A stretch of 54,072 nt of DNA from contig NZ_KI912267.1 of assembly GCF_000235425.2 (NCBI RefSeq), forward strand, positions 997,616 to 1,051,687, given 5' to 3'. The notes under the pieces are model-generated. The model made no database searches, had not been told where the DNA came from, and saw only the letters and a program-made list of their open reading frames with translations. The number at the start of each line of letters is the position of its first letter. Within the stretch, counting starts at the first letter, position 1. A program made the translations under genes and the position numbers. This document shows positions 1 through 54,072 of this stretch, piece by piece. The stretch is from Pseudofrankia saprophytica. GTDB lineage: Bacteria > Actinomycetota > Actinomycetes > Frankiales > Frankiaceae.

Positions 1-2
1 CG

Positions 3-479
3 CCCGCCGCCTCGGGGACGCCGGTCACCGCCCCCACGGCCGGCGGCGAGGCCAAGTCGTCGCGCTACGACGGCCCGCTGCTGTGGGCGCTGCCGCTGCT
101 GGGCGCCGCGGGCATGGCTGTGGTGCTCGCCCTTCCGTTCCTGAAACTTCGCCGGTTGCGTGCCGGTTCCCGCGCCAGCGCGGTGGCCGGCCACGCCGAC
201 ACGGACGACGACGGTCACGGCGATGACGGCTACGGCTTGGCCGACGTTGGCGACCCGGGCGCGGCGGGTGGCGGCGCCCTGGACCAGCTGTACTCCGGCT
301 CCAGGTATGACTCCGGCTCCGGGCATGACTCCAGCTCCGCGTACGACCCCGACACCGCTTATGCCGGGCAGGGCGACGATCCGACGCGCGCCGGGCTGGA
401 GACCGACGGCACGGCGGATGACTCGCCGTCCAAGCGGCCCGGCGCGGCCGGAGGCAAACACCGAGCCACCCGCCGGTAG
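3..479 (+). CDS. C-terminal part of a membrane-anchored protein (5' end outside window)
   Basis: Open frame from the left edge to TAG at 477-479. The visible residues start with a Pro/Ala/Thr-rich stretch typical of an extracytoplasmic linker. One hydrophobic segment follows (about residues 26-48, GPLLWALPLLGAAG onward), then a basic stop-transfer patch (KLRRLRAGSR) and a roughly 100-residue cytoplasmic tail rich in Asp, Gly, Ser and Tyr with short YDSGSGHDSS-like repeats. This fits a type I topology with a disordered tail. The catalytic or binding part lies upstream of the window, so the family cannot be named. It ends 22 bases from the convergent acyl-CoA ligase gene. Confidence 0.6.
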   Translation, partial: PAASGTPVTAPTAGGEAKSSRYDGPLLWALPLLGAAGMAVVLALPFLKLRRLRAGSRASAVAGHADTDDDGHGDDGYGLADVGDPGAAGGGALDQLYSGSRYDSGSGHDSSSAYDPDTAYAGQGDDPTRAGLETDGTADDSPSKRPGAAGGKHRATRR

Positions 480-501
480 CGCCCCGCCGGCCGCGCCCGG
501 G

Positions 502-2316
502 CTACTTCTCGGCCGCGCCGCCGTAGAGGTCGGTGACCGTGTCGGCGAACCTGTCCATGACGGCGGAGCGGCGGACCTTCAGGCTCGGGGTCAGCTCGCC
601 GCTCTCGACGGTGAAGTCCGCCGGCAGCACCACGAACTTCTTGATCCCCTCGGCGTGCGAAACGGACCTGTTGGCCGCGTCGACCGCGCCCTGCAGGTCG
701 GCGAGCAGCTCCTGGTCGTGGACGAGCTCGGCTGGCGGCGTGCTCGCCGGGCGGCCGTGCGCGGTGAGCCAGGGCTCGAGCGCCTCCTCGTCGAGGGTGA
801 GCAGGGCGGCGACGAACGGGCGCCGGTCTCCGATCACCATCGCCTGGCTGATCAGCGGGTGCGTCTGCATCAGCTGCTCCAGCGGCGCCGGGGCGACGTT
901 CTTGCCGCCGGCGGTGACCAGGATCTCCTTCTTCCGGCCGGTGATCCGCAGGAAGCCCTCGTCATCCAGGGTGCCCAGGTCGCCGGTGTGGAAGAAGCCG
1001 TCGGCGTCCAGTGCCTCCTTGGTGGCGGTCTCGTTGGCGTGGTAGCCGCTGAACAGCACCGGGCCGCGGACGAGGATTTCGCCGTCGTCGGCGATGCGCA
1101 CCGTCACCCCGCCGAACGGCTGGCCGACCGTGCCCATCTTCACGTGGCCCGGCCGGTTGGCGGACAGCGCCGGCGCCGTCTCGGTCAGGCCGTAGCCCTC
1201 CAGGACGACCACGCCGATGCCGCGGAAGAAGTGGCCGAGCCGTTCGGACAGCGGCGCGCTGCCGCTGACGGCGTAGCGGACGCGCCCGCCGAGGACCGCC
1301 CGCAGCCGGGTGTAGACGAGCCGATCGAACAGCCTGTGCCGCAGGCGCAGCCCGAGGCCGGGGCCGCCCTGGGTCTCGAGCGCCTGGCTGTAGGCGATCG
1401 CGGCCTTCTCGGCGGCGTCGAAGATGGGTCCCCGGCCACTCTTGTGCGCGGTCTGGCGCGCCCGCGAGTGAACCTTCTCGAAGATCCGCGGGGCGGCGAG
1501 CAGGTAGCTCGGCCGGCACTTGGCGAGGTCCTCGACCAAGGTGGAGACATCCGACGAGTAGGCCAGCGGGAAGCCGACCTGGACCGCCACGTTCTGGACC
1601 AGCCGGGCGAAGGCGTGCGCCAGCGGGAGGAACAGCAGCGTCGACGGGTCGCTCTGCCTGTTGAACAGCTCCGGCAGGTGCGCCTCGGCCGCCTTGGCGT
1701 CGAACAGCAGCGCTCCGTGGCTGAGCTCGCAGCCCTTCGGCCGGCCGGTGGTGCCCGACGTGTAGATGATCGTCGCCACGCTGCCGGCGCGCACGCCGGC
1801 GCGCGCGGCCGCCAGCTCCTGCGAGGTCACCGCCGCGCCGTCGGCGCGCAGGGTCTCCAGCGCGCCGGCCTCGATGACGAGGACCTCGCGCAGCGCGGGC
1901 GTCCGTTCGCGGACCTCGGCGACCAGCGCGGCGAGCCGCGGCGTCTCGACGACCGCGAGCGTCACCTCGGCGTCGGTGAGGATCCACTCGATCTGGTCCG
2001 CGCTGGAGGTCTCGTAGACCGGTACCGTCACCGCGCCGGCCATCCAGATCGCGTAGTCGAGGACGGTCCACTCGTACCGGGTCCGGCTCATCAGCGCGAC
2101 CCGGTCGCCCGGGCCCACCCCGTGGGCGACGAGACCGCCGGCGGTCGCCATGACCCGGTCGAAGAAGTCCCGGTAGGTCATGTCGACGAACTCGCCGTCG
2201 ATCTTGTGCCGGATCACCACCTGGTCGGGGCGGTCGCGGGCGAGCTCGAAGACACCGTCGGTGAGGGTCGCGTCGTCGGGCAGGGTGACCAGGGCTGGTG
2301 AGGTGAACTCGGGCAC
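502..2316 (-). CDS. fadD15: long-chain fatty-acid-CoA ligase (FadD15 type)
   Basis: AMP-forming acyl-CoA synthetase of 604 residues that activates fatty acids to acyl-CoA through an acyl-adenylate. The AMP-binding signature TIIYTSGTTGRPKG is at about residues 182-195. The second adenylate motif GYGLTETAP lies near the middle of the C-terminal half. The hinge and C-terminal signatures HTGDLGTLDDEGF and ITGRKKEILVTAGGKN follow. The start is the GTG at 2314-2316, 8 bases after GAGGAG. An open frame runs on to 2463, but that extension is Pro/Arg-rich, lacks a ribosome site and does not match the family. It is divergent from the metallophosphoesterase gene. Position beside SRPBCC, ArsA-like and pimB genes matches fadD15 of mycobacteria. 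Substrate chain length is inferred only. Confidence 0.92.
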   Translation of the reverse strand: MPEFTSPALVTLPDDATLTDGVFELARDRPDQVVIRHKIDGEFVDMTYRDFFDRVMATAGGLVAHGVGPGDRVALMSRTRYEWTVLDYAIWMAGAVTVPVYETSSADQIEWILTDAEVTLAVVETPRLAALVAEVRERTPALREVLVIEAGALETLRADGAAVTSQELAAARAGVRAGSVATIIYTSGTTGRPKGCELSHGALLFDAKAAEAHLPELFNRQSDPSTLLFLPLAHAFARLVQNVAVQVGFPLAYSSDVSTLVEDLAKCRPSYLLAAPRIFEKVHSRARQTAHKSGRGPIFDAAEKAAIAYSQALETQGGPGLGLRLRHRLFDRLVYTRLRAVLGGRVRYAVSGSAPLSERLGHFFRGIGVVVLEGYGLTETAPALSANRPGHVKMGTVGQPFGGVTVRIADDGEILVRGPVLFSGYHANETATKEALDADGFFHTGDLGTLDDEGFLRITGRKKEILVTAGGKNVAPAPLEQLMQTHPLISQAMVIGDRRPFVAALLTLDEEALEPWLTAHGRPASTPPAELVHDQELLADLQGAVDAANRSVSHAEGIKKFVVLPADFTVESGELTPSLKVRRSAVMDRFADTVTDLYGGAAEK

Positions 2317-2523
2317 CGGAAGGGCTCCTCGGTTTCGCGGGGCCGGTTGCCTCGGCCACGTCGGCACGCGCACGGGACAGGTCGCGCGGGTGGGGGTCGT
2401 GGATGGGCGGGATCGCGGGGCAGGGCATGGTCCTGGGGCAGGCGGTCCTGGTGGGCGGGTCAAGGTCAGACGTTAGTCCGCGAGTGAGGGTGACGGCGAA
2501 CCTCGCGGCGGGTGCCGCCGGCT

Positions 2524-2541
2524 GTTTCAGCCGTCTGAAAC
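2524..2541. promoter_or_regulatory. candidate operator, inverted repeat GTTTCAG-CCGT-CTGAAAC
   Basis: Perfect 7-base inverted repeat with a 4-base spacer in the divergent region upstream of fadD15. Its size and symmetry suit a dimeric repressor such as a TetR- or GntR-family regulator of fatty-acid genes. No regulator gene is adjacent, so the assignment is speculative. Confidence 0.35.
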
Positions 2542-2646
2542 CGGCTCGAAACGGTGGCGTTCCGGGAATGGAGGCACCTCGGTTACTCCCCAGTAGGATG
2601 GCGCGTACCTCGTCCGCGAGGCATCCGTTTGCGGCGGACGGGGCTC

Positions 2647-2652
2647 TAAGCT
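2647..2652 (+). promoter_or_regulatory. -10 box TAAGCT of a leaderless promoter
   Basis: TAAGCT ends 6 bases before the ATG at 2659, and no Shine-Dalgarno sequence precedes that ATG. This is the usual layout of an actinobacterial leaderless transcript, whose first base is the start codon. Confidence 0.55.
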
Positions 2653-2658
2653 TCGGAT

Positions 2659-3426
2659 ATGCGGGTCCATGTGGTGAGCGACGTGCACGGACGGGCCGAC
2701 GCGCTCCCGGCCGCCGCGGAGGGCGCCGACGCGTTCGTCTGCCTTGGCGACCTGGTCCTGTTCATCGACTACCACGACCACAGCCGCGGGATCATGGGCG
2801 ACCTGTTCGGCGCCGCGGCCGTCGGCCGGATGATCAAGCTGCGCACCGAGATGCGGTTCGACGAGGCCAGGGAGTGGTCGCGCGGGCTGTGGGCCAGCCT
2901 CGAGGGCGACCGCGCCACCATCATGGAGGCGGCGATCCGCCGTCAGTACGCGCAGCTGTTCGCGGCGTTCCCGACGCCCACCTACCTCACCTACGGCAAC
3001 GTCGACCTGCCGCACCTCTACCCGGAGTACCTGCGCGACGGAGTCACCCTGCTCGACGGCCAGACCGTCGACATCGGCGGGCTGCGGTTCGGTTTCATCG
3101 GCGGCGGGCTGCGGACCCCGATGAACACGCCCTACGAGATCGACGACGAGACGTTCGCCGCGAAGGTGGCGGCGGTCGGCGAGGTCGACGTGCTGTGCTG
3201 TCACATCCCACCGCACGTGCCCGAGCTCGTGTACGACGTCGAGGCCGGCCGGTTCGAGCGGGGCAGCGAGGCGGTGTTGGAGGCCATCCAGGCCACGCAG
3301 CCGAAGTACGCGCTGTTCGGCCACGTCCACCAACCACTTGTCGACTCTTTGTATATTGGCTCGACGCGCTGCGTGAACGTTGGGCATTTCAACGCCCGTG
3401 GCACGCCCTTCGTACTCGAGTGGTAG
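2659..3426 (+). CDS. metallophosphoesterase (calcineurin-like)
   Basis: 255-residue phosphoesterase with the dimetal site of the calcineurin-like fold. Visible ligands are SDVHG (D8, H10), CLGDL (D31), YGNVD (N114), CCHIPPH (H182, H186) and FGHVHQP (H222, H224). The usual GNHE motif reads GNVD here, which is common in small intracellular members. There is no signal peptide or membrane segment, so it is cytoplasmic. The substrate cannot be predicted. The gene is divergent from fadD15 and is followed at once by an array of hairpins whose first arm includes its stop codon. Confidence 0.85.
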   Translation: MRVHVVSDVHGRADALPAAAEGADAFVCLGDLVLFIDYHDHSRGIMGDLFGAAAVGRMIKLRTEMRFDEAREWSRGLWASLEGDRATIMEAAIRRQYAQLFAAFPTPTYLTYGNVDLPHLYPEYLRDGVTLLDGQTVDIGGLRFGFIGGGLRTPMNTPYEIDDETFAAKVAAVGEVDVLCCHIPPHVPELVYDVEAGRFERGSEAVLEAIQATQPKYALFGHVHQPLVDSLYIGSTRCVNVGHFNARGTPFVLEW

Positions 3427-3639
3427 GCCAAAGGAGATGCGATCATGCACTTCTCGCATCTCCGGCGGCCTACCACGGGATCGTAGTGGCAGGCCAAAGG
3501 AGGTGCGATCATGGACCTCTCGCATCTCCGGCGGCTGGAGGGACGGGTCGGCTGGTGAGGTCCCGGCGTCGGTCGGGTAGCCTCAGGCCCTTCAAGGGCC
3601 CGGCTACCCAGCATGCGATCATGTATTTAGTCGCATGCT
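3420..3639. repeat. array of four consecutive hairpins between the phosphoesterase and SRPBCC genes
   Basis: Hairpin 1 spans 3420-3476: outer arms GTGGTAGGCC/GGCCTACCAC and inner arms GGAGATGCGA/TCGCATCTCC (3433-3442, 3454-3463). Hairpin 2 spans 3499-3529 (GGAGGTGCGA/TCGCATCTCC) and shares about 44 bases with hairpin 1 as a direct repeat. Hairpin 3 spans 3575-3609: GGGTAGCC/GGCTACCC outside and GGCCC/GGGCC inside. Hairpin 4 spans 3610-3639 (AGCATGCGA/TCGCATGCT) and abuts hairpin 3. The loops of 1, 2 and 4 all begin TCATG, and their left arms all end TGCGA. Hairpin 1 contains the upstream stop codon and may act as a terminator. The rest of 3427-3777 holds no credible gene. Confidence 0.8.
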
Positions 3640-3777
3640 AGGCGACCTCCCCAGGGACATCGCGGAATAGATGCAATCATTCAACCGGTCGCGGCACGGT
3701 GACCCTGGCCGATGTGTTGGGGACGTCGTTGCCGGGGGCCGGGTCAGCCCCGGGCGGATCTGGAGGTACTGACAGCG

Positions 3778-4278
3778 ATGGCCGATCACGCACGCGCCTC
3801 GATCGTCATCAACGCCAAGCCGGCGACCGTGATGGCCACCATCGCCGACATCGCGAACTACCCCACGTGGGTCGGTCAGATGGAGCAGACCGAGGTTCTC
3901 GAGGTCGGCCCGGAGGGCCGGCCGAGCCGGGCCCGCTTCCGGGTGAACGCCGGCATCGCCAAGGACGAGTTCGTCACCGACTACTCCTGGTTCGGCGACG
4001 AGAAGGTCACCTGGACGCTCGTCGAGGGCCAGGCGATGTCCGCCCAGGACGGCAGCTACACGCTGCGCGACCTCGGCGAGAGCCGGACCGAAGTGACCTA
4101 CGACCTCACCGTCGAGCTGAAGATCAAGATTCCGGGCCTGCTGCGTCGCAAGGTCCAGGGCGGCATCGTCGACGCCGCTCTCAAGGACCTCAAGCGGCAC
4201 GTCGAGGCCTCGCCCGCCCTCGGCGCCGGTGCCTACCCCGAGAAGTTCTCGAACCTCGAGAAGAACGTCGAGAGCTGA
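3778..4278 (+). CDS. SRPBCC family protein (polyketide cyclase/START-like)
   Basis: 166-residue single-domain protein of the SRPBCC fold, which forms a deep hydrophobic pocket for lipids or polyketide-like ligands. The opening ASIVINAKPATVMATIADI and the YPTWVGQ segment (about residues 27-33) are typical. A long C-terminal helix (GGIVDAALKDLKRHVE) closes the pocket. ATG at 3778 follows GGAGG at 3762-3766. The next gene, an ArsA-like ATPase, starts 8 bases after the stop, so the two are probably co-transcribed. The same pairing occurs near fadD15 and pimB in mycobacteria as I recall. Ligand unknown. Confidence 0.85.
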   Translation: MADHARASIVINAKPATVMATIADIANYPTWVGQMEQTEVLEVGPEGRPSRARFRVNAGIAKDEFVTDYSWFGDEKVTWTLVEGQAMSAQDGSYTLRDLGESRTEVTYDLTVELKIKIPGLLRRKVQGGIVDAALKDLKRHVEASPALGAGAYPEKFSNLEKNVES

Positions 4279-4285
4279 GGCTCGT

Positions 4286-5500
4286 GTGCGGTGTGTGCTG
4301 TTCACCGGTAAGGGCGGCGGCGGGACCACGACGGTAGCCGCGGCGAGCGCGACGCTCGCCGCCCAGCGCGGCCACCGGACGCTCCTGGTGTCGTTCAACC
4401 CGGTCGGGGGGCTCGGGGCCACGCTCGACCACCCGGTGTCCGGCGGGCCGGTCGAGCTCGAACCGGGGCTGTTCGGGCTGCAGGTCGACCTGCAGGACTC
4501 GTTCGGGCGGCGGCTGGACGCCGTCCGGCCGCTGCTGGACGCCGCGTGGACGCACGCCGACCTCGACCCGGTCGAGACCGAGGAGCTCGCCGGGCTCACC
4601 GGCGTCGGCGAGACGCTGGCCCTGCTCGAGCTGCGCGACCAGCTCACCAGCGACCGCTACGACCTGGTCGTCGTCGACGCGGGCCCGGCGGCCGACGCGC
4701 TGCGGCTGCTGTCGTTCCCGGAGACGCTGTCCTGGTACTGCCGCCGGCTGCTCCCCCCGGACGGGCGGTTCGTCCGCTGGGTACGCCCGTCGCTGGCCCG
4801 CTCTGCACGGCTGGCCGCCCGGATGGGCCACCTGGCCGAGCCGGTCTACGACGTGTTGATCCGGCTGCGCGCGACCGCGGCCGACCTGCGCGAGGTGCTC
4901 ACCGACCCGGCACGGACCAGCGTGCGGCTCGTGCTCACCCCGGAGACGGCCTCTGTGGCGGTCACCCGGCGGGTGTTCACCGCGCTCTCGCTGCATGGCC
5001 TGCCGGTGGACGCGCTGGTGGCGAACCGGGTGATCGGCCCGTCCGGCGGCGACGTCTGGCGTGCCGGCTGGGCGGCGGCGCACCGTGAGCAGCTCGGCGA
5101 GATCGAGGCCGCGTTCGCGCCGCTTCCCGTGCTGCGCGCCGCGTACCGGGGCGGCGAGCCGGTGGGGCTGGAGGAGCTGGCCGCGTTCGGCGCGGCCGCC
5201 TACGGGTCGCTCGACCCGGCGGGCGTGCTCGGCGCCCGGGCGGGCGCGGACAGCGAGGCGCCGCTGGTGGAGCGGACCGAGGACGGCTACTCGCTGTCTT
5301 TCGGCGTGCCGTTCGCGGACCGGGGCGAGGTGGACCTGGCGCGGCTCGGCGACGATCTGGTGGTGACGGTCGGCCCGCACCGGCGGCTGCTCGCCCTGCC
5401 CGCCGCGCTGCGCCGCTGCGACGTCCGCGCCGCCTGGCTGCGGGACAACCGCCTGGTCGTCTCGTTCGTGCCGGACCCGGACCAGTGGGTGCGGGCGTGA
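4286..5500 (+). CDS. ArsA/GET3-like anion-transporting ATPase homologue with altered P-loop
   Basis: 404-residue SIMIBI-class ATPase related to ArsA and GET3. The N-terminus RCVLFTGKGGGGTTTVAAA aligns with the deviant Walker A consensus KGGxGK[ST]. The signature lysine of KGG is present, but the second P-loop lysine is Thr. A Walker B-like segment YDLVVVDAGPAADALRLL follows near residues 125-142. The C-terminal part resembles the ArsA HSP20-like beta domain (FGVPFADRGEVDLARLGDDLVV). GTG at 4286 follows TGAGG, which overlaps the stop of the SRPBCC gene. The stop overlaps the next start by 4 bases (GTGA). Arsenite transport is unlikely; actinobacterial members of this type have no settled function. 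Confidence 0.82.
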   Translation: MRCVLFTGKGGGGTTTVAAASATLAAQRGHRTLLVSFNPVGGLGATLDHPVSGGPVELEPGLFGLQVDLQDSFGRRLDAVRPLLDAAWTHADLDPVETEELAGLTGVGETLALLELRDQLTSDRYDLVVVDAGPAADALRLLSFPETLSWYCRRLLPPDGRFVRWVRPSLARSARLAARMGHLAEPVYDVLIRLRATAADLREVLTDPARTSVRLVLTPETASVAVTRRVFTALSLHGLPVDALVANRVIGPSGGDVWRAGWAAAHREQLGEIEAAFAPLPVLRAAYRGGEPVGLEELAAFGAAAYGSLDPAGVLGARAGADSEAPLVERTEDGYSLSFGVPFADRGEVDLARLGDDLVVTVGPHRRLLALPAALRRCDVRAAWLRDNRLVVSFVPDPDQWVRA

Positions 5501-6093
5501 GCGCAGGAGCAGGCGAGCGGAGTGGTCGTCCGAGGGACGAGGACGGCCGCGGAGGGAGTGCGGCGACGGAGGGAACTCGCGACAGAGCGCACGGCTCCTC
5601 ACAGGTTCCGCCGGAGCCGGGCTCGCTCGCGCAGGAGGCCGCGCTGCTGGCCGTCGCGGTCCGCGAATGGCTGACGGCGCACGGCGGCGACGCGTACCCG
5701 CCGGCGGACGTCCGGGACCCGTTCGCCCCGAAGGACGCCCCCGGACCCGACCCCGACCCCGACCCGGGCCCGGGTCGGGGGGCGCACGCCGGCCCGCCCT
5801 GGACGGTGGGACCCGGCGAGACCCTGTGCACCGGCTGCCCGTTGTGCAGGCTGCTCTCCAGCGTCGCCGGCAGCCACGCCGAGGTTCTCGGGCACCTGCT
5901 GGCGGCGGCGAGCTCGCTCACCGCCGCGGCCCGCGCCGCGTGGCCACCCGCCGGCGCCCCCGGCCAGGGCACGGGTGACCAGCGCGACGAGCGCGGTGGC
6001 CCGGCGGCCTGGCAGGCTTTCCCACGACAGACCGCGACGCAGCAGACCCGGTCGGCCCGCGACCGGGTGCAGAGGATCGACATCGGTGAGTAG
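5497..6093 (+). CDS. hypothetical actinobacterial protein with CxxCPxC motif
   Basis: 198-residue protein starting at the GTG that overlaps the ArsA-like stop (GTGA). The conserved core has a helix SLAQEAALLAVAVREWLTA and a cysteine cluster LCTGCPLCRLL, which may bind metal. It ends in Ala-rich helices. It resembles small actinobacterial proteins encoded beside glucokinase genes (DUF5304-like, from memory). Residues 5-35 are Arg/Gly/Asp-rich low complexity, and their DNA (5519-5553) matches part of the dispersed repeat at 23231-23271, so the N-terminus may derive from a repeat insertion. A second low-complexity run of Asp-Pro repeats lies at about 5750-5780. Function unknown. Confidence 0.65.
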   Translation: MSAGAGERSGRPRDEDGRGGSAATEGTRDRAHGSSQVPPEPGSLAQEAALLAVAVREWLTAHGGDAYPPADVRDPFAPKDAPGPDPDPDPGPGRGAHAGPPWTVGPGETLCTGCPLCRLLSSVAGSHAEVLGHLLAAASSLTAAARAAWPPAGAPGQGTGDQRDERGGPAAWQAFPRQTATQQTRSARDRVQRIDIGE

Positions 6094-7198
6094 CACGCCC
6101 GCGCCCGGCACCGCCGGGACGTCCATCTCGTCCAACGGGCCCTATGCGCCATCGGGCCCGGGTAGGTCCGGCCTGCCCGAAGCCGAGCCGGGCGGACCGC
6201 CCACGCTGCCCGCGCCGGCCGGCCCCGTGTCAGGCCTGGCGATCGGCGTCGACGTCGGCGGGACGAAGGTGGCCGCGGGCGTCGTCGACGGCCGCGGGCG
6301 GATCGTCGGCTCGGTGCGCCGCCCGACGCCGGGACACGAGCCGGCGCTGGTCGCGGACACGATCGCCGAGGTCGTCGGCGAGCTGCGCGCCCGCCACGCC
6401 GTCGGCCTGGAGGCGCCGATCGGCATCGGCGCCGCCGGCTGGCTCGACCGTGACGGCGCGCGGGTGATGTTCGCGCCGAACCTCGCCTGGCGCGACGAGC
6501 CGCTGCGGGACATCATCTCCGACCGGCTCGGCCGCCCGGTCATCGTCGACAACGACGCGAACACGATGGCGTGGGCCGAGTACCGCTTCGGCGCCGGGCG
6601 CGGCTGCGCCGAGCTGGTCTGCGTCACGGTGGGTACCGGGATCGGCAGCGGGCTGGTGCTGGACGGCAAGGTGCGTCACGGCGCGTTCGGCGTCGGCGCG
6701 GAGTACGGCCACATGCAGGTGGTGCCGGCCGGGCTGCCGTGCGGCTGTGGCAGCCAGGGGTGCTGGGAGCAGTACGCGAGCGGTCGGGCACTGGTCCGCA
6801 ACGCGCGGGAGATCATCGGCGGCTCGCCGGAGGCCGGCCGCCGGCTGCTCGAGCTGGCCGGGGGCGACCTGGACCGGCTGACCGGCCCGGACGTCACGAC
6901 CGCGGCCCGCGAGGGCGACCCGGCGGCCGTCAAGTGCTTCGAGGAGGTCGGGTACTGGCTCGGCCAGGGAATGGCCAGCCTCACCGCCGTGCTCGACCCG
7001 GCGCGGTTCGTCATCGGCGGCGGCGTCTCCGACGCCGGTGAGCTCCTGCTCGGCCCGGCCAGGGCTCAGTTCCGCGCCGCCCTCCCCGGCCGCGGCCACC
7101 GCCCGGAGGCCGAGATCGTCCTCGCGCACCTCGGCCCCGACGCCGGCTTCGTGGGCGCGGCCGACCTGGCGCGCACGGTCAAGCTCGGCCGCGCCTGA
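6086..7198 (+). CDS. glk: ROK-family glucokinase
   Basis: 370-residue sugar kinase that phosphorylates glucose to glucose-6-phosphate. The phosphate-1 motif GVDVGGTKVAAGVVD is at about residues 54-68. IVDNDANTMAWAEYRFG carries the catalytic Asp, and VGTGIGSGLVLDG is the phosphate-2 loop. The zinc-binding ROK motif GHMQVV...PCGCGSQGCWEQYASG is near residues 210-232. The chosen GTG at 6086 overlaps the upstream stop by 8 bases, giving an extension of about 50 Pro/Ser-rich residues. A later GTG near 6226, just before GLAIGVDVGG, would give a more usual length. In related actinobacteria this enzyme also mediates glucose repression; that role is inferred. Confidence 0.9.
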   Translation: MSSTPAPGTAGTSISSNGPYAPSGPGRSGLPEAEPGGPPTLPAPAGPVSGLAIGVDVGGTKVAAGVVDGRGRIVGSVRRPTPGHEPALVADTIAEVVGELRARHAVGLEAPIGIGAAGWLDRDGARVMFAPNLAWRDEPLRDIISDRLGRPVIVDNDANTMAWAEYRFGAGRGCAELVCVTVGTGIGSGLVLDGKVRHGAFGVGAEYGHMQVVPAGLPCGCGSQGCWEQYASGRALVRNAREIIGGSPEAGRRLLELAGGDLDRLTGPDVTTAAREGDPAAVKCFEEVGYWLGQGMASLTAVLDPARFVIGGGVSDAGELLLGPARAQFRAALPGRGHRPEAEIVLAHLGPDAGFVGAADLARTVKLGRA

Positions 7199-7213
7199 AC
7201 GATGCCCGCCCCG

Positions 7214-8359
7214 CTACCGCCCCTGGCGGGGGGCGGGGCTGGGGCTCAGGAACTCGACGAGATTCTTGGTGAGCAGGTCCCAGCGCCAGGTGAGCTCGAC
7301 CCAGGCACGACCGGCGGCACCCATGGATCGGCCCCGGTCCGGGTCGTCCAGGAGCTCCGCGACGGCCGAGGCGACGTCGGTCAGGCTGCGGCCGTCGACC
7401 ACGAGACCGGTCCGGCCGTCGAGTACGGCGTCGGGCGCTCCACCGCTGTCACCGGCGACGACCGGGAGCCCGGCGGCGGACGCCTCGAGGTAGACGATCC
7501 CCAGGCCCTCGACCTCCAGGCCGCCCAGCCGGGAACGGCACGGCATCGCGAAGATGTCCCCGGCGGCGTAGTGCGCGGGCAGTTCCTCCCACGGGACCGA
7601 CCCGGTGAAGACGACATGGCGTTCGACGTCGTGCTCCCGGGCGAGCCGGCCAAGGTCGGCGCGGTAGGGGCCGCCGCCGACGATCAGCAGGGCGGTGTCG
7701 GGGTAACGGCGCCGCCAGCTCGGCAGGGCGCGGATCAGCATGTCCTGCCCCTTGCGCGGGACGAGGCGGCTCACGCAGACGACCACCCGCCGGCCGGTGA
7801 GCCCATGCCGGGCGCGGATCTCGTCGCGGCCGGCGCCGGGGCGGAACAGCTCGGCGTCGACGCCGCTGGGCAGCCGCTCCAGGCGCGGGCGAGGACCGAA
7901 GGCCGGGCCGATCCTGCGCCGGGTGTAGTCGCCGAGGTAGGTGATGACGTCGGTGGCCGCGCCGATCTGGCGCAGCGTCTGGCGGGCGCCGGGCAGCGCG
8001 GCCCAGCCGACCTCGTGGCCATGGGTGCTCGCGACCACCCGCTCGATCCCGGCCGTCGCGCGCAGCCGGGCGCCGAGCAGCCCGAGCGGCGCCGCCGCGC
8101 CGAACCAGAGCGCGTCGCACCGCTCGGCGCGGGCGATCTCGCGGGCGCGGCGCAGCACCGACCGGGTCGGCAGCATCAGCGACGTCGGGTGCCGCACGAC
8201 GGGGAAGTCCTGGGCCGCGTCGAACTCGGTCGCGCCCTTCCACGCGGGCGCGTAGACGACGACGTCACCGGCGGGCAGCCTGCTCGCGAAGTTGTGCACG
8301 TAGGCCTGGATGCCGCCGGCACGCGGTGGGAAGTCGTTGGTCACCACGAGCACCCGCAT
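7214..8359 (-). CDS. pimB: GT4 glycosyltransferase, PimB-type GDP-mannose-dependent mannosyltransferase
   Basis: 381-residue GT-B enzyme. The N-terminus MRVLVVTNDFPPRAGGIQAY is characteristic of PimB, which adds the second mannose to phosphatidylinositol mannoside at the inner membrane face. The C-terminal Rossmann domain has VVCVSRLVPRKGQDMLI, LLIVGGGPYR and the donor-binding EGLGIVYLEASAAGLPVVAGDSGG, containing the EX7E pair. The ATG at 8359 matches family starts. A GTG at 8377 has a better ribosome site (GGGAG) and would add six residues. Its end is 15 bases from the convergent glucokinase stop. Acceptor specificity is inferred from similarity and gene order. Confidence 0.85.
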   Translation of the reverse strand: MRVLVVTNDFPPRAGGIQAYVHNFASRLPAGDVVVYAPAWKGATEFDAAQDFPVVRHPTSLMLPTRSVLRRAREIARAERCDALWFGAAAPLGLLGARLRATAGIERVVASTHGHEVGWAALPGARQTLRQIGAATDVITYLGDYTRRRIGPAFGPRPRLERLPSGVDAELFRPGAGRDEIRARHGLTGRRVVVCVSRLVPRKGQDMLIRALPSWRRRYPDTALLIVGGGPYRADLGRLAREHDVERHVVFTGSVPWEELPAHYAAGDIFAMPCRSRLGGLEVEGLGIVYLEASAAGLPVVAGDSGGAPDAVLDGRTGLVVDGRSLTDVASAVAELLDDPDRGRSMGAAGRAWVELTWRWDLLTKNLVEFLSPSPAPRQGR

Positions 8360-8414
8360 GCGCCCATGGTCCCCCACCGGCTCTCCCAGTGCAGGCCCCT
8401 CCCCCCGCCGGCGG

Positions 8415-8762
8415 TCACCCGACGCGGCGGGAGCGGCGCCCGGGGCCGTCGGCGTCGGGGCGGCGCGCGGGCCGGGAGCGCTGCCGGGGGCCGACCGCGA
8501 ACGGTTCGGCCAACGGGATCATCTGCTGCCCCGGGGGCGAAGCCGGAACCTCCTCCGGCGCCGCGGCGCCGTCGGCCGGCACGACGTCCAACGGCGTCAC
8601 CAGCCGCAGCCGCGGCAACAGGCCCGCGTCGGCGAGCAGGGCGAGCGCTCGGCGCTCGTCCTCGTCCCATTCGACGACCGGCGGCGGCGTCACGAGCACC
8701 GACAGCACACAGTCCCCACACGCGTTCCCACGCGCCACGCACGAATCACAGTCGATCAGCAT
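8415..8762 (-). CDS. conserved small CxxC protein
   Basis: 115-residue protein whose N-terminus carries two cysteine pairs, CDSCVARGNACGDCVLSV (about residues 5-22), a likely zinc or redox site. A short helical domain with LALLADAGLLPRLRLV follows, then a Pro/Arg-rich disordered tail. ATG at 8762 lies 8 bases after AGAGG. It sits immediately upstream of pimB on the same strand, with about 55 bases between them, so co-transcription is likely. Similar small proteins occur next to pimB or NlpC/P60 genes in other actinobacteria as I recall. Function unknown. Confidence 0.75.
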   Translation of the reverse strand: MLIDCDSCVARGNACGDCVLSVLVTPPPVVEWDEDERRALALLADAGLLPRLRLVTPLDVVPADGAAAPEEVPASPPGQQMIPLAEPFAVGPRQRSRPARRPDADGPGRRSRRVG

Positions 8763-8868
8763 CGCGCTCACCTCTGTCGTTCACACTGTGTCATCGCGAG
8801 ACGGTAGACGCGTGGTCCGACAGTTTTTCGGGACCGGGGTGTGACGACGGCGTGACGAGGGTGTTCGG

Positions 8869-10179
8869 TCAGCGCTCCAGCCGGGCGAGGAGCGCGGCGG
8901 ACGGGACGGAACGGGCACCGGCGGCGGCGCAGGTCTCGGCGACCTCGCGGTCCGAGGTCACGACGACGACCGGGCGGCCGGGGGGCTCGGCGCGGACCAG
9001 CCGGACGATCTCCTCGTCGGCGAGCTCGCCCTGCCGGCTGAACAGCACCCGGACACCACGCGGCACCGTCACCCCGACGGGACGGCTGGCGACCGCCGTG
9101 GCGTCGAAGACCACGGTGACCTCGGCGTCCGGTGCCCGGCCGGCGAGCGGGCCGAGCCCGGACAGCAGCCGCACCCGCTGGGCCTGCAGCGGCAGCGCGC
9201 CATAGCCGCGCTTGGTGACGTTGTAGCCGTCGACGATCAGATGGATGCCCGGGATCGTGAGCACCTCGTCGATGGCCGTCGGGTCGTCCTCAGGACGCCC
9301 ACGGGCGCCGACCGCGGAGAACGGGTCGCGGGCCTGCCCGTCCACGGTGGCGCACAGGTCGGCCGGGCGCGCCACCGTGGTGGGCAGCCCGAGCTCGCGG
9401 CGGACGCCGTTGGCCGCGCCCATCAGCGTGTCCAGCAGCACGCGCAGGCGGGCGTCGTCGAGGCTGCGCGCGTCGCGCCCTTCCCGGCGCGCGCCGGCGA
9501 GCGCCGCCTCCAGCTCGCCGACCCTGGCCCGCAGCCGGCGGGTCTCGCCCTCCGCGGCCCGAGCCAGGACGCGGGCCCCGTCCCGGTCCGCCACCGCGGC
9601 GGCGACCTCCTCCTGCGCGGCCTGCTCGGCGCGCCGGACCCGCTCGGCCGAGCCGCGCATCCGCCGGCGCAGGTCATCCACCTCCAGGCGGATGGTGGCC
9701 AGCTGGTCGTGCAGCTTCTCCCGCTCGGCGCGGCCGCTCTCCTGGACCGCGGCGAGCGCCTCGGTGAGCCGGTCGACCTCGCGGGCGGCCTCGTCGGCCT
9801 TCGCCGACATCGCGGCCTGCACGGACGACGTCGCGGCGACGGTGAGCAGGTCCTCCCAGCCTGGGGGGCGTAGCACGAAGGCGACCGCGGCGACCTCGGC
9901 CGGCGGCGCCGCGGCCGGTGGGCCCTCGGTCGCCGTCACGGCGTCGGCGAGGCCCGGATGGGTTCGCCGGACCCATTCCGCCACCCGGCCCCGGAAGATC
10001 GCGTCGTGCTCGACCGCCGCCGCGAGTGGCACCGCGCCCTGCTTGGTCCGCCGCGCGGGCGTGAACCGGCGCACGGCGACCAGGCTTGCCGGCACCTCGG
10101 CATCCTCGAGGCCGGCGAGTGTGTCAGCGGCGAAGGCGACGACCTGGGTCCGTACCTCCGCCGGCAGCGGCTTGCTCAC
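8869..10179 (-). CDS. NYN (YacP-like) ribonuclease-domain protein with central coiled coil
   Basis: 436 residues. The N-terminal region is helical (PLPAEVRTQVVAFAADTLAG). A coiled coil of about 120 residues follows (VDRLTEALAAV through VGELEAALAGARREG). The C-terminal NYN/PIN-like domain has LIVDGYNVTKRGYG, VTVVFDATAV, SRQGELADEEI and VVTSDREV; its Asp/Glu residues should form the metal site of a ribonuclease. YacP/Rae1 relatives cut ribosome-associated mRNA. The start at GTG 10179 is chosen because the family begins with this PLPxEVR helix. An ATG at 10269 would add 30 residues, and the frame stays open to 10497 without family support. A coiled-coil/NYN fusion is usual for actinobacterial members. 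Confidence 0.8.
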   Translation of the reverse strand: MSKPLPAEVRTQVVAFAADTLAGLEDAEVPASLVAVRRFTPARRTKQGAVPLAAAVEHDAIFRGRVAEWVRRTHPGLADAVTATEGPPAAAPPAEVAAVAFVLRPPGWEDLLTVAATSSVQAAMSAKADEAAREVDRLTEALAAVQESGRAEREKLHDQLATIRLEVDDLRRRMRGSAERVRRAEQAAQEEVAAAVADRDGARVLARAAEGETRRLRARVGELEAALAGARREGRDARSLDDARLRVLLDTLMGAANGVRRELGLPTTVARPADLCATVDGQARDPFSAVGARGRPEDDPTAIDEVLTIPGIHLIVDGYNVTKRGYGALPLQAQRVRLLSGLGPLAGRAPDAEVTVVFDATAVASRPVGVTVPRGVRVLFSRQGELADEEIVRLVRAEPPGRPVVVVTSDREVAETCAAAGARSVPSAALLARLER

Positions 10180-10269
10180 CCGGCGTCCGGGAGAGGCAGG
10201 TCGACGGGCACGGTACGGACTCCCTGTCGCAGGAACGAGTGGCAGCACTCCAGCGTAGTCCCGCGCCAT

Positions 10270-10606
10270 AGCCATCACCATCCGCCACGAACCGTCACCA
10301 TCTGTCACGGATTCGCGGAGCGCCCCGGCCCGGGCGCAGGCGGGCTCGAGCCTCCGCCGGGACCGGGGACTCTTGGCCCGCGAGCGCTCCAACCCGGCCG
10401 ACATCCACACCGAAAAGCCAACGCGACAGCAATCTCGTCGATGGACCGACAACGCCAGTCGACAGATGTCCCGATTCGGTTGACTCAACAAGCACAAAGA
10501 GGTTCGACAAGGGCATTTCTCTTGGGTATGACCGACTTCTGTAATGTCGCGCTATCCATCTGCATGCTCCGTTTTTGGCAGCGGGGTGTACGCCGAGAGG
10601 AACACT
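10270..10606. other. divergent intergenic region, NYN protein / Pro-Gly-rich membrane protein
   Basis: About 340 bases, less GC-rich than the neighbouring genes, especially 10380-10590. No gene or clear inverted repeat was recognised. GAGAGG at 10595-10600 is the ribosome site of the rightward gene. The region must carry promoters for both genes. Confidence 0.5.
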
Positions 10607-11932
10607 GTGAGCGACCAGAACCCTCCGACCCCGCCAGACGGCGGGGGCGGGCACGGGCAGGGCGGCGGCGGGTGGCCGCCGCACACCCCAGCGCCGGACT
10701 GGCATGCGGCCCCGACCGCCAAGGCGGACGGCTCGGCCTGGTCATCGGCCGCCGGCCAGACCCCGCAGCCCACGCCGCCAGGCACCCCGCCACCTGGCGG
10801 GCAGGGCTGGCCGGGCACGCCGGCGCCGGGCGGGCAGTGGCCAGGTCCCGGTGACTACCCACAGACGGGCTACCCGCAGGGCACCCCCGCGCCCGGCGGC
10901 TACCCCCCACCCGGAACCCCGCCGCCCGGCGGCTACCCCCAGCCCGGCACTCCAGCACCGGGTGGCTACCCCGCGCAGGGCACCCCGGCGCCCGGGTACG
11001 CCCCGCCCGGCACGCCCGCGCCAGGCGGCTATCCGCAGACGACGCCCTACCCGCAGGGCGACGCCTACCCGCCCGCCGGTGGCTACCCTTCCTCGCAGCC
11101 TGGGTACCAGCAGCCTGGCTACCAGCAGCCGGACTACGCCCAGCCCGGCGGCTACCAGCAGCCCGGCTACCAGGACACGGGTTACCAGCAGCAGGGCGGC
11201 TACCCCCCGCCCGGCACCCCCGCCGGTTGGTCCGGCCAACCAGGTCAGCCAGGGCAACCCGGTCAGCCAGGCAGGCCCTCCAGGCGCAACGGTGTCATCC
11301 TCGTCTCCGCGCTCGCGGCGGTCGTGGCGATCGTCCTCGGTGTCGTCATCGCGCTCGCGGTGAGTGGCGGCGACAAGGACGACACCCCTCCGGTCACCGC
11401 GCCGTCGGTGCCCACGCTGGGGACCGGCCCCGCGCCGACGGGCAGCGCCCCGGCGGTCGCGCCGACGACACGCCCCGCCGGACCGGCCGGCTGCACGCCG
11501 ATCAACGCGCCGGGCACCGCGCCTGAGGCAGGTATCGCCGACATCGGCCAGACGGTGACGGTGATGGGCGACGGCGACAGCTCCGTCTCCACCTACACCG
11601 CGCGGATCACGCTGAACAGCCTCTGCCGCACCACTTCGCCGATAACGAGCTACGGCGACCCGCCGGAGAACGGGCTGTTCATCATCGCCAACTTCACCGT
11701 CCAGGTGGTGAGCGGCACGGTGAACGTGTACCCGCTGCACTTCTTCGGGGTCTCCCCCGACGGCTCCCGATACGACGCGACCTACGACGAGGTCGGAGCC
11801 CGTCTGGACGCCGACGACCTGGCGTCCGGCCAGAAGGTGACCGGCAACATCGTCTTCGACGTGCCGGACGGCGACCACCTGCTGTACTGGGAGCCGCTGT
11901 TCGCCACCTCCCGGGCGAACTTCCGCTACTGA
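10607..11932 (+). CDS. membrane protein: Pro/Gly/Tyr-rich cytoplasmic repeats, one TM segment, DUF4352-like external domain
   Basis: 441 residues. The first 220 residues are disordered repeats of the [11 protein letters not shown] type, giving way to YQQPGYQQP-type units. One membrane span ([20 protein letters not shown]) follows at about residues 227-248. A Thr/Pro linker and an extracytoplasmic beta domain of about 140 residues ([14 protein letters not shown] to YWEPLFATS) complete it, similar to DUF4352/Ig-like secreted modules. GTG at 10607 follows GAGAGG. Proline-rich tails like this occur on many actinobacterial surface or envelope proteins and may bind partners inside the cell. No catalytic site is visible. 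The repeats encode protein and are not a CRISPR array. Confidence 0.8.
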
Positions 11933-11940
11933 GCCCGGTA

Positions 11941-11971
11941 GGCCCCGTCGGCTGGCCCGACCGACGGGGTC
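11941..11971. terminator. hairpin terminator after the Pro/Gly-rich membrane protein
   Basis: GGCCCCGTCGG (11941-11951) pairs with CCGACGGGGTC (11961-11971) across a 9-base loop, starting 8 bases after the stop codon. There is no T-run, which is common in high-GC actinobacteria. It lies between two convergent genes and may serve both. Confidence 0.6.
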
Positions 11972-12059
11972 TCCCTGGCCGCGGCCGGTCCGTGCGGGGC
12001 CGGCCGAACCGGGGCCGCAGCACCATCCGGAAGCCCACGGACCCGCAGGGGCCGCAGGG

Positions 12060-12455
12060 TCAGGCGACGGCGGCCCTGATGCGCTCGGCGACCTCGTCGA
12101 GGTGCTCCGGCGCCGGGTGCGGGTCGGCGAGGCCGAAGTCGAGCTGCTTCTCGCTCTCGATCGGGATCAGGTGCACGTGCACGTGCGGCACCTCCAGCCC
12201 GGCGATGATCGCCGCGACCCGGCGCGGCTGGAACGCGGCCTGGATCGCCCGGCCGACCTTCGACGCCGCGCTCCACAGCTCGCGCTGCGACTCGTCCGGA
12301 AGATTGATCCAGTGGTCGATCTCCAGCCGCGGCACGACGAGCGTGTGGCCCGGCCGGATCGGAGAGATCGTCAGGAACGCGACCGTGTGCTCGTCCTCGT
12401 AGACGAACCGACCCGGCAGCTCTCCGTTGATGATCCGGGTGAAGATTGTCGGCAT
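12060..12455 (-). CDS. HIT family nucleotide-binding hydrolase
   Basis: 131-residue histidine-triad protein. The triad HVHVHLIP is at about residues 91-98, and the helical opening IFTRIINGELPGRFVYEDEH is classic for the HINT/YcfF branch, which hydrolyses purine nucleotide phosphoramidates such as AMP-lysine. The whole protein is one HIT domain of normal length. The ATG at 12455 is preceded at 7 bases by TAGGGT (minus strand 12468-12463) and lacks a ribosome site, so a leaderless transcript is likely. Divergent from the VOC protein gene. Physiological substrate unknown. Confidence 0.92.
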   Translation of the reverse strand: MPTIFTRIINGELPGRFVYEDEHTVAFLTISPIRPGHTLVVPRLEIDHWINLPDESQRELWSAASKVGRAIQAAFQPRRVAAIIAGLEVPHVHVHLIPIESEKQLDFGLADPHPAPEHLDEVAERIRAAVA

Positions 12456-12586
12456 GGCCAGGACCCTACCGACCCAGGTGGCCCAGGGGATCTAGCGGGA
12501 CGCGGCCCGCCGCGGAGCCCGCCGGTCGGTTCAGATCAGTGACCGTTTCACAACACGCCGACCACCGATGAGCCAAGGCACCCGCA

Positions 12587-13000
12587 ATGCGGCATCATGC
12601 GCGAGTGGCCGGGTTTGAGACGCACGGGCTGAGGGTAGCGCGGGTCGGGGTCGACTGCGTGGATGTCGACCGAATGATCCGCTTTTGGTCTAGAGCGCTG
12701 GGATATGAGGTAACCCTCCGCGGCGGCGACATCGCGGAGCTGCGCCATCCTGCGAGCGCGGGGCCGAAACTGCTGCTGCGCCAGGTCCGCAAGCTCGGCC
12801 CGGCGCGCAACCGCCTCCAGCTCGACCTCTATGCCGTCGACGCCGAGCGCGTCGCCAGCTGGCTCGCCACCCTGGGCGCCCGGCGCGTCCGCCGCCTGGA
12901 GGCCGCCGGCGAGGCCGGCTACCTCCTGGCCGACCCCGAGGGCAACGAGTTCCGCGTCATCACCGCCGGCCCCGCCGCCTTCACCCGCCCCTTCGCGTAG
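12587..13000 (+). CDS. VOC-superfamily (glyoxalase-like) protein
   Basis: 137 residues with one vicinal-oxygen-chelate domain of two beta-alpha-beta-beta-beta units: RVARVGVDCVDVDRMIRFW (about residues 16-34) and NRLQLDLYAVDAERVASWL (about 85-103), ending LLADPEGNEFRVI. It resembles glyoxalase/bleomycin-resistance-like proteins of the Glyoxalase_6 type, for which no reaction is established. The start could be ATG 12587 (weak AAGG upstream) or GTG 12605. The gene converges with the DUF3592 protein gene, leaving about 40 bases between stops. Confidence 0.78.
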   Translation: MRHHARVAGFETHGLRVARVGVDCVDVDRMIRFWSRALGYEVTLRGGDIAELRHPASAGPKLLLRQVRKLGPARNRLQLDLYAVDAERVASWLATLGARRVRRLEAAGEAGYLLADPEGNEFRVITAGPAAFTRPFA

Positions 13001-13041
13001 GCACCGCGGCCGCGGCCGGCCGGTCGGCGCGTGCCGACGTC

Positions 13042-14085
13042 CTATGGCCAGGGCGGCGCACCACCGTGACCGGCCCAGACGTTGACGGGCAGAGCGGCCC
13101 CCGCGACTCCGAAGGCCAGCGCACCGGCCGCCACCGCTCCGATGGAATAGCCAGCCGCGACGGCAATCATCGTTGCGAATGTGGCGCACACGGCGGCACC
13201 GACGAAAGCGAAGAAGGCCGGTCGATTCCACCGGGCCGACCAGGTACGCGCCGTCGCCGGCTCAAGTACGAAGGACTCGGGCAATCGGGAACGTATCGAC
13301 CCTATGGGCACGAGACGGGTGCCGTCGGCCAGTTGGACCACCACGGGCCCGATCAGCCAGCCAGACCTCGCCAGGTCACCGAATATGATCACAGAGGAGC
13401 CAGGCGGCAGGCTGGCGGCTGCCGGATGCCACATCACCCGCTGCCAGCTGACCGCCCATTCGGTCATTCCGTAGTGGTTGGCGGCCGGCCCGACCAGCTG
13501 GATCCAGAGCTCCGCCCCAGCGGGAATGAAGAACCGATGGAACTCGACGCGAGTGAAGGACGACCAGTCAAGGTTCTGCTGCCCTACGTACGCGGCCGCG
13601 GTCATGGGTCTCGCGGACTGACGAGACACGAAGCGGAACTGCGCGCCGATCACGGCCCACCATCCGAGAACCGGAACCAGGCCAGCGAGAGCAAGGAACC
13701 GGAGATGACCGTTCGCGGTGGTGATCTCCCCCGGTAACGCGGGATAGGCGCGCGTGTTCGGTCTCCGCGGGTCGTACAGGACAGGGAAGCGGTCACCCGA
13801 GCGGTGCTCGGCACGCGTCTCGAAGTTCTGTACGTGCGTGTCGCCGGCGGCATCGGACCAGCGGACCTGGACGGACGACCCGCTCTTGCCATGATGAGCA
13901 CTGATGACGGTTCCCTCGGCGAGGGTTGCCGCGCGGGCACGCTGGTCCCGCTCCTCGTGGTACCACCAGGTCATCAGGCAGAAGACGATCGTGACGGCGT
14001 AGAGCGCGCTGGCGAGTCCCACGAGCGCGGCGATCGTCTCGGGGTGCTCACGGTCGGCCTGGGAGGGCGTGAAGGTGTCTCGCAT
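13042..14085 (-). CDS. DUF3592-like membrane protein
   Basis: 347 residues. A first membrane span (ALVGLASALYAVTIVFCLMT) precedes a beta-rich domain of DUF3592 type (EGTVISAHHG, VQVRWSDAAGDTHVQNFE, RFPVLYDPRRPNTRAY). A second span (FLALAGLVPVLGWWAVIG), a soluble region, and a C-terminal pair of spans (AFFAFVGAAVCATFATMIAV and IGAVAAGALAFGVAGAAL) follow. Start ATG 14085 has an excellent ribosome site, GGGAGG 5 bases upstream; the frame runs on to 14187 without support. DUF3592 proteins are common in actinobacteria and have no known role. GC content and codon use look somewhat more relaxed than in neighbouring housekeeping genes. Confidence 0.72.
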   Translation of the reverse strand: MRDTFTPSQADREHPETIAALVGLASALYAVTIVFCLMTWWYHEERDQRARAATLAEGTVISAHHGKSGSSVQVRWSDAAGDTHVQNFETRAEHRSGDRFPVLYDPRRPNTRAYPALPGEITTANGHLRFLALAGLVPVLGWWAVIGAQFRFVSRQSARPMTAAAYVGQQNLDWSSFTRVEFHRFFIPAGAELWIQLVGPAANHYGMTEWAVSWQRVMWHPAAASLPPGSSVIIFGDLARSGWLIGPVVVQLADGTRLVPIGSIRSRLPESFVLEPATARTWSARWNRPAFFAFVGAAVCATFATMIAVAAGYSIGAVAAGALAFGVAGAALPVNVWAGHGGAPPWP

Positions 14086-14239
14086 CCGTGCCTCCCGGCG
14101 CTGGACGTCGCGATCCGACCGCCGACCAGGCTTCCCGGCACACCACGAATCAAGGTAGTCACTCTGACGATCCCGGACAACGGACAAAATGCCGGGCGAC
14201 GCGGGATCACAACGGCGCGCGACCCGGCCGGTGCCGGCC

Positions 14240-14296
14240 TGGAGTGTCGGGCCTGGTCACCGGTTCGTGGAGTGTCGGACCTCGTCACTAGGTTCG
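14240..14296. repeat. 28/29-base tandem duplication upstream of the DEDDh nuclease gene
   Basis: Unit 1 (14240-14267) and unit 2 (14268-14296) both start TGGAGTGTCGG and end GGTTCG, with a partial third unit, TGGTGTGTC, entering the gene. The second unit contains the candidate -10 box TAGGTT (14289-14294). It may be a duplicated promoter or regulator site. Confidence 0.6.
14289..14294 (+). promoter_or_regulatory. -10 box TAGGTT of a leaderless promoter
   Basis: TAGGTT ends 6 bases before the GTG start at 14301, with no Shine-Dalgarno sequence between them. It supports 14301 as the start of both transcript and protein. Confidence 0.5.
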
Positions 14297-14300
14297 TGGT

Positions 14301-16088
14301 GTGTCACCTGAGCCTTCGGCGCCGGCCCCGGCCGGCGGGCGGCAGGGCAGCTTCGACGAGCTGGGCCGGCCGCTGCGGGACGTCACGTTCGTCGTGTTCG
14401 ACCTGGAGACGACCGGCACCGGGCCGGCCGAGTCCGAGATCACCGAGTTCGGCGCGGTGAAGGTCCGCGGCGGCGAGGTCGTGGCCGAGTTCGCCACCCT
14501 GGTACGCACGTCCGACGGGGTGCCGCCGCTGATCACCGTACTGACCGGGATCACCGACGCGATGCTCGCGACCGCGCCGGCGCTGGCGGAGGTGCTGCCG
14601 GCGTTCCTGGAGTTCAGCCGCGACGCCGTGCTCGTCGCGCACAACGCGCCCTTCGACCTGAGCTTCCTCAAGGCGGCCTGCGAACGCGTCGGCTATCCCG
14701 TCCCCGCCTGGGAGCACCTGGACACCGCCCGGCTGGCCCGGCGGATCGTGACCCGCGACGAGAGCCCCAACAACAAGCTGTCGTCGCTTGCCCAGCTGTT
14801 CGGGGCCCGCACCGAGCCGTGCCACCGCGCGCTCTCAGACGCCCGCGCCACCGTGGACGTCCTGCATGGCCTGTTCGAGCGGCTCGGCAACCTGGGCGTG
14901 ACGACGCTGGAGGACGTCCACGAGTACAGCGCCCGGGTGTCCCCCGCACAGCGGCGCAAGCGCACCCTCGCCGACGATCTGCCCACCGGCCCCGGGGTCT
15001 ACCTGTTCCGCGACGGCTCCGGTCGGGTGCTCTACGTCGGCAAGTCCGCGTCGGTGCGGGCCCGCGTGCGCAACTACTTCACCGCGAGCGAGACGCGCAC
15101 CCGGATGGCCGAGATGGTCGCGGCCGCCGAGCGGGTGGACGCGATCGAGTGCGCGCACGCGCTCGAGGCGGAGGTGCGCGAGCTGCGCCTGATCGCCCAG
15201 CACAAGCCGCCCTACAACCGCCGGTCCCGGTTCCCGGAGCGGGTGGTGTTCCTCCGGCTCACCGACGAGCCGTTCCCCCGCCTCTCCCAGGTCCGCGCGG
15301 TCCGGGACGACGGCGGCACCTACCTCGGCCCGTTCGGCGCCGCGGCCGGCGCGGAGCTCGCCGCCGACGGGCTGCTGGAGGCGGTGGCGCTGCGCCGCTG
15401 CGGCGGGCGGCTCTCGCCGCGGCGAACGAGCCCGGCCTGCGCGCTGGCGGAGCTGGGCAAGTGCGGCGCGCCCTGCGACGGGCGGCAGTCCCTGGAGGAG
15501 TACGCCGCCGTGGTGGCCACGGCCAGGGAGGCGATGGCGGGCGACCCCGCGGTCGTCGTCGCCGCCGCGCACGCGCGGATCGGCCGGCTGGCCGCCCAGC
15601 AGCGGTTCGAGGAGGCCGCGGTCGTCCGGGACCGGATGGCTTCGTTCGTGCGGGCCGCCGCCCGCCACCAACGACTGGCGGTTCTGGGCGCGATCCCGGA
15701 GCTGGTGGGCGCCGTCCCCACCGCCGACCGCGGCTGGGACCTCGCCGTCGTCCGCCATGGCCGGCTCGCCGCCGCGGCGACCGTGGCCCGCGGCGTCGAC
15801 CCGCGCCCCTGGGTGGACGCCGTCGTCGCCACCGCCGAGACGGTGCGACCTGGCCCCGGGCCCACCCCGGCCGCGTCCGCCGCCGAGATGGAGCGGATCG
15901 AGCGCTGGTTGTCCACCCCCGGAGCCCGCCTCGTGCAGCTCGCGGGTACCTGGGCCTGGCCCGCCGCCGGCGCGGCCCGCGCCGCGTCCGAACTCCCCGA
16001 GCGGGCCCCGGCCCCATCTGCCCCGTCGGGCCCCCGCACCGACCGCCGCATGGCCCACCAGCCCGGGCACCCGCGCCGCCCCTCCTAG
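14301..16088 (+). CDS. DEDDh exonuclease / GIY-YIG (UvrC-like) fusion nuclease
   Basis: 595-residue DNA-repair-type nuclease. Residues about 20-190 form a DnaQ-like 3'-5' exonuclease: Exo I FVVFDLETTGTGP, Exo II HNAPFDLSFL, Exo III HRALSDARATVDV (the DEDDh His and Asp). Residues about 225-310 form a GIY-YIG endonuclease: GPGVYLFRDGSGRVLYVGKS with the catalytic R and E regions (RVRNYF, EAEVREL). A UvrC-like region follows with CGAPCDGR and a UVR motif (RFEEAAVVRDRM). The architecture matches a widespread actinobacterial protein (Rv2191 type as I recall) and resembles Cho/UvrC incision nucleases with an added exonuclease. The role in excision repair is inferred. The palindromic repeat at 16101 begins 13 bases downstream. 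Confidence 0.92.
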   Translation: MSPEPSAPAPAGGRQGSFDELGRPLRDVTFVVFDLETTGTGPAESEITEFGAVKVRGGEVVAEFATLVRTSDGVPPLITVLTGITDAMLATAPALAEVLPAFLEFSRDAVLVAHNAPFDLSFLKAACERVGYPVPAWEHLDTARLARRIVTRDESPNNKLSSLAQLFGARTEPCHRALSDARATVDVLHGLFERLGNLGVTTLEDVHEYSARVSPAQRRKRTLADDLPTGPGVYLFRDGSGRVLYVGKSASVRARVRNYFTASETRTRMAEMVAAAERVDAIECAHALEAEVRELRLIAQHKPPYNRRSRFPERVVFLRLTDEPFPRLSQVRAVRDDGGTYLGPFGAAAGAELAADGLLEAVALRRCGGRLSPRRTSPACALAELGKCGAPCDGRQSLEEYAAVVATAREAMAGDPAVVVAAAHARIGRLAAQQRFEEAAVVRDRMASFVRAAARHQRLAVLGAIPELVGAVPTADRGWDLAVVRHGRLAAAATVARGVDPRPWVDAVVATAETVRPGPGPTPAASAAEMERIERWLSTPGARLVQLAGTWAWPAAGAARAASELPERAPAPSAPSGPRTDRRMAHQPGHPRRPS

Positions 16089-16100
16089 CCCGGGTGCGGC

Positions 16101-16161
16101 GCGTCCTGTCAGACGTGAGGGGCACGGAAGGGTGCTCGTCGCGCCCCTGACGTAGGACAGG
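16101..16161. repeat. palindromic repeat, copy 1 (left of the AbiEi/DUF559 gene)
   Basis: 60-base imperfect palindrome. Outer arms CCTGTC (16105-16110) and GACAGG (16156-16161), inner arms AGGGGC (16118-16123) and GCCCCT (16143-16148). It is in the same orientation as copy 2 at 17461-17520 and identical at 51 of 60 positions by my count. It lies just after the nuclease stop codon, so it may also act as a terminator. Confidence 0.8.
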
Positions 16162-16336
16162 GTGCGGGTGCGGGTGCGGGTGGTGCTCTGTGCGCCCTTG
16201 GCGTGGGCGTGGCGTTGCCGTTGCTGTGGGTGAGGAGGGAGGCATCAGGTTCCGAGCTCGCCGCCCATCGCGGCTCGGGGGTCAACTGGGCTCTTCTGTG
16301 GATACACGTCGATTGTCCACAGGGCCACGGCTCTGC

Positions 16337-17440
16337 ATGGACAAGAAGATCGAACGGAACGACCCTCAGGGTGTGTCCAGAAGATCAGCCCAGTCGGACT
16401 CGGCGGCGATGCGGCTCGTCGGGCGGGTGGCCGAGGGGCAGAGCGGGATGGTCACCTATGCGCAGGCGATGGAGACCGGGCTGACCCGACAGGAGATCCG
16501 GACGTTCGTTCGCCGGGGCTGGTGGGAGCGCCCGGTACGCGGCGCCTACATCATCAGGTCGATCGCCGACCGAGTCGATCCGCCCGGCCATCCCGGCCAG
16601 TGCGCCCGGCTGCGCCCGCGGGTGCTGGCCGCACTCGCCACCCATCCGGATGCCGTCGTCTGCGGCATCACGGCGGCTCGGATGCTCGGTTTCGGCTCGG
16701 TCGTGGACGCGGCCGACGACGAGCCGGTGCATCTGTTGGTCCCCGACCGCGGGAGCCGGCGTTCAGCACGCGGAGTGGTCCTCGTGCCGCGACGCGGCGC
16801 GCCGCCGCCCGAGGACGTCGTCGTCCTGTCGGGCATACCGATGACCTCACCGGCCCTGACCCTGGCGGATCTCGTCCTCATCGCTGACACCCGGGAGGAC
16901 GCGGTGAGCCTCATGGACGCGGCCCTGCGGTCCGGGACGCTGGTCGACGTGACGCCGGCACGCGCCGCGAGCGCCGGGCGGCCCGGATGCCGGCGTGTCG
17001 CCCCCTGGTGGGCCCTGGCCGACGGACGGTCGGAGTCCGTGTTGGAGACACGCACCCGCCTCCTTCTGGTCGATCATGACCTCGCGCCCGAAGAGCTGCA
17101 GTACCCGGTCTGGGACGACCGCATCAGGTTTGTGGCTCGGGTGGACCTTGCCTACCCGCGCGACCGGGTCGCCGTAGAGGCGGATGGAGCCCGATTCCAC
17201 GGCAGCGGCGGAGGCGGAGGCGCGAAAGTTGGTCCATCCAGTCCGAGTCCGCCCCGCCCTGGAACAACTCAAGACGGCGACGCCCACGGCTTGGAGCCTC
17301 TCTTCCGCGACCGCCGCCGGCAGAACGCGCTCACGAGGCTCGGCTGGAAGATCGTGCGCGTCACCTGGGCCGACGTGACGAACCACCCGCGCCAGGTGAT
17401 CGGCGACATCCAGGGCACCCTCCGGACCCGGCGCTCCTAG
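16337..17440 (+). CDS. AbiEi-antitoxin-like winged helix plus DUF559 (PD-(D/E)XK) protein
   Basis: 367 residues. The N-terminal third resembles the AbiEi winged-helix domain (GMVTYAQAMETGLTRQEIRTFVRR, then WWERPVRGAYI). The C-terminal third resembles the DUF559/Vsr-like nuclease fold: an ESVLETRTRLLLV helix, RVDLAYPRDRVAVEADG (candidate D...ExD metal ligands) and NALTRLGWKIVRVTWADV. Between ADGARFH and FRDRRRQNAL about 35 extra Gly/Pro/Ser-rich residues interrupt the nuclease domain, unlike usual members. The start may be ATG 16337 or ATG 16408; the frame is open to 16190. No AbiEii toxin gene is adjacent. Matching palindromic repeats flank the gene. Such proteins are numerous in actinobacteria and their function is unproven. 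Confidence 0.72.
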   Translation: MDKKIERNDPQGVSRRSAQSDSAAMRLVGRVAEGQSGMVTYAQAMETGLTRQEIRTFVRRGWWERPVRGAYIIRSIADRVDPPGHPGQCARLRPRVLAALATHPDAVVCGITAARMLGFGSVVDAADDEPVHLLVPDRGSRRSARGVVLVPRRGAPPPEDVVVLSGIPMTSPALTLADLVLIADTREDAVSLMDAALRSGTLVDVTPARAASAGRPGCRRVAPWWALADGRSESVLETRTRLLLVDHDLAPEELQYPVWDDRIRFVARVDLAYPRDRVAVEADGARFHGSGGGGGAKVGPSSPSPPRPGTTQDGDAHGLEPLFRDRRRQNALTRLGWKIVRVTWADVTNHPRQVIGDIQGTLRTRRS

Positions 17441-17460
17441 CTCGTGTCCGACGCCGTGGC

Positions 17461-17521
17461 GCGTCCCGTCAGACGCCAGGGGCACTGAAGGGTGCTCCTT
17501 GCGCCCCTGATGTCTGACAGG
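17461..17521. repeat. palindromic repeat, copy 2 (right of the AbiEi/DUF559 gene)
   Basis: Direct repeat of 16101-16160 displaced by 1360 bases. It folds with outer arms GTCAGAC (17468-17474) and GTCTGAC (17512-17518) and inner arms CAGGGGC (17477-17483) and GCCCCTG (17503-17509). Several differences from copy 1 lie in the arms. Confidence 0.8.
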
Positions 17522-17629
17522 ACGCGGGACGCGAGACGCATGAGATGGAGAGAGAGGGTCGGGAGGGAGGCGCGGCTCTGGACGGGTGAGGCCGGGCCTC
17601 GGGTCCTGGGAGGCCAGAGCTCCCGAGGA

Positions 17630-17701
17630 AAGCCAGGAGCCCCGAGAAACCGGAGTTCCGGGGAAGCCAGAGGTTCGGGGAAAGCCCGAGGTTCCGGGAA
17701 G
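17630..17701. repeat. degenerate tandem repeat, unit about 18-19 bases
   Basis: Three to four purine-rich units of the type GGAAGCCAGAGGTTCGG / GGAAAGCCCGAGGTTCCGG lie directly before the terminator hairpin of the qcr operon. No gene is recognised in 17441-17767. Confidence 0.55.
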
Positions 17702-17739
17702 CCGAAAGGGGCGCGCTCAGGCGAGCGCGCCCCTTTCGG
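17702..17739. terminator. strong hairpin terminator of the ctaE-qcrCAB operon
   Basis: Perfect 17-base-pair stem CCGAAAGGGGCGCGCTC / GAGCGCGCCCCTTTCGG around a 4-base loop (17719-17722), starting 29 bases beyond the qcrB stop on the minus strand. The stem is followed by no long T-run. Confidence 0.8.
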
Positions 17740-17767
17740 GTGGGTCAGGTCCGGCGACCGGTGGGTG

Positions 17768-19399
17768 TCAGTGGCGGGGGGCGCCGCCGACCGGTTCCTC
17801 GCCGCCTTCGGCCTTCTCCTCGGTGAAGAAGCCGGTGACGGCCTTGCGGGCCCGGGTGCCGATGCCGCCCTTGGCATGCCCGTTGCCGTTGGCGTGACCC
17901 GCGGCCGGCAGCTCGAAGCGATGCGTCGGCACGATCGGGTAGTCGGGCACCGGGTCCGGCTTGGGCCGGTGGTCCTCGACGAACTCGCCGGTCGGCAGCT
18001 GCCGGATGATCCCGGTCTCGATGCCGTGGTGGGCGATGTCGTGATCCCGCTTGTTGAGCGAGATGCAGATCATCTTGGTGACCTTGTACGCGATCGGCGG
18101 GACGATGATGATCCCGACGCGGCCGGCCCAGGTCATCGCGTTCAGCGAGATGCTGAACGTCTTCGCGAGGACGTCGTTGCCACCCGAGATCAGCAGCACC
18201 AGGTAGAAGCTGATCGACATGGCGCCGATCGCGGTGCGGGTCGGCGCCTCCCGCGGCCGCTGCAGCAGGTTGTGCGACTCGCGGTCCCCGGTGAACTTCG
18301 ACTCGAGCCACGGCCACAACGCCAGCAGCGTGAACAGGATGCCGGGCAGGATCACCGTCGGCCAGAACACGGCGGCGACCGTGTGCCCGAACCCGCGGAA
18401 CTCCCAGGGCGGCATGAGACGCGTCGAGCCGTCCAGGAAGCCGATGTAGAAGTCCGGCTGGGACGCCGAGCTGACCTTCGACGGGTCGTACGGGCCGAAC
18501 ACCCAGATCGGGTTGATCTGCGCGAGGCCGCCCAGCAGCGCCAGCATCGCGAAGACCATCATGAAGAACCCGCCGGACTTCACCGCGAACACCGGGAACA
18601 CCCGGTGGCCGATGACGTTGTCCTCGGTCTTGCCCGGGCCGGGGAAGTCGGTGTGTTTCTGGTACCAGAGGATGCCCAGGTGCGCGCCGACGAGCGCCAA
18701 CAGGAGGCCCGGTATCAGCAGGATGTGCGCGACGTAGAGCCGGGGCAGGAAGTCCGTACCGGGCCATTCGCCGTTGAACACCAGGAACGACGCCCAGGTG
18801 CCGATGATCGGGATCGACTGGGCGATCGACGAGGCGATCCGCAGGCCGGTGCCGGAGAGCAGGTCGTCCGGCAGCGAGTAGCCGGCGAAGCCCTCGAAGA
18901 TGCCCATGACCAGCAGGCCGACGCCGATCAGCCAGTTGACCTCACGCGGCTTGCGGTACGCACCGGTGAAGAACACCCGGAACAGGTGGACCATCATCGC
19001 CGCGACGAACAGCAGCGCCGCCCAGTGGTGGATCTGGCGGAAGACCAGCCCGGCCCGGGTGTCGAAGCTGATGTCCAAGGTCGACGCGTACGCCCGGCTC
19101 ATCTCCACGCCCTTGAGCGGGACGTACGAGCCGTTGTAGATGACCTCGGTGTTGCTCGGGTCGAAGAACAGCGTCAGGTAGATCCCGGTCAGCAGCAGGA
19201 TGATGAAGCTGTAGAGCGCGATCTCACCGATCATGAACGACCAGTGGTCGGGGAAGACCTTGTTCAGGTTCTCCCGCAGCGCCCGCTGGGTGTGGAACCG
19301 CTCGTCCACCGCCCGGTTGGCCTTGCGGACCGGGCTCGGCCGCTTCGCGAGCTTCGGGGCGGCCGCGGGCTGGCCGGCAGGCCCGGTCGTCGTCGTCAT
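17768..19399 (-). CDS. qcrB: cytochrome bc1 complex cytochrome b subunit
   Basis: 543-residue integral membrane subunit carrying hemes bL and bH and both quinone sites of the menaquinol:cytochrome c reductase. Paired heme ligands are visible in IHHWAALLFVAAMMVHLFRV and in YVAHILLIPG...GAHLGILWYQKH. About eight or nine spans are seen, plus a C-terminal cytoplasmic extension of about 120 residues ending GGAPRH, as usual in actinobacteria. The start ATG overlaps the qcrA stop (ATGA, 19396-19399), indicating translational coupling. It is the last gene of ctaE-qcrC-qcrA-qcrB and is followed by a strong terminator. The complex forms a supercomplex with the aa3 oxidase encoded at 27.7-30.8 kb. Confidence 0.97.
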   Translation of the reverse strand: MTTTTGPAGQPAAAPKLAKRPSPVRKANRAVDERFHTQRALRENLNKVFPDHWSFMIGEIALYSFIILLLTGIYLTLFFDPSNTEVIYNGSYVPLKGVEMSRAYASTLDISFDTRAGLVFRQIHHWAALLFVAAMMVHLFRVFFTGAYRKPREVNWLIGVGLLVMGIFEGFAGYSLPDDLLSGTGLRIASSIAQSIPIIGTWASFLVFNGEWPGTDFLPRLYVAHILLIPGLLLALVGAHLGILWYQKHTDFPGPGKTEDNVIGHRVFPVFAVKSGGFFMMVFAMLALLGGLAQINPIWVFGPYDPSKVSSASQPDFYIGFLDGSTRLMPPWEFRGFGHTVAAVFWPTVILPGILFTLLALWPWLESKFTGDRESHNLLQRPREAPTRTAIGAMSISFYLVLLISGGNDVLAKTFSISLNAMTWAGRVGIIIVPPIAYKVTKMICISLNKRDHDIAHHGIETGIIRQLPTGEFVEDHRPKPDPVPDYPIVPTHRFELPAAGHANGNGHAKGGIGTRARKAVTGFFTEEKAEGGEEPVGGAPRH

Positions 19400-20559
19400 G
19401 AGCGCTCCCAGAACGCGGGCCCGATCGGCTCAGTGTAGTCGCCGTTCTTGGCGATGAGGTAGCCCTCACCGTCGACGCCGAGCGCGAGCTGCGGCAGCGA
19501 CCGGCTGGCCGGGCCGAAGATGGCGCGGCAACCGTCCGGCACGTCGAAGACCGACTGGTGGCACGGGCAGAGCAGGTGGTGGGTCTGCTGCTCGTAGAGG
19601 CTGACCGGGCAGCCGGCGTGCGAGCAGATCTTCGAGTAGGCGACCAGGCCGGCCAGGTCCCAGTTCTCCCGACCGGGCCGAGGCTTGTTGATGCCCGGCT
19701 CGAGACGGACCAGGATCGTGGCGCTGTCGGCCTTGGCGTGCAGGTCGAGCTGGGGCTCGAATTTCGTGGAGCCGCCCGCGTCCTTGATGGGCACCGCCGG
19801 GAAGACGGTCTCGATGCCGCCGATGGAGATGTCGCCGAGCTTGACGAACCGTCCCTCGCCGGTGACCATCCGCGCGCCCTTCACCCAGTGGGTGTGGTCG
19901 AGCTTCTTACCCGGCTTGGCGTTCGTGAGGTTCAGCAGCGGCACCACCGCGAGGCCGCCGAGCACGGCGCCGGCGCCGAGCAGGCTGCGGCGCACCAGCT
20001 TGAACCGGCCCAAGCCCATGGCGTCGAAACCGAGGGCCACCTCCTCCTCGAGGACCGCCGTCTCGACGTCGGTGCTCTTGAAGGAGTGCCGCTCCTGGAC
20101 GGCCTGCTCGTGCGGCATCAGCCGCTTGGCCCACAGGATCATCCCGACGCCGAGGCCGCCGACCGCGAGCGCGATCCCGAGACCCAGGCACGGGGTGTAG
20201 TACGCCTTGTGCTTGTCGCCCACGAAGTTGGCGACGATGAAGCCAAGCGTTCCGATCACCGAGACGGTGAACCAGAGCGCGATCAGCCGCTCCGCGCGCC
20301 GCTCGGCACGCCGGTCGACGTCCTCGGCCCGAGGCGGGCGGGGCGTGACGCTCGCGTGCCGCCAGGAGGTGTGCTCCTCCAACTGCGTGGAGTCGGTCGG
20401 AGCCGGCGGGGTGCCCAGCACCTCGGGGCCCTCCGGGATCCCGGAGCCGCCGCTCCCGCTGGCCGGCCCGCTCCCGCCGGCCGGCTCGCCCCCGGCCGGG
20501 CGCTTCACCCGGTCGAAGACGCTCTCACCCCCGGTGGGGGTGTCGTCCTGCTCGCTCAT
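19396..20559 (-). CDS. qcrA: cytochrome bc1 complex Rieske iron-sulfur subunit
   Basis: 387 residues, long for a Rieske subunit as in other actinobacteria. The N-terminal 100 residues are disordered and Pro/Gly-rich. Three membrane spans follow (LIALWFTVSVIGTLGFIVANF, LGLGIALAVGGLGVGMILWA, SLLGAGAVLGGLAVVPLLNL). The C-terminal Rieske domain binds a 2Fe-2S cluster through CSHAGC and CPCHQS, with the GPASRSLPQL loop. It takes electrons from menaquinol and passes them to diheme QcrC. Start ATG 20559; the frame extends to 20589 without support. It overlaps qcrC by 4 bases at its start and qcrB by 4 at its end. Confidence 0.96.
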   Translation of the reverse strand: MSEQDDTPTGGESVFDRVKRPAGGEPAGGSGPASGSGGSGIPEGPEVLGTPPAPTDSTQLEEHTSWRHASVTPRPPRAEDVDRRAERRAERLIALWFTVSVIGTLGFIVANFVGDKHKAYYTPCLGLGIALAVGGLGVGMILWAKRLMPHEQAVQERHSFKSTDVETAVLEEEVALGFDAMGLGRFKLVRRSLLGAGAVLGGLAVVPLLNLTNAKPGKKLDHTHWVKGARMVTGEGRFVKLGDISIGGIETVFPAVPIKDAGGSTKFEPQLDLHAKADSATILVRLEPGINKPRPGRENWDLAGLVAYSKICSHAGCPVSLYEQQTHHLLCPCHQSVFDVPDGCRAIFGPASRSLPQLALGVDGEGYLIAKNGDYTEPIGPAFWERS

Positions 20560-21707
20560 ACTTTCTGCCTCGCTCCGATCCACAGGCACACGCCGAGCAG
20601 GCCGCCGATACCGATCAGCCAGGCGAGCAGGCCCTCCGGGACGGGGCCGTAGCTGCCCAGCTTGTGACCACCGGGGCTGGGGGTGTCGCGGTTCATGATG
20701 ATGTAGGCCGCGATCGCCTTGGCGCCCTCGTCATCGACCTGGCCGGAGCCGAACACCGGCATCGACTCGGGACCGACACGCATGGCCTCGACGATCTGCT
20801 CCGGCGTCGCGTCGGTCAGCGCCGGGGCGTACTTGCCGTAGGTCAGCGGAGCGCCCTGGCCCGCGGACTGGTGGCACTGCGCGCAGTTCGCCCGGTAGAG
20901 CTCGCCGCCGTAGGTCAGGTCCGCGTCGGCGAGGTCCTCCTTGCTGATCTCCGGCGTGGTGGTGCCGCCGCCGAGCGTCTGGATGTAGGCCGCGAGCTGG
21001 TCGATCTGCGTCTCCGAGTAGCTCGGGTCCTTGCGCTCGGCCTGGGCGCCCGGGTGCGCGAGCGGCATGCGCCCGGTGGACACCTGGAAGTCGACCGCAG
21101 CGGAGCCGACGCCGATCAGGCTAGGGCCGGAGACCGTGCCGGCCGCGTTGATCCCGTGGCAGGTCGAGCAGCCCTGCAGGTAGAGGGCGCGACCCTCGCG
21201 GACCGCCGCGTTGTCGGCCGAGTCCGCCGCGCTGCCGCTGGGCGCCAGCACCGACCACAGCACGCCCGTGGCCATGAGGGCGAGCGAGAGGACGAGCGTT
21301 GACGAGCGGCGCCGACGGCGCGCGCTGGCCGGGCGACGAGACGAGCGGGAGGTCCTGGTGACCAGCCGGCCGCGCACCCCCGCGAGCGGCGCGGGCGTGT
21401 CCGCCGCCTGCTCCGCGGCGTCGCGCCCCTCGGCATCCGTCACCTCGGCGTCCAGGTCCCCGGCGTCCAGGTCTTCGGCCACCTCGGCGTCCAGGTCCTC
21501 GATGTCCGGCTCGGTCACCGCGAGCGCTGACGCCGTGGCCGTGTCGCCGCCCACCCCGGTCGCCGCCACCTCAACCGCCTCGGCCACGTCACTCACCTCC
21601 GCCGCCTCGGGCACGCCGGTCGACACGGTCGCCGCGGCCGCCTCGGCGGCGGGACCGGTGGGCTCGGCCATGTTCTCGTTGCCGGTGGATGCAGTCATGT
21701 CGCTCAC
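20556..21707 (-). CDS. qcrC: cytochrome bc1 complex diheme cytochrome c subunit
   Basis: 383 residues with two heme c sites, CSTCH and CAQCH, in tandem class I cytochrome domains. One N-terminal span ([20 protein letters not shown]) and one C-terminal span ([20 protein letters not shown]) anchor it, heme domains outside. It replaces soluble cytochrome c by handing electrons directly to the CuA site of CtaC. Unusually, about 130 residues precede the first span. They are acidic and repetitive ([19 protein letters not shown]), ending in a basic [13 protein letters not shown] patch, where homologues have roughly 10-50 residues. GTG at 21707 overlaps the ctaE stop (GTGA). Confidence 0.95.
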
Positions 21708-22342
21708 TGGAGGAGGTAGATGGTCGCGAACAGGCCGATCCAGACGACGTCGACGAAGTGCCAGTAGTACGACACGACGATCGCCGAGGTCGCCTTCTCC
21801 GGCGTGAAGCGCCCGAAGGTCGACCTGGCCAGGACCATGAGGAAGGCGATCAGACCGCCGATCACGTGCAGACCGTGGAAGCCGCTGGTCAGGTAGTACA
21901 CCGAGCCGTAGGCGTGCGAGTTCAGCCCGAACTCGTTCTCCCGGAAGAACTCGTTCGCCTGGCCGAGGACGAAGACCAGGCCCATGACGAACGAGATCGT
22001 GTACCAGCGACGCAGCCCGAACACGTCGCCCCGCTCCGCGGCGAACACGCCGAGCTGGCAGGTGACGCTGGACAGCACCAGGATCACGGTGAAGACCAGC
22101 GCATAGGCGACGTGCAGGTGCACTGGGCCGATCTCGGAACCAGCCGGATCACCGGTCGTAGGCGGCCAGTTGCCGCTGTTGACCGAACGGATCGTGTAGT
22201 ACATCGCGAAGAGCGCCGCGAAGAACATCAGCTCCGACGACAGCCACACCACGGTGCCAACCGAGACCATCGACGGACGGTTGGCCATGGGATGTGGGGG
22301 CGGAGCCTTCTCGAGGACGGGTGCCGTGGCCACGTCGGTCAT
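21704..22342 (-). CDS. ctaE: cytochrome c oxidase subunit III
   Basis: 212-residue integral membrane subunit of the aa3-type oxidase. Five spans are visible ([99 protein letters not shown]). The family motifs E in SSELMFF, H in FHGLHV and WHFVDVVW are present. The start is taken at ATG 22342 (MTDVATAPV); no ribosome site is obvious. The leader carries a small hairpin TGGCGC-TT-GCGCCA. It is the first gene of the ctaE-qcrCAB operon. A 957-base repeat-rich gap lies upstream. Confidence 0.95.
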
Positions 22343-22706
22343 TCTGGCACGCGCTGGCGCAAGCGCCACCGAAGGTTCGACGTTCGGTAGGACTACGGCC
22401 CGTCGAGGAGCCGCCGACCCACCTCCTACGGCTAGTAGAAGACTGTCCGATGGCCCTTCTGAGCTAGGTAGGACGCGCCCCGGCCAGCGCAGACACCTCC
22501 ACCGCACACCGGAGACACTGCGGCAAAAATCTCCCAAAACCGAGGCCCTACCGGCGCCTCGCTCCCGCCGAGCCCGTCACGCGGGGCGGCCCGGTCGACG
22601 CCCACCCTCGATCCGCCGGACCAGGTTGCAGATGTGCCGCGACTCACGGCCCCTCCCGCCCATCGGGCGGGATGGTTGGTGCCAGTTCGCCCTGGAACAC
22701 AGCCAG

Positions 22707-22800
22707 GGTCGAGGCAGAAGGTTGTCGCCGGTTCGCTCCGTGCGGACCAAACGATCTAGCAGGTCGAGGCAGAAGGTTGTCGCCGGTTCGCTCCGTGCGG
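22707..22800. repeat. 39-base direct repeat, two identical copies
   Basis: Copies at 22707-22745 and 22762-22800 begin GGTCGAGGCAGAAGG and end CGCTCCGTGCGG, with no mismatch, separated by 16 bases. The end of copy 2 runs into the dispersed repeat at 22785-22964. This may mark a slippage or insertion boundary. Confidence 0.85.
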
Positions 22801-22964
22801 GCGGCGCGCTACGGCCCCTTACTCGCTTCGCTCCCAAGGGACCTCCGCGCGCCGTCCTCCTCCGCTCACGGGCGCTACGGCGACCTCGCTGCGGCCCGAC
22901 CCCGGTCGCTTCGCTCCGGGGCCGGGCCTCCGCGAGGCGCGCCTCCGCGCCCGCACGGTCACCT
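22785..22964 (+). repeat. dispersed intergenic repeat, copy A
   Basis: About 180 bases, nearly the same as 33996-34174: long runs such as CCCCTTACTCGCTTCGCTCC are identical. It is rich in CTTCGCT/AGCGAAG words and GGAGGCGCGCCTCC-like palindromes. The inverted partner A' is at 23126-23295. No transposase and no coding signal. Confidence 0.85.
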
Positions 22965-23125
22965 GCCGCTGCACGTCACGTACCCGCAGCAGGCCCGTCC
23001 GTGGGGCCACTTCGCTGCGCTCGTGGAGTGCCTAACAGGGGTGAAGACCGTCACGAGCGAAGCGAAGTGCTCAGACGGGCGTTGTGGTTGCGGGCTGGTG
23101 ACTCACAGCGAAAAGCAACCGCGCT

Positions 23126-23295
23126 GGCGCGGAGGCGCGCCTCGCGGAGGCCCGGCCCACGAGCGAAGCGACGTGGGCCGGGCCGCAGCGAGGTCGCCGC
23201 AGCGCACGTTCGCGGAGGAGGACACCGCGCGGAGTGGTCGTCCGAGCCGCCAGGCGAGGACGGCCGCGGAGCGCGGTGCCCGCACGGAGCGAACC
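23126..23295 (-). repeat. dispersed intergenic repeat, inverted copy A'
   Basis: The reverse complement matches copy A at both ends (GGTTCGCTCCGT, GGAGGCGCGCC, GGCCGCAGCGAGGTCGCC), but the middle portion (23231-23271) is different. That middle recurs at 5519-5553 inside a coding region. It ends 5 bases beyond the stop of the DUF3501 gene. With copy A it could form a long-armed hairpin with a loop of about 160 bases. Confidence 0.8.
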
Positions 23296-23299
23296 AATG

Positions 23300-23890
23300 T
23301 CACAGCCTGAGGTCCGCGATGAGGCTCTTGCGGGTCGGGCCCTCGATGGGGGTGGAGTCGCTGTAGGCCTCGTGGTCGACGGCGAGCTCGACCGGGACCT
23401 CGGGGTCGCGGAACTTGTCGCGCTGCTCGTCGGTCAGCGGGAACCGGAACATGTGCACCGAGACGGTCTCGCTTGGCGTGTCCGGGTCCTCGTCGACGCC
23501 GCGGATCTCCTCGGCCGGCGCGCGCTCCCCGTCGATCTCCAGGGCGATCGCGTTCTGCAGGCCGGCGAGGTGCGCCAGCTCCTCGCGCACCGACTCGGTG
23601 GCCCGCAGCTCGACGAACATGGTCGCCGTCAGCGCGTGGCTGGACGGCATCAGCCGCCCGTAGACCTCGACCTCGTGCGCGACGTCGGTCCGCTCGGTCA
23701 GCCGCTCTGTGTAGACCATCTCCTGCACCTGGTAACGCAGCGTGTCCAGGTTCTCGAACTCGAACGCGATGAGGTCGCCGACGCGGACCCGCCGCTCGGC
23801 ACGCACCGGGATCATCCGTTTGCGCGCCTCGGCGCGGCTGGCCGCATAGGCCTGGTGGTCGGTGGTGATGTCGTCGACGGTCAGCGTCAT
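23300..23890 (-). CDS. DUF3501 family protein
   Basis: 196 residues. DUF3501 proteins are typically encoded beside rubrerythrin and Fe-S proteins, which is the case here. Recognisable segments are the N-terminal [20 protein letters not shown], the central [20 protein letters not shown] and [15 protein letters not shown], and the C-terminal [17 protein letters not shown]. No signal peptide, membrane span or cysteine cluster is present, so it is cytoplasmic. ATG 23890 has a CAGGGGG ribosome site; the frame stays open to 24499 without support. It is probably the distal gene of a Fur-rubrerythrin-DUF3501 group, although 328 bases separate it from rubrerythrin. Biochemical role unknown; a part in peroxide or iron stress is inferred from context. 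Confidence 0.85.
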
Positions 23891-24218
23891 CGGTAACCCC
23901 CTGGATGCGGGCGGCGTGGCCGCCCGGCTCGCGGTCCGATCCTGGCCCAGGTGACTGGCCCAGGTGATACGTGCCACGAGCGTGCCGCCCGCACGCATAC
24001 GTGACCCCGGGCGGGTGCCGGCCCGGCCACGGGCAGGCACCGGTCGTGGGAAAGCGTGGGGCCGGGGCCCGGGCGGCGGCGACGGTATCCGTGTCGCCGC
24101 GCCCGGAGTCCCGGCCCGGATGGTGCTGGTGCGCACCGGTCGGCTTGGCCGCGGGCCGCGCGCTGGCGGTGAAGCCGCGCGCCGCCCACAGCCTTCAGCC
24201 GGTGTGGCGTGCCGAGGG
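23891..24218. other. intergenic region, DUF3501 / rubrerythrin genes
   Basis: 328 very GC-rich bases. No credible gene and no strong hairpin were seen. It may contain a separate promoter for the DUF3501 gene. Confidence 0.5.
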
Positions 24219-24653
24219 CTAGGCGTTCTCCTCGGCCAGGACGGCGTCGAGGGCCTTCTGGAACCGGCCGGCGTGGGTCTTCTCGGCCCGGGCCAGCGTG
24301 GCGAACCAGTCGGCGATCTCCTCGAAGCCCTCCTCGCGGGCGTCCTTGGCGAAGCCCGGGTACATCGCGGTGAACTCGTAGGTCTCGCCGGCGACGGCCG
24401 AGGCCAGGTTCTTGGAGGTGTCGCCGACCGGCGCGTCGGTCGCAGGGTCGCCGACCTCGGCCAGGAAGTCCATGTGGCCGAAGGCGTGGCCGGTCTCACC
24501 CTCCGCGGTGTCGCGGAACAGCGAGGCCGCGTCGGTCAGGCCCTCGATGTCGGCACGACGCGCGAAGTACAGGTAGCGGCGGTTGGCCTGGCTCTCGCCG
24601 GCGAACGCCTCCTTGAGGTTCGCGTGCGTCTTGGTGCCCTCGAGCTTCGGCAT
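24219..24653 (-). CDS. rubrerythrin (ferritin-like diiron protein without rubredoxin domain)
   Basis: 144-residue four-helix diiron protein that reduces hydrogen peroxide. Metal ligands visible are E20 (AFAGES), E53 and H56 (EGETGH), E90 (AGETYE) and E124/H127 (AEKTH). It lacks the C-terminal rubredoxin Cys4 domain, so electrons must come from another donor. ATG 24653 has a good GGAG site. It lies directly downstream of a Fur-family regulator with 66 bases between them and upstream of DUF3501. The order implies a peroxide- or iron-responsive operon. Confidence 0.92.
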
Positions 24654-24719
24654 ACGTGCTCCTTCGATTCGTTTCGAGTTGAGGTGGGTCGGTCGGTGCC
24701 CTTGGTCCCTACTCGGGCC

Positions 24720-25160
24720 TCAGGCCCCCCTGTCCGCACTCGGATCGGGCACGGCGCCGGCTGACGCCACGCACTCCGGGCAGAGGCCGCGGAACTGCAG
24801 GTCGTAGCCGGTGATGGAGAAACCCGAGTTCCGAGCGATCTCCGCCACCATCCCGCGCGGGATGGGGTGGTCGATGTCGACCGCGCGTCCGCACCGGTCA
24901 CAGACCGCGTGGTCATGGCGGTCGGTGTTGGCGTCATAGCGGGCGGCAACTCCAGCGCCCAGGTTGAGCTCCAGGGCGTGCCCGGTGTCGACCAGCAGCG
25001 CGAGCGAGCGGTAGACGGTCGCGCTCCCGATGCCCGGCGCGACCGCACGCACCCGCTCGTACACCTCGGACGCGGTCGGATGGTCGTGCGCCGCCCGCAG
25101 CACCGCCAGCACGGCGGCACGCTGGGGAGTCAGCCGTAGCTCCTGCTCCCGGTTCGGCAC
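24720..25160 (-). CDS. Fur-family transcriptional regulator (PerR-like)
   Basis: 146 residues. The N-terminal winged helix (LTPQRAAVLAVLRAAHDHPTASEVYERV, then IGSATVYRSLALLVD) binds DNA. The C-terminal domain has the regulatory metal ligands RYDANTDRHDHAVC and the structural zinc pairs CDRC (C87, C90) and CPEC (C127, C130). Placement with rubrerythrin favours a PerR-type peroxide sensor, but Fur or Zur cannot be excluded. GGAGGT lies 6-9 bases upstream of ATG 25160. A Fur-box-like palindrome lies about 80 bases upstream (25241-25255), consistent with autoregulation. Confidence 0.9.
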   Translation of the reverse strand: MPNREQELRLTPQRAAVLAVLRAAHDHPTASEVYERVRAVAPGIGSATVYRSLALLVDTGHALELNLGAGVAARYDANTDRHDHAVCDRCGRAVDIDHPIPRGMVAEIARNSGFSITGYDLQFRGLCPECVASAGAVPDPSADRGA

Positions 25161-25576
25161 GCGTCACCTCCTTCGCGCCATGGCGGGCCGGTCGGCTGGT
25201 TCCTCCCGGCCGAACCAGGCCGGCTGAACCAGACGATTTCTGAGAACGAGTCTCAGTATCGATTCCTCGACTGACGGGTGACAAACGGCCGAGTGGTGAG
25301 CTGGGTCTCATGGCCTGGACCGCGGCGGGTCTCCGGGCTGGGCAGACCGTATCGCGCCTGGTCCGATACCCTCGCACCGGATTCCCTGTCGTCGTGGTGT
25401 TCGCCACGCCATGCCGGCGCCCCGGTTGTCACGGGCGCCGGCGGACGCGGCGAGTGGTCAGGCCAGGCTGGCATGCCGGCCTGGCCGGCGCCGGCGCCGT
25501 CGGCCAGCCGCGACGGACGGGGCGCCGCCCCGCCGCCCAACGCGGCGGTACCTCGGAGCGAAAGGCCGCGCAGGAC
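25161..25576. other. divergent intergenic region, Fur / receiver-domain genes
   Basis: 416 bases. It holds the Fur box and presumably promoters for both sides. Open frames on either strand have no family resemblance. Nothing else was recognised. Confidence 0.5.
25241..25255. promoter_or_regulatory. Fur/PerR box, TGAGAAC-G-AGTCTCA
   Basis: 15-base 7-1-7 imperfect palindrome upstream of the Fur-family gene, close to the known TGANAATNATTNTCA-type box. It probably mediates control of the regulator, rubrerythrin and perhaps DUF3501. Confidence 0.6.
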
Positions 25577-26014
25577 ATGAGCACCGTCCTGGTGTACGCC
25601 GACCGGGCTGACGTGCGCGAGCGCGTCAAGGCGGCCATCGGCACCCTCCCCGACCAGCAGCTCGGCGAGATCGAGTTCGTCGACGTGGCCGACGGCCGCG
25701 ATCTGGTGACCGCCGTCGACCGCGGTGAGGCGGATCTCTGCGTCCTGGACGCGGAGGCCACCCCCGAAGGCGGGATGGGGCTGTCTCGCCAGCTGAAGAA
25801 CGAGATCACCGACTGCCCACCCACGATCCTCCTGGTGGCGCGCCAGGACGACCGGTGGCTCGCGACGTGGTCGCTGGCGGACGCTGTGGTGACCCACCCG
25901 GTCGACCCGGAGGAGCTGACGGCCGCCGTCGTCGGCCTGCTGCGGGCCAGGGCCTCCGGGGCACCCGTCCGCCGGCCGGTCACCTACGCGGCGCACGGAA
26001 CGTCCGAGCGGTGA
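25577..26014 (+). CDS. stand-alone response-regulator receiver-like protein
   Basis: 145 residues containing one CheY-like domain: STVLVYADRADVRERV at the start, the likely phosphoacceptor in ADLCVLDAEATPEGG, and PPTILLVARQDD for strand 4. The switch Lys region is less clear (DAVVTHPVDPEELTAAV). There is no output domain. ATG 25577 follows a weak GCAGGA. Its TGA overlaps the trpD GTG (GTGA), so translation is coupled to tryptophan synthesis. The frame is open to 25310 but unsupported. No histidine kinase is nearby. A receiver-like gene before trpD is also found in other actinobacteria as I recall. Confidence 0.75.
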   Translation: MSTVLVYADRADVRERVKAAIGTLPDQQLGEIEFVDVADGRDLVTAVDRGEADLCVLDAEATPEGGMGLSRQLKNEITDCPPTILLVARQDDRWLATWSLADAVVTHPVDPEELTAAVVGLLRARASGAPVRRPVTYAAHGTSER

Positions 26015-27129
26015 CGCCCTCGGCGCCGTCGCCGGCCGAGCAGACCTGGCCCGACCTGCTGCACGCGCTGCTGTCCGGCCAGGACCTCGCGGCGGAGCAG
26101 GCCAGCTGGGCGATGAACGAGATCATGTCCGGCGCGGCCAGCCCCGCGCGGGTCGCCGCGTTCGTCGTCGCGCTGCGCGCCAAGGGCGAGACCGCGGCCG
26201 AGATCGGCGGCATGGTCGCCTCGATGCTCGACTTCGCCCTCCCCGTGCACGCCGACGCGTCGTTGCTCGCCGCCGCCGTCGACACATGTGGCACCGGCGG
26301 CGACCGGTCGCACACGGTCAACCTGTCGACGATGGCGGCGATCGTCGCCGCCGCCGCCGGCGTCCCGGTCGTCAAGCACGGCAACCGGGCGTCGTCGTCG
26401 TCGTGCGGCTCGGCGGACCTGCTCGAGGAGCTCGGCGTCGTGATCGAGCTCTCGGCGGCGGGGGTGGCGTCGACGCTCGCCGAGGCGGGGATCGCGTTCT
26501 GCTTCGCGCGGGCGTTCCACCCGGCCATGCGCCACGTGGGGGCGGTGCGCGCCGAGCTCGGGGTGCCGACGGCGTTCAACATTCTCGGGCCGCTCACGAA
26601 CCCCGCCAGGCCCGGCGCGCAGTCGCTCGGCGTCGCCGATGCCCGGCTCGCGCCGGTGATGGCGCAGGTGCTCGCGGACCGCGGCACCCGGGCGCTGGTG
26701 TTCCGTGGCGACGACGGGCTGGACGAGCTGTCCCCGTCCGCGCCGTCGACGATCTGGGTGACCAGCGGGGACGGCGAGCTGCGGACGGAGCGCTTCGACC
26801 CGCGCGACGTCGGCATCGACGTGGCGGATCGCCAGGCACTGCGCGGAGCTGACGCGCCGTTCAACGCAGGGGTGACCCGCGCGGTGCTCGCCGGCAAGCC
26901 AGGCCCGGTGCGCGACGCGGTACTGCTCGCCTCGGCCGCGGCGATCGTCGCGGCCGAGGGGCCGACCAGCCAGCCGGTGACGGAACAGATCCGCCCGCAG
27001 CTCGAACGCGCCGCCGCGGCCGTCGACTCCGGCGCCGCCACCGCCGTCCTCGAGCGTTGGGCAGCCGCCAGCCAGACCGCCGCTCGCGACCAGGCGGCGG
27101 CTGTCAGCCAGGCGGCCGCCGGTTCCTAG
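26011..27129 (+). CDS. trpD: anthranilate phosphoribosyltransferase
   Basis: 372 residues. It transfers phosphoribose from PRPP to anthranilate in tryptophan synthesis. The PRPP-binding signature is DTCGTGGDRSHTVNLSTMAA, followed by VPVVKHGNRASSSSCGSADLLEELG and the substrate region FNILGPLTNPARPGAQSLG. Late motifs GDDGLDELSPSAPSTIW and NAGVTRAVLAG are also present. The start is the GTG overlapping the receiver gene stop. The last 35 residues are an Ala/Gln-rich tail. Other trp genes are absent, as in actinobacteria where trpD lies apart next to the respiratory genes. Confidence 0.96.
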   Translation: MTPSAPSPAEQTWPDLLHALLSGQDLAAEQASWAMNEIMSGAASPARVAAFVVALRAKGETAAEIGGMVASMLDFALPVHADASLLAAAVDTCGTGGDRSHTVNLSTMAAIVAAAAGVPVVKHGNRASSSSCGSADLLEELGVVIELSAAGVASTLAEAGIAFCFARAFHPAMRHVGAVRAELGVPTAFNILGPLTNPARPGAQSLGVADARLAPVMAQVLADRGTRALVFRGDDGLDELSPSAPSTIWVTSGDGELRTERFDPRDVGIDVADRQALRGADAPFNAGVTRAVLAGKPGPVRDAVLLASAAAIVAAEGPTSQPVTEQIRPQLERAAAAVDSGAATAVLERWAAASQTAARDQAAAVSQAAAGS

Positions 27130-27162
27130 TGCCCGACCGCTGGCCGGGTCGGCCGCCTTCGC

Positions 27163-27168
27163 TAGGCT
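27163..27168 (+). promoter_or_regulatory. -10 box TAGGCT of a leaderless promoter
   Basis: TAGGCT ends 7 bases before the ATG at 27176, with no ribosome-binding sequence. Confidence 0.55.
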
Positions 27169-27175
27169 CGTCTTC

Positions 27176-27571
27176 ATGATCGACGACGTGCGGGACCAGA
27201 TCGTCTACGAGCCCAGGCGTGACGGGCGGCCCGACCCGGGCGAGGTGGTGTGGGCGTGGGTGCCCTTCGAGGACGACCCGAGCCAGGGCAAGGACCGGCC
27301 GGTGTTGCTGATCGGCACCCGCGGTGACCAGCTGCTCGGCCTGATGCTCACCAGCAAGGACCACGACCGGGACGCCCAGCAGGAAGCCCACTACGGCCGC
27401 CACTGGATGGACGTCGGCACCGGCGGCTGGGACCGCGAGGGTCGGCCGAGCGAGGTCCGCCTCGACCGGCTGCTCGTGCTCGACCCCGAGGTGGTTCGGC
27501 GCGAGGGCGCCGCCCTGCGCGAGGGCGTCTTCGACGAGGTGGTCGCCGCCGCCCGTCGGTTCCACTCCTGA
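27176..27571 (+). CDS. PemK/MazF-like toxin-family protein
   Basis: 131 residues of the PemK/MazF (CcdB-like barrel) type: PGEVVWAWVPFEDDPSQGKDRPVLLIG matches the first strands and basic loop of MazF-like RNases (GxVVWxxxP...KxRPVLV), and VRLDRLLVLDPEVV the later strand. No antitoxin gene is adjacent, and the flanks are trpD and ctaF. Actinobacteria carry many solitary proteins of this subfamily, so ribonuclease activity is uncertain. Transcription is probably leaderless. Confidence 0.75.
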   Translation: MIDDVRDQIVYEPRRDGRPDPGEVVWAWVPFEDDPSQGKDRPVLLIGTRGDQLLGLMLTSKDHDRDAQQEAHYGRHWMDVGTGGWDREGRPSEVRLDRLLVLDPEVVRREGAALREGVFDEVVAAARRFHS

Positions 27572-27662
27572 CCGTCCGGCGCGGCTCCGGCGGGCTCCGG
27601 CGCGGCCAGGCTCGCCGTCCCGGCCACGGCTCGGACGCCGGGCCCCTGACAGCGCGAAGCAC

Positions 27663-27714
27663 GAAGGCCTGGCTGGTTGGCACGAAAACTTTCGTGCCAA
27701 CCAGCCAGGCCTTC
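27663..27714. terminator. perfect 24-bp hairpin, bidirectional terminator
   Basis: Arms 27663-27686 and 27691-27714 are exact reverse complements around the loop AACT. GAAGGCCTGGCTGG opens the left arm. It is located between the convergent PemK-like and ctaF genes, 91 and 28 bases from their stops. The A-run and T-run near the loop make it an unusually long, stable stem. Confidence 0.85.
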
Positions 27715-27741
27715 TAGTACCCGGCGTCGAGCTCGCTAGTC

Positions 27742-28143
27742 CTAGTCCTCGGGGACCGGCGGGTGCCAGTAGTTCTCGAAGACCAGGCAGGTCGCGAAGA
27801 ACACGGTCATCAGGCCGCCGATCAGGGCGAGCCAGATGCCGAAGATGAAGCCCGACACGAGAAGGGTGGCGCTGGCGGCGATGAAGAACGGGTAGTAGCT
27901 GCCCGGGGTGAAGTGCCCGAGCTCGCCCGCGCCGTCCGCGACCTCCGCGTCGGGAAGATCCTGCGGGCGCATCCCGATCCGCCGGCCGGTGAACAGCAGG
28001 TAGCCACCGACCAGGAAGCCCATGCCCCCGGTCAGGGCCAGCGCCGCGGTACCCGTCGGGTCTTGCGAGTAGATCCAGTAAATGATGTCGACGATCACGG
28101 CGAACACGCCGATGATGCTGAAGACGTAGCCTTCTACCCTCAT
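27742..28143 (-). CDS. ctaF: actinobacterial cytochrome c oxidase subunit IV
   Basis: 133-residue membrane subunit found in actinobacterial aa3 oxidases. Four spans are visible: VFSIIGVFAVIVDIIYWIY, ALALTGGMGFLVGGYLLFTG, FFIAASATLLVSGFIFGIW and ALIGGLMTVFFATCLVFE. The ending YWHPPVPED and the HFTPGSYYPFF segment are conserved in the family. It starts at ATG 28143, 12 bases after the ctaD stop, so it is co-transcribed with ctaC and ctaD. Confidence 0.93.
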   Translation of the reverse strand: MRVEGYVFSIIGVFAVIVDIIYWIYSQDPTGTAALALTGGMGFLVGGYLLFTGRRIGMRPQDLPDAEVADGAGELGHFTPGSYYPFFIAASATLLVSGFIFGIWLALIGGLMTVFFATCLVFENYWHPPVPED

Positions 28144-28155
28144 GCCGCGGCCGCC

Positions 28156-29853
28156 TTAGCTGCTCAGTTCCGGAGTGGCGCGCTGCTCTATCGCCCCGCC
28201 CGTGGCGTACGCCGGGTGGTGCAGGTCGAAGGCGGGACGCTCGGAGCGGATCCGCGGCAGCGACAGGAAGTTGTGCCGCGGCGGCGGGCAGGATGTGGCC
28301 CACTCCAGCGAGTTGCTGAAGCCCCACGGGTCGTCGACCTTGACGATCCGGCCCTTCTTGTACGAATGCCACAGGTTGTACATGAACGGCAGGGTCGACA
28401 GCGCCAGGAGGAACGCGCCCGCCGTCGAGAAGGTGTTCAGCGTGGTGAAGCCGTCGTCCGGGCCGTAGTCGGCGTACCGGCGAGGCATGCCCTTGATGCC
28501 CAGCCAGTGCTGCACCAGGAAGGTCATGTGGAAGCCGAAGAACAGCGTCCAGAAATGGATCTTCCCGATGCGCTCGTTCATCAGCCGGCCGGTGACCTTC
28601 GGGAACCAGAAGTAGACGCCGGAGTAGGCGGCGAACACGACCGACCCGAACACCACGTAGTGGAAGTGGGCGACGACGAAGTAGCTGTCGGAGACGTGGA
28701 AGTCGATCGGCGGGCTGGCGAGCAGCACACCGGTCAGGCCACCGAACAGGAACGTCACCAGGAAGCCGAGGGCGAACAGCATCGGCGTCTCGAAGGTGAG
28801 CGAGCCGCGCCACATCGTGCCGATCCAGTTGAAGAACTTGACCCCGGTGGGCACCGCGATCAGGAACGACAGGAAGGCGAAGAACGGCAGCAGCACCGCG
28901 CCGGTGACGAACATGTGGTGCGCCCAGACCGAGATCGACAGCGCGCCGATGCCGATGGTCGCGAAGACCAGGCCCTTGTAGCCGAACAACGGTTTACGGG
29001 AGAAGACCGGTAGTACCTCGGTGATGATCCCGAAGAACGGCAGGGCGATGATGTAGACCTCGGGATGCCCGAAGAACCAGAACAGGTGCTGCCAGAGGAT
29101 CGCGCCGCCGTTGGCCGCGTCGAAGACGTGCGCGCCGAACCGGCGGTCGGCCTCCAGCGCGAACAGCGCCGCCGCCAGCGGCGGGAAGGCGACCAGCACC
29201 AGGATCGACGTCACCAGGAAGTTCCAGCAGAAGATCGGCATCCGGAACATCGTCATGCCGGGCGCGCGCAGGCACAGGATCGTGGTGATCATGTTGACGC
29301 CGCCGAGGATGGTGCCCATACCTGACGTCGCCAGGCCCAGCACCCACAGGTCGCCGCCGACGCCGGGCGAGTAGGTGGCGCTGTTCAGCGGCGCGTAGGC
29401 GAACCAGCCGAACGCCGCGGCGCCGTCCGGCGTCAGGAAGCCGGCGACCACCGTCAGGCTGCCGAACAGGAACAGCCAGTACGACAGCGCGTTCAGCCGC
29501 GGGAACGCGACGTCCGGCGAGCCGATCTGCAGGGGGATCAGGTAGTTCGCGAACGCGAAGGCCAGCGGCGTCGCGAACATCAGCAGCATCAGCGTGCCGT
29601 GGATCGTGAACAGCTGGTTGTACTGCTCGTTCGACAGGAACTGCAGGCCCGGCCGCGCGAGCTCGGCCCGCATGAACATCGCCAGGATGCCGGCGAAGGC
29701 GAAGAACGCGAACGAGGTCAGGAAGTACATGAGGGCGATGTCCTTGTGGGACGTCGTCCGCAGGTAGCCCAGGAGGCTGTTCACCGCCTTGGGCGGCGCC
29801 TCGTCGGCCGGCGGGCCCGCGTGCCCGACCGGCGGCTCGTGCACAAGCGTCAC
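28156..29853 (-). CDS. ctaD: cytochrome c oxidase subunit I
   Basis: 565-residue catalytic subunit of the aa3 oxidase, twelve spans. The CuB ligands and cross-linked Tyr are in [19 protein letters not shown]; the CuB His pair is in [11 protein letters not shown]. The heme a/a3 ligands are in [17 protein letters not shown]-channel and K-channel residues occur in [20 protein letters not shown] and SYWLFLFGS contexts. The start ATG overlaps the ctaC stop by 4 bases (29850-29853). The cytoplasmic C-terminal tail ends [10 protein letters not shown]. Confidence 0.97.
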
Positions 29854-30800
29854 TGTCCGCTCCCGGAGGTCGTGCCGCTGCCGGCAGTGGTGAGCGCGGG
29901 AGTGCCGGCGGCCGCGGCGCTCGCCGCCGTACGCTCCGCGATGAACTTGTCGTACTGGTCGGCGGGGACGACGTTGACGTAGAAGTTCATCTTGTCGTGG
30001 TCCGCGCCACAGAGCTCGGCGCAGCGGCCGATGAACGTCCCCGTCTTGGTCGGCGTGACCTCGAACGTGTTGATCCGGCCCGGCACGACGTCCCGCTTGA
30101 ACAGGAACTCCGGCACCCAGAACGAGTGGATGACGTCCGGCGAGGTCAGCACGAACTGCACGGAGCGTCCCTCGGGCAGCACCAGCACGGCCGGCTGGCC
30201 GGGCTGGCCGGTCACCTCGACGACGCTGCCGCCGCTCTTGCCGGTGTCGGTGTAGCGGAACTGCCAGTTCCAGCGGAAGCCGACCACGTTCACCGTGACG
30301 TCCGGGTTGGCGGAGACCTTGTCAATCTCGGTCTCGTCCCGGGCGGTGTAGTAGAACAGCCCGGCGACGATCACCAGCGGCACCACCGTGTACAGCACCT
30401 CGACGGGGAGGTTGTACCGGACCTGGCGAGGCAGGACCTCCGACCGCTTCCGGAACGCGATGATCGCGTAGAAGATCAGCCCCCAGACCAGCACACCGAC
30501 CGCGAGCGCGGCGACGGCCGAGCCCTTCCACAGGTTCAGGATGCGGGGGGTCTGGTTGGTCACCCCGTCCGGGAAGCCGAAGTTCGGCACGCCGCAGGCG
30601 GTCGCGGTCAGTGCGAGCACGACGAGACCGGCACCGAGCCGGGTCACCCGGCCGGCGCGCCCGCGGCGATGACTACTACGACCCACGCCGACGGCACGCC
30701 CGCCGTCCGCGAGGGCTGGCTCGCCCGCGGTGCCGGTGGCCGCGCCGCCTGTCGGCGCGACGCCGTCCCGGCCACCTCCACTGCCCCCGGACGAGGCCAT
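29850..30800 (-). CDS. ctaC: cytochrome c oxidase subunit II (lipoprotein type)
   Basis: 316 residues from the chosen ATG 30800. A signal segment ([16 protein letters not shown]) ends in a lipobox Cys. Two spans follow: [22 protein letters not shown] and [19 protein letters not shown]. The periplasmic cupredoxin domain binds CuA through [14 protein letters not shown] and the earlier His in [23 protein letters not shown] is the aromatic electron-entry region. The start is uncertain: GTG 30686 would place the lipid Cys at about residue 31, as in homologues, while the frame continues to 30947. It is the first gene of ctaC-ctaD-ctaF. Electrons arrive from QcrC. Confidence 0.93.
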
Positions 30801-31193
30801 GACACCGTCATGGACCCCGGCCCGGGACAGCATGGGCGGGCGTTCGACGCCCGCCGCACCCGTGTCCGCGCGCGCCGGCCGGGTCCGACCGAAGGAACTC
30901 CTCACCAGGTCCTGCCTCCCACGACTACGTCGGCCCGGGACACGCAAAGATGGGTCACCTGGGCCGGCGCACGGTCTTCGACACGCTGTAGATGCTGCGA
31001 CGGGAGCGTATCCCAGCCGACGTCACGGTTCTCGGCAGAGGCCCTCCCACGCCGGGCTTCATACGAATCGATCCCGAGGAAGAAGACGCAGCGTAACGAT
31101 CATTTACGAACAGTCGCCGAACTCGGGCTTTCCACCCCTGCCCGCAGGTCCGGCAGGCCCATCAATGTGACCCACCCAACGCCACCGACCTGG

Positions 31194-31300
31194 CCCGATC
31201 GGCGTTTCCTCCCGGCCCGATTGGCATCTGCGGCCTGACCCGGCCGGCATCCCCTCCTGGCCTGGTCGGCATCCCGTCCTGGCCCGATCGGCGTCACCGG
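31194..31300. repeat. degenerate 22-base tandem repeat, about five units
   Basis: Units begin at 31194, 31216 (23 bases), 31239, 31261 and 31283. The core is CCYGRYCGGCATCCC-TCCTGG; units 3 and 4 are most alike. The 22-base period is about two helical turns, so proteins bound to successive units would sit on one face of the DNA. It lies about 80 bases upstream of the desulfurase promoter. Confidence 0.6.
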
Positions 31301-31378
31301 CGTCGCCCCGGCCATCGCCTCGCCCATTGGCAGTCAGGGCGGTAGCGCCGCGATCAGCGCAGGGGGCGGAAAAGGTCG

Positions 31379-31384
31379 TAGCGT
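31379..31384 (+). promoter_or_regulatory. -10 box TAGCGT of a leaderless promoter
   Basis: TAGCGT ends 6 bases before the GTG start at 31391, with no ribosome site. Confidence 0.5.
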
Positions 31385-31390
31385 CGGGGT

Positions 31391-32536
31391 GTGCCGGCCT
31401 ATCTCGACCACGCGTCGACGACCCCGCTGCACCCCGCCGCCCGCGCGGCGCTGCTGGCGGCGCTCGACGACGGCTGGGCCGACCCGGCCCGGCTCTACCG
31501 GGAGGGCCGCCGCGCACGGATGCTGCTGGACGCGGCGCGCGAGACCGTCGCCGGGGTGCTCGGCGCGCGGGCGGATGAGGTCTCCTTCTGCTCCAGCGGC
31601 ACGGCGGCCGCCCACCTGGCCGTGCTCGGCACCGCGACCGCGCGCCGGCGCGCCGGCGACCTGGTGCTGGTCAGCGCGGTCGAGCACTCGAGCGTGCTGC
31701 ACGCGGCCGAGCGGCACGAACGGGCCGGTGGCCGCACCCACACGCTCGAGGTGGACCGTCACGGCCGGGTGGACCCGGCGAGCTGCGTACCCCCGCCGGG
31801 CACCGCGCTCGTCTCGGTGCAGCACGCCAACCACGAGGTCGGCACCATCCAGCCGGTGGCGGCGGTGGCCGAGGCGTTGCGCGCGGCCATCCCCCTGCAC
31901 ACCGACGCCGCGATGACCGTCGGGCGCATACCGGTGGACATCACCGCGCTGGGCGCGGACCTGCTGACGGCGAGCGCGCACAAGTTCGGCGGCCCGGCGG
32001 GTGTCGGGATCCTGGTGGTGCGCGCCGGTACCCGCTGGGTGAATCCGATGCCGGCCGATGAGCGCGAGGCGGGCCGGGCGGCCGGATTCCCCAACCTGCC
32101 AGCGATCGTGGCGGCCGCGGCGGCGCTGCACGCGCGAGCCGGCGAGCTCGACGCCGAACGGGACCGGCTGGGCGCGCTCACCGCCGCGCTGCGCGCCCGG
32201 CTGCCGGTGCTGGTCGACGACGTCGAACTGCTCGGCGACCCGGACCCAGCCGGCCGGCTGCCGAACCTGGTCGCCTTCTCCTGTCTCTACGTCGCGGGCG
32301 AGGCGCTGCTCGGCGAACTGGACCGGGCGGGAATCGCGGTCAGCAGCGGCTCGAGCTGTACGTCGGACTCACTCACCCCGAGCCACGTGCTGGTCGCGAT
32401 GGGCGCCCTGTCCCACGGGAACGTGCGGGTCTCGTTCGGCCGCGACTCCACCGCCGCGGACCTCTCGGCCCTGCTGGACGTCCTGCCCGGCGCCGTCACC
32501 GCGATCCGTGAACGCGTCGGCGCGGTAGGCCTGTAG
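31391..32536 (+). CDS. cysteine desulfurase (class V aminotransferase fold)
   Basis: 381-residue PLP enzyme that removes sulfur from cysteine as enzyme-bound persulfide. The opening YLDHASTTPLHP and HANHEVGTIQP are typical of IscS/NifS. PLP binds K198 in ASAHKFGGPAGVG, with H in AVEHSSVL and D in HTDAAMTVG. The catalytic Cys is C323 in SSGSSCTSD, with the long-loop SGSxC form of class I desulfurases. Next is a TusA-like sulfur carrier 73 bases downstream, a logical acceptor. It could feed tRNA thiolation, molybdenum cofactor or Fe-S synthesis. Start GTG is leaderless. Confidence 0.92.
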   Translation: MPAYLDHASTTPLHPAARAALLAALDDGWADPARLYREGRRARMLLDAARETVAGVLGARADEVSFCSSGTAAAHLAVLGTATARRRAGDLVLVSAVEHSSVLHAAERHERAGGRTHTLEVDRHGRVDPASCVPPPGTALVSVQHANHEVGTIQPVAAVAEALRAAIPLHTDAAMTVGRIPVDITALGADLLTASAHKFGGPAGVGILVVRAGTRWVNPMPADEREAGRAAGFPNLPAIVAAAAALHARAGELDAERDRLGALTAALRARLPVLVDDVELLGDPDPAGRLPNLVAFSCLYVAGEALLGELDRAGIAVSSGSSCTSDSLTPSHVLVAMGALSHGNVRVSFGRDSTAADLSALLDVLPGAVTAIRERVGAVGL

Positions 32537-32609
32537 ACGGCGCGGCCACGGACGCGGATGCGACGGAAGACAACAGAAGCGGGAAGACGAGGAAGGTGGG
32601 CGCATCGGC

Positions 32610-32870
32610 ATGAGCGGCGCTGATCCGGGCCCGGCACCGGGCGCTCCGGACGTGGTGGTGGATGCGCTGGGCCGGCGGTGCCCGCTGCCGATCATCGACC
32701 TGGCCAAGCGGTTCGGCGACGTGCCTGTCGGCGGCACGGTCGAGCTGCTGGCCAACGACCCGGCAGCGACGGCCGACGTCGCCGCCTGGTGCCGCCTGCG
32801 CGGTCAGCAGCTACTAGGCGCCCGTGACCTGCCCACCGGGCAGGCATACCTCATCCGCCGGACACGCTGA
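32610..32870 (+). CDS. tusA: TusA-family sulfurtransferase
   Basis: 86-residue sulfur carrier of the TusA/SirA fold. The signature ALGRRCPLPIIDLAKRF carries the persulfide Cys in CPLP (about residue 23). The rest, GGTVELLANDPAATADVAAWC and a C-terminal strand, is one domain of normal length. It lies 73 bases after the cysteine desulfurase gene on the same strand. A GGAAGG site sits rather far (about 13 bases) from the ATG. It probably relays sulfur from that desulfurase; the final acceptor is unknown. Confidence 0.9.
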   Translation: MSGADPGPAPGAPDVVVDALGRRCPLPIIDLAKRFGDVPVGGTVELLANDPAATADVAAWCRLRGQQLLGARDLPTGQAYLIRRTR

Positions 32871-32984
32871 CGGGCCGACCGAGCGCGCTGGCGGACGACG
32901 TCGAGTGGCGCTCACCGTTGCTCCGCATGGGCGACGGCGGACCGGATCGGCCGCCGCCGCCACGCCACCCGGCGCGCCCGACCG

Positions 32985-34174
<1,190 letters not shown>

Positions 34175-34295
34175 ATCGCTGGAACGTCACCAAACCAAGA
34201 CCAGCCGATCCAGAACCATCCCCACGCGGGCCACCTCGCTTCGCTCGTGGCGCCTTTGTGTCGCGGCTAGGGACAGGTCCTGGCCTGGAAGACGC

Positions 34296-34342
34296 CGAGG
34301 GCCCGGCGTGACCGAATAGATCTCGGTCACGCCGGGCCCTCG
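34296..34342. terminator. perfect 20-bp hairpin
   Basis: CGAGGGCCCGGCGTGACCGA (34296-34315) pairs with its exact complement at 34323-34342 around a 7-base loop. It is the strongest of several hairpins between erpA and adoK. Both genes are on the minus strand, so this hairpin lies downstream of erpA and would end its transcript. Confidence 0.7.
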
Positions 34343-34390
34343 AACGATCAGTACCTGCTAGTCCCGCCAGTAGCCACGTCCGGCCACCCC

Positions 34391-34481
34391 GTCGAGCGGA
34401 GCTCGACATCGGGCGTCCGGGGGTCGCCCCCCGGAGCAGACATCGACTGACACCCCTCCGGGAAGCTGCCCGAAGGGCAGC
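34391..34481. repeat. three further short hairpins after erpA
   Basis: GTCGAGC-GGA-GCTCGAC (34391-34407), CCGGGGG-TCGC-CCCCCGG (34417-34434) and GCTGCCC-GAA-GGGCAGC (34465-34481), all perfect. The last begins 13 bases beyond the erpA stop. With 34296-34342 they form a four-hairpin stretch that may be a compound terminator or a structured RNA. No gene is seen in 34175-34494. Confidence 0.7.
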
Positions 34482-34494
34482 GAACAGGGTTCGC

Positions 34495-34860
34495 CTAGTG
34501 GAAGGAGTCACCGCAGGCGCAGGAGCCCTGGGCGTTGGGGTTGTCGATCGTGAAGCCCTGCTTCTCGATGGTGTCGACGAAGTCGATGGTGGCGCCGCCC
34601 AGGTACGGGGAGCTCATCCGGTCGACCGTGACCTTGACACCGGAGAAGTCGAGCACGGTGTCTCCGTCGAGCTGGCGCTCGTCGAAGAACAGCTGGTAGC
34701 GCATGCCAGAGCAGCCGCCGGGCTGTACGGCGATGCGCAGAGCCAGGTCGTCGCGGCCCTCCTGCTCGAGCAGGGACTTCACCTTGCTAGCGGCCAGGTC
34801 GGTGAGGAGGACCTGGCTGGGCCGGGTCTGGGTGTCCGTCGTCGTGTCCTGGACGGTCAT
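34495..34860 (-). CDS. erpA: iron-sulfur cluster insertion protein (HesB/IscA family)
   Basis: 121-residue A-type carrier that delivers Fe-S clusters to target enzymes. The three conserved cysteines are in QPGGCSGMRYQ and in GSCACGDSF near the C-terminus. VLLTDLAASKVKSLLEQEG is the usual first helix. ATG 34860 follows GGAG; the frame open to 35019 has no family support. Likely clients in this window include NadA (4Fe-4S) and the Rieske subunit, though that is inference. The ErpA name is used because of gene order next to adoK; IscA-like would be equally fair. Confidence 0.92.
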   Translation of the reverse strand: MTVQDTTTDTQTRPSQVLLTDLAASKVKSLLEQEGRDDLALRIAVQPGGCSGMRYQLFFDERQLDGDTVLDFSGVKVTVDRMSSPYLGGATIDFVDTIEKQGFTIDNPNAQGSCACGDSFH

Positions 34861-35587
34861 AGGGGCTGCTCCTGCCCTTCGGAAAGTGCCTACGGGTGCG
34901 CCGCGGGATCCGTACGACCGGGCCGTGTCGGCGCCCTCCACACAGCTCGGCCGGTCCCATCCGGCAACGGTGCCGCCGGTTGGTTCGGCCGAGGTGTGAC
35001 GTACGCCGCGTCGACGCACACCGTGTCACTGGTGTCATGTCCTCAGCGCTCAACAACCGCGGCCCGGTTCCGCTTCCCATCGTAGCTACCGGCCGGTGCG
35101 CCGGCCACGACGTCACCCTTCTCCGGGCATGCCTCCCAGGCTGTGGGCCCGCGGTGCCAGTGCCAACGGGGCAGGCGTTCCCAGCCAGTCCACCCGGAGC
35201 GGGTCACCCTAGTGACCCATCTCACTCGGGTCGAACGTCTCTTCCGCGACCGGGCCGCCGGACCCGCTGACGCCCGCGCACGGCACGAACAGGCGAGCCC
35301 GCGGCGGCCCGCGGCCCGGCAGAACTGTCGGGAAGGTGACCGCGGGGCGACTCCGCGACAAACCACGCATGGCCCGCAGACCGCAGTTAGTGTCTCGTCG
35401 ACCATTAATGAGTTAGAGTCTCTTCGACCATATGTCGACCGACCTCCCCACAGAACGCGCCAGAGCCAGCCCGGTGTCCCGCCCCACGAGCCCCGAACGT
35501 CCAGGGCCGAGGGGCGTCCCAGGGGCCGGCGAGGGCCGGCCGGTGGGGGCGTCCTCGTACACGGCGCACCGCCCAAGGGGGCCTGCC
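34861..35587. other. divergent intergenic region, erpA / nadA
   Basis: 727 bases. Open frames on both strands show no family resemblance. The only pattern recognised is the 21-base direct repeat at 35385-35431 listed separately. The frame of nadA is open from 35432, but the first part is Pro/Arg-rich and not NadA-like. Confidence 0.55.
35385..35431. promoter_or_regulatory. 21-base direct repeat upstream of nadA, candidate operator
   Basis: AGTTAGTGTCTCGTCGACCAT (35385-35405, 19 of 21 positions shared) recurs at 35411-35431 with a 26-base period. The flanking ATTAATG and CATATG are AT-rich for this genome. NAD synthesis genes are commonly repressed by NAD-sensing regulators (NrtR, NadR, NiaR). 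Which one would act here is unknown. Confidence 0.5.
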
Positions 35588-36778
35588 ATGACGACCAACC
35601 CGACTCTGGAACGCCTCGGTGTGACCCCGTCACCGCTGGCCCTGCTCCTGCTCGGCCACGGGACCGACGCCGACAGCGAACGCGGCGTCGACTGCCCCGG
35701 CGCGCTGCCCGCGGCGGCCGACCCGGCGCTGGCCGAGCGGGCCGCCGCGGCGAAGGCGGCACTGGGCGAGAAGGTCTTCGTCCTCGGCCACCACTACCAG
35801 CGCGACGACGTGATCGCGTTCGCGGACGTCACCGGCGACTCGTTCAAGCTCGCCCAGCAGGCCGCGGCCCGGCCCGAGGCCGAGCACATCGTGTTCTGTG
35901 GCGTGCACTTCATGGCCGAGAGTGCCGACATCCTGACCGCGCCGCACCAAGGGGTGATCCTCCCGGACCTGGCGGCGGGCTGCTCGATGGCCGACATGGC
36001 CACCGCCGAGCAGGTCGAACAGGCCTGGGACGACCTGCTCGACGCGGGCGCGGCCGAGGGCACCGTGCCGGTGACCTACATGAACTCCTCAGCCGCGATC
36101 AAAGCGTTCACGGGCCGCCACGGCGGCACGGTCTGCACGTCGTCGAATGCTCGACGCGCGCTCGACTGGGCGTTCGGCCCCGAGCGCGGCGGCCAGCGCG
36201 TGCTGTTCCTGCCCGACCAGCACCTGGGCCGCAACACCGCGGTCGGTGAGCTCGGGTTGACCGAGGCGGACTGCGTCGTCTACGACCCGCGCCGCCCGAA
36301 CGGGGGCCTCACCCCCGCTCAGCTGCGGGACGCGAAGATGATCCTCTGGCGGGGCCACTGCTCGGTGCACGGCCGGTTCAGCCGCGACTGCGTCGACGAG
36401 GTACGGGCGCGGGTCCCTGGGGTAAGTGTTCTGGTACACCCCGAATGCAAGCGCGAGGTGGTGACCGCCGCCGACCTGGTCGGATCGACGGAGTACATCA
36501 TCAAGGTGGTGGACGCGGCCCCGGCCGGTTCCTCGTTCGCGATCGGCACCGAGCTCAACCTGGTGCAGCGGCTCGCGAACCGCCACCCTGACAAGAACAT
36601 CGTCTTCCTGGACCGCACCGTGTGCTTCTGCTCCACAATGAACCGCATCGACATGCCACACCTCGTGTGGGCGCTGGAGTCCCTCGTCCGCGGCGAGCCG
36701 GTCAACCGGATCACGGTCGCACCGGACGTGGCCACCTATGCCCGAAAGGCCCTCGACCAGATGTTGGCTCTCCCGTAA
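35588..36778 (+). CDS. nadA: quinolinate synthase
   Basis: 396-residue 4Fe-4S enzyme that condenses iminoaspartate with dihydroxyacetone phosphate to quinolinate in de novo NAD synthesis. Family motifs are VFVLGHHYQRDDVIAFAD, IVFCGVHFMAESADIL (first cluster Cys), MNSSAAIKAFTG, FLPDQHLGRNT, GHCSVHGRF (second Cys region), HPECKREVV and a late CFCSTM. ATG 35588 follows AAGGGG. Its stop overlaps the next start (TAATG). nadB and nadC, its usual partners, are not next to it; they must be elsewhere or replaced. Confidence 0.95.
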   Translation: MTTNPTLERLGVTPSPLALLLLGHGTDADSERGVDCPGALPAAADPALAERAAAAKAALGEKVFVLGHHYQRDDVIAFADVTGDSFKLAQQAAARPEAEHIVFCGVHFMAESADILTAPHQGVILPDLAAGCSMADMATAEQVEQAWDDLLDAGAAEGTVPVTYMNSSAAIKAFTGRHGGTVCTSSNARRALDWAFGPERGGQRVLFLPDQHLGRNTAVGELGLTEADCVVYDPRRPNGGLTPAQLRDAKMILWRGHCSVHGRFSRDCVDEVRARVPGVSVLVHPECKREVVTAADLVGSTEYIIKVVDAAPAGSSFAIGTELNLVQRLANRHPDKNIVFLDRTVCFCSTMNRIDMPHLVWALESLVRGEPVNRITVAPDVATYARKALDQMLALP

Positions 36779-37401
36779 TGGCCATGATCGGCCTCAGAAA
36801 GCGGTCGCGCGACACCGCGCCGGAGGACTCCGGCGCGGAGGTCGAGGTCGACGTCGACGAGTACGCCTCTCCGGACGCCCGGATGACGGCCAAGAAGGGC
36901 CGGCCGACGCCGAAACGCTCGGAGGCGCGCGCGGCCCGCTCGACGGTCGGCACCCTCGGCTCGGCGGCGAACACCAAGGAAGGTCGTCAGCGCGACAAGG
37001 GCGACCGCCGCCGCGCGATGGCCGAGCAACGGGCCGCGCTGCGTTCGGGCGACCTGTCGAAGATGCCCGCGCGGGAGCGCGTGCCGGAGCGGGTGCTGGC
37101 CCGCGACATCGTGGACAGCCGGATCAACGCCGGCTCGTTCTTCCTGGTCGCGATCGTCGTCTACTTCATCGGCGGGATCGTGCCGAACGGTTACATCCGG
37201 CTGGTCGCCGTCTACGTGATGATCGTCGGCATCGCCGCGGTGGCCATCGATGGCTTCTTCCTCGTCCGCAAGGTCAGCAGGGCGGTCCAGGAGCGCTACC
37301 CGGACTCACGGGTGAAGGTCAAGGTCTACGCCGTGCAGCGCTCGCTGGTCCCGCGCCGCTGGCGTATGCCACCGCCCCGGGTCGCGCGCGGCGAAAGGTA
37401 G
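36778..37401 (+). CDS. DUF3043 membrane protein
   Basis: 207 residues. The N-terminal 110 residues are charged and cytoplasmic (KKGRPTPKRSEARAAR is the DUF3043 hallmark). Two spans follow: INAGSFFLVAIVVYFIGGIVP and IRLVAVYVMIVGIAAVAIDGFFLV. A basic tail (SRVKVKVYAVQRSLVPRRWR) ends the protein. It overlaps the nadA stop by one base (TAATG), so translation is coupled. DUF3043 is an actinobacterial family without known function. This spot in gene order corresponds to a conserved transmembrane gene near erpA and cobT in mycobacteria. Confidence 0.88.
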   Translation: MAMIGLRKRSRDTAPEDSGAEVEVDVDEYASPDARMTAKKGRPTPKRSEARAARSTVGTLGSAANTKEGRQRDKGDRRRAMAEQRAALRSGDLSKMPARERVPERVLARDIVDSRINAGSFFLVAIVVYFIGGIVPNGYIRLVAVYVMIVGIAAVAIDGFFLVRKVSRAVQERYPDSRVKVKVYAVQRSLVPRRWRMPPPRVARGER

Positions 37402-37477
37402 GGCGGGGCGGGGCACGCGACGCCCCGCGCCCCGCCGTCGAGGTGGAACCGTGAGGTTCGATCGTCTGTACGGGTCC

Positions 37478-37483
37478 TAGAGT
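37478..37483 (+). promoter_or_regulatory. -10 box TAGAGT of a leaderless promoter
   Basis: TAGAGT ends 7 bases before the GTG at 37491. No ribosome-binding site is present. Confidence 0.5.
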
Positions 37484-37490
37484 CGGCGGT

Positions 37491-38453
37491 GTGGAGTATC
37501 GACGCCTAGGGCGCAGCGGCCTGACCGTCAGCCAGATCTCATATGGAAACTGGATCACCCACGGTGACCAGATCGAGGCCGAGCAGGCGATCGCCTGCGT
37601 GCGCGCCGCCTTCGACGAGGGCATCACGACCTTCGACACCGCCGACGTCTACGCCGGCGGACGGGCCGAGACCGTGCTGGGCGAGGCGCTCGCCGGCGTC
37701 CGGCGCGAGTCCTACGAGCTCGCGACCAAGGTCTTCTGGCCGACCGGCCCCGGCCAGAACGACAAGGGCCTGGGCCGCAAGCACATCATCGAGTCGATGA
37801 ACGCCTCGTTGAAGCGGCTGCGCACCGACTACGTCGACCTGTACCAGGCGCATCGCTACGACCCGACGGTGCCGCTCGAGGAGACGCTGCGGGCGTTCGA
37901 CGACCTGGTGCGCGCCGGCAAGACGCTCTACATCGGCGTCTCCGAGTGGTCCGCCGGACAGATCACCGAGGCGGTGCGGCTGGCCGGCGAGATGGGCCTG
38001 GACCGGATCATCTCCAACCAGCCGCAGTACTCGGCGCTCGTACGCACGATCGAGGCCGAGATCGTGCCGGCGTCCGCCAAGGCAGGCGTCTCGCAGATCG
38101 TCTGGTCGCCCATCGCGCAGGGCGTGCTGACCGGCAAGTACCTCCCCGGGCAGCCGCCGCCGCCCGGCAGCCGGGCCACCGGCGGCACCGGCGCCGCCTT
38201 CATCGAGCGGCTGATGGGCGACGACGTGCTGACCGCCGTGCAGAACCTGCGCCCGGTCGCCGACGACGCCGGGCTCTCGCTCGCTCAGCTGGCCGTCGCG
38301 TGGGTGCTGCAGAACGAGAACGTCGCGTCCGCGATCATCGGAGCGTCCCGGCCCGAGCAGGTCCGCGAGAACGTCAAGGCCGCCGGCGTCACCCTCGCCC
38401 CGGAGATCCTCACCCGCATCGACGAGGCCCTCGGCGGCGTCGCCGTACGTTAG
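37491..38453 (+). CDS. aldo/keto reductase (voltage-gated K-channel beta-subunit-like)
   Basis: 320-residue TIM-barrel NADPH reductase. The catalytic tetrad is visible: D and Y in FDTADVYAGGRAE, K in LATKVFWP, H in LYQAHRYDP. NADPH-binding segments are WSPIAQGVLTGKYLPG and SAIIGASRPEQVREN. The sequence MEYRRLGRSGLTVSQISYG and the overall length fit the AKR6/Kv-beta branch, acting on aldehydes or ketones of unknown identity. Leaderless start. It is a single gene between DUF3043 and the TetR gene. Confidence 0.92.
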   Translation: MEYRRLGRSGLTVSQISYGNWITHGDQIEAEQAIACVRAAFDEGITTFDTADVYAGGRAETVLGEALAGVRRESYELATKVFWPTGPGQNDKGLGRKHIIESMNASLKRLRTDYVDLYQAHRYDPTVPLEETLRAFDDLVRAGKTLYIGVSEWSAGQITEAVRLAGEMGLDRIISNQPQYSALVRTIEAEIVPASAKAGVSQIVWSPIAQGVLTGKYLPGQPPPPGSRATGGTGAAFIERLMGDDVLTAVQNLRPVADDAGLSLAQLAVAWVLQNENVASAIIGASRPEQVRENVKAAGVTLAPEILTRIDEALGGVAVR

Positions 38454-38576
38454 CCAGACCTCAACCGTGGTGGCTGGCACCCCAATAGGCCGACTACCAG
38501 GTAGAACCGTGTCGACGCAGACTGCCTATGGGGTCACTCAGCTGACGCGATCTGTGTTCGCCCGGCGGGTGGCGGG

Positions 38577-39200
38577 TCAGGTGGTGAAGGCCCTGGCGAG
38601 TGCCCGCCACGTCGCGTCCAGGTCGGACATGTTGTTGTAGGCGTTGTCCATCTCCAGGATCACCGCCCCGTGCGCCGCGGCGAACAGGGCCTGAGCGACC
38701 CAGGGGTCACCGGTCGCTCGGTAGAACGGCTCGCCCGACCAGTCGTCCAGACCGGGGGTGAGCAGACTCCGGTCGATGCGGCCGGAGGTGGCGAGCCGGT
38801 AGAGGTTGGCGCTCGCGAGCGCGAACCGCCGGTACTCGGCCAGCAGCGCGGCGACGACACCCGCGGGGCTCGCCGCGTCGACGACGGCGTGCAGCGCGTC
38901 GCCCATACCGAACAGGCCGGTCTCGACGAGCGCCACCTCCAGCGCGGGTTTGCCCGGCAGGTGCTTGTAGAGCGACGCCGCCCGAATGCCGATCTCGTCG
39001 CCGAGGCGGCGCATCGTCAACGCGTCCGCTCCCTCCGCCGCGAGCAGCCTGAGGCCGGCGGCGACGATCTCGCGCACCCGCTCCGACCGTTCCGACGGCT
39101 CCGGCCGCACCGCGATCCGGGGCAGCGGCAGCGGCAGCCTGGCCGGCTCCCCGCCGGAACCCACCGCCGTCGCCTCGGCCGAGACCGCGGCCTGGGACAT
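38577..39200 (-). CDS. TetR-family transcriptional repressor
   Basis: 207 residues. The N-terminal helix-turn-helix is in VREIVAAGLRLLAAEGADALTMRRLGDEIGIRAASLYKHLPGKP (about residues 40-85). A ligand-binding helical domain of the WHG type follows. ATG 39200 is preceded by AGGAGG at 9 bases; a GTG at 39212 is too close to that site. Only 32 bases separate it from the F420-type oxidoreductase upstream, and both are read from the operator-rich promoter at 39801-39871, so it most likely represses its own operon. The inducer is unknown but may be a substrate of the neighbouring enzyme. Confidence 0.9.
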   Translation of the reverse strand: MSQAAVSAEATAVGSGGEPARLPLPLPRIAVRPEPSERSERVREIVAAGLRLLAAEGADALTMRRLGDEIGIRAASLYKHLPGKPALEVALVETGLFGMGDALHAVVDAASPAGVVAALLAEYRRFALASANLYRLATSGRIDRSLLTPGLDDWSGEPFYRATGDPWVAQALFAAAHGAVILEMDNAYNNMSDLDATWRALARAFTT

Positions 39201-39232
39201 CAACGGACGCACCTCCTGGGGCGGGCGGACGG

Positions 39233-39781
39233 TCAGGCGATCCGCTCCAGCACGAAGGCCGGGTGGCGGGGGGCGATCGCGGCGAGTTCCTCGTCGGACG
39301 AGTCGGGTCCCACGCCGCCGAAGAAGACGCCGACCTCAGCCTTCCACCGCTTGAGGTAGGCGCGCAGCACCTGGACCTTCTCCTCGTCGGCCAGCTCCGT
39401 GGCCCGGTAGTGGGCCCGGGACCGACCGAGCAGCAGGTGCAGCTCGCCATCGGCCGCCCGCACGTTGCGGACCCACTGCCCGTGTCCGCGCGGTGACACC
39501 AGGTACTCCCGACCATCGAGGACAAGCAGGTTGACGGGGGTGCGCCGCGGCTCACCACTGGTCCGGCCACGCACCTCGAGCACCCGGCTGCCGAGCACGC
39601 TCACCCCGCGCCGGGTGAGGGCCGCGACCAGACGGTTGAAGACCTTGCGGGTGAACGCACCGGGCGCCTGGTAATGCGCCGGGGCACCCGGCGCAGCGGT
39701 ACCGGCGGGCTCGACGGAACCAGTGGAACCGGCGGGCTCGACGGAACCGGCGGACTCGGCGGCGGGCAGGGCCTCGTTCAT
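39233..39781 (-). CDS. F420-type (deazaflavin-dependent) nitroreductase family protein
   Basis: 182 residues of the DUF385/FDOR-A split-barrel family. Residues about 35-180 form the domain: TRKVFNRLVAALTRRG, SRVLEVRGRTSGEPRRTPVNLL, and EYLVSPRGHGQWVRNVRAADGE, a typical F420-binding segment. The first 30 residues are a repetitive Ala/Glu/Ser/Gly linker (AGSVEPAGSTGSVEPAG). ATG 39781 follows GGGAG. The enzyme probably uses reduced F420 to reduce a quinone, nitro compound or other xenobiotic. TetR control fits a detoxification role. Substrate unknown. Confidence 0.88.
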   Translation of the reverse strand: MNEALPAAESAGSVEPAGSTGSVEPAGTAAPGAPAHYQAPGAFTRKVFNRLVAALTRRGVSVLGSRVLEVRGRTSGEPRRTPVNLLVLDGREYLVSPRGHGQWVRNVRAADGELHLLLGRSRAHYRATELADEEKVQVLRAYLKRWKAEVGVFFGGVGPDSSDEELAAIAPRHPAFVLERIA

Positions 39782-39800
39782 GATGACTCCCAAATGGGTA

Positions 39801-39815
39801 GCTAACAGCGTTAGC
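39801..39815. promoter_or_regulatory. TetR operator O1, GCTAAC-AGC-GTTAGC
   Basis: Perfect 6-3-6 inverted repeat between the -10 box and the start codon of the oxidoreductase gene. Bound repressor would block the transcription start. Confidence 0.8.
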
Positions 39816-39818
39816 CCC

Positions 39819-39847
39819 ACTATGGCTAACGCCGTTAGCCTTGTCAA
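39819..39847 (-). promoter_or_regulatory. promoter: -35 TTGACA, 17-base spacer, -10 CATAGT
   Basis: On the minus strand TTGACA (39847-39842) and CATAGT (39824-39819) are 17 bases apart, nearly consensus for the housekeeping sigma factor. It drives the oxidoreductase-TetR operon. Confidence 0.8.
39824..39840. promoter_or_regulatory. TetR operator O2, GGCTAAC-GCC-GTTAGCC
   Basis: Perfect 7-3-7 inverted repeat that fills the whole spacer between -35 and -10. Repressor binding and RNA polymerase binding should exclude each other. Confidence 0.85.
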
Positions 39848-39854
39848 CGGCCGA

Positions 39855-39871
39855 GGCTAACTTAGTTGGCC
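39855..39871. promoter_or_regulatory. TetR operator O3, GGCTAAC-TTA-GTTGGCC
   Basis: Same 7-3-7 layout with one mismatch, upstream of the -35 box. Centres of the three operators are 24 and 31 bases apart. Confidence 0.65.
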
Positions 39872-39937
39872 TCGGCGACCCGGACCTCGCCGACGAGCGG
39901 GCTGACCGCCTCGCGCCGGTAGCTCAGGTCGTCAGGC

Positions 39938-40150
39938 TCAGGTCGTCGGGCGCAGACTCATCGGGCCGTAGACCTTGCGGCCCGCCTCGGACAGCGTGAC
40001 CTGGGTGACGCCGCCCTCGAGCAGCTCGGACCAGGCCTCCCCTATCCAGGTCTCCGCGTCGCCCTGGCTCGGGAACGACTCGGACCCAGACGCCCCGGCC
40101 ACCGTCACCGACGCACCGTCATCACTCTCGTACCGCCAGGTCCAGCTCAC
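39938..40150 (-). CDS. small conserved actinobacterial protein (SWTWRYE family)
   Basis: 70 residues: begins VSWTWRYESDDG, has DAETWIGEAWSELLEGGV in the middle and ends VYGPMSLRPTT. I recall very similar short proteins in Streptomyces and relatives, all without known function. GTG 40150 has GAGGAGG at about 8 bases, better than any other start; the open frame to 40294 is not supported. It is acidic, predicted soluble and single-domain. The preceding 335 bases (40151-40485) hold no recognised gene. Confidence 0.75.
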   Translation of the reverse strand: MSWTWRYESDDGASVTVAGASGSESFPSQGDAETWIGEAWSELLEGGVTQVTLSEAGRKVYGPMSLRPTT

Positions 40151-40485
40151 CCGCGCACCTCCTCGTGAACACGCCACGATCGTCGGCGGCATCCCGCCGT
40201 CCATGTGCCATCCAATCGTCACTGGCCTCGGGCGGGGCGGTCGGGCCAGGATGTGCGCTAGGTCGGTAACGTCGCCGGTCCGCAACGTCGGCACGAATTA
40301 CTTCCGATTGGCTACCGTAGGCGCGGCGCCCCGCCAAACGCCCCGCTCCACCAGCGGCCGTCCGCGGGAGGGCCGGTCGGCGGACCCGGACGGACGCGGC
40401 GGCGAACGGGCCGGCTGGCCGGCGGGCCTCCGGCGCATCGGCACCGTGACGCGCAGGTCAGCATCAGAAGCGGAGGAATGTCCAC
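40151..40485. other. intergenic region
   Basis: 335 bases between divergent small genes. It must carry promoters in both directions. GGAGGA at 40472-40477 is the ribosome site of the rightward gene. Nothing else recognised. Confidence 0.5.
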
Positions 40486-40638
40486 GTGGTCACACAGCTC
40501 GCCGAGGCGGCCCAGCACAGCGACAGCGGGTTCGCCCCCTGGGTCGTGGCGCTCCTCACATTTGGCTCGATCATCGTGCTTGGCATCGTGCTGACGCTCA
40601 TGACGCTCGCGGAGCGCAAGCGCCACCCGCACGTCTGA
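40486..40638 (+). CDS. small single-span membrane protein (50 aa)
   Basis: GTG 40486 lies 8 bases after GGAGGA. The translation starts VVTQLAEAAQHSDSG, has one span (WVVALLTFGSIIVLGIVLTLMTL) and ends ERKRHPHV. The N-out/C-in charge pattern (basic C-terminus) is clear. Similar 45-50-residue membrane proteins occur upstream of genes around cobT/pepA in streptomycetes as I recall. It is 48 bases upstream of the MBL-fold hydrolase on the same strand. An overlapping ATG at 40478 in another frame gives no sensible protein. Confidence 0.65.
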   Translation: MVTQLAEAAQHSDSGFAPWVVALLTFGSIIVLGIVLTLMTLAERKRHPHV

Positions 40639-40686
40639 GCGCGGCCCGGCAGGGTCGCCACCGTCGGGCGGCAGAGAGCGGGAGAA

Positions 40687-41583
40687 GTGCGCGTCACCCT
40701 GCTGGGCACCGGCTCGGCCGACGGCTGGCCGAACCCCTGGTGTGCCTGCCCGTCGTGCGCCTGGGCGCGCGACACCGGCAACGCCCGAGGGCAGACGGGC
40801 GTGCTGCTCGACGATGCCGTGCTGGTCGACATCGGCCCGGATGTGCCGCGCGCCGCGGCCCGGTTCGGAGTCGGGCTGGAGGGCCTGCGTCATCTCCTGG
40901 TCGGGCATGCCCATCCGGACCACGTCGGGCCGGAGGCACTGATGTGGCGATCCTGGAGCACCGCGGCGACCCGCCCGCTCGACGTCGTCGGGCCGCCGGC
41001 GGTGCTCGACGCCATCGCGGCCTTCCTGACCCGCTGGGAGGGAAGGGCGCCCGGCGAGGCCGGCTCGCCCCTGCGCCCCAGGCCCGCCCTGGCCGGCAGC
41101 CCCATCCGGCTCGACGGTCCGGACAAGGACGGGGATGGGGACGGCTACCGGGTGGTTCCGGTGGCGGCGACCCACGGGGACGCCTCGATCGGCCCGGCGG
41201 TGCTCTACGACATCACCGGCCCGGACGGCGCCCGGCTGCTCTATGCCTGCGACACCGGTCCGCTGACCACGGCGACCGTCGAGGCGCTGGCCGGCCGCGC
41301 GTTCGACGTGGCGCTCGTCGAGGAGAACAACGGCGACCGGCCCGGCTTCGGCGACCATCTCGACCTCGCGACGTTCACCACCGACCTCGAGCGGCTCCGG
41401 GCGCGCGACGCCCTGACCGACACCTCGACCGTCGTGGCCGTCCACCTGAGCCACCGCAACCCACCCGGGCCGGCGCTCGCCGAGCGCCTCGCCGCGATCG
41501 GCGTCGATCTGCTCCCGGACGGCGCGGTCCTCGAGGCCACTCCTGGCGGGCGCGCCACCGTGACGCTTCCCGCGTCGGGCTGA
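40687..41583 (+). CDS. MBL-fold metallohydrolase, PhnP-like
   Basis: 298 residues. The opening VTLLGTGSADGWPNPWCACPSC carries the cysteine pair of PhnP-type phosphodiesterases. The metallo-beta-lactamase motif is GHAHPDHVG (about residues 74-82). Further metal ligands are in AATHGDAS, YACDTGP and VHLSHRNPP. PhnP cleaves cyclic phosphate esters; in actinobacteria a related domain is sometimes fused to the cobinamide kinase CobU, which is notable because cobT and cobS lie 5-8 kb away. GTG 40687 follows GGGAGAA. Substrate not determinable. It contains a small Asp/Gly-rich insertion near residue 150. Confidence 0.85.
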   Translation: MRVTLLGTGSADGWPNPWCACPSCAWARDTGNARGQTGVLLDDAVLVDIGPDVPRAAARFGVGLEGLRHLLVGHAHPDHVGPEALMWRSWSTAATRPLDVVGPPAVLDAIAAFLTRWEGRAPGEAGSPLRPRPALAGSPIRLDGPDKDGDGDGYRVVPVAATHGDASIGPAVLYDITGPDGARLLYACDTGPLTTATVEALAGRAFDVALVEENNGDRPGFGDHLDLATFTTDLERLRARDALTDTSTVVAVHLSHRNPPGPALAERLAAIGVDLLPDGAVLEATPGGRATVTLPASG

Positions 41584-41678
41584 GAAGAACCCGGCGAACG
41601 GGAGAAGCCGGGCGGGTCCTTCCGCCCGCCCCGCTGGGCACCGGCGTCCGGATCTGTCGCTGTGGGTACTTCCCTGCC

Positions 41679-41987
41679 GTGACGTGCGGGACTCGCCACG
41701 GCGTCCGTGGCCGCGGCGTTCGCGCGGGACGCGCCCTGGCTGTGCTCATAGGTCTGTGGGCCGGGCTTGGCTGGGTCCCGGCGGACGGCGTCTCCGGTCG
41801 GCTGGCGGTGCTGGTCGGCGTGGTCGCGCTGGTCGTCGTCATCACCGGGCGTTCCGCGCGGTCCCGTCCACCGGCCGCGCGGGCCAGGGCTGCGCGAGCC
41901 AGGTTGGACGCCGTCTCGGCACTCGCGCTCATGCTCGTCGTCATGGCGTCGGCGGCCGCGGCCCTCACCCCACCCAACCTCGGCTGA
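41679..41987 (+). CDS. small two-span membrane protein (hypothetical)
   Basis: 102 residues from GTG 41679. Spans are ALAVLIGLWAGLGWVP with LAVLVGVVALVVVITG, and SALALMLVVMASAAAAL; an Arg/Ala-rich cytoplasmic loop lies between. There is no clear ribosome site, so both start and reality are uncertain. Support comes from the hydrophobic segments in exactly this frame. It lies between the PhnP-like gene and the 3' end of the STAND gene. Confidence 0.45.
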   Translation: MTCGTRHGVRGRGVRAGRALAVLIGLWAGLGWVPADGVSGRLAVLVGVVALVVVITGRSARSRPPAARARAARARLDAVSALALMLVVMASAAAALTPPNLG

Positions 41988-42005
41988 GGCCGGGCCGGGC
42001 CGGGG

Positions 42006-45000
42006 CTAGTCGAGGCGCAGCTCGTAGAGGTAGAGGCCGCCGGAGGCGGCCACGGCGAGGCCGCGCGAGTCGGGCAGCCAGCCGCAGTCCCTGGCCGCGC
42101 CGTCGAACCGCATGAGCGTGACGCACCGCCAGCGCTCCGTCTCCCAGATTCGCACCGAGCCGTCGCCACCGGCGCTGGCGAGATACGCCCCGTCGGGGCT
42201 GACCGCCGCGCCCCGGACCGTGTGGGTGTGCCCGGCCAGCACCGGCCCCGCGAGCCAGCCGTCGGTCCACCAGACCCTCAGCGTGTGGTCGGCGCCGGCG
42301 GAGACCAGGAAACGCCCGTCCGGCGCGACGGTGAGGCCCAGCACCTCGTTGGTGTGCCCGGTGAGCAGGGCCACCGGCTCCAGCGTGATGACATCCCAGA
42401 CCCGGATCTCCCGGTCCGTGCCGCCAGCGGCCACCCAGGTGCCGTCAGGGGCGACGACGCAGGTGTGCCCGGCGCCACCGCCACCGGTCTCCCCGTCCGC
42501 GGAGGAGGCCTCGGCATAGTAAGGATCTTCGGGGTACGGATCGGTCGGGTACCTGTCCGCGTCGTCCAGGTACCGGGCCCGCCGGCCCGTGGTCGACGGC
42601 TGGGTGGTCGAAGGCTGGCTGACGAACGCACGCGGCGGCGCGCCCGCCCGGCGACCACCGGCTCCGTCGGGCCCACCGGCACCCCCGCGGCCACCGCCAC
42701 CGGCGAACGAGGCGAGCCACTCGCCGCTCTGGGTGTCCCACATTCGCACGACGCCGTCCGCGCACGCGCCGACCAGCCAGGAACCGTCGGGCGACGCGGC
42801 GAAGCCGCGGACCTCGCTCGGCGAGGTCAGCACCGCGCGGACGACGCCGGTCGTCGGCTCCCACAGCCGGACGCCGCCGTCCCGGCCGGGCAGCGCCACC
42901 CAGCTGTCGTCGGGGGCGACCGCGCCGCCGCGGACGGGGTTGAGCCGCTCCCCCACCAGCGCGGCCCCCTGCTCGGCCGTGGCGACGTCCCACTGGACGG
43001 CCGTGGCGTCCTCGGAGACGGAGACCACCCAGCGCCCGTCCGAGCTCGCGACGCAGGCGCGCATCCCCTCGTCCCGGCCACTCGCCGCGACGCCCGGGTC
43101 GGCGAGCCCGACGTCCCAGATCCGCAGCGCCCCGTGCCGGCCGGCGGAGACCAGCCAGCTCCCGTCCGGGGCGATCGCGCAGACCGCCGCCGTCCCGCTC
43201 GGACCGACCAGTTGCCGGCGCGCGCCGGTCGCCGTGTCCCACAGCCGCACGACACCGTCGGCCGCGGTCGCGGCCACGGCCGCGCCGTCCGCGGTGACCG
43301 CGCAGCCGCGCGCCGCGGCGCCCACCTCGTAGCGCGCGACGGCGGCACGGGCCGCCGGATCCCACCGCCGGACCGTGCCGTCCTCCCCGGCGGACACCAG
43401 CCAGGCCGGCCCGTCGCAGACGGCGAGCCGGCGCACGGGACCGCGGTGCCCGCGCAGCTCGCCGGCCGGGGCGCCGCCCTGGCGGATGTCGAACAGCCGG
43501 ATCGTCCCGTCCTCGCACGCCACGGCGAGCAGCGAGCCATGGGGCGCGACCGCGCAGTCGCGCAACCGCCGGCCCGGGGTCACCACGATCATCGGGCCGG
43601 GCAGGCCGCTGCGGGCCCGCCAGCAGCGGACGACGCCGTCGTCGCCGCAGGTCGCGAACCAGGCGCCGGACGGGGCGACGGCGGCGCCGCGCACCTCCCC
43701 GTTGTGGCCGCGCAGCTCGAACCGGGCGGGTCCGCCGCGGGCGTCCCAGACCCGGACCACCCGGTCCGCGCCGCCCGACACGAGGAAGCGGCCGTCCGGC
43801 GAGATCACGCAGGTGTGCACGGCGCCGGTGTGGCCGGTCAGCACGGCGCGGGCCGCCGACGCGTCCGCGTCCCAGATCTGGACGGTGCCGTCGTCGCCGG
43901 CGCAGGCCAGCCAGCCGCCCGACGGCGCCACCGCGCAGGCGTTGACCGACGGGCGGTGGGCCTGGAGCACCCGGACGAGCCCGGGGTGGGGCTGGTCGGG
44001 CAGGCTCCAACGATTGACCAGCCGCGGCCCGCGCACCGTGGCGGCGAGCTGGGCGCGGGCGTCGGCGAGCGCGGGGATGCCGTCGAGCCGGCTCGTCAGC
44101 ACCGCGCTCAGGGCGCCCGGCGGATCGGTGGGGCCGAACAGGTGCGCGGTCTGGCGCAGCACCCGGCGCAACGCCCGCAGCGCCGGGTCCGTCGGGTCCA
44201 GCTCGGTGGCGAGCGCCAGGTCCGCGTCGACGGCGACCAGGCCGAGGCTCGGCCGGGCGAGCTTGGCGATCGTCCAGCGCAGGTCCCGCAGCAGCGCGAG
44301 CGCCTCGCCGGCGCGGCCGGCGCCGACGAGGTGCGCGACCAGGTTCGTCCACACATAGCCGGCCCGGCTCGGCAGCTCCCACCAGGCCGCGGGCGTGGCG
44401 GCGTCCGCCGCTTCGTCACCGGGGCCCGGGCGTTCGGTGTCACCCGCGGCGTCGCCGTCGTAGTTGTCGTTGTCCGCGAGGTCGTAGCCGTAGGTCAGGA
44501 CGTCGTCGGTGTCCGCGGCGCCGGCGGCCGGCGGCCGGCCCGGCGCGAGCAGCCGGGCTCGAAGCGCGTCGCACAGCAACCCGTGCAGCTCACGCAGCCG
44601 CCTCGGGCCGACGCGGACGCGCAGGTAGGAGCGCAGCACGTCCTGCATCAGCAGCGCGGGCGGGTGCCGGCGGTAGGCGAGCACCAGCGACAGGTCGACG
44701 AGCTCCTGGCACAGGTCGTCGACCTCGTCGGCGGTGAGCTCGCCGGTGGCGCCCCAGTACGCGTCGAGGACATAGCGGGGGATCTCGACGTCCTCGGGGA
44801 AGACGGCGAGCTCCAGGTACCGGTCGAGCTCGTCGCCGGTGAGCAGGCCGACGCTCGCCGACAGGGTGGCGCCGACCGCCTGGTTGCGATCCTCGAGCCG
44901 GGTGACGTCGAACGCCGTCGGGCCACGGCGTGCCAGCCGGGCGAGCACCCGGTCGGCCGCGCGCGGCGGTGGCACGCCCTCGCGCACCAGCCGGACGAGC

Positions 45001-46712
45001 GCCCGGTTGACCAGCCGCAGCAGCACCGGCCAGCGCCCGGTCGCGTCCAGCAGGCGGCGAGCCCGGTCGGCCGGCAGCACGAGGCCCAGCACGGCGGCCG
45101 CGTCCCGGTCCCCGTCCTCGTCCTCGGCGACGTGCGAGACGGTCTCCCCGGTGGACGTCTCCCCTGGCCGCGGGGCGAGGTCGAGGGTGAGCAGGCGGGC
45201 CGCCTCCGCGTCGGACATCGCCAGCACCTCGACGGTGTCGGCGGCGGCGAGGTCCGGCGGCAGGTCCCGCATCCGGGTGGTGACCAGCCGGACGCAGCCT
45301 GGGCCGCCCTGCAGGAACGGCGCGAGCTGCGCGCGGGTCCAGACGTCGTCGACGACGAGCAGTCGCCGCGGCGCGCCGAGCAGCTCGCCGAGGCGGAACC
45401 CGGCCTGCTCGGGGTCGGCGAGCGCCGGCCGGGCGCCGGACAGGGCCTCGCTCAGGTCGTTGACCTTGTCCGCGAGGTTCGCGCCGGTCACCGACTCACC
45501 GACGGTCACCCACAGCACCCCGCCGGGGAACGCGCCGACGATCTCCGGGCGCCGGCAGACCTCCGCCGCGAGCGTGGTCTTCCCGAAGCCGCCGACCCCG
45601 CGCAGCACCACGATCCGCGGCCGGGCCGCGCCCTGGGTCGCCTCTCCCGGCGCCGAGCCGGCGGCGACGGTCGGGAAGCCGCCCGTCCCCCCGGTGCCTC
45701 CCTCCGGCGGCACGGCCGGCAGCCGCGGCACGGCGGGCAGGTGCCCCCCGGCGGGGGAGACCGGCGGCCTGCCCAGCGCTGGTGGCGGGGCCAGCGCGGG
45801 TGGCGGGGCCAGCGCGGGTGGCGGGGGGGCCGGCAGGGTGATCTCGTCCGAGTAGGAGTCCTCGTCCGTGGCGGCGAGGGTGGCGCTGGCGGGCGGCGCG
45901 ATGGCGCGTAGGGATGGCGCGATGGTGCCGTCGGCTGGCGCGATGGTGCCGGCGGCGTGGGCCAGCAGCCGGGCGAGAACGGCCTCGGTGAGCTCCGGCC
46001 GGGCGACGACCTTGCCGTGCGCCGATGGCACCATCCACGGTCGGCGCGGCCCGGTGCCCGCCTGCGCCGCGTCGGGGCCGATCGCGCCGACCCCGACGAT
46101 GACCACGGCGGGTCCGGGGCCCAGGGCATTGCCGTTCGGCAGGGCGGCGGCGGCTTCCTCGCGCTCGCGGCGCTCGCGCTCACGCAGCTTGACCAGGGCG
46201 TCGAGGACCGCCGTCTCGAGGTCGGCCGGCGTCCGGAAGCTCGTGGTGATGAGGCCGACGCCGTTCAGCCGTTCCCGGAATCCGCGCTGGCGGTCGCCGT
46301 AAACGATGTCGGAGAACTCCTGGAACGGCACGAGGGCGTCCTCGGCGAGCAGGAACATCAGCCGTGGGATGCCGGCCTCGGTGGCCGCCTCGAACTCGAC
46401 CTCGGTGTAGGACAGGTCCGGCCGCTCGCGCACCGGGGTGCCGTATCGGAAGCCGATCAGGCCGACGTAGACGTCGCTCGCCCGGACCTGCTCGGCGCAG
46501 AACTCGGCCGGTGGGTCGTCGCGGGCGCCGAAGTAGGCCATGTCGACGGCGAGGTCACCAGCCCGGGCCACGGCACGCTCCGCCGCGGCGACGAACGACA
46601 GGTCGCGCGGGTAGGCCCGGAGCTCGGATGTATGGCTGAGGAACACCCGCCGCCGGTCGCCCGCCCCCCACCACCGCGGGACGACTTCCCGCCGATCTGG
46701 AACCAGCGACAC
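42006..46712 (-). CDS. giant STAND protein: DUF4062 - NB-ARC NTPase - 14 WD40 repeats
   Basis: 1568 residues. (1) Residues about 20-165: DUF4062, a Rossmann-like domain opening RRVFLSHTSELRAYP and including SDVYVGLIGFRYG and DLSYTEVEFEAA. (2) About 185-365: Ala/Pro-rich linker with short repeats. (3) About 366-700: NB-ARC STAND NTPase, Walker A GVGGFGKTT (K378), Walker B LLVVDDVW (D455, D456), sensor LVTTR, then a winged-helix region (YLELAVFPEDVEIP). (4) About 770-900: helical repeats. (5) About 913-1568: 14 WD40 repeats (VRVWDAR, IRLFDIR, VRLWDTA and so on), enough for two seven-blade propellers. Disordered residues about 1336-1413 interrupt blade 11. The plan resembles Apaf-1, with DUF4062 as presumed effector. 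Start GTG. It is a single gene. Role in phage defence or programmed death is inferred. Confidence 0.9.
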   Translation of the reverse strand: MSLVPDRREVVPRWWGAGDRRRVFLSHTSELRAYPRDLSFVAAAERAVARAGDLAVDMAYFGARDDPPAEFCAEQVRASDVYVGLIGFRYGTPVRERPDLSYTEVEFEAATEAGIPRLMFLLAEDALVPFQEFSDIVYGDRQRGFRERLNGVGLITTSFRTPADLETAVLDALVKLRERERREREEAAAALPNGNALGPGPAVVIVGVGAIGPDAAQAGTGPRRPWMVPSAHGKVVARPELTEAVLARLLAHAAGTIAPADGTIAPSLRAIAPPASATLAATDEDSYSDEITLPAPPPPALAPPPALAPPPALGRPPVSPAGGHLPAVPRLPAVPPEGGTGGTGGFPTVAAGSAPGEATQGAARPRIVVLRGVGGFGKTTLAAEVCRRPEIVGAFPGGVLWVTVGESVTGANLADKVNDLSEALSGARPALADPEQAGFRLGELLGAPRRLLVVDDVWTRAQLAPFLQGGPGCVRLVTTRMRDLPPDLAAADTVEVLAMSDAEAARLLTLDLAPRPGETSTGETVSHVAEDEDGDRDAAAVLGLVLPADRARRLLDATGRWPVLLRLVNRALVRLVREGVPPPRAADRVLARLARRGPTAFDVTRLEDRNQAVGATLSASVGLLTGDELDRYLELAVFPEDVEIPRYVLDAYWGATGELTADEVDDLCQELVDLSLVLAYRRHPPALLMQDVLRSYLRVRVGPRRLRELHGLLCDALRARLLAPGRPPAAGAADTDDVLTYGYDLADNDNYDGDAAGDTERPGPGDEAADAATPAAWWELPSRAGYVWTNLVAHLVGAGRAGEALALLRDLRWTIAKLARPSLGLVAVDADLALATELDPTDPALRALRRVLRQTAHLFGPTDPPGALSAVLTSRLDGIPALADARAQLAATVRGPRLVNRWSLPDQPHPGLVRVLQAHRPSVNACAVAPSGGWLACAGDDGTVQIWDADASAARAVLTGHTGAVHTCVISPDGRFLVSGGADRVVRVWDARGGPARFELRGHNGEVRGAAVAPSGAWFATCGDDGVVRCWRARSGLPGPMIVVTPGRRLRDCAVAPHGSLLAVACEDGTIRLFDIRQGGAPAGELRGHRGPVRRLAVCDGPAWLVSAGEDGTVRRWDPAARAAVARYEVGAAARGCAVTADGAAVAATAADGVVRLWDTATGARRQLVGPSGTAAVCAIAPDGSWLVSAGRHGALRIWDVGLADPGVAASGRDEGMRACVASSDGRWVVSVSEDATAVQWDVATAEQGAALVGERLNPVRGGAVAPDDSWVALPGRDGGVRLWEPTTGVVRAVLTSPSEVRGFAASPDGSWLVGACADGVVRMWDTQSGEWLASFAGGGGRGGAGGPDGAGGRRAGAPPRAFVSQPSTTQPSTTGRRARYLDDADRYPTDPYPEDPYYAEASSADGETGGGGAGHTCVVAPDGTWVAAGGTDREIRVWDVITLEPVALLTGHTNEVLGLTVAPDGRFLVSAGADHTLRVWWTDGWLAGPVLAGHTHTVRGAAVSPDGAYLASAGGDGSVRIWETERWRCVTLMRFDGAARDCGWLPDSRGLAVAASGGLYLYELRLD

Positions 46713-46871
46713 ATCCGGAAACTACCGCCTTCGGCCCACCCTGATCGCCCTCCTTGCTCGCCGGTTGTGTCGCTCACCCGATCCGGTGTTACTCGCGCCG
46801 GTCGGCCCCGGCGTCTGGTCGGTCACGGGGGCGCGCGGTCCGAGGCGCGGGCAATCAGGTAGTAAGACCTC

Positions 46872-48092
46872 GTGGAGAATCCGCTGACCGACGCGACCGG
46901 GGCGTCCTCGGCCGGAGAGCCGACCGCCGAGGTGACGCCCGCTGCGGCGGCCAGCTGGGCGAGCGTCTCGGCCGGCATCGGCGACGTGCCCGAGCCGGAC
47001 GCCGCCGCGGCCGCCGCCGAGCAGGCCGCCGCGCACCGCCGGGCACGCGCGCTCGGCCTGCCGCGGGGTTCGCTCGGCAAGCTCTCCGAGGTGGCCGTCT
47101 GGCTCGCCGCGGCCCAGGGCACCTCGCCGCCGCGGCCGATCACCCAGGCCCGCGCCATCCTGCTGGCCGCCGACCACGGCATCGCCGAGGCAGGCCTGTA
47201 TCCCTGGCCGCCCGGCGCCACCGCCCGCAGGCTGGCCGCCGTCATCGCCGGCGCCTCGCCGCTCGCCGTCCTCGCCCGTCGCGCCGGCGTCGGCCTGCGC
47301 CTCGTCGACATCGCCGTCGGCGCGACGGTCGAAGGCGATGTCGACTGCGATGTCGACGGCGAAGGCGACGTGGGACCGGGTCGGCCGGACGACGGCGGCC
47401 ACCGGGTGCGGGCTGGCAACGGGCGGATCGACCAGGACGACGCGCTGACCGTCGCCGAGGTGGACCAGGCGTTCGCCACCGGCCGGCTGCTCGCGGACGA
47501 GGAGGTCGACGCGGGCGCGGACCTGCTGATCCCGGGCGCGCTCGGCGTGGGGGCGGACACCGCCGCCGCGGTCGTCATCGCGGCGCTGCGCAGCCACGAG
47601 CCGATCGACGTGGTGGACCGCGGCGACGGCAGCGACGACGCGCGCTGGATGCTGCGTACCGCGGCGATCCGGGACGCGCTGCGCCGCACCCGCCCGTTCG
47701 CCGGCGACGCCCGTTCGGTGCTGCGGGTCGCCGGCGGCGCGGATCTCGCGGCCATCGCCGGCGTGCTCGTCCAGGCCGCCATCCGGCGCACCCCGGTCAT
47801 CATCGACGGCCCGGCGGCCTGCGCGGCGGCGCTCGCGGCGGAGCGGATGGCCCCGGGCGCCCGCGCCTGGTGGCTGGTGGGCAGCGACTGTCCCGACCCG
47901 GCGGCACGGCACGCCGTCGAGGCGCTCGGCCTGTCCCCGCTGGTCGACCTGAGGATCCGCGCCGACGACGGGACCGGCGCGTTCGCCGCCGCCGCGCTGG
48001 TGGCGGCCGCGGTGGAGACCGCCGCCGACCTCGCCGCCGCCGTGGCGGCGGACGGCGGGGCCAGTGAGGCCGATGCGGCGGACATCACCTGA
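46872..48092 (+). CDS. cobT: CobT-like protein (nicotinate-nucleotide-DMB phosphoribosyltransferase homologue) with altered active site
   Basis: 406 residues with the CobT fold: RGSLGKLSEVAVWLAAAQG, ILLAADHGIAEAGLYPWP, LRVAGGADLAAIAGVLVQAA and IIDGPAACAAALAAE are all recognisable. CobT activates the lower ligand of cobalamin. Two conserved motifs differ: the substrate loop MGIGNTT reads LGVGADT, and the catalytic LGEGTGA reads ADDGTGA, replacing the glutamate known as the catalytic base in Salmonella. An acidic insertion, DVDCDVDGEGDV, lies near residue 155. The frame is intact. GTG 46872 is preceded by TAGTAA at 6 bases. Activity is doubtful; it may be a neofunctionalised or non-catalytic homologue. 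Confidence 0.85.
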   Translation: MENPLTDATGASSAGEPTAEVTPAAAASWASVSAGIGDVPEPDAAAAAAEQAAAHRRARALGLPRGSLGKLSEVAVWLAAAQGTSPPRPITQARAILLAADHGIAEAGLYPWPPGATARRLAAVIAGASPLAVLARRAGVGLRLVDIAVGATVEGDVDCDVDGEGDVGPGRPDDGGHRVRAGNGRIDQDDALTVAEVDQAFATGRLLADEEVDAGADLLIPGALGVGADTAAAVVIAALRSHEPIDVVDRGDGSDDARWMLRTAAIRDALRRTRPFAGDARSVLRVAGGADLAAIAGVLVQAAIRRTPVIIDGPAACAAALAAERMAPGARAWWLVGSDCPDPAARHAVEALGLSPLVDLRIRADDGTGAFAAAALVAAAVETAADLAAAVAADGGASEADAADIT

Positions 48093-48102
48093 TGGCCTGT
48101 TG

Positions 48103-49014
48103 ATGAGCGCCCGCACGACGCTGGCCGTGCTCACCGCCGCGCCGGTGCGGCCGACCGAGTCGGTGAGCCGTACCGCGGCGAGCCGGTTGACGACGCTCGC
48201 TCCCCTGGGCGGCCTGGTGCTCGGCCTGGTCACGGCCGTGGTCGTCGTCTCCATCCGGTTGTGGGCGAGGCTGCCCGACGGGCAGCCCCAGTCGCTGCTG
48301 CCGGCCGCCGGCGGTCTGGCGCTGCTCGCCCTCGCCTCCGGGGCGCGTCACCTGGCCGGCCTCGCCGCGGTCGCGGACGCTCTCGCCACGGGCCAGGCCT
48401 GGCGTGGCGCGCCGGCTGGACCCACGGCGGCGGACAGCCGTGGCGGCGCCGTGGGCGCGGCCGGCCTGGCCGCGGTGCTGTTCGTCGTGCTGATCCAGGT
48501 CTGCGCGCTGAGCACCGCCATCCTTGCCCATCGCGGCACGGTCAGCATCCTCGTCGCCTGCCTGGCCAGCCGCCTGGCCGTCACCCTCGCCGGCGCCCGC
48601 CGGCCACATGGCCCACAGGCGTCGGCGGTGTCCGCCGCGGACGTCTCCGCCATGGATGTCTCCGCCTGGGCCGACGAGGCGCGGGCCGGCATGCCGGCGC
48701 CCTCCCGGCGGATCGTGGTGGGCCGGGTGTCGACGGCCGGCGCGGCGCTCGCGACGGCGCTGTCGTTCTCGCTGGCCGCCATCGCCGGCCGGCTCGACTA
48801 CGACGGGGGCGACCCGAGCCGAGCGCTGCGCGCCGTCGTCGCCCTCGCGCTGGCCACCGCCGTCGGCCTGCTGCTGCGCCGGCTCCTGGGTCGCCGCCTC
48901 GGCGGTGCCCAGGAACCGGTCATCGGCGCCATCGTCGAGCTCACCGTCACCGTCGCCCTCGTCACGATGGCGCTCACCATCCCCGACCGCCTCCAGAACG
49001 CCCTCGGCGGCTGA
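48103..49014 (+). CDS. cobS: CobS-like membrane protein (cobalamin synthase homologue) lacking catalytic acids
   Basis: 303 residues, about seven spans, 10 bases after cobT. The family position is shown by the N-terminal LAVLTAAPVRP, SRLTTLAPLGGLVLGLV, GARHLAGLAAVADAL and the C-terminal VIGAIVELTVTVALVTMAL. CobS joins cobinamide-GDP and alpha-ribazole at the membrane and needs conserved Asp residues: HxDGxxDxxDG reads HLAGLAAVADA (two of three Asp lost), RDGxxGxFG reads SRGGAVGAAG, and the late TGD reads QEP. The frame is uninterrupted. It is probably not a cobalamin synthase as such. Alternative starts exist near 48103. Confidence 0.75.
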   Translation: MSARTTLAVLTAAPVRPTESVSRTAASRLTTLAPLGGLVLGLVTAVVVVSIRLWARLPDGQPQSLLPAAGGLALLALASGARHLAGLAAVADALATGQAWRGAPAGPTAADSRGGAVGAAGLAAVLFVVLIQVCALSTAILAHRGTVSILVACLASRLAVTLAGARRPHGPQASAVSAADVSAMDVSAWADEARAGMPAPSRRIVVGRVSTAGAALATALSFSLAAIAGRLDYDGGDPSRALRAVVALALATAVGLLLRRLLGRRLGGAQEPVIGAIVELTVTVALVTMALTIPDRLQNALGG

Positions 49015-49068
49015 TCCCCCGTCCGTGCGTCCAGCCTTGGACGGGGTGCGCCGCGCGGCGCGCTCGCC

Positions 49069-50613
49069 CTAAGCGGAGGCGCGGTCCTCGGCCAGTTGGA
49101 TGAGGGTGCGGGTGATGGCACCGGTGGCGGCCTTGGGAGTGTGGCCGTAGGGCTCGCCGCCGTTCCAGGACGGTCCGGCGATGTCCAGGTGAGCCCACGG
49201 GACGTCGGTGGGCACGAAGGTGGCCAGGAAGTGGCCGGCGACGAGCATGCCGCCGTCACGGCTGCCGTTCGCGGGCACGTTGGCGATGTCGGCGACCGTC
49301 GAGTCCAGGCCCTTGCGCAGCTCCGGCGGCAGCGGCATCGGCCAGACGGCCTCGCCGCTGGTCCGCGCCGCGGCGGCGACCGCCTCGACGGCGCCGTCCC
49401 TGCCGAGCAGGCCGGTGGTGCGCTGGCCGAGCGCGACGATCTGCGCGCCGGTGAGCGTCGCGACGTCGACGATCATCGCCGGCTTCTCCTCGGCCGCCCG
49501 CACCAGCGCGTCACCGAGAACCAGCCGGCCTTCGGCGTCGGTGTTGAGCACCTCGACCCGGGTGCCGCCGCGCAGCGTGAGCACGTCCGACGGCCGGATC
49601 GCCGTCCCGCTCGGCATGTTCTCCGCGCAGGCGAGCCAGCCGACCACCCGGGCGGGCAGCCGCAGCCTCGCGGCCGCGACGAGGGCCGCCAGCACGGACG
49701 CGGCGCCCGCCATGTCGGTCTTCATCCACTCCATCGACAGCGGCGGCTTGAGCGAGAGGCCGCCCGAGTCGAACGTGATGCCCTTGCCGACGAGCGCCAG
49801 CGCCACCGGGGCCGGCTCGGCACCGTCCGCGGCGCCCGCGCCCGGCCACTCCAGGCGCACCAGCCGGGGCGGGTTGGTGGAGCCCTGCCCGACGCCGAGC
49901 AGGCCGCCGTACCCGCCGTCCGCGAGCTCCCGCTCGTCCAGGACCTCGACGAGCAGGCCGGCCGTGGCCGCCTCCTGCTCGGCGATCTCGGCGAGCCGCG
50001 CCGGCGGCAGGTGCCCGGGCGGGGTGTTCACCAGGTCACGCACCAGCCGGACCGCGTCGGTCACCGTCACCGCGTGCTCGACCGCGGTGGAGATCGCCGG
50101 GTCCGCCTCGTCGACGAGCACGACGACCTCCTCGGCCGGAGCCGGGCGGCCCTTCGCCGACGTCGTCCGGAACACGTCGAAGCTGTACGCGCCGAGCAGC
50201 GCGCCCTCGGCGGCAGCCCGCACCGATTCGGGGGTGGCCGCGCCGCCCGCGAGCGCGAGCGTGGTCGCGATCCTGGCGGTGCCGGCGAGCGCCCGGGTCG
50301 CCGCCCCGCCCGCGCGCCGCAGCGCCTCGTGGTCGAGCTCCGCCGCCCCGCCGGCCGGCAGCGGACCGACCCCGACGGCGACGACGCTGCCCGCCTGGAT
50401 CGCCCCGAGCGTCGCGAACCGGACGACATCGCCGGCCCGGCCGGTCGCGCCGACGTCGGCGAGCACCTTGGCCAGCCGGCCGCCGAGCGCCGCGTCAAGC
50501 TCGGCGGTGCCGCCAAGCGGTACCGGGCCGTCGTCGCCTGCGGCGGTACCGATCACCACCGCGTCCACGTCCAGGGTCTTGAGGGCTGCGGCGACGGCGG
50601 AGGCGGAGGTCAT
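49069..50613 (-). CDS. pepA: leucyl aminopeptidase (M17 family)
   Basis: 514-residue dizinc peptidase that removes N-terminal residues from peptides. The C-terminal catalytic domain has VGKGITFDSGGLSLKP (metal and catalytic Lys), MKTDMAGAASVL, the signature NTDAEGRLVLGDAL with the catalytic Arg and Asp/Glu ligands, and PWAHLDIAGPSW. The N-terminal macro-like domain is poorly conserved, as usual. ATG 50613 is leaderless: TAGGCT lies 6 bases upstream. It is divergent from the gcvT-like gene with a 67-base promoter region. It corresponds to pepB of mycobacteria in gene order. Confidence 0.95.
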   Translation of the reverse strand: MTSASAVAAALKTLDVDAVVIGTAAGDDGPVPLGGTAELDAALGGRLAKVLADVGATGRAGDVVRFATLGAIQAGSVVAVGVGPLPAGGAAELDHEALRRAGGAATRALAGTARIATTLALAGGAATPESVRAAAEGALLGAYSFDVFRTTSAKGRPAPAEEVVVLVDEADPAISTAVEHAVTVTDAVRLVRDLVNTPPGHLPPARLAEIAEQEAATAGLLVEVLDERELADGGYGGLLGVGQGSTNPPRLVRLEWPGAGAADGAEPAPVALALVGKGITFDSGGLSLKPPLSMEWMKTDMAGAASVLAALVAAARLRLPARVVGWLACAENMPSGTAIRPSDVLTLRGGTRVEVLNTDAEGRLVLGDALVRAAEEKPAMIVDVATLTGAQIVALGQRTTGLLGRDGAVEAVAAAARTSGEAVWPMPLPPELRKGLDSTVADIANVPANGSRDGGMLVAGHFLATFVPTDVPWAHLDIAGPSWNGGEPYGHTPKAATGAITRTLIQLAEDRASA

Positions 50614-50619
50614 GCACAA

Positions 50620-50625
50620 AGCCTA
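50620..50625 (-). promoter_or_regulatory. -10 box TAGGCT of a leaderless promoter (pepA)
   Basis: Minus-strand TAGGCT ends 6 bases before the ATG of pepA. It fixes ATG 50613 rather than the upstream TTG at 50619 as the start. Confidence 0.6.
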
Positions 50626-50666
50626 GTGCGGACGGCCACCGACACGTCCTTCCCGACGACCGCCAC

Positions 50667-50672
50667 TACGCT
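50667..50672 (+). promoter_or_regulatory. -10 box TACGCT of a leaderless promoter (gcvT)
   Basis: TACGCT ends 8 bases before the ATG at 50681. The two divergent -10 boxes in this 67-base gap are 41 bases apart. Confidence 0.45.
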
Positions 50673-50680
50673 GCGGTGGC

Positions 50681-51823
50681 ATGGCCGAGCATCCCGAGAT
50701 CCCCGAGGTCCCCGAGACCCCCGACGGCGCCACGCTGCTGCGCACGCCGCTGTTCGAGCGGCACGTCGACGCTGGCGCCAAGCTCGCCTCGTTCGGCGGC
50801 TGGGAGATGCCGATCGAGTACAGCGGCGGCGGGGTGCTCGCCGAGCACAGGGCCGTCCGCGAGGCCGTCGGCGTGTTCGACGTGAGCCACCTCGGCAAGG
50901 CCAGGGTCACCGGCTCCGGCGCCGCCGCCTTCGTCAACGCCACCCTCACCAACGACCTCGGCCGTATCAGCCCGGGGCAGGCGCAGTACACGCTGTGCTG
51001 TGACGAGTCCGGTGGCGTCGTCGACGACCTGATCGCGTACCTCTACGGCGACGACGACGTCTTCCTGGTGCCGAACGCGGCGAACACCGCGGAGGTGGTG
51101 CGCCGGCTCGCCGCCGCCGCGCCGCCCGGGCTCGCCGTCACCGGCCTGCACGACGCCTACGGCGTGCTCGCCGTGCAGGGCCCCCGCGCGCCCGAGGTGC
51201 TCGCGGCCCTGGGCCTGCCGGCCGAGGGCGACTACATGTCGTTCCGCGACGCCGAGTGGAAGGGCCGGCCTGTCGTCGTGTGCCGCTCCGGCTACACCGG
51301 CGAACGCGGCTACGAGCTGCTGCCCCGCTGGGGCGACGCGGTCGAGCTGTGGGACGAGCTGCTCGCCGTCGCCGCTGGCCTCGGCGGGCGGGCCTGCGGC
51401 CTGGGCGCGCGGGACACGCTGCGCACCGAGATGGGCTATCCGCTGCACGGCCAGGACCTGTCGCTGTCGATCAGTCCGGTGCGGGCACGGTCCGGCTGGG
51501 CGGTCGGCTGGGGCAAGGAGGCGTTCTGGGGCCGGGAAGCGCTGCTCGCCGAGCGGGCCGCGGGGGCGACGCACCTGCTGTGGGGCCTGAAGGCCACCGA
51601 CCGCGGGATTCCCCGGCCGCACATGCGCGTGCTCGACGCCGCCGGCGCCGATGTGGGCGAGGTCACCAGCGGCACGTTCTCGCCGACCCTGCGGGTCGGC
51701 ATCGGCCTCGCGCTGCTCGACCGCTCCGTGCAGGAGGGTGACGAGGTCGGCGTGGACGTGCGCGGGCGGCGGTCGACGATGACGGTGGTGCGTCCGCCTT
51801 TCGTCCCGTCGTCGCCCAAGTAG
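50681..51823 (+). CDS. gcvT: aminomethyltransferase (glycine cleavage T protein)
   Basis: 380-residue folate enzyme that takes the methylene group from aminomethyl-lipoyl H protein to tetrahydrofolate. Family motifs are [104 protein letters not shown] and [10 protein letters not shown]. All are intact and the length is normal. gcvP and gcvH are not in the window; a lone gcvT beside pepA is also the mycobacterial arrangement as I recall. The preceding 67 bases hold divergent leaderless promoters. Confidence 0.95.
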
Positions 51824-51885
51824 GGGGCACGGCGGCCCGGCGTGCTGAGGCGCGCCGGGCGCCGGCGGCCGTGCCGTCCGACGGG
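51824..51885. terminator. GC-rich hairpin after gcvT
   Basis: GGCACGGCGGCCCGGCG just after the stop can pair with the later CGCCGGGCGCC/GGCCGTGCC run, with internal mismatches. It is likely a terminator between gcvT and lpdA. The remaining 230 bases to 52119 show no gene. Confidence 0.45.
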
Positions 51886-52119
51886 GCATACGCGGCTCTC
51901 GCCGCTCGTTCCACAGCTGGTTGCCCGGACAACAGTTGCCGATCAGGGCGGCGTGACCCTTCGCACGGGCCGACATCATGCCCGACAGGCGGCCATGCCG
52001 TGAAAGACTGGGCAGCCGGGACCATCGGCGGTCCCGCACGGGTGGCAGGGCACGCGGATCACCATGATCGCGGCCCGCGCGGCCTTGCTGGCTACGAGTA
52101 ACGAGAAGGGGCCCCTGGC

Positions 52120-53508
52120 GTGGCAGAATCTGCGGCCGGTCCCGTCGACCTTGTCATCCTCGGTGGCGGCAGCGGCGGATACGCCGCCGCGCTGCGCGCC
52201 GCCGAGCTCGGACTGAGCGTTGTCCTGGTCGAGAAGGACAAGCTCGGCGGCACGTGCCTCCACCGCGGGTGCATCCCGACGAAGGCACTGCTGCACTCGG
52301 CGGAGATCGTGGACAACATCCACGAGAGCGAGACCTTCGGCATCCTGTCGACCCTCAACGGTGTCGACATGGCCAAGGTCAACGCGTACAAGGAGTCGGT
52401 CGTCGGCGGCCTGTTCAAGGGCCTGACGGGACTCATCAAGGCACGAGGCATCGAGGTCGTCGCCGGCGAGGGCCGGCTGGTCTCCCCGACGGCGGTCGCC
52501 GTCGACGGCCGGGTCATCGAGGGCCGGCACGTGATCCTGGCCACGGGTTCCTACTCGCGGTCCCTTCCCGGCCTGGAGATCGACCACGAGAAGGTCATCG
52601 CCAGCGAGGACGCGCTGCGGCTGGACCGGGTGCCCAGCTCGGTCATCGTGCTCGGCGGCGGCGTGATCGGCTGCGAGTTCGCGTCGGTCTGGCGCTCCTA
52701 CGGCGCCGACGTCACGATCGTCGAGGCCCTGCCGCATCTGGTGCCGCTGGAGGACGAGTCCAGCTCGAAGCTGCTGGAGCGGGGCTTCCGCCGCCGTGGC
52801 ATCAAGTTCAAGCTCAAGACCCGGTTCGCCGGGGTGAAGACCACCGACCACGGCGTGACCGTGTCGCTGGAGGACGGCTCGACACTGGACGCCGAGCTGC
52901 TGCTCGTCGCGGTCGGCCGCGGCCCGGTCTCCGAGGGGCTCGGCTACGACGAGGTCGGCGTCGCGATCGAGCGGGGCTTCGTGCTCGTCGACCGCGACCT
53001 GCGGACCAACATCCCGACGATCTCGGCGATCGGCGACCTGCGTCCGGGCCTGCAGCTCGCGCACGTCGGCTTCGCCGAGGGCATCTTCGTCGCCGAGCAG
53101 CTCGCCGGGCTGAACCCGGTGCCGATCGACTACGACAACGTCCCCCGGGTCACGTACTCCTCCCCGGAGGTGGCCTCGGTCGGCGTGACGCTCGCGGTCG
53201 CGAAGGAGCGGTTCGGCGCGGACGCGGTCACCTCGGTGACCTACAACCTCGCGGGCAACGGGAAGTCCCAGATCCTGAAGACCGCCGGCGCGGTCACGGT
53301 CATCGCCGTCAAGGACGGGCCGGTGGTCGGCGTGCACATGGTCGGCGACCGGGTCGGCGAGCTGATCGCCGAGGCACAGCTGATCACGAACTGGGAGGCG
53401 TACCCGTCGGACGTCGCCCAGCTGATCCACCCACATCCGACCATGTCGGAGGCGCTCGGCGAGGCCCACCTCGCCCTGGCCGGCAAGCCGCTGCACCTGC
53501 ACGACTGA
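52120..53508 (+). CDS. lpdA: dihydrolipoyl dehydrogenase
   Basis: 462-residue FAD disulfide oxidoreductase (E3) that reoxidises dihydrolipoamide with NAD+ in 2-oxoacid dehydrogenase complexes. The FAD motif VILGGGSGGYAAALRAAELG is at about residues 12-31. The redox-active Cys pair is GGTCLHRGCIPTK (C46, C51). The NAD site is VIVLGGGVIGCEFASVWRSYG. The second FAD motif is TISAIGDLRPGLQLAHVG. The C-terminal catalytic HPHPTMSEALGE is complete. GTG 52120 follows GAGAAGGGG. Next on the same strand is the E2 subunit gene, so the pair serves one complex. Confidence 0.97.
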   Translation: MAESAAGPVDLVILGGGSGGYAAALRAAELGLSVVLVEKDKLGGTCLHRGCIPTKALLHSAEIVDNIHESETFGILSTLNGVDMAKVNAYKESVVGGLFKGLTGLIKARGIEVVAGEGRLVSPTAVAVDGRVIEGRHVILATGSYSRSLPGLEIDHEKVIASEDALRLDRVPSSVIVLGGGVIGCEFASVWRSYGADVTIVEALPHLVPLEDESSSKLLERGFRRRGIKFKLKTRFAGVKTTDHGVTVSLEDGSTLDAELLLVAVGRGPVSEGLGYDEVGVAIERGFVLVDRDLRTNIPTISAIGDLRPGLQLAHVGFAEGIFVAEQLAGLNPVPIDYDNVPRVTYSSPEVASVGVTLAVAKERFGADAVTSVTYNLAGNGKSQILKTAGAVTVIAVKDGPVVGVHMVGDRVGELIAEAQLITNWEAYPSDVAQLIHPHPTMSEALGEAHLALAGKPLHLHD

Positions 53509-53794
53509 ACGGCCGGCGCCGGGCGCATCCCCGCTCACGCGGGACCCCGGCGCCCCGCCGCCGCACCGCAACCAGCCAGGCACGGCACCTGGCCTCGGCC
53601 AGTGCCGGCACGCGTCCCGCAGGCGTACCGCCGACCCGCGGACGCCCGCCCGGCGTCGCGGCACCATGCCGCCCGTCTGCCCGCCGACCACGGCCCTCCC
53701 CGGTCGGCGGCAGGCGAGCGGGGCGATGCCGAGACGCCGGCCGGGCGAAGGGGCGGCGGGCACCGTGCGGGCACCATGAAGGAGTCCCGCAGGC
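53509..53794. other. intergenic region, lpdA / acyltransferase gene
   Basis: 286 GC-rich bases. Open frames on either strand are low-complexity. AAGGAG at 53779-53784 is the ribosome site of the next gene. Nothing else recognised. Confidence 0.5.
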
Positions 53795-54072
53795 ATGTCT
53801 GTATCCGTCACGATGCCCCGCCTGGGCGAGAGCGTGTCCGAGGGCACGGTCACCCGGTGGCTCAAGCAGGAGGGGGAGCGCGTCGAGGCCGACGAGCCCC
53901 TCCTCGAGGTCAGCACCGACAAGGTCGACACCGAGATCCCGGCGCCGGCCTCCGGCGTGCTCGCCTCGATCAAGGTCGCCGAGGACGAGACCGTCGAGGT
54001 CGGCGTCGAGCTCGCGGTGATCGAGGACGGCGCCGGCGGGGCCGCGGCTCCGGCCGCCCCCGCCGCCGCCGC
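53795..54072 (+). CDS. sucB: dihydrolipoyl acyltransferase (E2), N-terminal part, cut by window edge
   Basis: First 92 residues of the E2 core subunit. The lipoyl domain is complete: [20 protein letters not shown], then [17 protein letters not shown] with the lipoylated Lys in DKVD. An Ala/Pro linker begins before the right edge. ATG 53795 has AAGGAG at about 10 bases. In actinobacteria the single E2 next to lpdA serves both pyruvate and 2-oxoglutarate dehydrogenases (dlaT/sucB), so the substrate cannot be fixed from this fragment. Confidence 0.93.

Follow-up and report, generated by a model that had tools for sequence, protein, structure and literature searches.

The window, meaning the whole stretch of DNA that was analysed, comprises 54,072 nt of Pseudofrankia saprophytica contig NZ_KI912267.1 (positions 997,616 to 1,051,687, forward strand). 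Its genes include respiratory-chain genes, a NifS-like cysteine desulfurase gene, nadA, cobT, cobS, pepA, gcvT and a lipoamide dehydrogenase gene. Among them lies a large reverse-strand gene whose parts and closest surroundings are as follows:

42006..46712, minus strand: whole gene, an open frame of 1568 aa starting at GTG
46719..46724, minus strand: possible -10 box TAGTTT, six bases 5' of the GTG
46158..46658, minus strand: DUF4062 (TIR-like) domain, predicted NADase effector, residues 19-185
46395..46397, minus strand: E106, predicted catalytic Glu, the second E of SYTEVEF
45633..46157, minus strand: Pro/Ala-rich linker, residues 186-360
45153..45632, minus strand: NB-ARC nucleotide-binding part, residues 361-520 (Pfam PF00931, E 4.1e-16)
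45573..45599, minus strand: Walker A, GVGGFGKTT, residues 372-380
45339..45362, minus strand: Walker B, LLVVDDVW, residues 451-458
44043..45092, minus strand: winged helix and helical arm, residues 541-890 (sub-threshold APAF-1-like_WHD match; the Apaf-1 alignment spans the arm)
43104..43988, minus strand: first seven-bladed WD40 propeller, residues 909-1203
42009..43085, minus strand: second WD40 propeller, blades 8-14, residues 1210-1568
42480..42698, minus strand: low-confidence insert in the second propeller, residues 1339-1411 (pLDDT <50 at model positions 971-1043)
46872..48092, plus strand: cobT, lying divergently next to the gene and serving as marker of the fixed site, outside the switch (PF02277, E 4.2e-84; NCBIfam CobT models)
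40687-41583: PhnP/ribonuclease Z-like MBL-fold gene, adjoining the switch gene and retained there in many family loci
35432-36778: nadA, encoding quinolinate synthase of NAD biosynthesis, some 5 kb away from the gene of the predicted NADase

The originally predicted layout of DUF4062, NB-ARC and 14 WD40 repeats was recovered by Pfam matches and by-eye placement of the blades. DUF4062 matched PF13271 at residues 22-110 (E 3.9e-14; 53.1 bits against a curated cut-off of 24.7), and the NB-ARC segment, which matched over residues 365-520 in the whole-protein search, scored E 9.1e-17 when searched by itself. The nucleotide-binding motifs are intact, as had been stated: Walker A begins at residue 372, Walker B at 451 and the TTR sensor motif, read from the protein as VTTR, at 477. 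Among 30 relatives read, 28 have a frame that extends to Walker A, and all 28 carry GxGGxGK[ST]. Pfam resolved the dense WD40 region as 10 separate stretches; the 14 units, at residues 916-1564, were placed by eye. At the -10 position, TAGTTT or TAGCTT occurs in all six aligned genus loci, our own included, and a box this near the GTG suggests a leaderless start.

Residues 369-1568 were modelled, and the best PDB match over almost the entire model was Apaf-1 (3sfz/3shf), with an alignment covering model positions 1-1199. Together with the Pfam domains, this match upholds the proposed Apaf-1-like STAND architecture. The model suggests that residues 1339-1411 of the second propeller are probably a disordered insert.

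The accessible text of a May 2026 preprint (PMC13174449) shows DUF4062 to be a TIR-like NADase in bacterial Swarozyc and human TEP1, reports that KpSwz (triggered by portal) and TEP1 (of the vault) are the two proteins active in vitro, and gives the catalytic Glu as E97 in KpSwz and E1008 in TEP1. A profile of our DUF4062 domain and its relatives matched KpSwz (10wc) at E 7.4e-12 with the entire domain aligned. E106 aligned with an Ala of the 10wc chain at the position of E97, which we took as the E97A mutation. The match to the human TEP1 chain (11gz) was weak, at E 0.038. The equivalent of E106 was present in 28/28 readable HMM-selected loci, own included (from a set of 30; L032 and L033 were unread), and was invariant in all 27 rows, own included, of alignment A1, whose rows were chosen by hand from profile-search matches. 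A Glu also occupied this position in 80/80 rows of alignment A2; this invariance is to some extent circular, one of the two patterns used for the search itself including the Glu, so we relied on the HMM-selected sets and A1. Upstream, R89 of the RYG motif is the probable counterpart of TEP1 R976, a placement inferred from chain length; the Ala mutant of R976 was less active, according to the same text (PMC13174449).

The fold was compared with TIR and nucleosidase folds, as the original prediction had proposed. The domain model (pLDDT 88.0) was indeed TIR-like, but glycosidases scored equally; we therefore rejected the fold by itself as proof of an NADase. An alternative reading makes the domain an N-glycosidase of nucleotides or deoxynucleotides (DNPH1-, MilB- or NDT-like), which would deplete nucleotide pools instead of NAD+. 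Such an activity is highly improbable, given that the sequence match to KpSwz, an NADase tested biochemically, spans the whole domain and aligns the catalytic Glu, and that no such enzyme was among the six chains returned by the profile search at E up to 10. The sequence comparison thus indicates that the DUF4062 domain is probably an NADase. The proposal that DUF4062 is the effector gained support from the TIR-like sequence and fold and the retained catalytic Glu, read against the accessible text of PMC13174449.

We evaluated selection as dN/dS by Nei-Gojobori. Against the two nearest orthologues, dN/dS was 0.15-0.18 in the TIR domain, 0.17-0.19 in the NB-ARC, 0.32-0.36 in the helical arm and 0.24-0.27 in the WD40 part; the linker was the fastest-changing part, at 0.7-1.0. 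The TIR domain ranks among the most conserved parts of the protein. This conservation bears on whether DUF4062 might be catalytically dead, serving solely as an adaptor or scaffold, as it may in NWD1, NWD2 or NPHP3. Of four human DUF4062 STAND proteins, three showed no activity in vitro, as far as the accessible text of PMC13174449 goes; against this stand the conserved domain, the Glu invariant in the sets read and the probable R89 counterpart of R976, and we consider a dead effector improbable.

Across seven genus pairs, WD40 dN/dS was 0.16-0.43. Some Frankia pairs diverged faster: in L120-L121 and L121-L117, WD40 dN was ~0.16 versus 0.011-0.014 in the TIR domain, with WD40 dN/dS of 0.38-0.45 and raised dS. 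Specifically, L120-L121 had a WD40 dN of 0.167 and dS of 0.372, with dS of 0.16-0.25 in the TIR domain, NB-ARC and arm and 0.563 in the linker; recombination among alleles is possible. In L118-L112, the WD40 dN of 0.209 was below the arm's 0.255. Conservation was then compared at hot-spot positions R1, R1-2 and D-1, which we take from the WD40 literature to be the relevant ones and which were placed by eye, unsurely in blades 11 and 14. For hot spots, remaining blade and non-core positions, respectively, it was 0.776, 0.799 and 0.698 in the genus, 0.582, 0.711 and 0.594 in Frankia, and 0.458, 0.569 and 0.452 over all rows. These values held no arms-race signal at the hot spots, whose variability in every group was no greater, within about 0.01, than that of other non-core positions; the fast propeller change in some Frankia pairs was likewise not specific to them. 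Based on these mixed propeller rates and calm hot spots, the sensor appears to drift or be reshuffled faster in some Frankia, and an arms-race mark is not clear. Inside the genus, the gene is syntenic and its WD40 surface largely undiversified, which largely matches the sequence part of what the original prediction of a defence switch had named as counting against it.

The gene occupies a fixed site. No second DUF4062 match was found in its own genome by profile search. An orthologue lies at the equivalent site in 6/7 other genus genomes, with TIR domains 79-94% identical. Five of the six genus loci are flanked by an aldo-keto reductase, a TetR and a nitroreductase-family gene, with divergent cobT on the opposite side; in the sixth, L027, the gene and cobT-cobS are inverted relative to the flanks and the gene still faces cobT. 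Of the six loci, five hold pepA and three an MBL-fold gene; cobS occurs in three, with a fragment in a fourth. Across the family, the DUF4062 gene adjoins cobT or cobT-cobS in 24/35 Frankiaceae genomes (G000-G034), a count that includes G028, where the contig ends within the gene, and G015, whose copy is probably broken because its frame stops after DUF4062 (L109).

Decayed remnants occupy the cobT site in three further genomes (G008, G023 and G016). DUF4062 and NB-ARC are gone from both members of the G008/G023 pair, where the C-terminal part persists as an open 791-codon frame in one (L095, 7486-9828) and frame-shifted in the other (L096, 7305-9553). The loss in this pair strikes the presumed toxic end and keeps the helical arm and WD40 part. 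G016 retains a last-blade relic alone. The gene was not found in the cobT region of seven genomes (G007, G009, G013, G018, G021, G024 and G030); one weak WD40 match 2.6 kb off in G024 (L187) was left uncounted. The eleventh genome without a counted gene, G010, is 63% complete. Genomes with the gene measured ~7.6 Mb versus 5.4 Mb for those where it is absent or decayed (24 vs 11 genomes; Mann-Whitney p 0.011, ignoring kinship, with broken-frame G015 among the former and incomplete G010 among the latter), a difference that we set aside.

Among the best 80 of 104 confirmed loci, which were fetched, 19 were cobT-linked, all of them from Frankiaceae. In a DUF4062 tree built by a quick method with no bootstrap, a branch with an SH-aLRT of 98 separates the 19 cobT-linked rows (the window and 18 of the fetched loci) from all others. 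Outside the family, 2/23 class-level genomes had a DUF4062 match. Presence and absence at variable sites, as expected of a mobile gene, was not what we saw: there is one clade, one site and decay in place. The simplest reading of these sequences is a single arrival pre-dating family diversification, vertical descent and repeated loss. The suggestion of an accessory insertion thus did not hold within the family, with one site in 24/35 genomes, three decayed copies and one clade; the neighbourhood comparison across Frankia did reveal presence and absence, arising through loss and decay at a single, shared site. Rather than roaming with islands, the gene is an old one of the family, fixed at its locus.

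Other DUF4062-NB-ARC-WD40 genes occur in the family, patchily and away from cobT (L058, L061, L064, L075 and L102-L104); these are the more likely roaming defence forms. Cyanobacterial (Cyanobium/Synechococcaceae) DUF4062-NB-ARC-helical-WD40 fusions were also encountered (L168, L170 and L181), with TIR domains 44-45% identical.

PADLOC called no defence system in the window, for which 20 of 43 called frames were scanned. Among those 20, the desulfurase and a DEDDh exonuclease alone had matches, the latter also to the candidate PDC-S48. The NifS-like cysteine desulfurase (31391-32536) matched SspA and DndA strongly (E about 1e-82). We rejected that identity since NCBIfam NifS-type cysteine desulfurases scored best, all below cut-offs; it is probably a generic family match, and no other Dnd or Ssp part was found among the 20 proteins scanned. 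The MBL-fold gene resembled the anti-Pycsar phosphodiesterase Apyc1 weakly and below threshold (E 0.0039). No Rfam family reached the gathering threshold in the window, and we therefore dropped the idea that a B12 riboswitch controls the shared region. CobT uses nicotinate mononucleotide; the proximity of nadA and cobT to a predicted NADase is nonetheless probably a chance of backbone order. In a Frankia subgroup (L070, L071 and L189), cobT-cobS is inverted, which places the switch gene behind cobS and no longer opposite cobT. We dropped the idea that the gene and cobT are functionally coupled via a common divergent promoter: this inversion in several Frankia loci weakens it, as does the persistence of cobT where the gene is missing.

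Based on the abovementioned results, we propose, with a probability of roughly 60%, that the gene encodes a single-gene STAND switch of Apaf-1 architecture in which a TIR-like NADase, DUF4062, replaces the CARD and oligomerisation turns on NAD+ hydrolysis. Comparison with known proteins shows that the domains come in the predicted order and are arranged as in Apaf-1, that the nucleotide-binding motifs are intact and that the catalytic Glu is present; we infer every dynamic step. At rest, folded-back propellers would keep the protein ADP-bound and autoinhibited. A trigger on the propellers would let ATP enter, and several protomers would then assemble through the NB-ARC. Assembly would bring the DUF4062 domains together, and the clustered domains would hydrolyse NAD+ until growth arrest or death of the cell. 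A similar sequence, from WD40 sensing through NTPase oligomerisation to activation of the TIR-like domain, is speculated for TEP1 by the authors of PMC13174449 in its accessible text. The trigger would most likely be an infection product, making abortive infection that protects the filament or colony the most likely outcome; by analogy with KpSwz, the purpose is most likely defence.

We kept a domesticated role open, given that the locus is fixed, the neighbours are housekeeping genes and the hot spots are calm. Here, the same NADase machine would answer an internal cue, such as starvation, NAD or cofactor state, filament, vesicle or spore development, or a resident prophage-like particle, and would have been retained for that job and not for phage defence. 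Consistent with this are the locus fixed in 24/35 family genomes, the single clade, propellers that are under purifying selection in the genus and housekeeping neighbours that include nadA and cobT. There is also a precedent in LypABC, a CARD-NLR-like system required for gene-transfer-agent release in Caulobacter, as given in the accessible text of PMC13236601. Nevertheless, the gene has decayed or was not found in 10/35 genomes despite the presence of cobT, so any such job is dispensable, and some Frankia pairs show fast propeller divergence (WD40 dN about 0.16 vs about 0.01 in the TIR domain). We therefore regard domestication as a credible but unlikely alternative to the defence switch.

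According to the accessible text of PMC13174449, DUF4062 as an NADase and the DUF4062-STAND-WD40 layout in animals were already known. What is new is an Apaf-1-shaped protein of this kind in a bacterium, its catalytic Glu intact, and a locus that is fixed yet has been lost repeatedly. A vertically inherited predicted NADase 'apoptosome' of this kind is unusual beside roaming defence genes, and questions the view that bacterial NLR-like NADases always roam as such. How WD40-STAND forms such as TEP1 and NWD1/2 are switched on also becomes approachable, since a single bacterial gene with the full layout and intact catalytic Glu makes activation testable in a simple system. More speculatively, and in our estimate doubtfully, a complete NADase apoptosome was passed down in Frankiaceae at one site between NAD and cobalamin genes, possibly serving the filament since the family ancestor as a resident switch for altruistic death or NAD homeostasis, and not as exchangeable phage immunity. 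If true, this switch would be the bacterial counterpart to an ancestral layout that could have given rise to TEP1-, NWD- and Apaf-1-like switches.

STAND-WD40 proteins in bacteria are already known. Our literature search found no paper describing this gene; the supplement of PMC13174449 may list bacterial WD40 fusions, and DUF4062 does not appear in the accessible text of PMC7159879. Among known systems, Swarozyc (KpSwz, a Klebsiella antiphage system; PDB 10wc, 11cq and 11cv) shares the whole DUF4062 sequence and the catalytic Glu. KpSwz senses portal via a C-terminal winged-helix AUX domain, whereas residues 361-1568 here form NB-ARC, arm and WD40 propellers; tested Swarozyc genes sit in defence islands, unlike this gene at its fixed site (accessible text of PMC13174449). 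Human TEP1, NWD1/NWD2 and NPHP3 resemble it in having DUF4062 followed by a STAND NTPase, a helical part and, in several, WD40 repeats, per the same text (PMC13174449). Their NTPase is a NACHT and not an NB-ARC, and TEP1 resides in the RNA vault and carries TROVE and other parts that this protein lacks.

The sole PADLOC model to match this protein was HEAT-ARM_XIII, over the WD40 part (E 4.3e-35), with no Avs or NACHT model listed. Avs and bNACHT, bacterial STAND antiphage proteins built as effector, STAND NTPase and repeat sensor, nevertheless share its logic. Closest in overall shape is Apaf-1, which has the NB-ARC, winged helix, helical arm and two WD40 propellers in identical order. Apaf-1 begins with a caspase-recruiting CARD and its propellers have seven plus eight blades, whereas the bacterial protein has DUF4062 at its N-terminus and seven plus seven.
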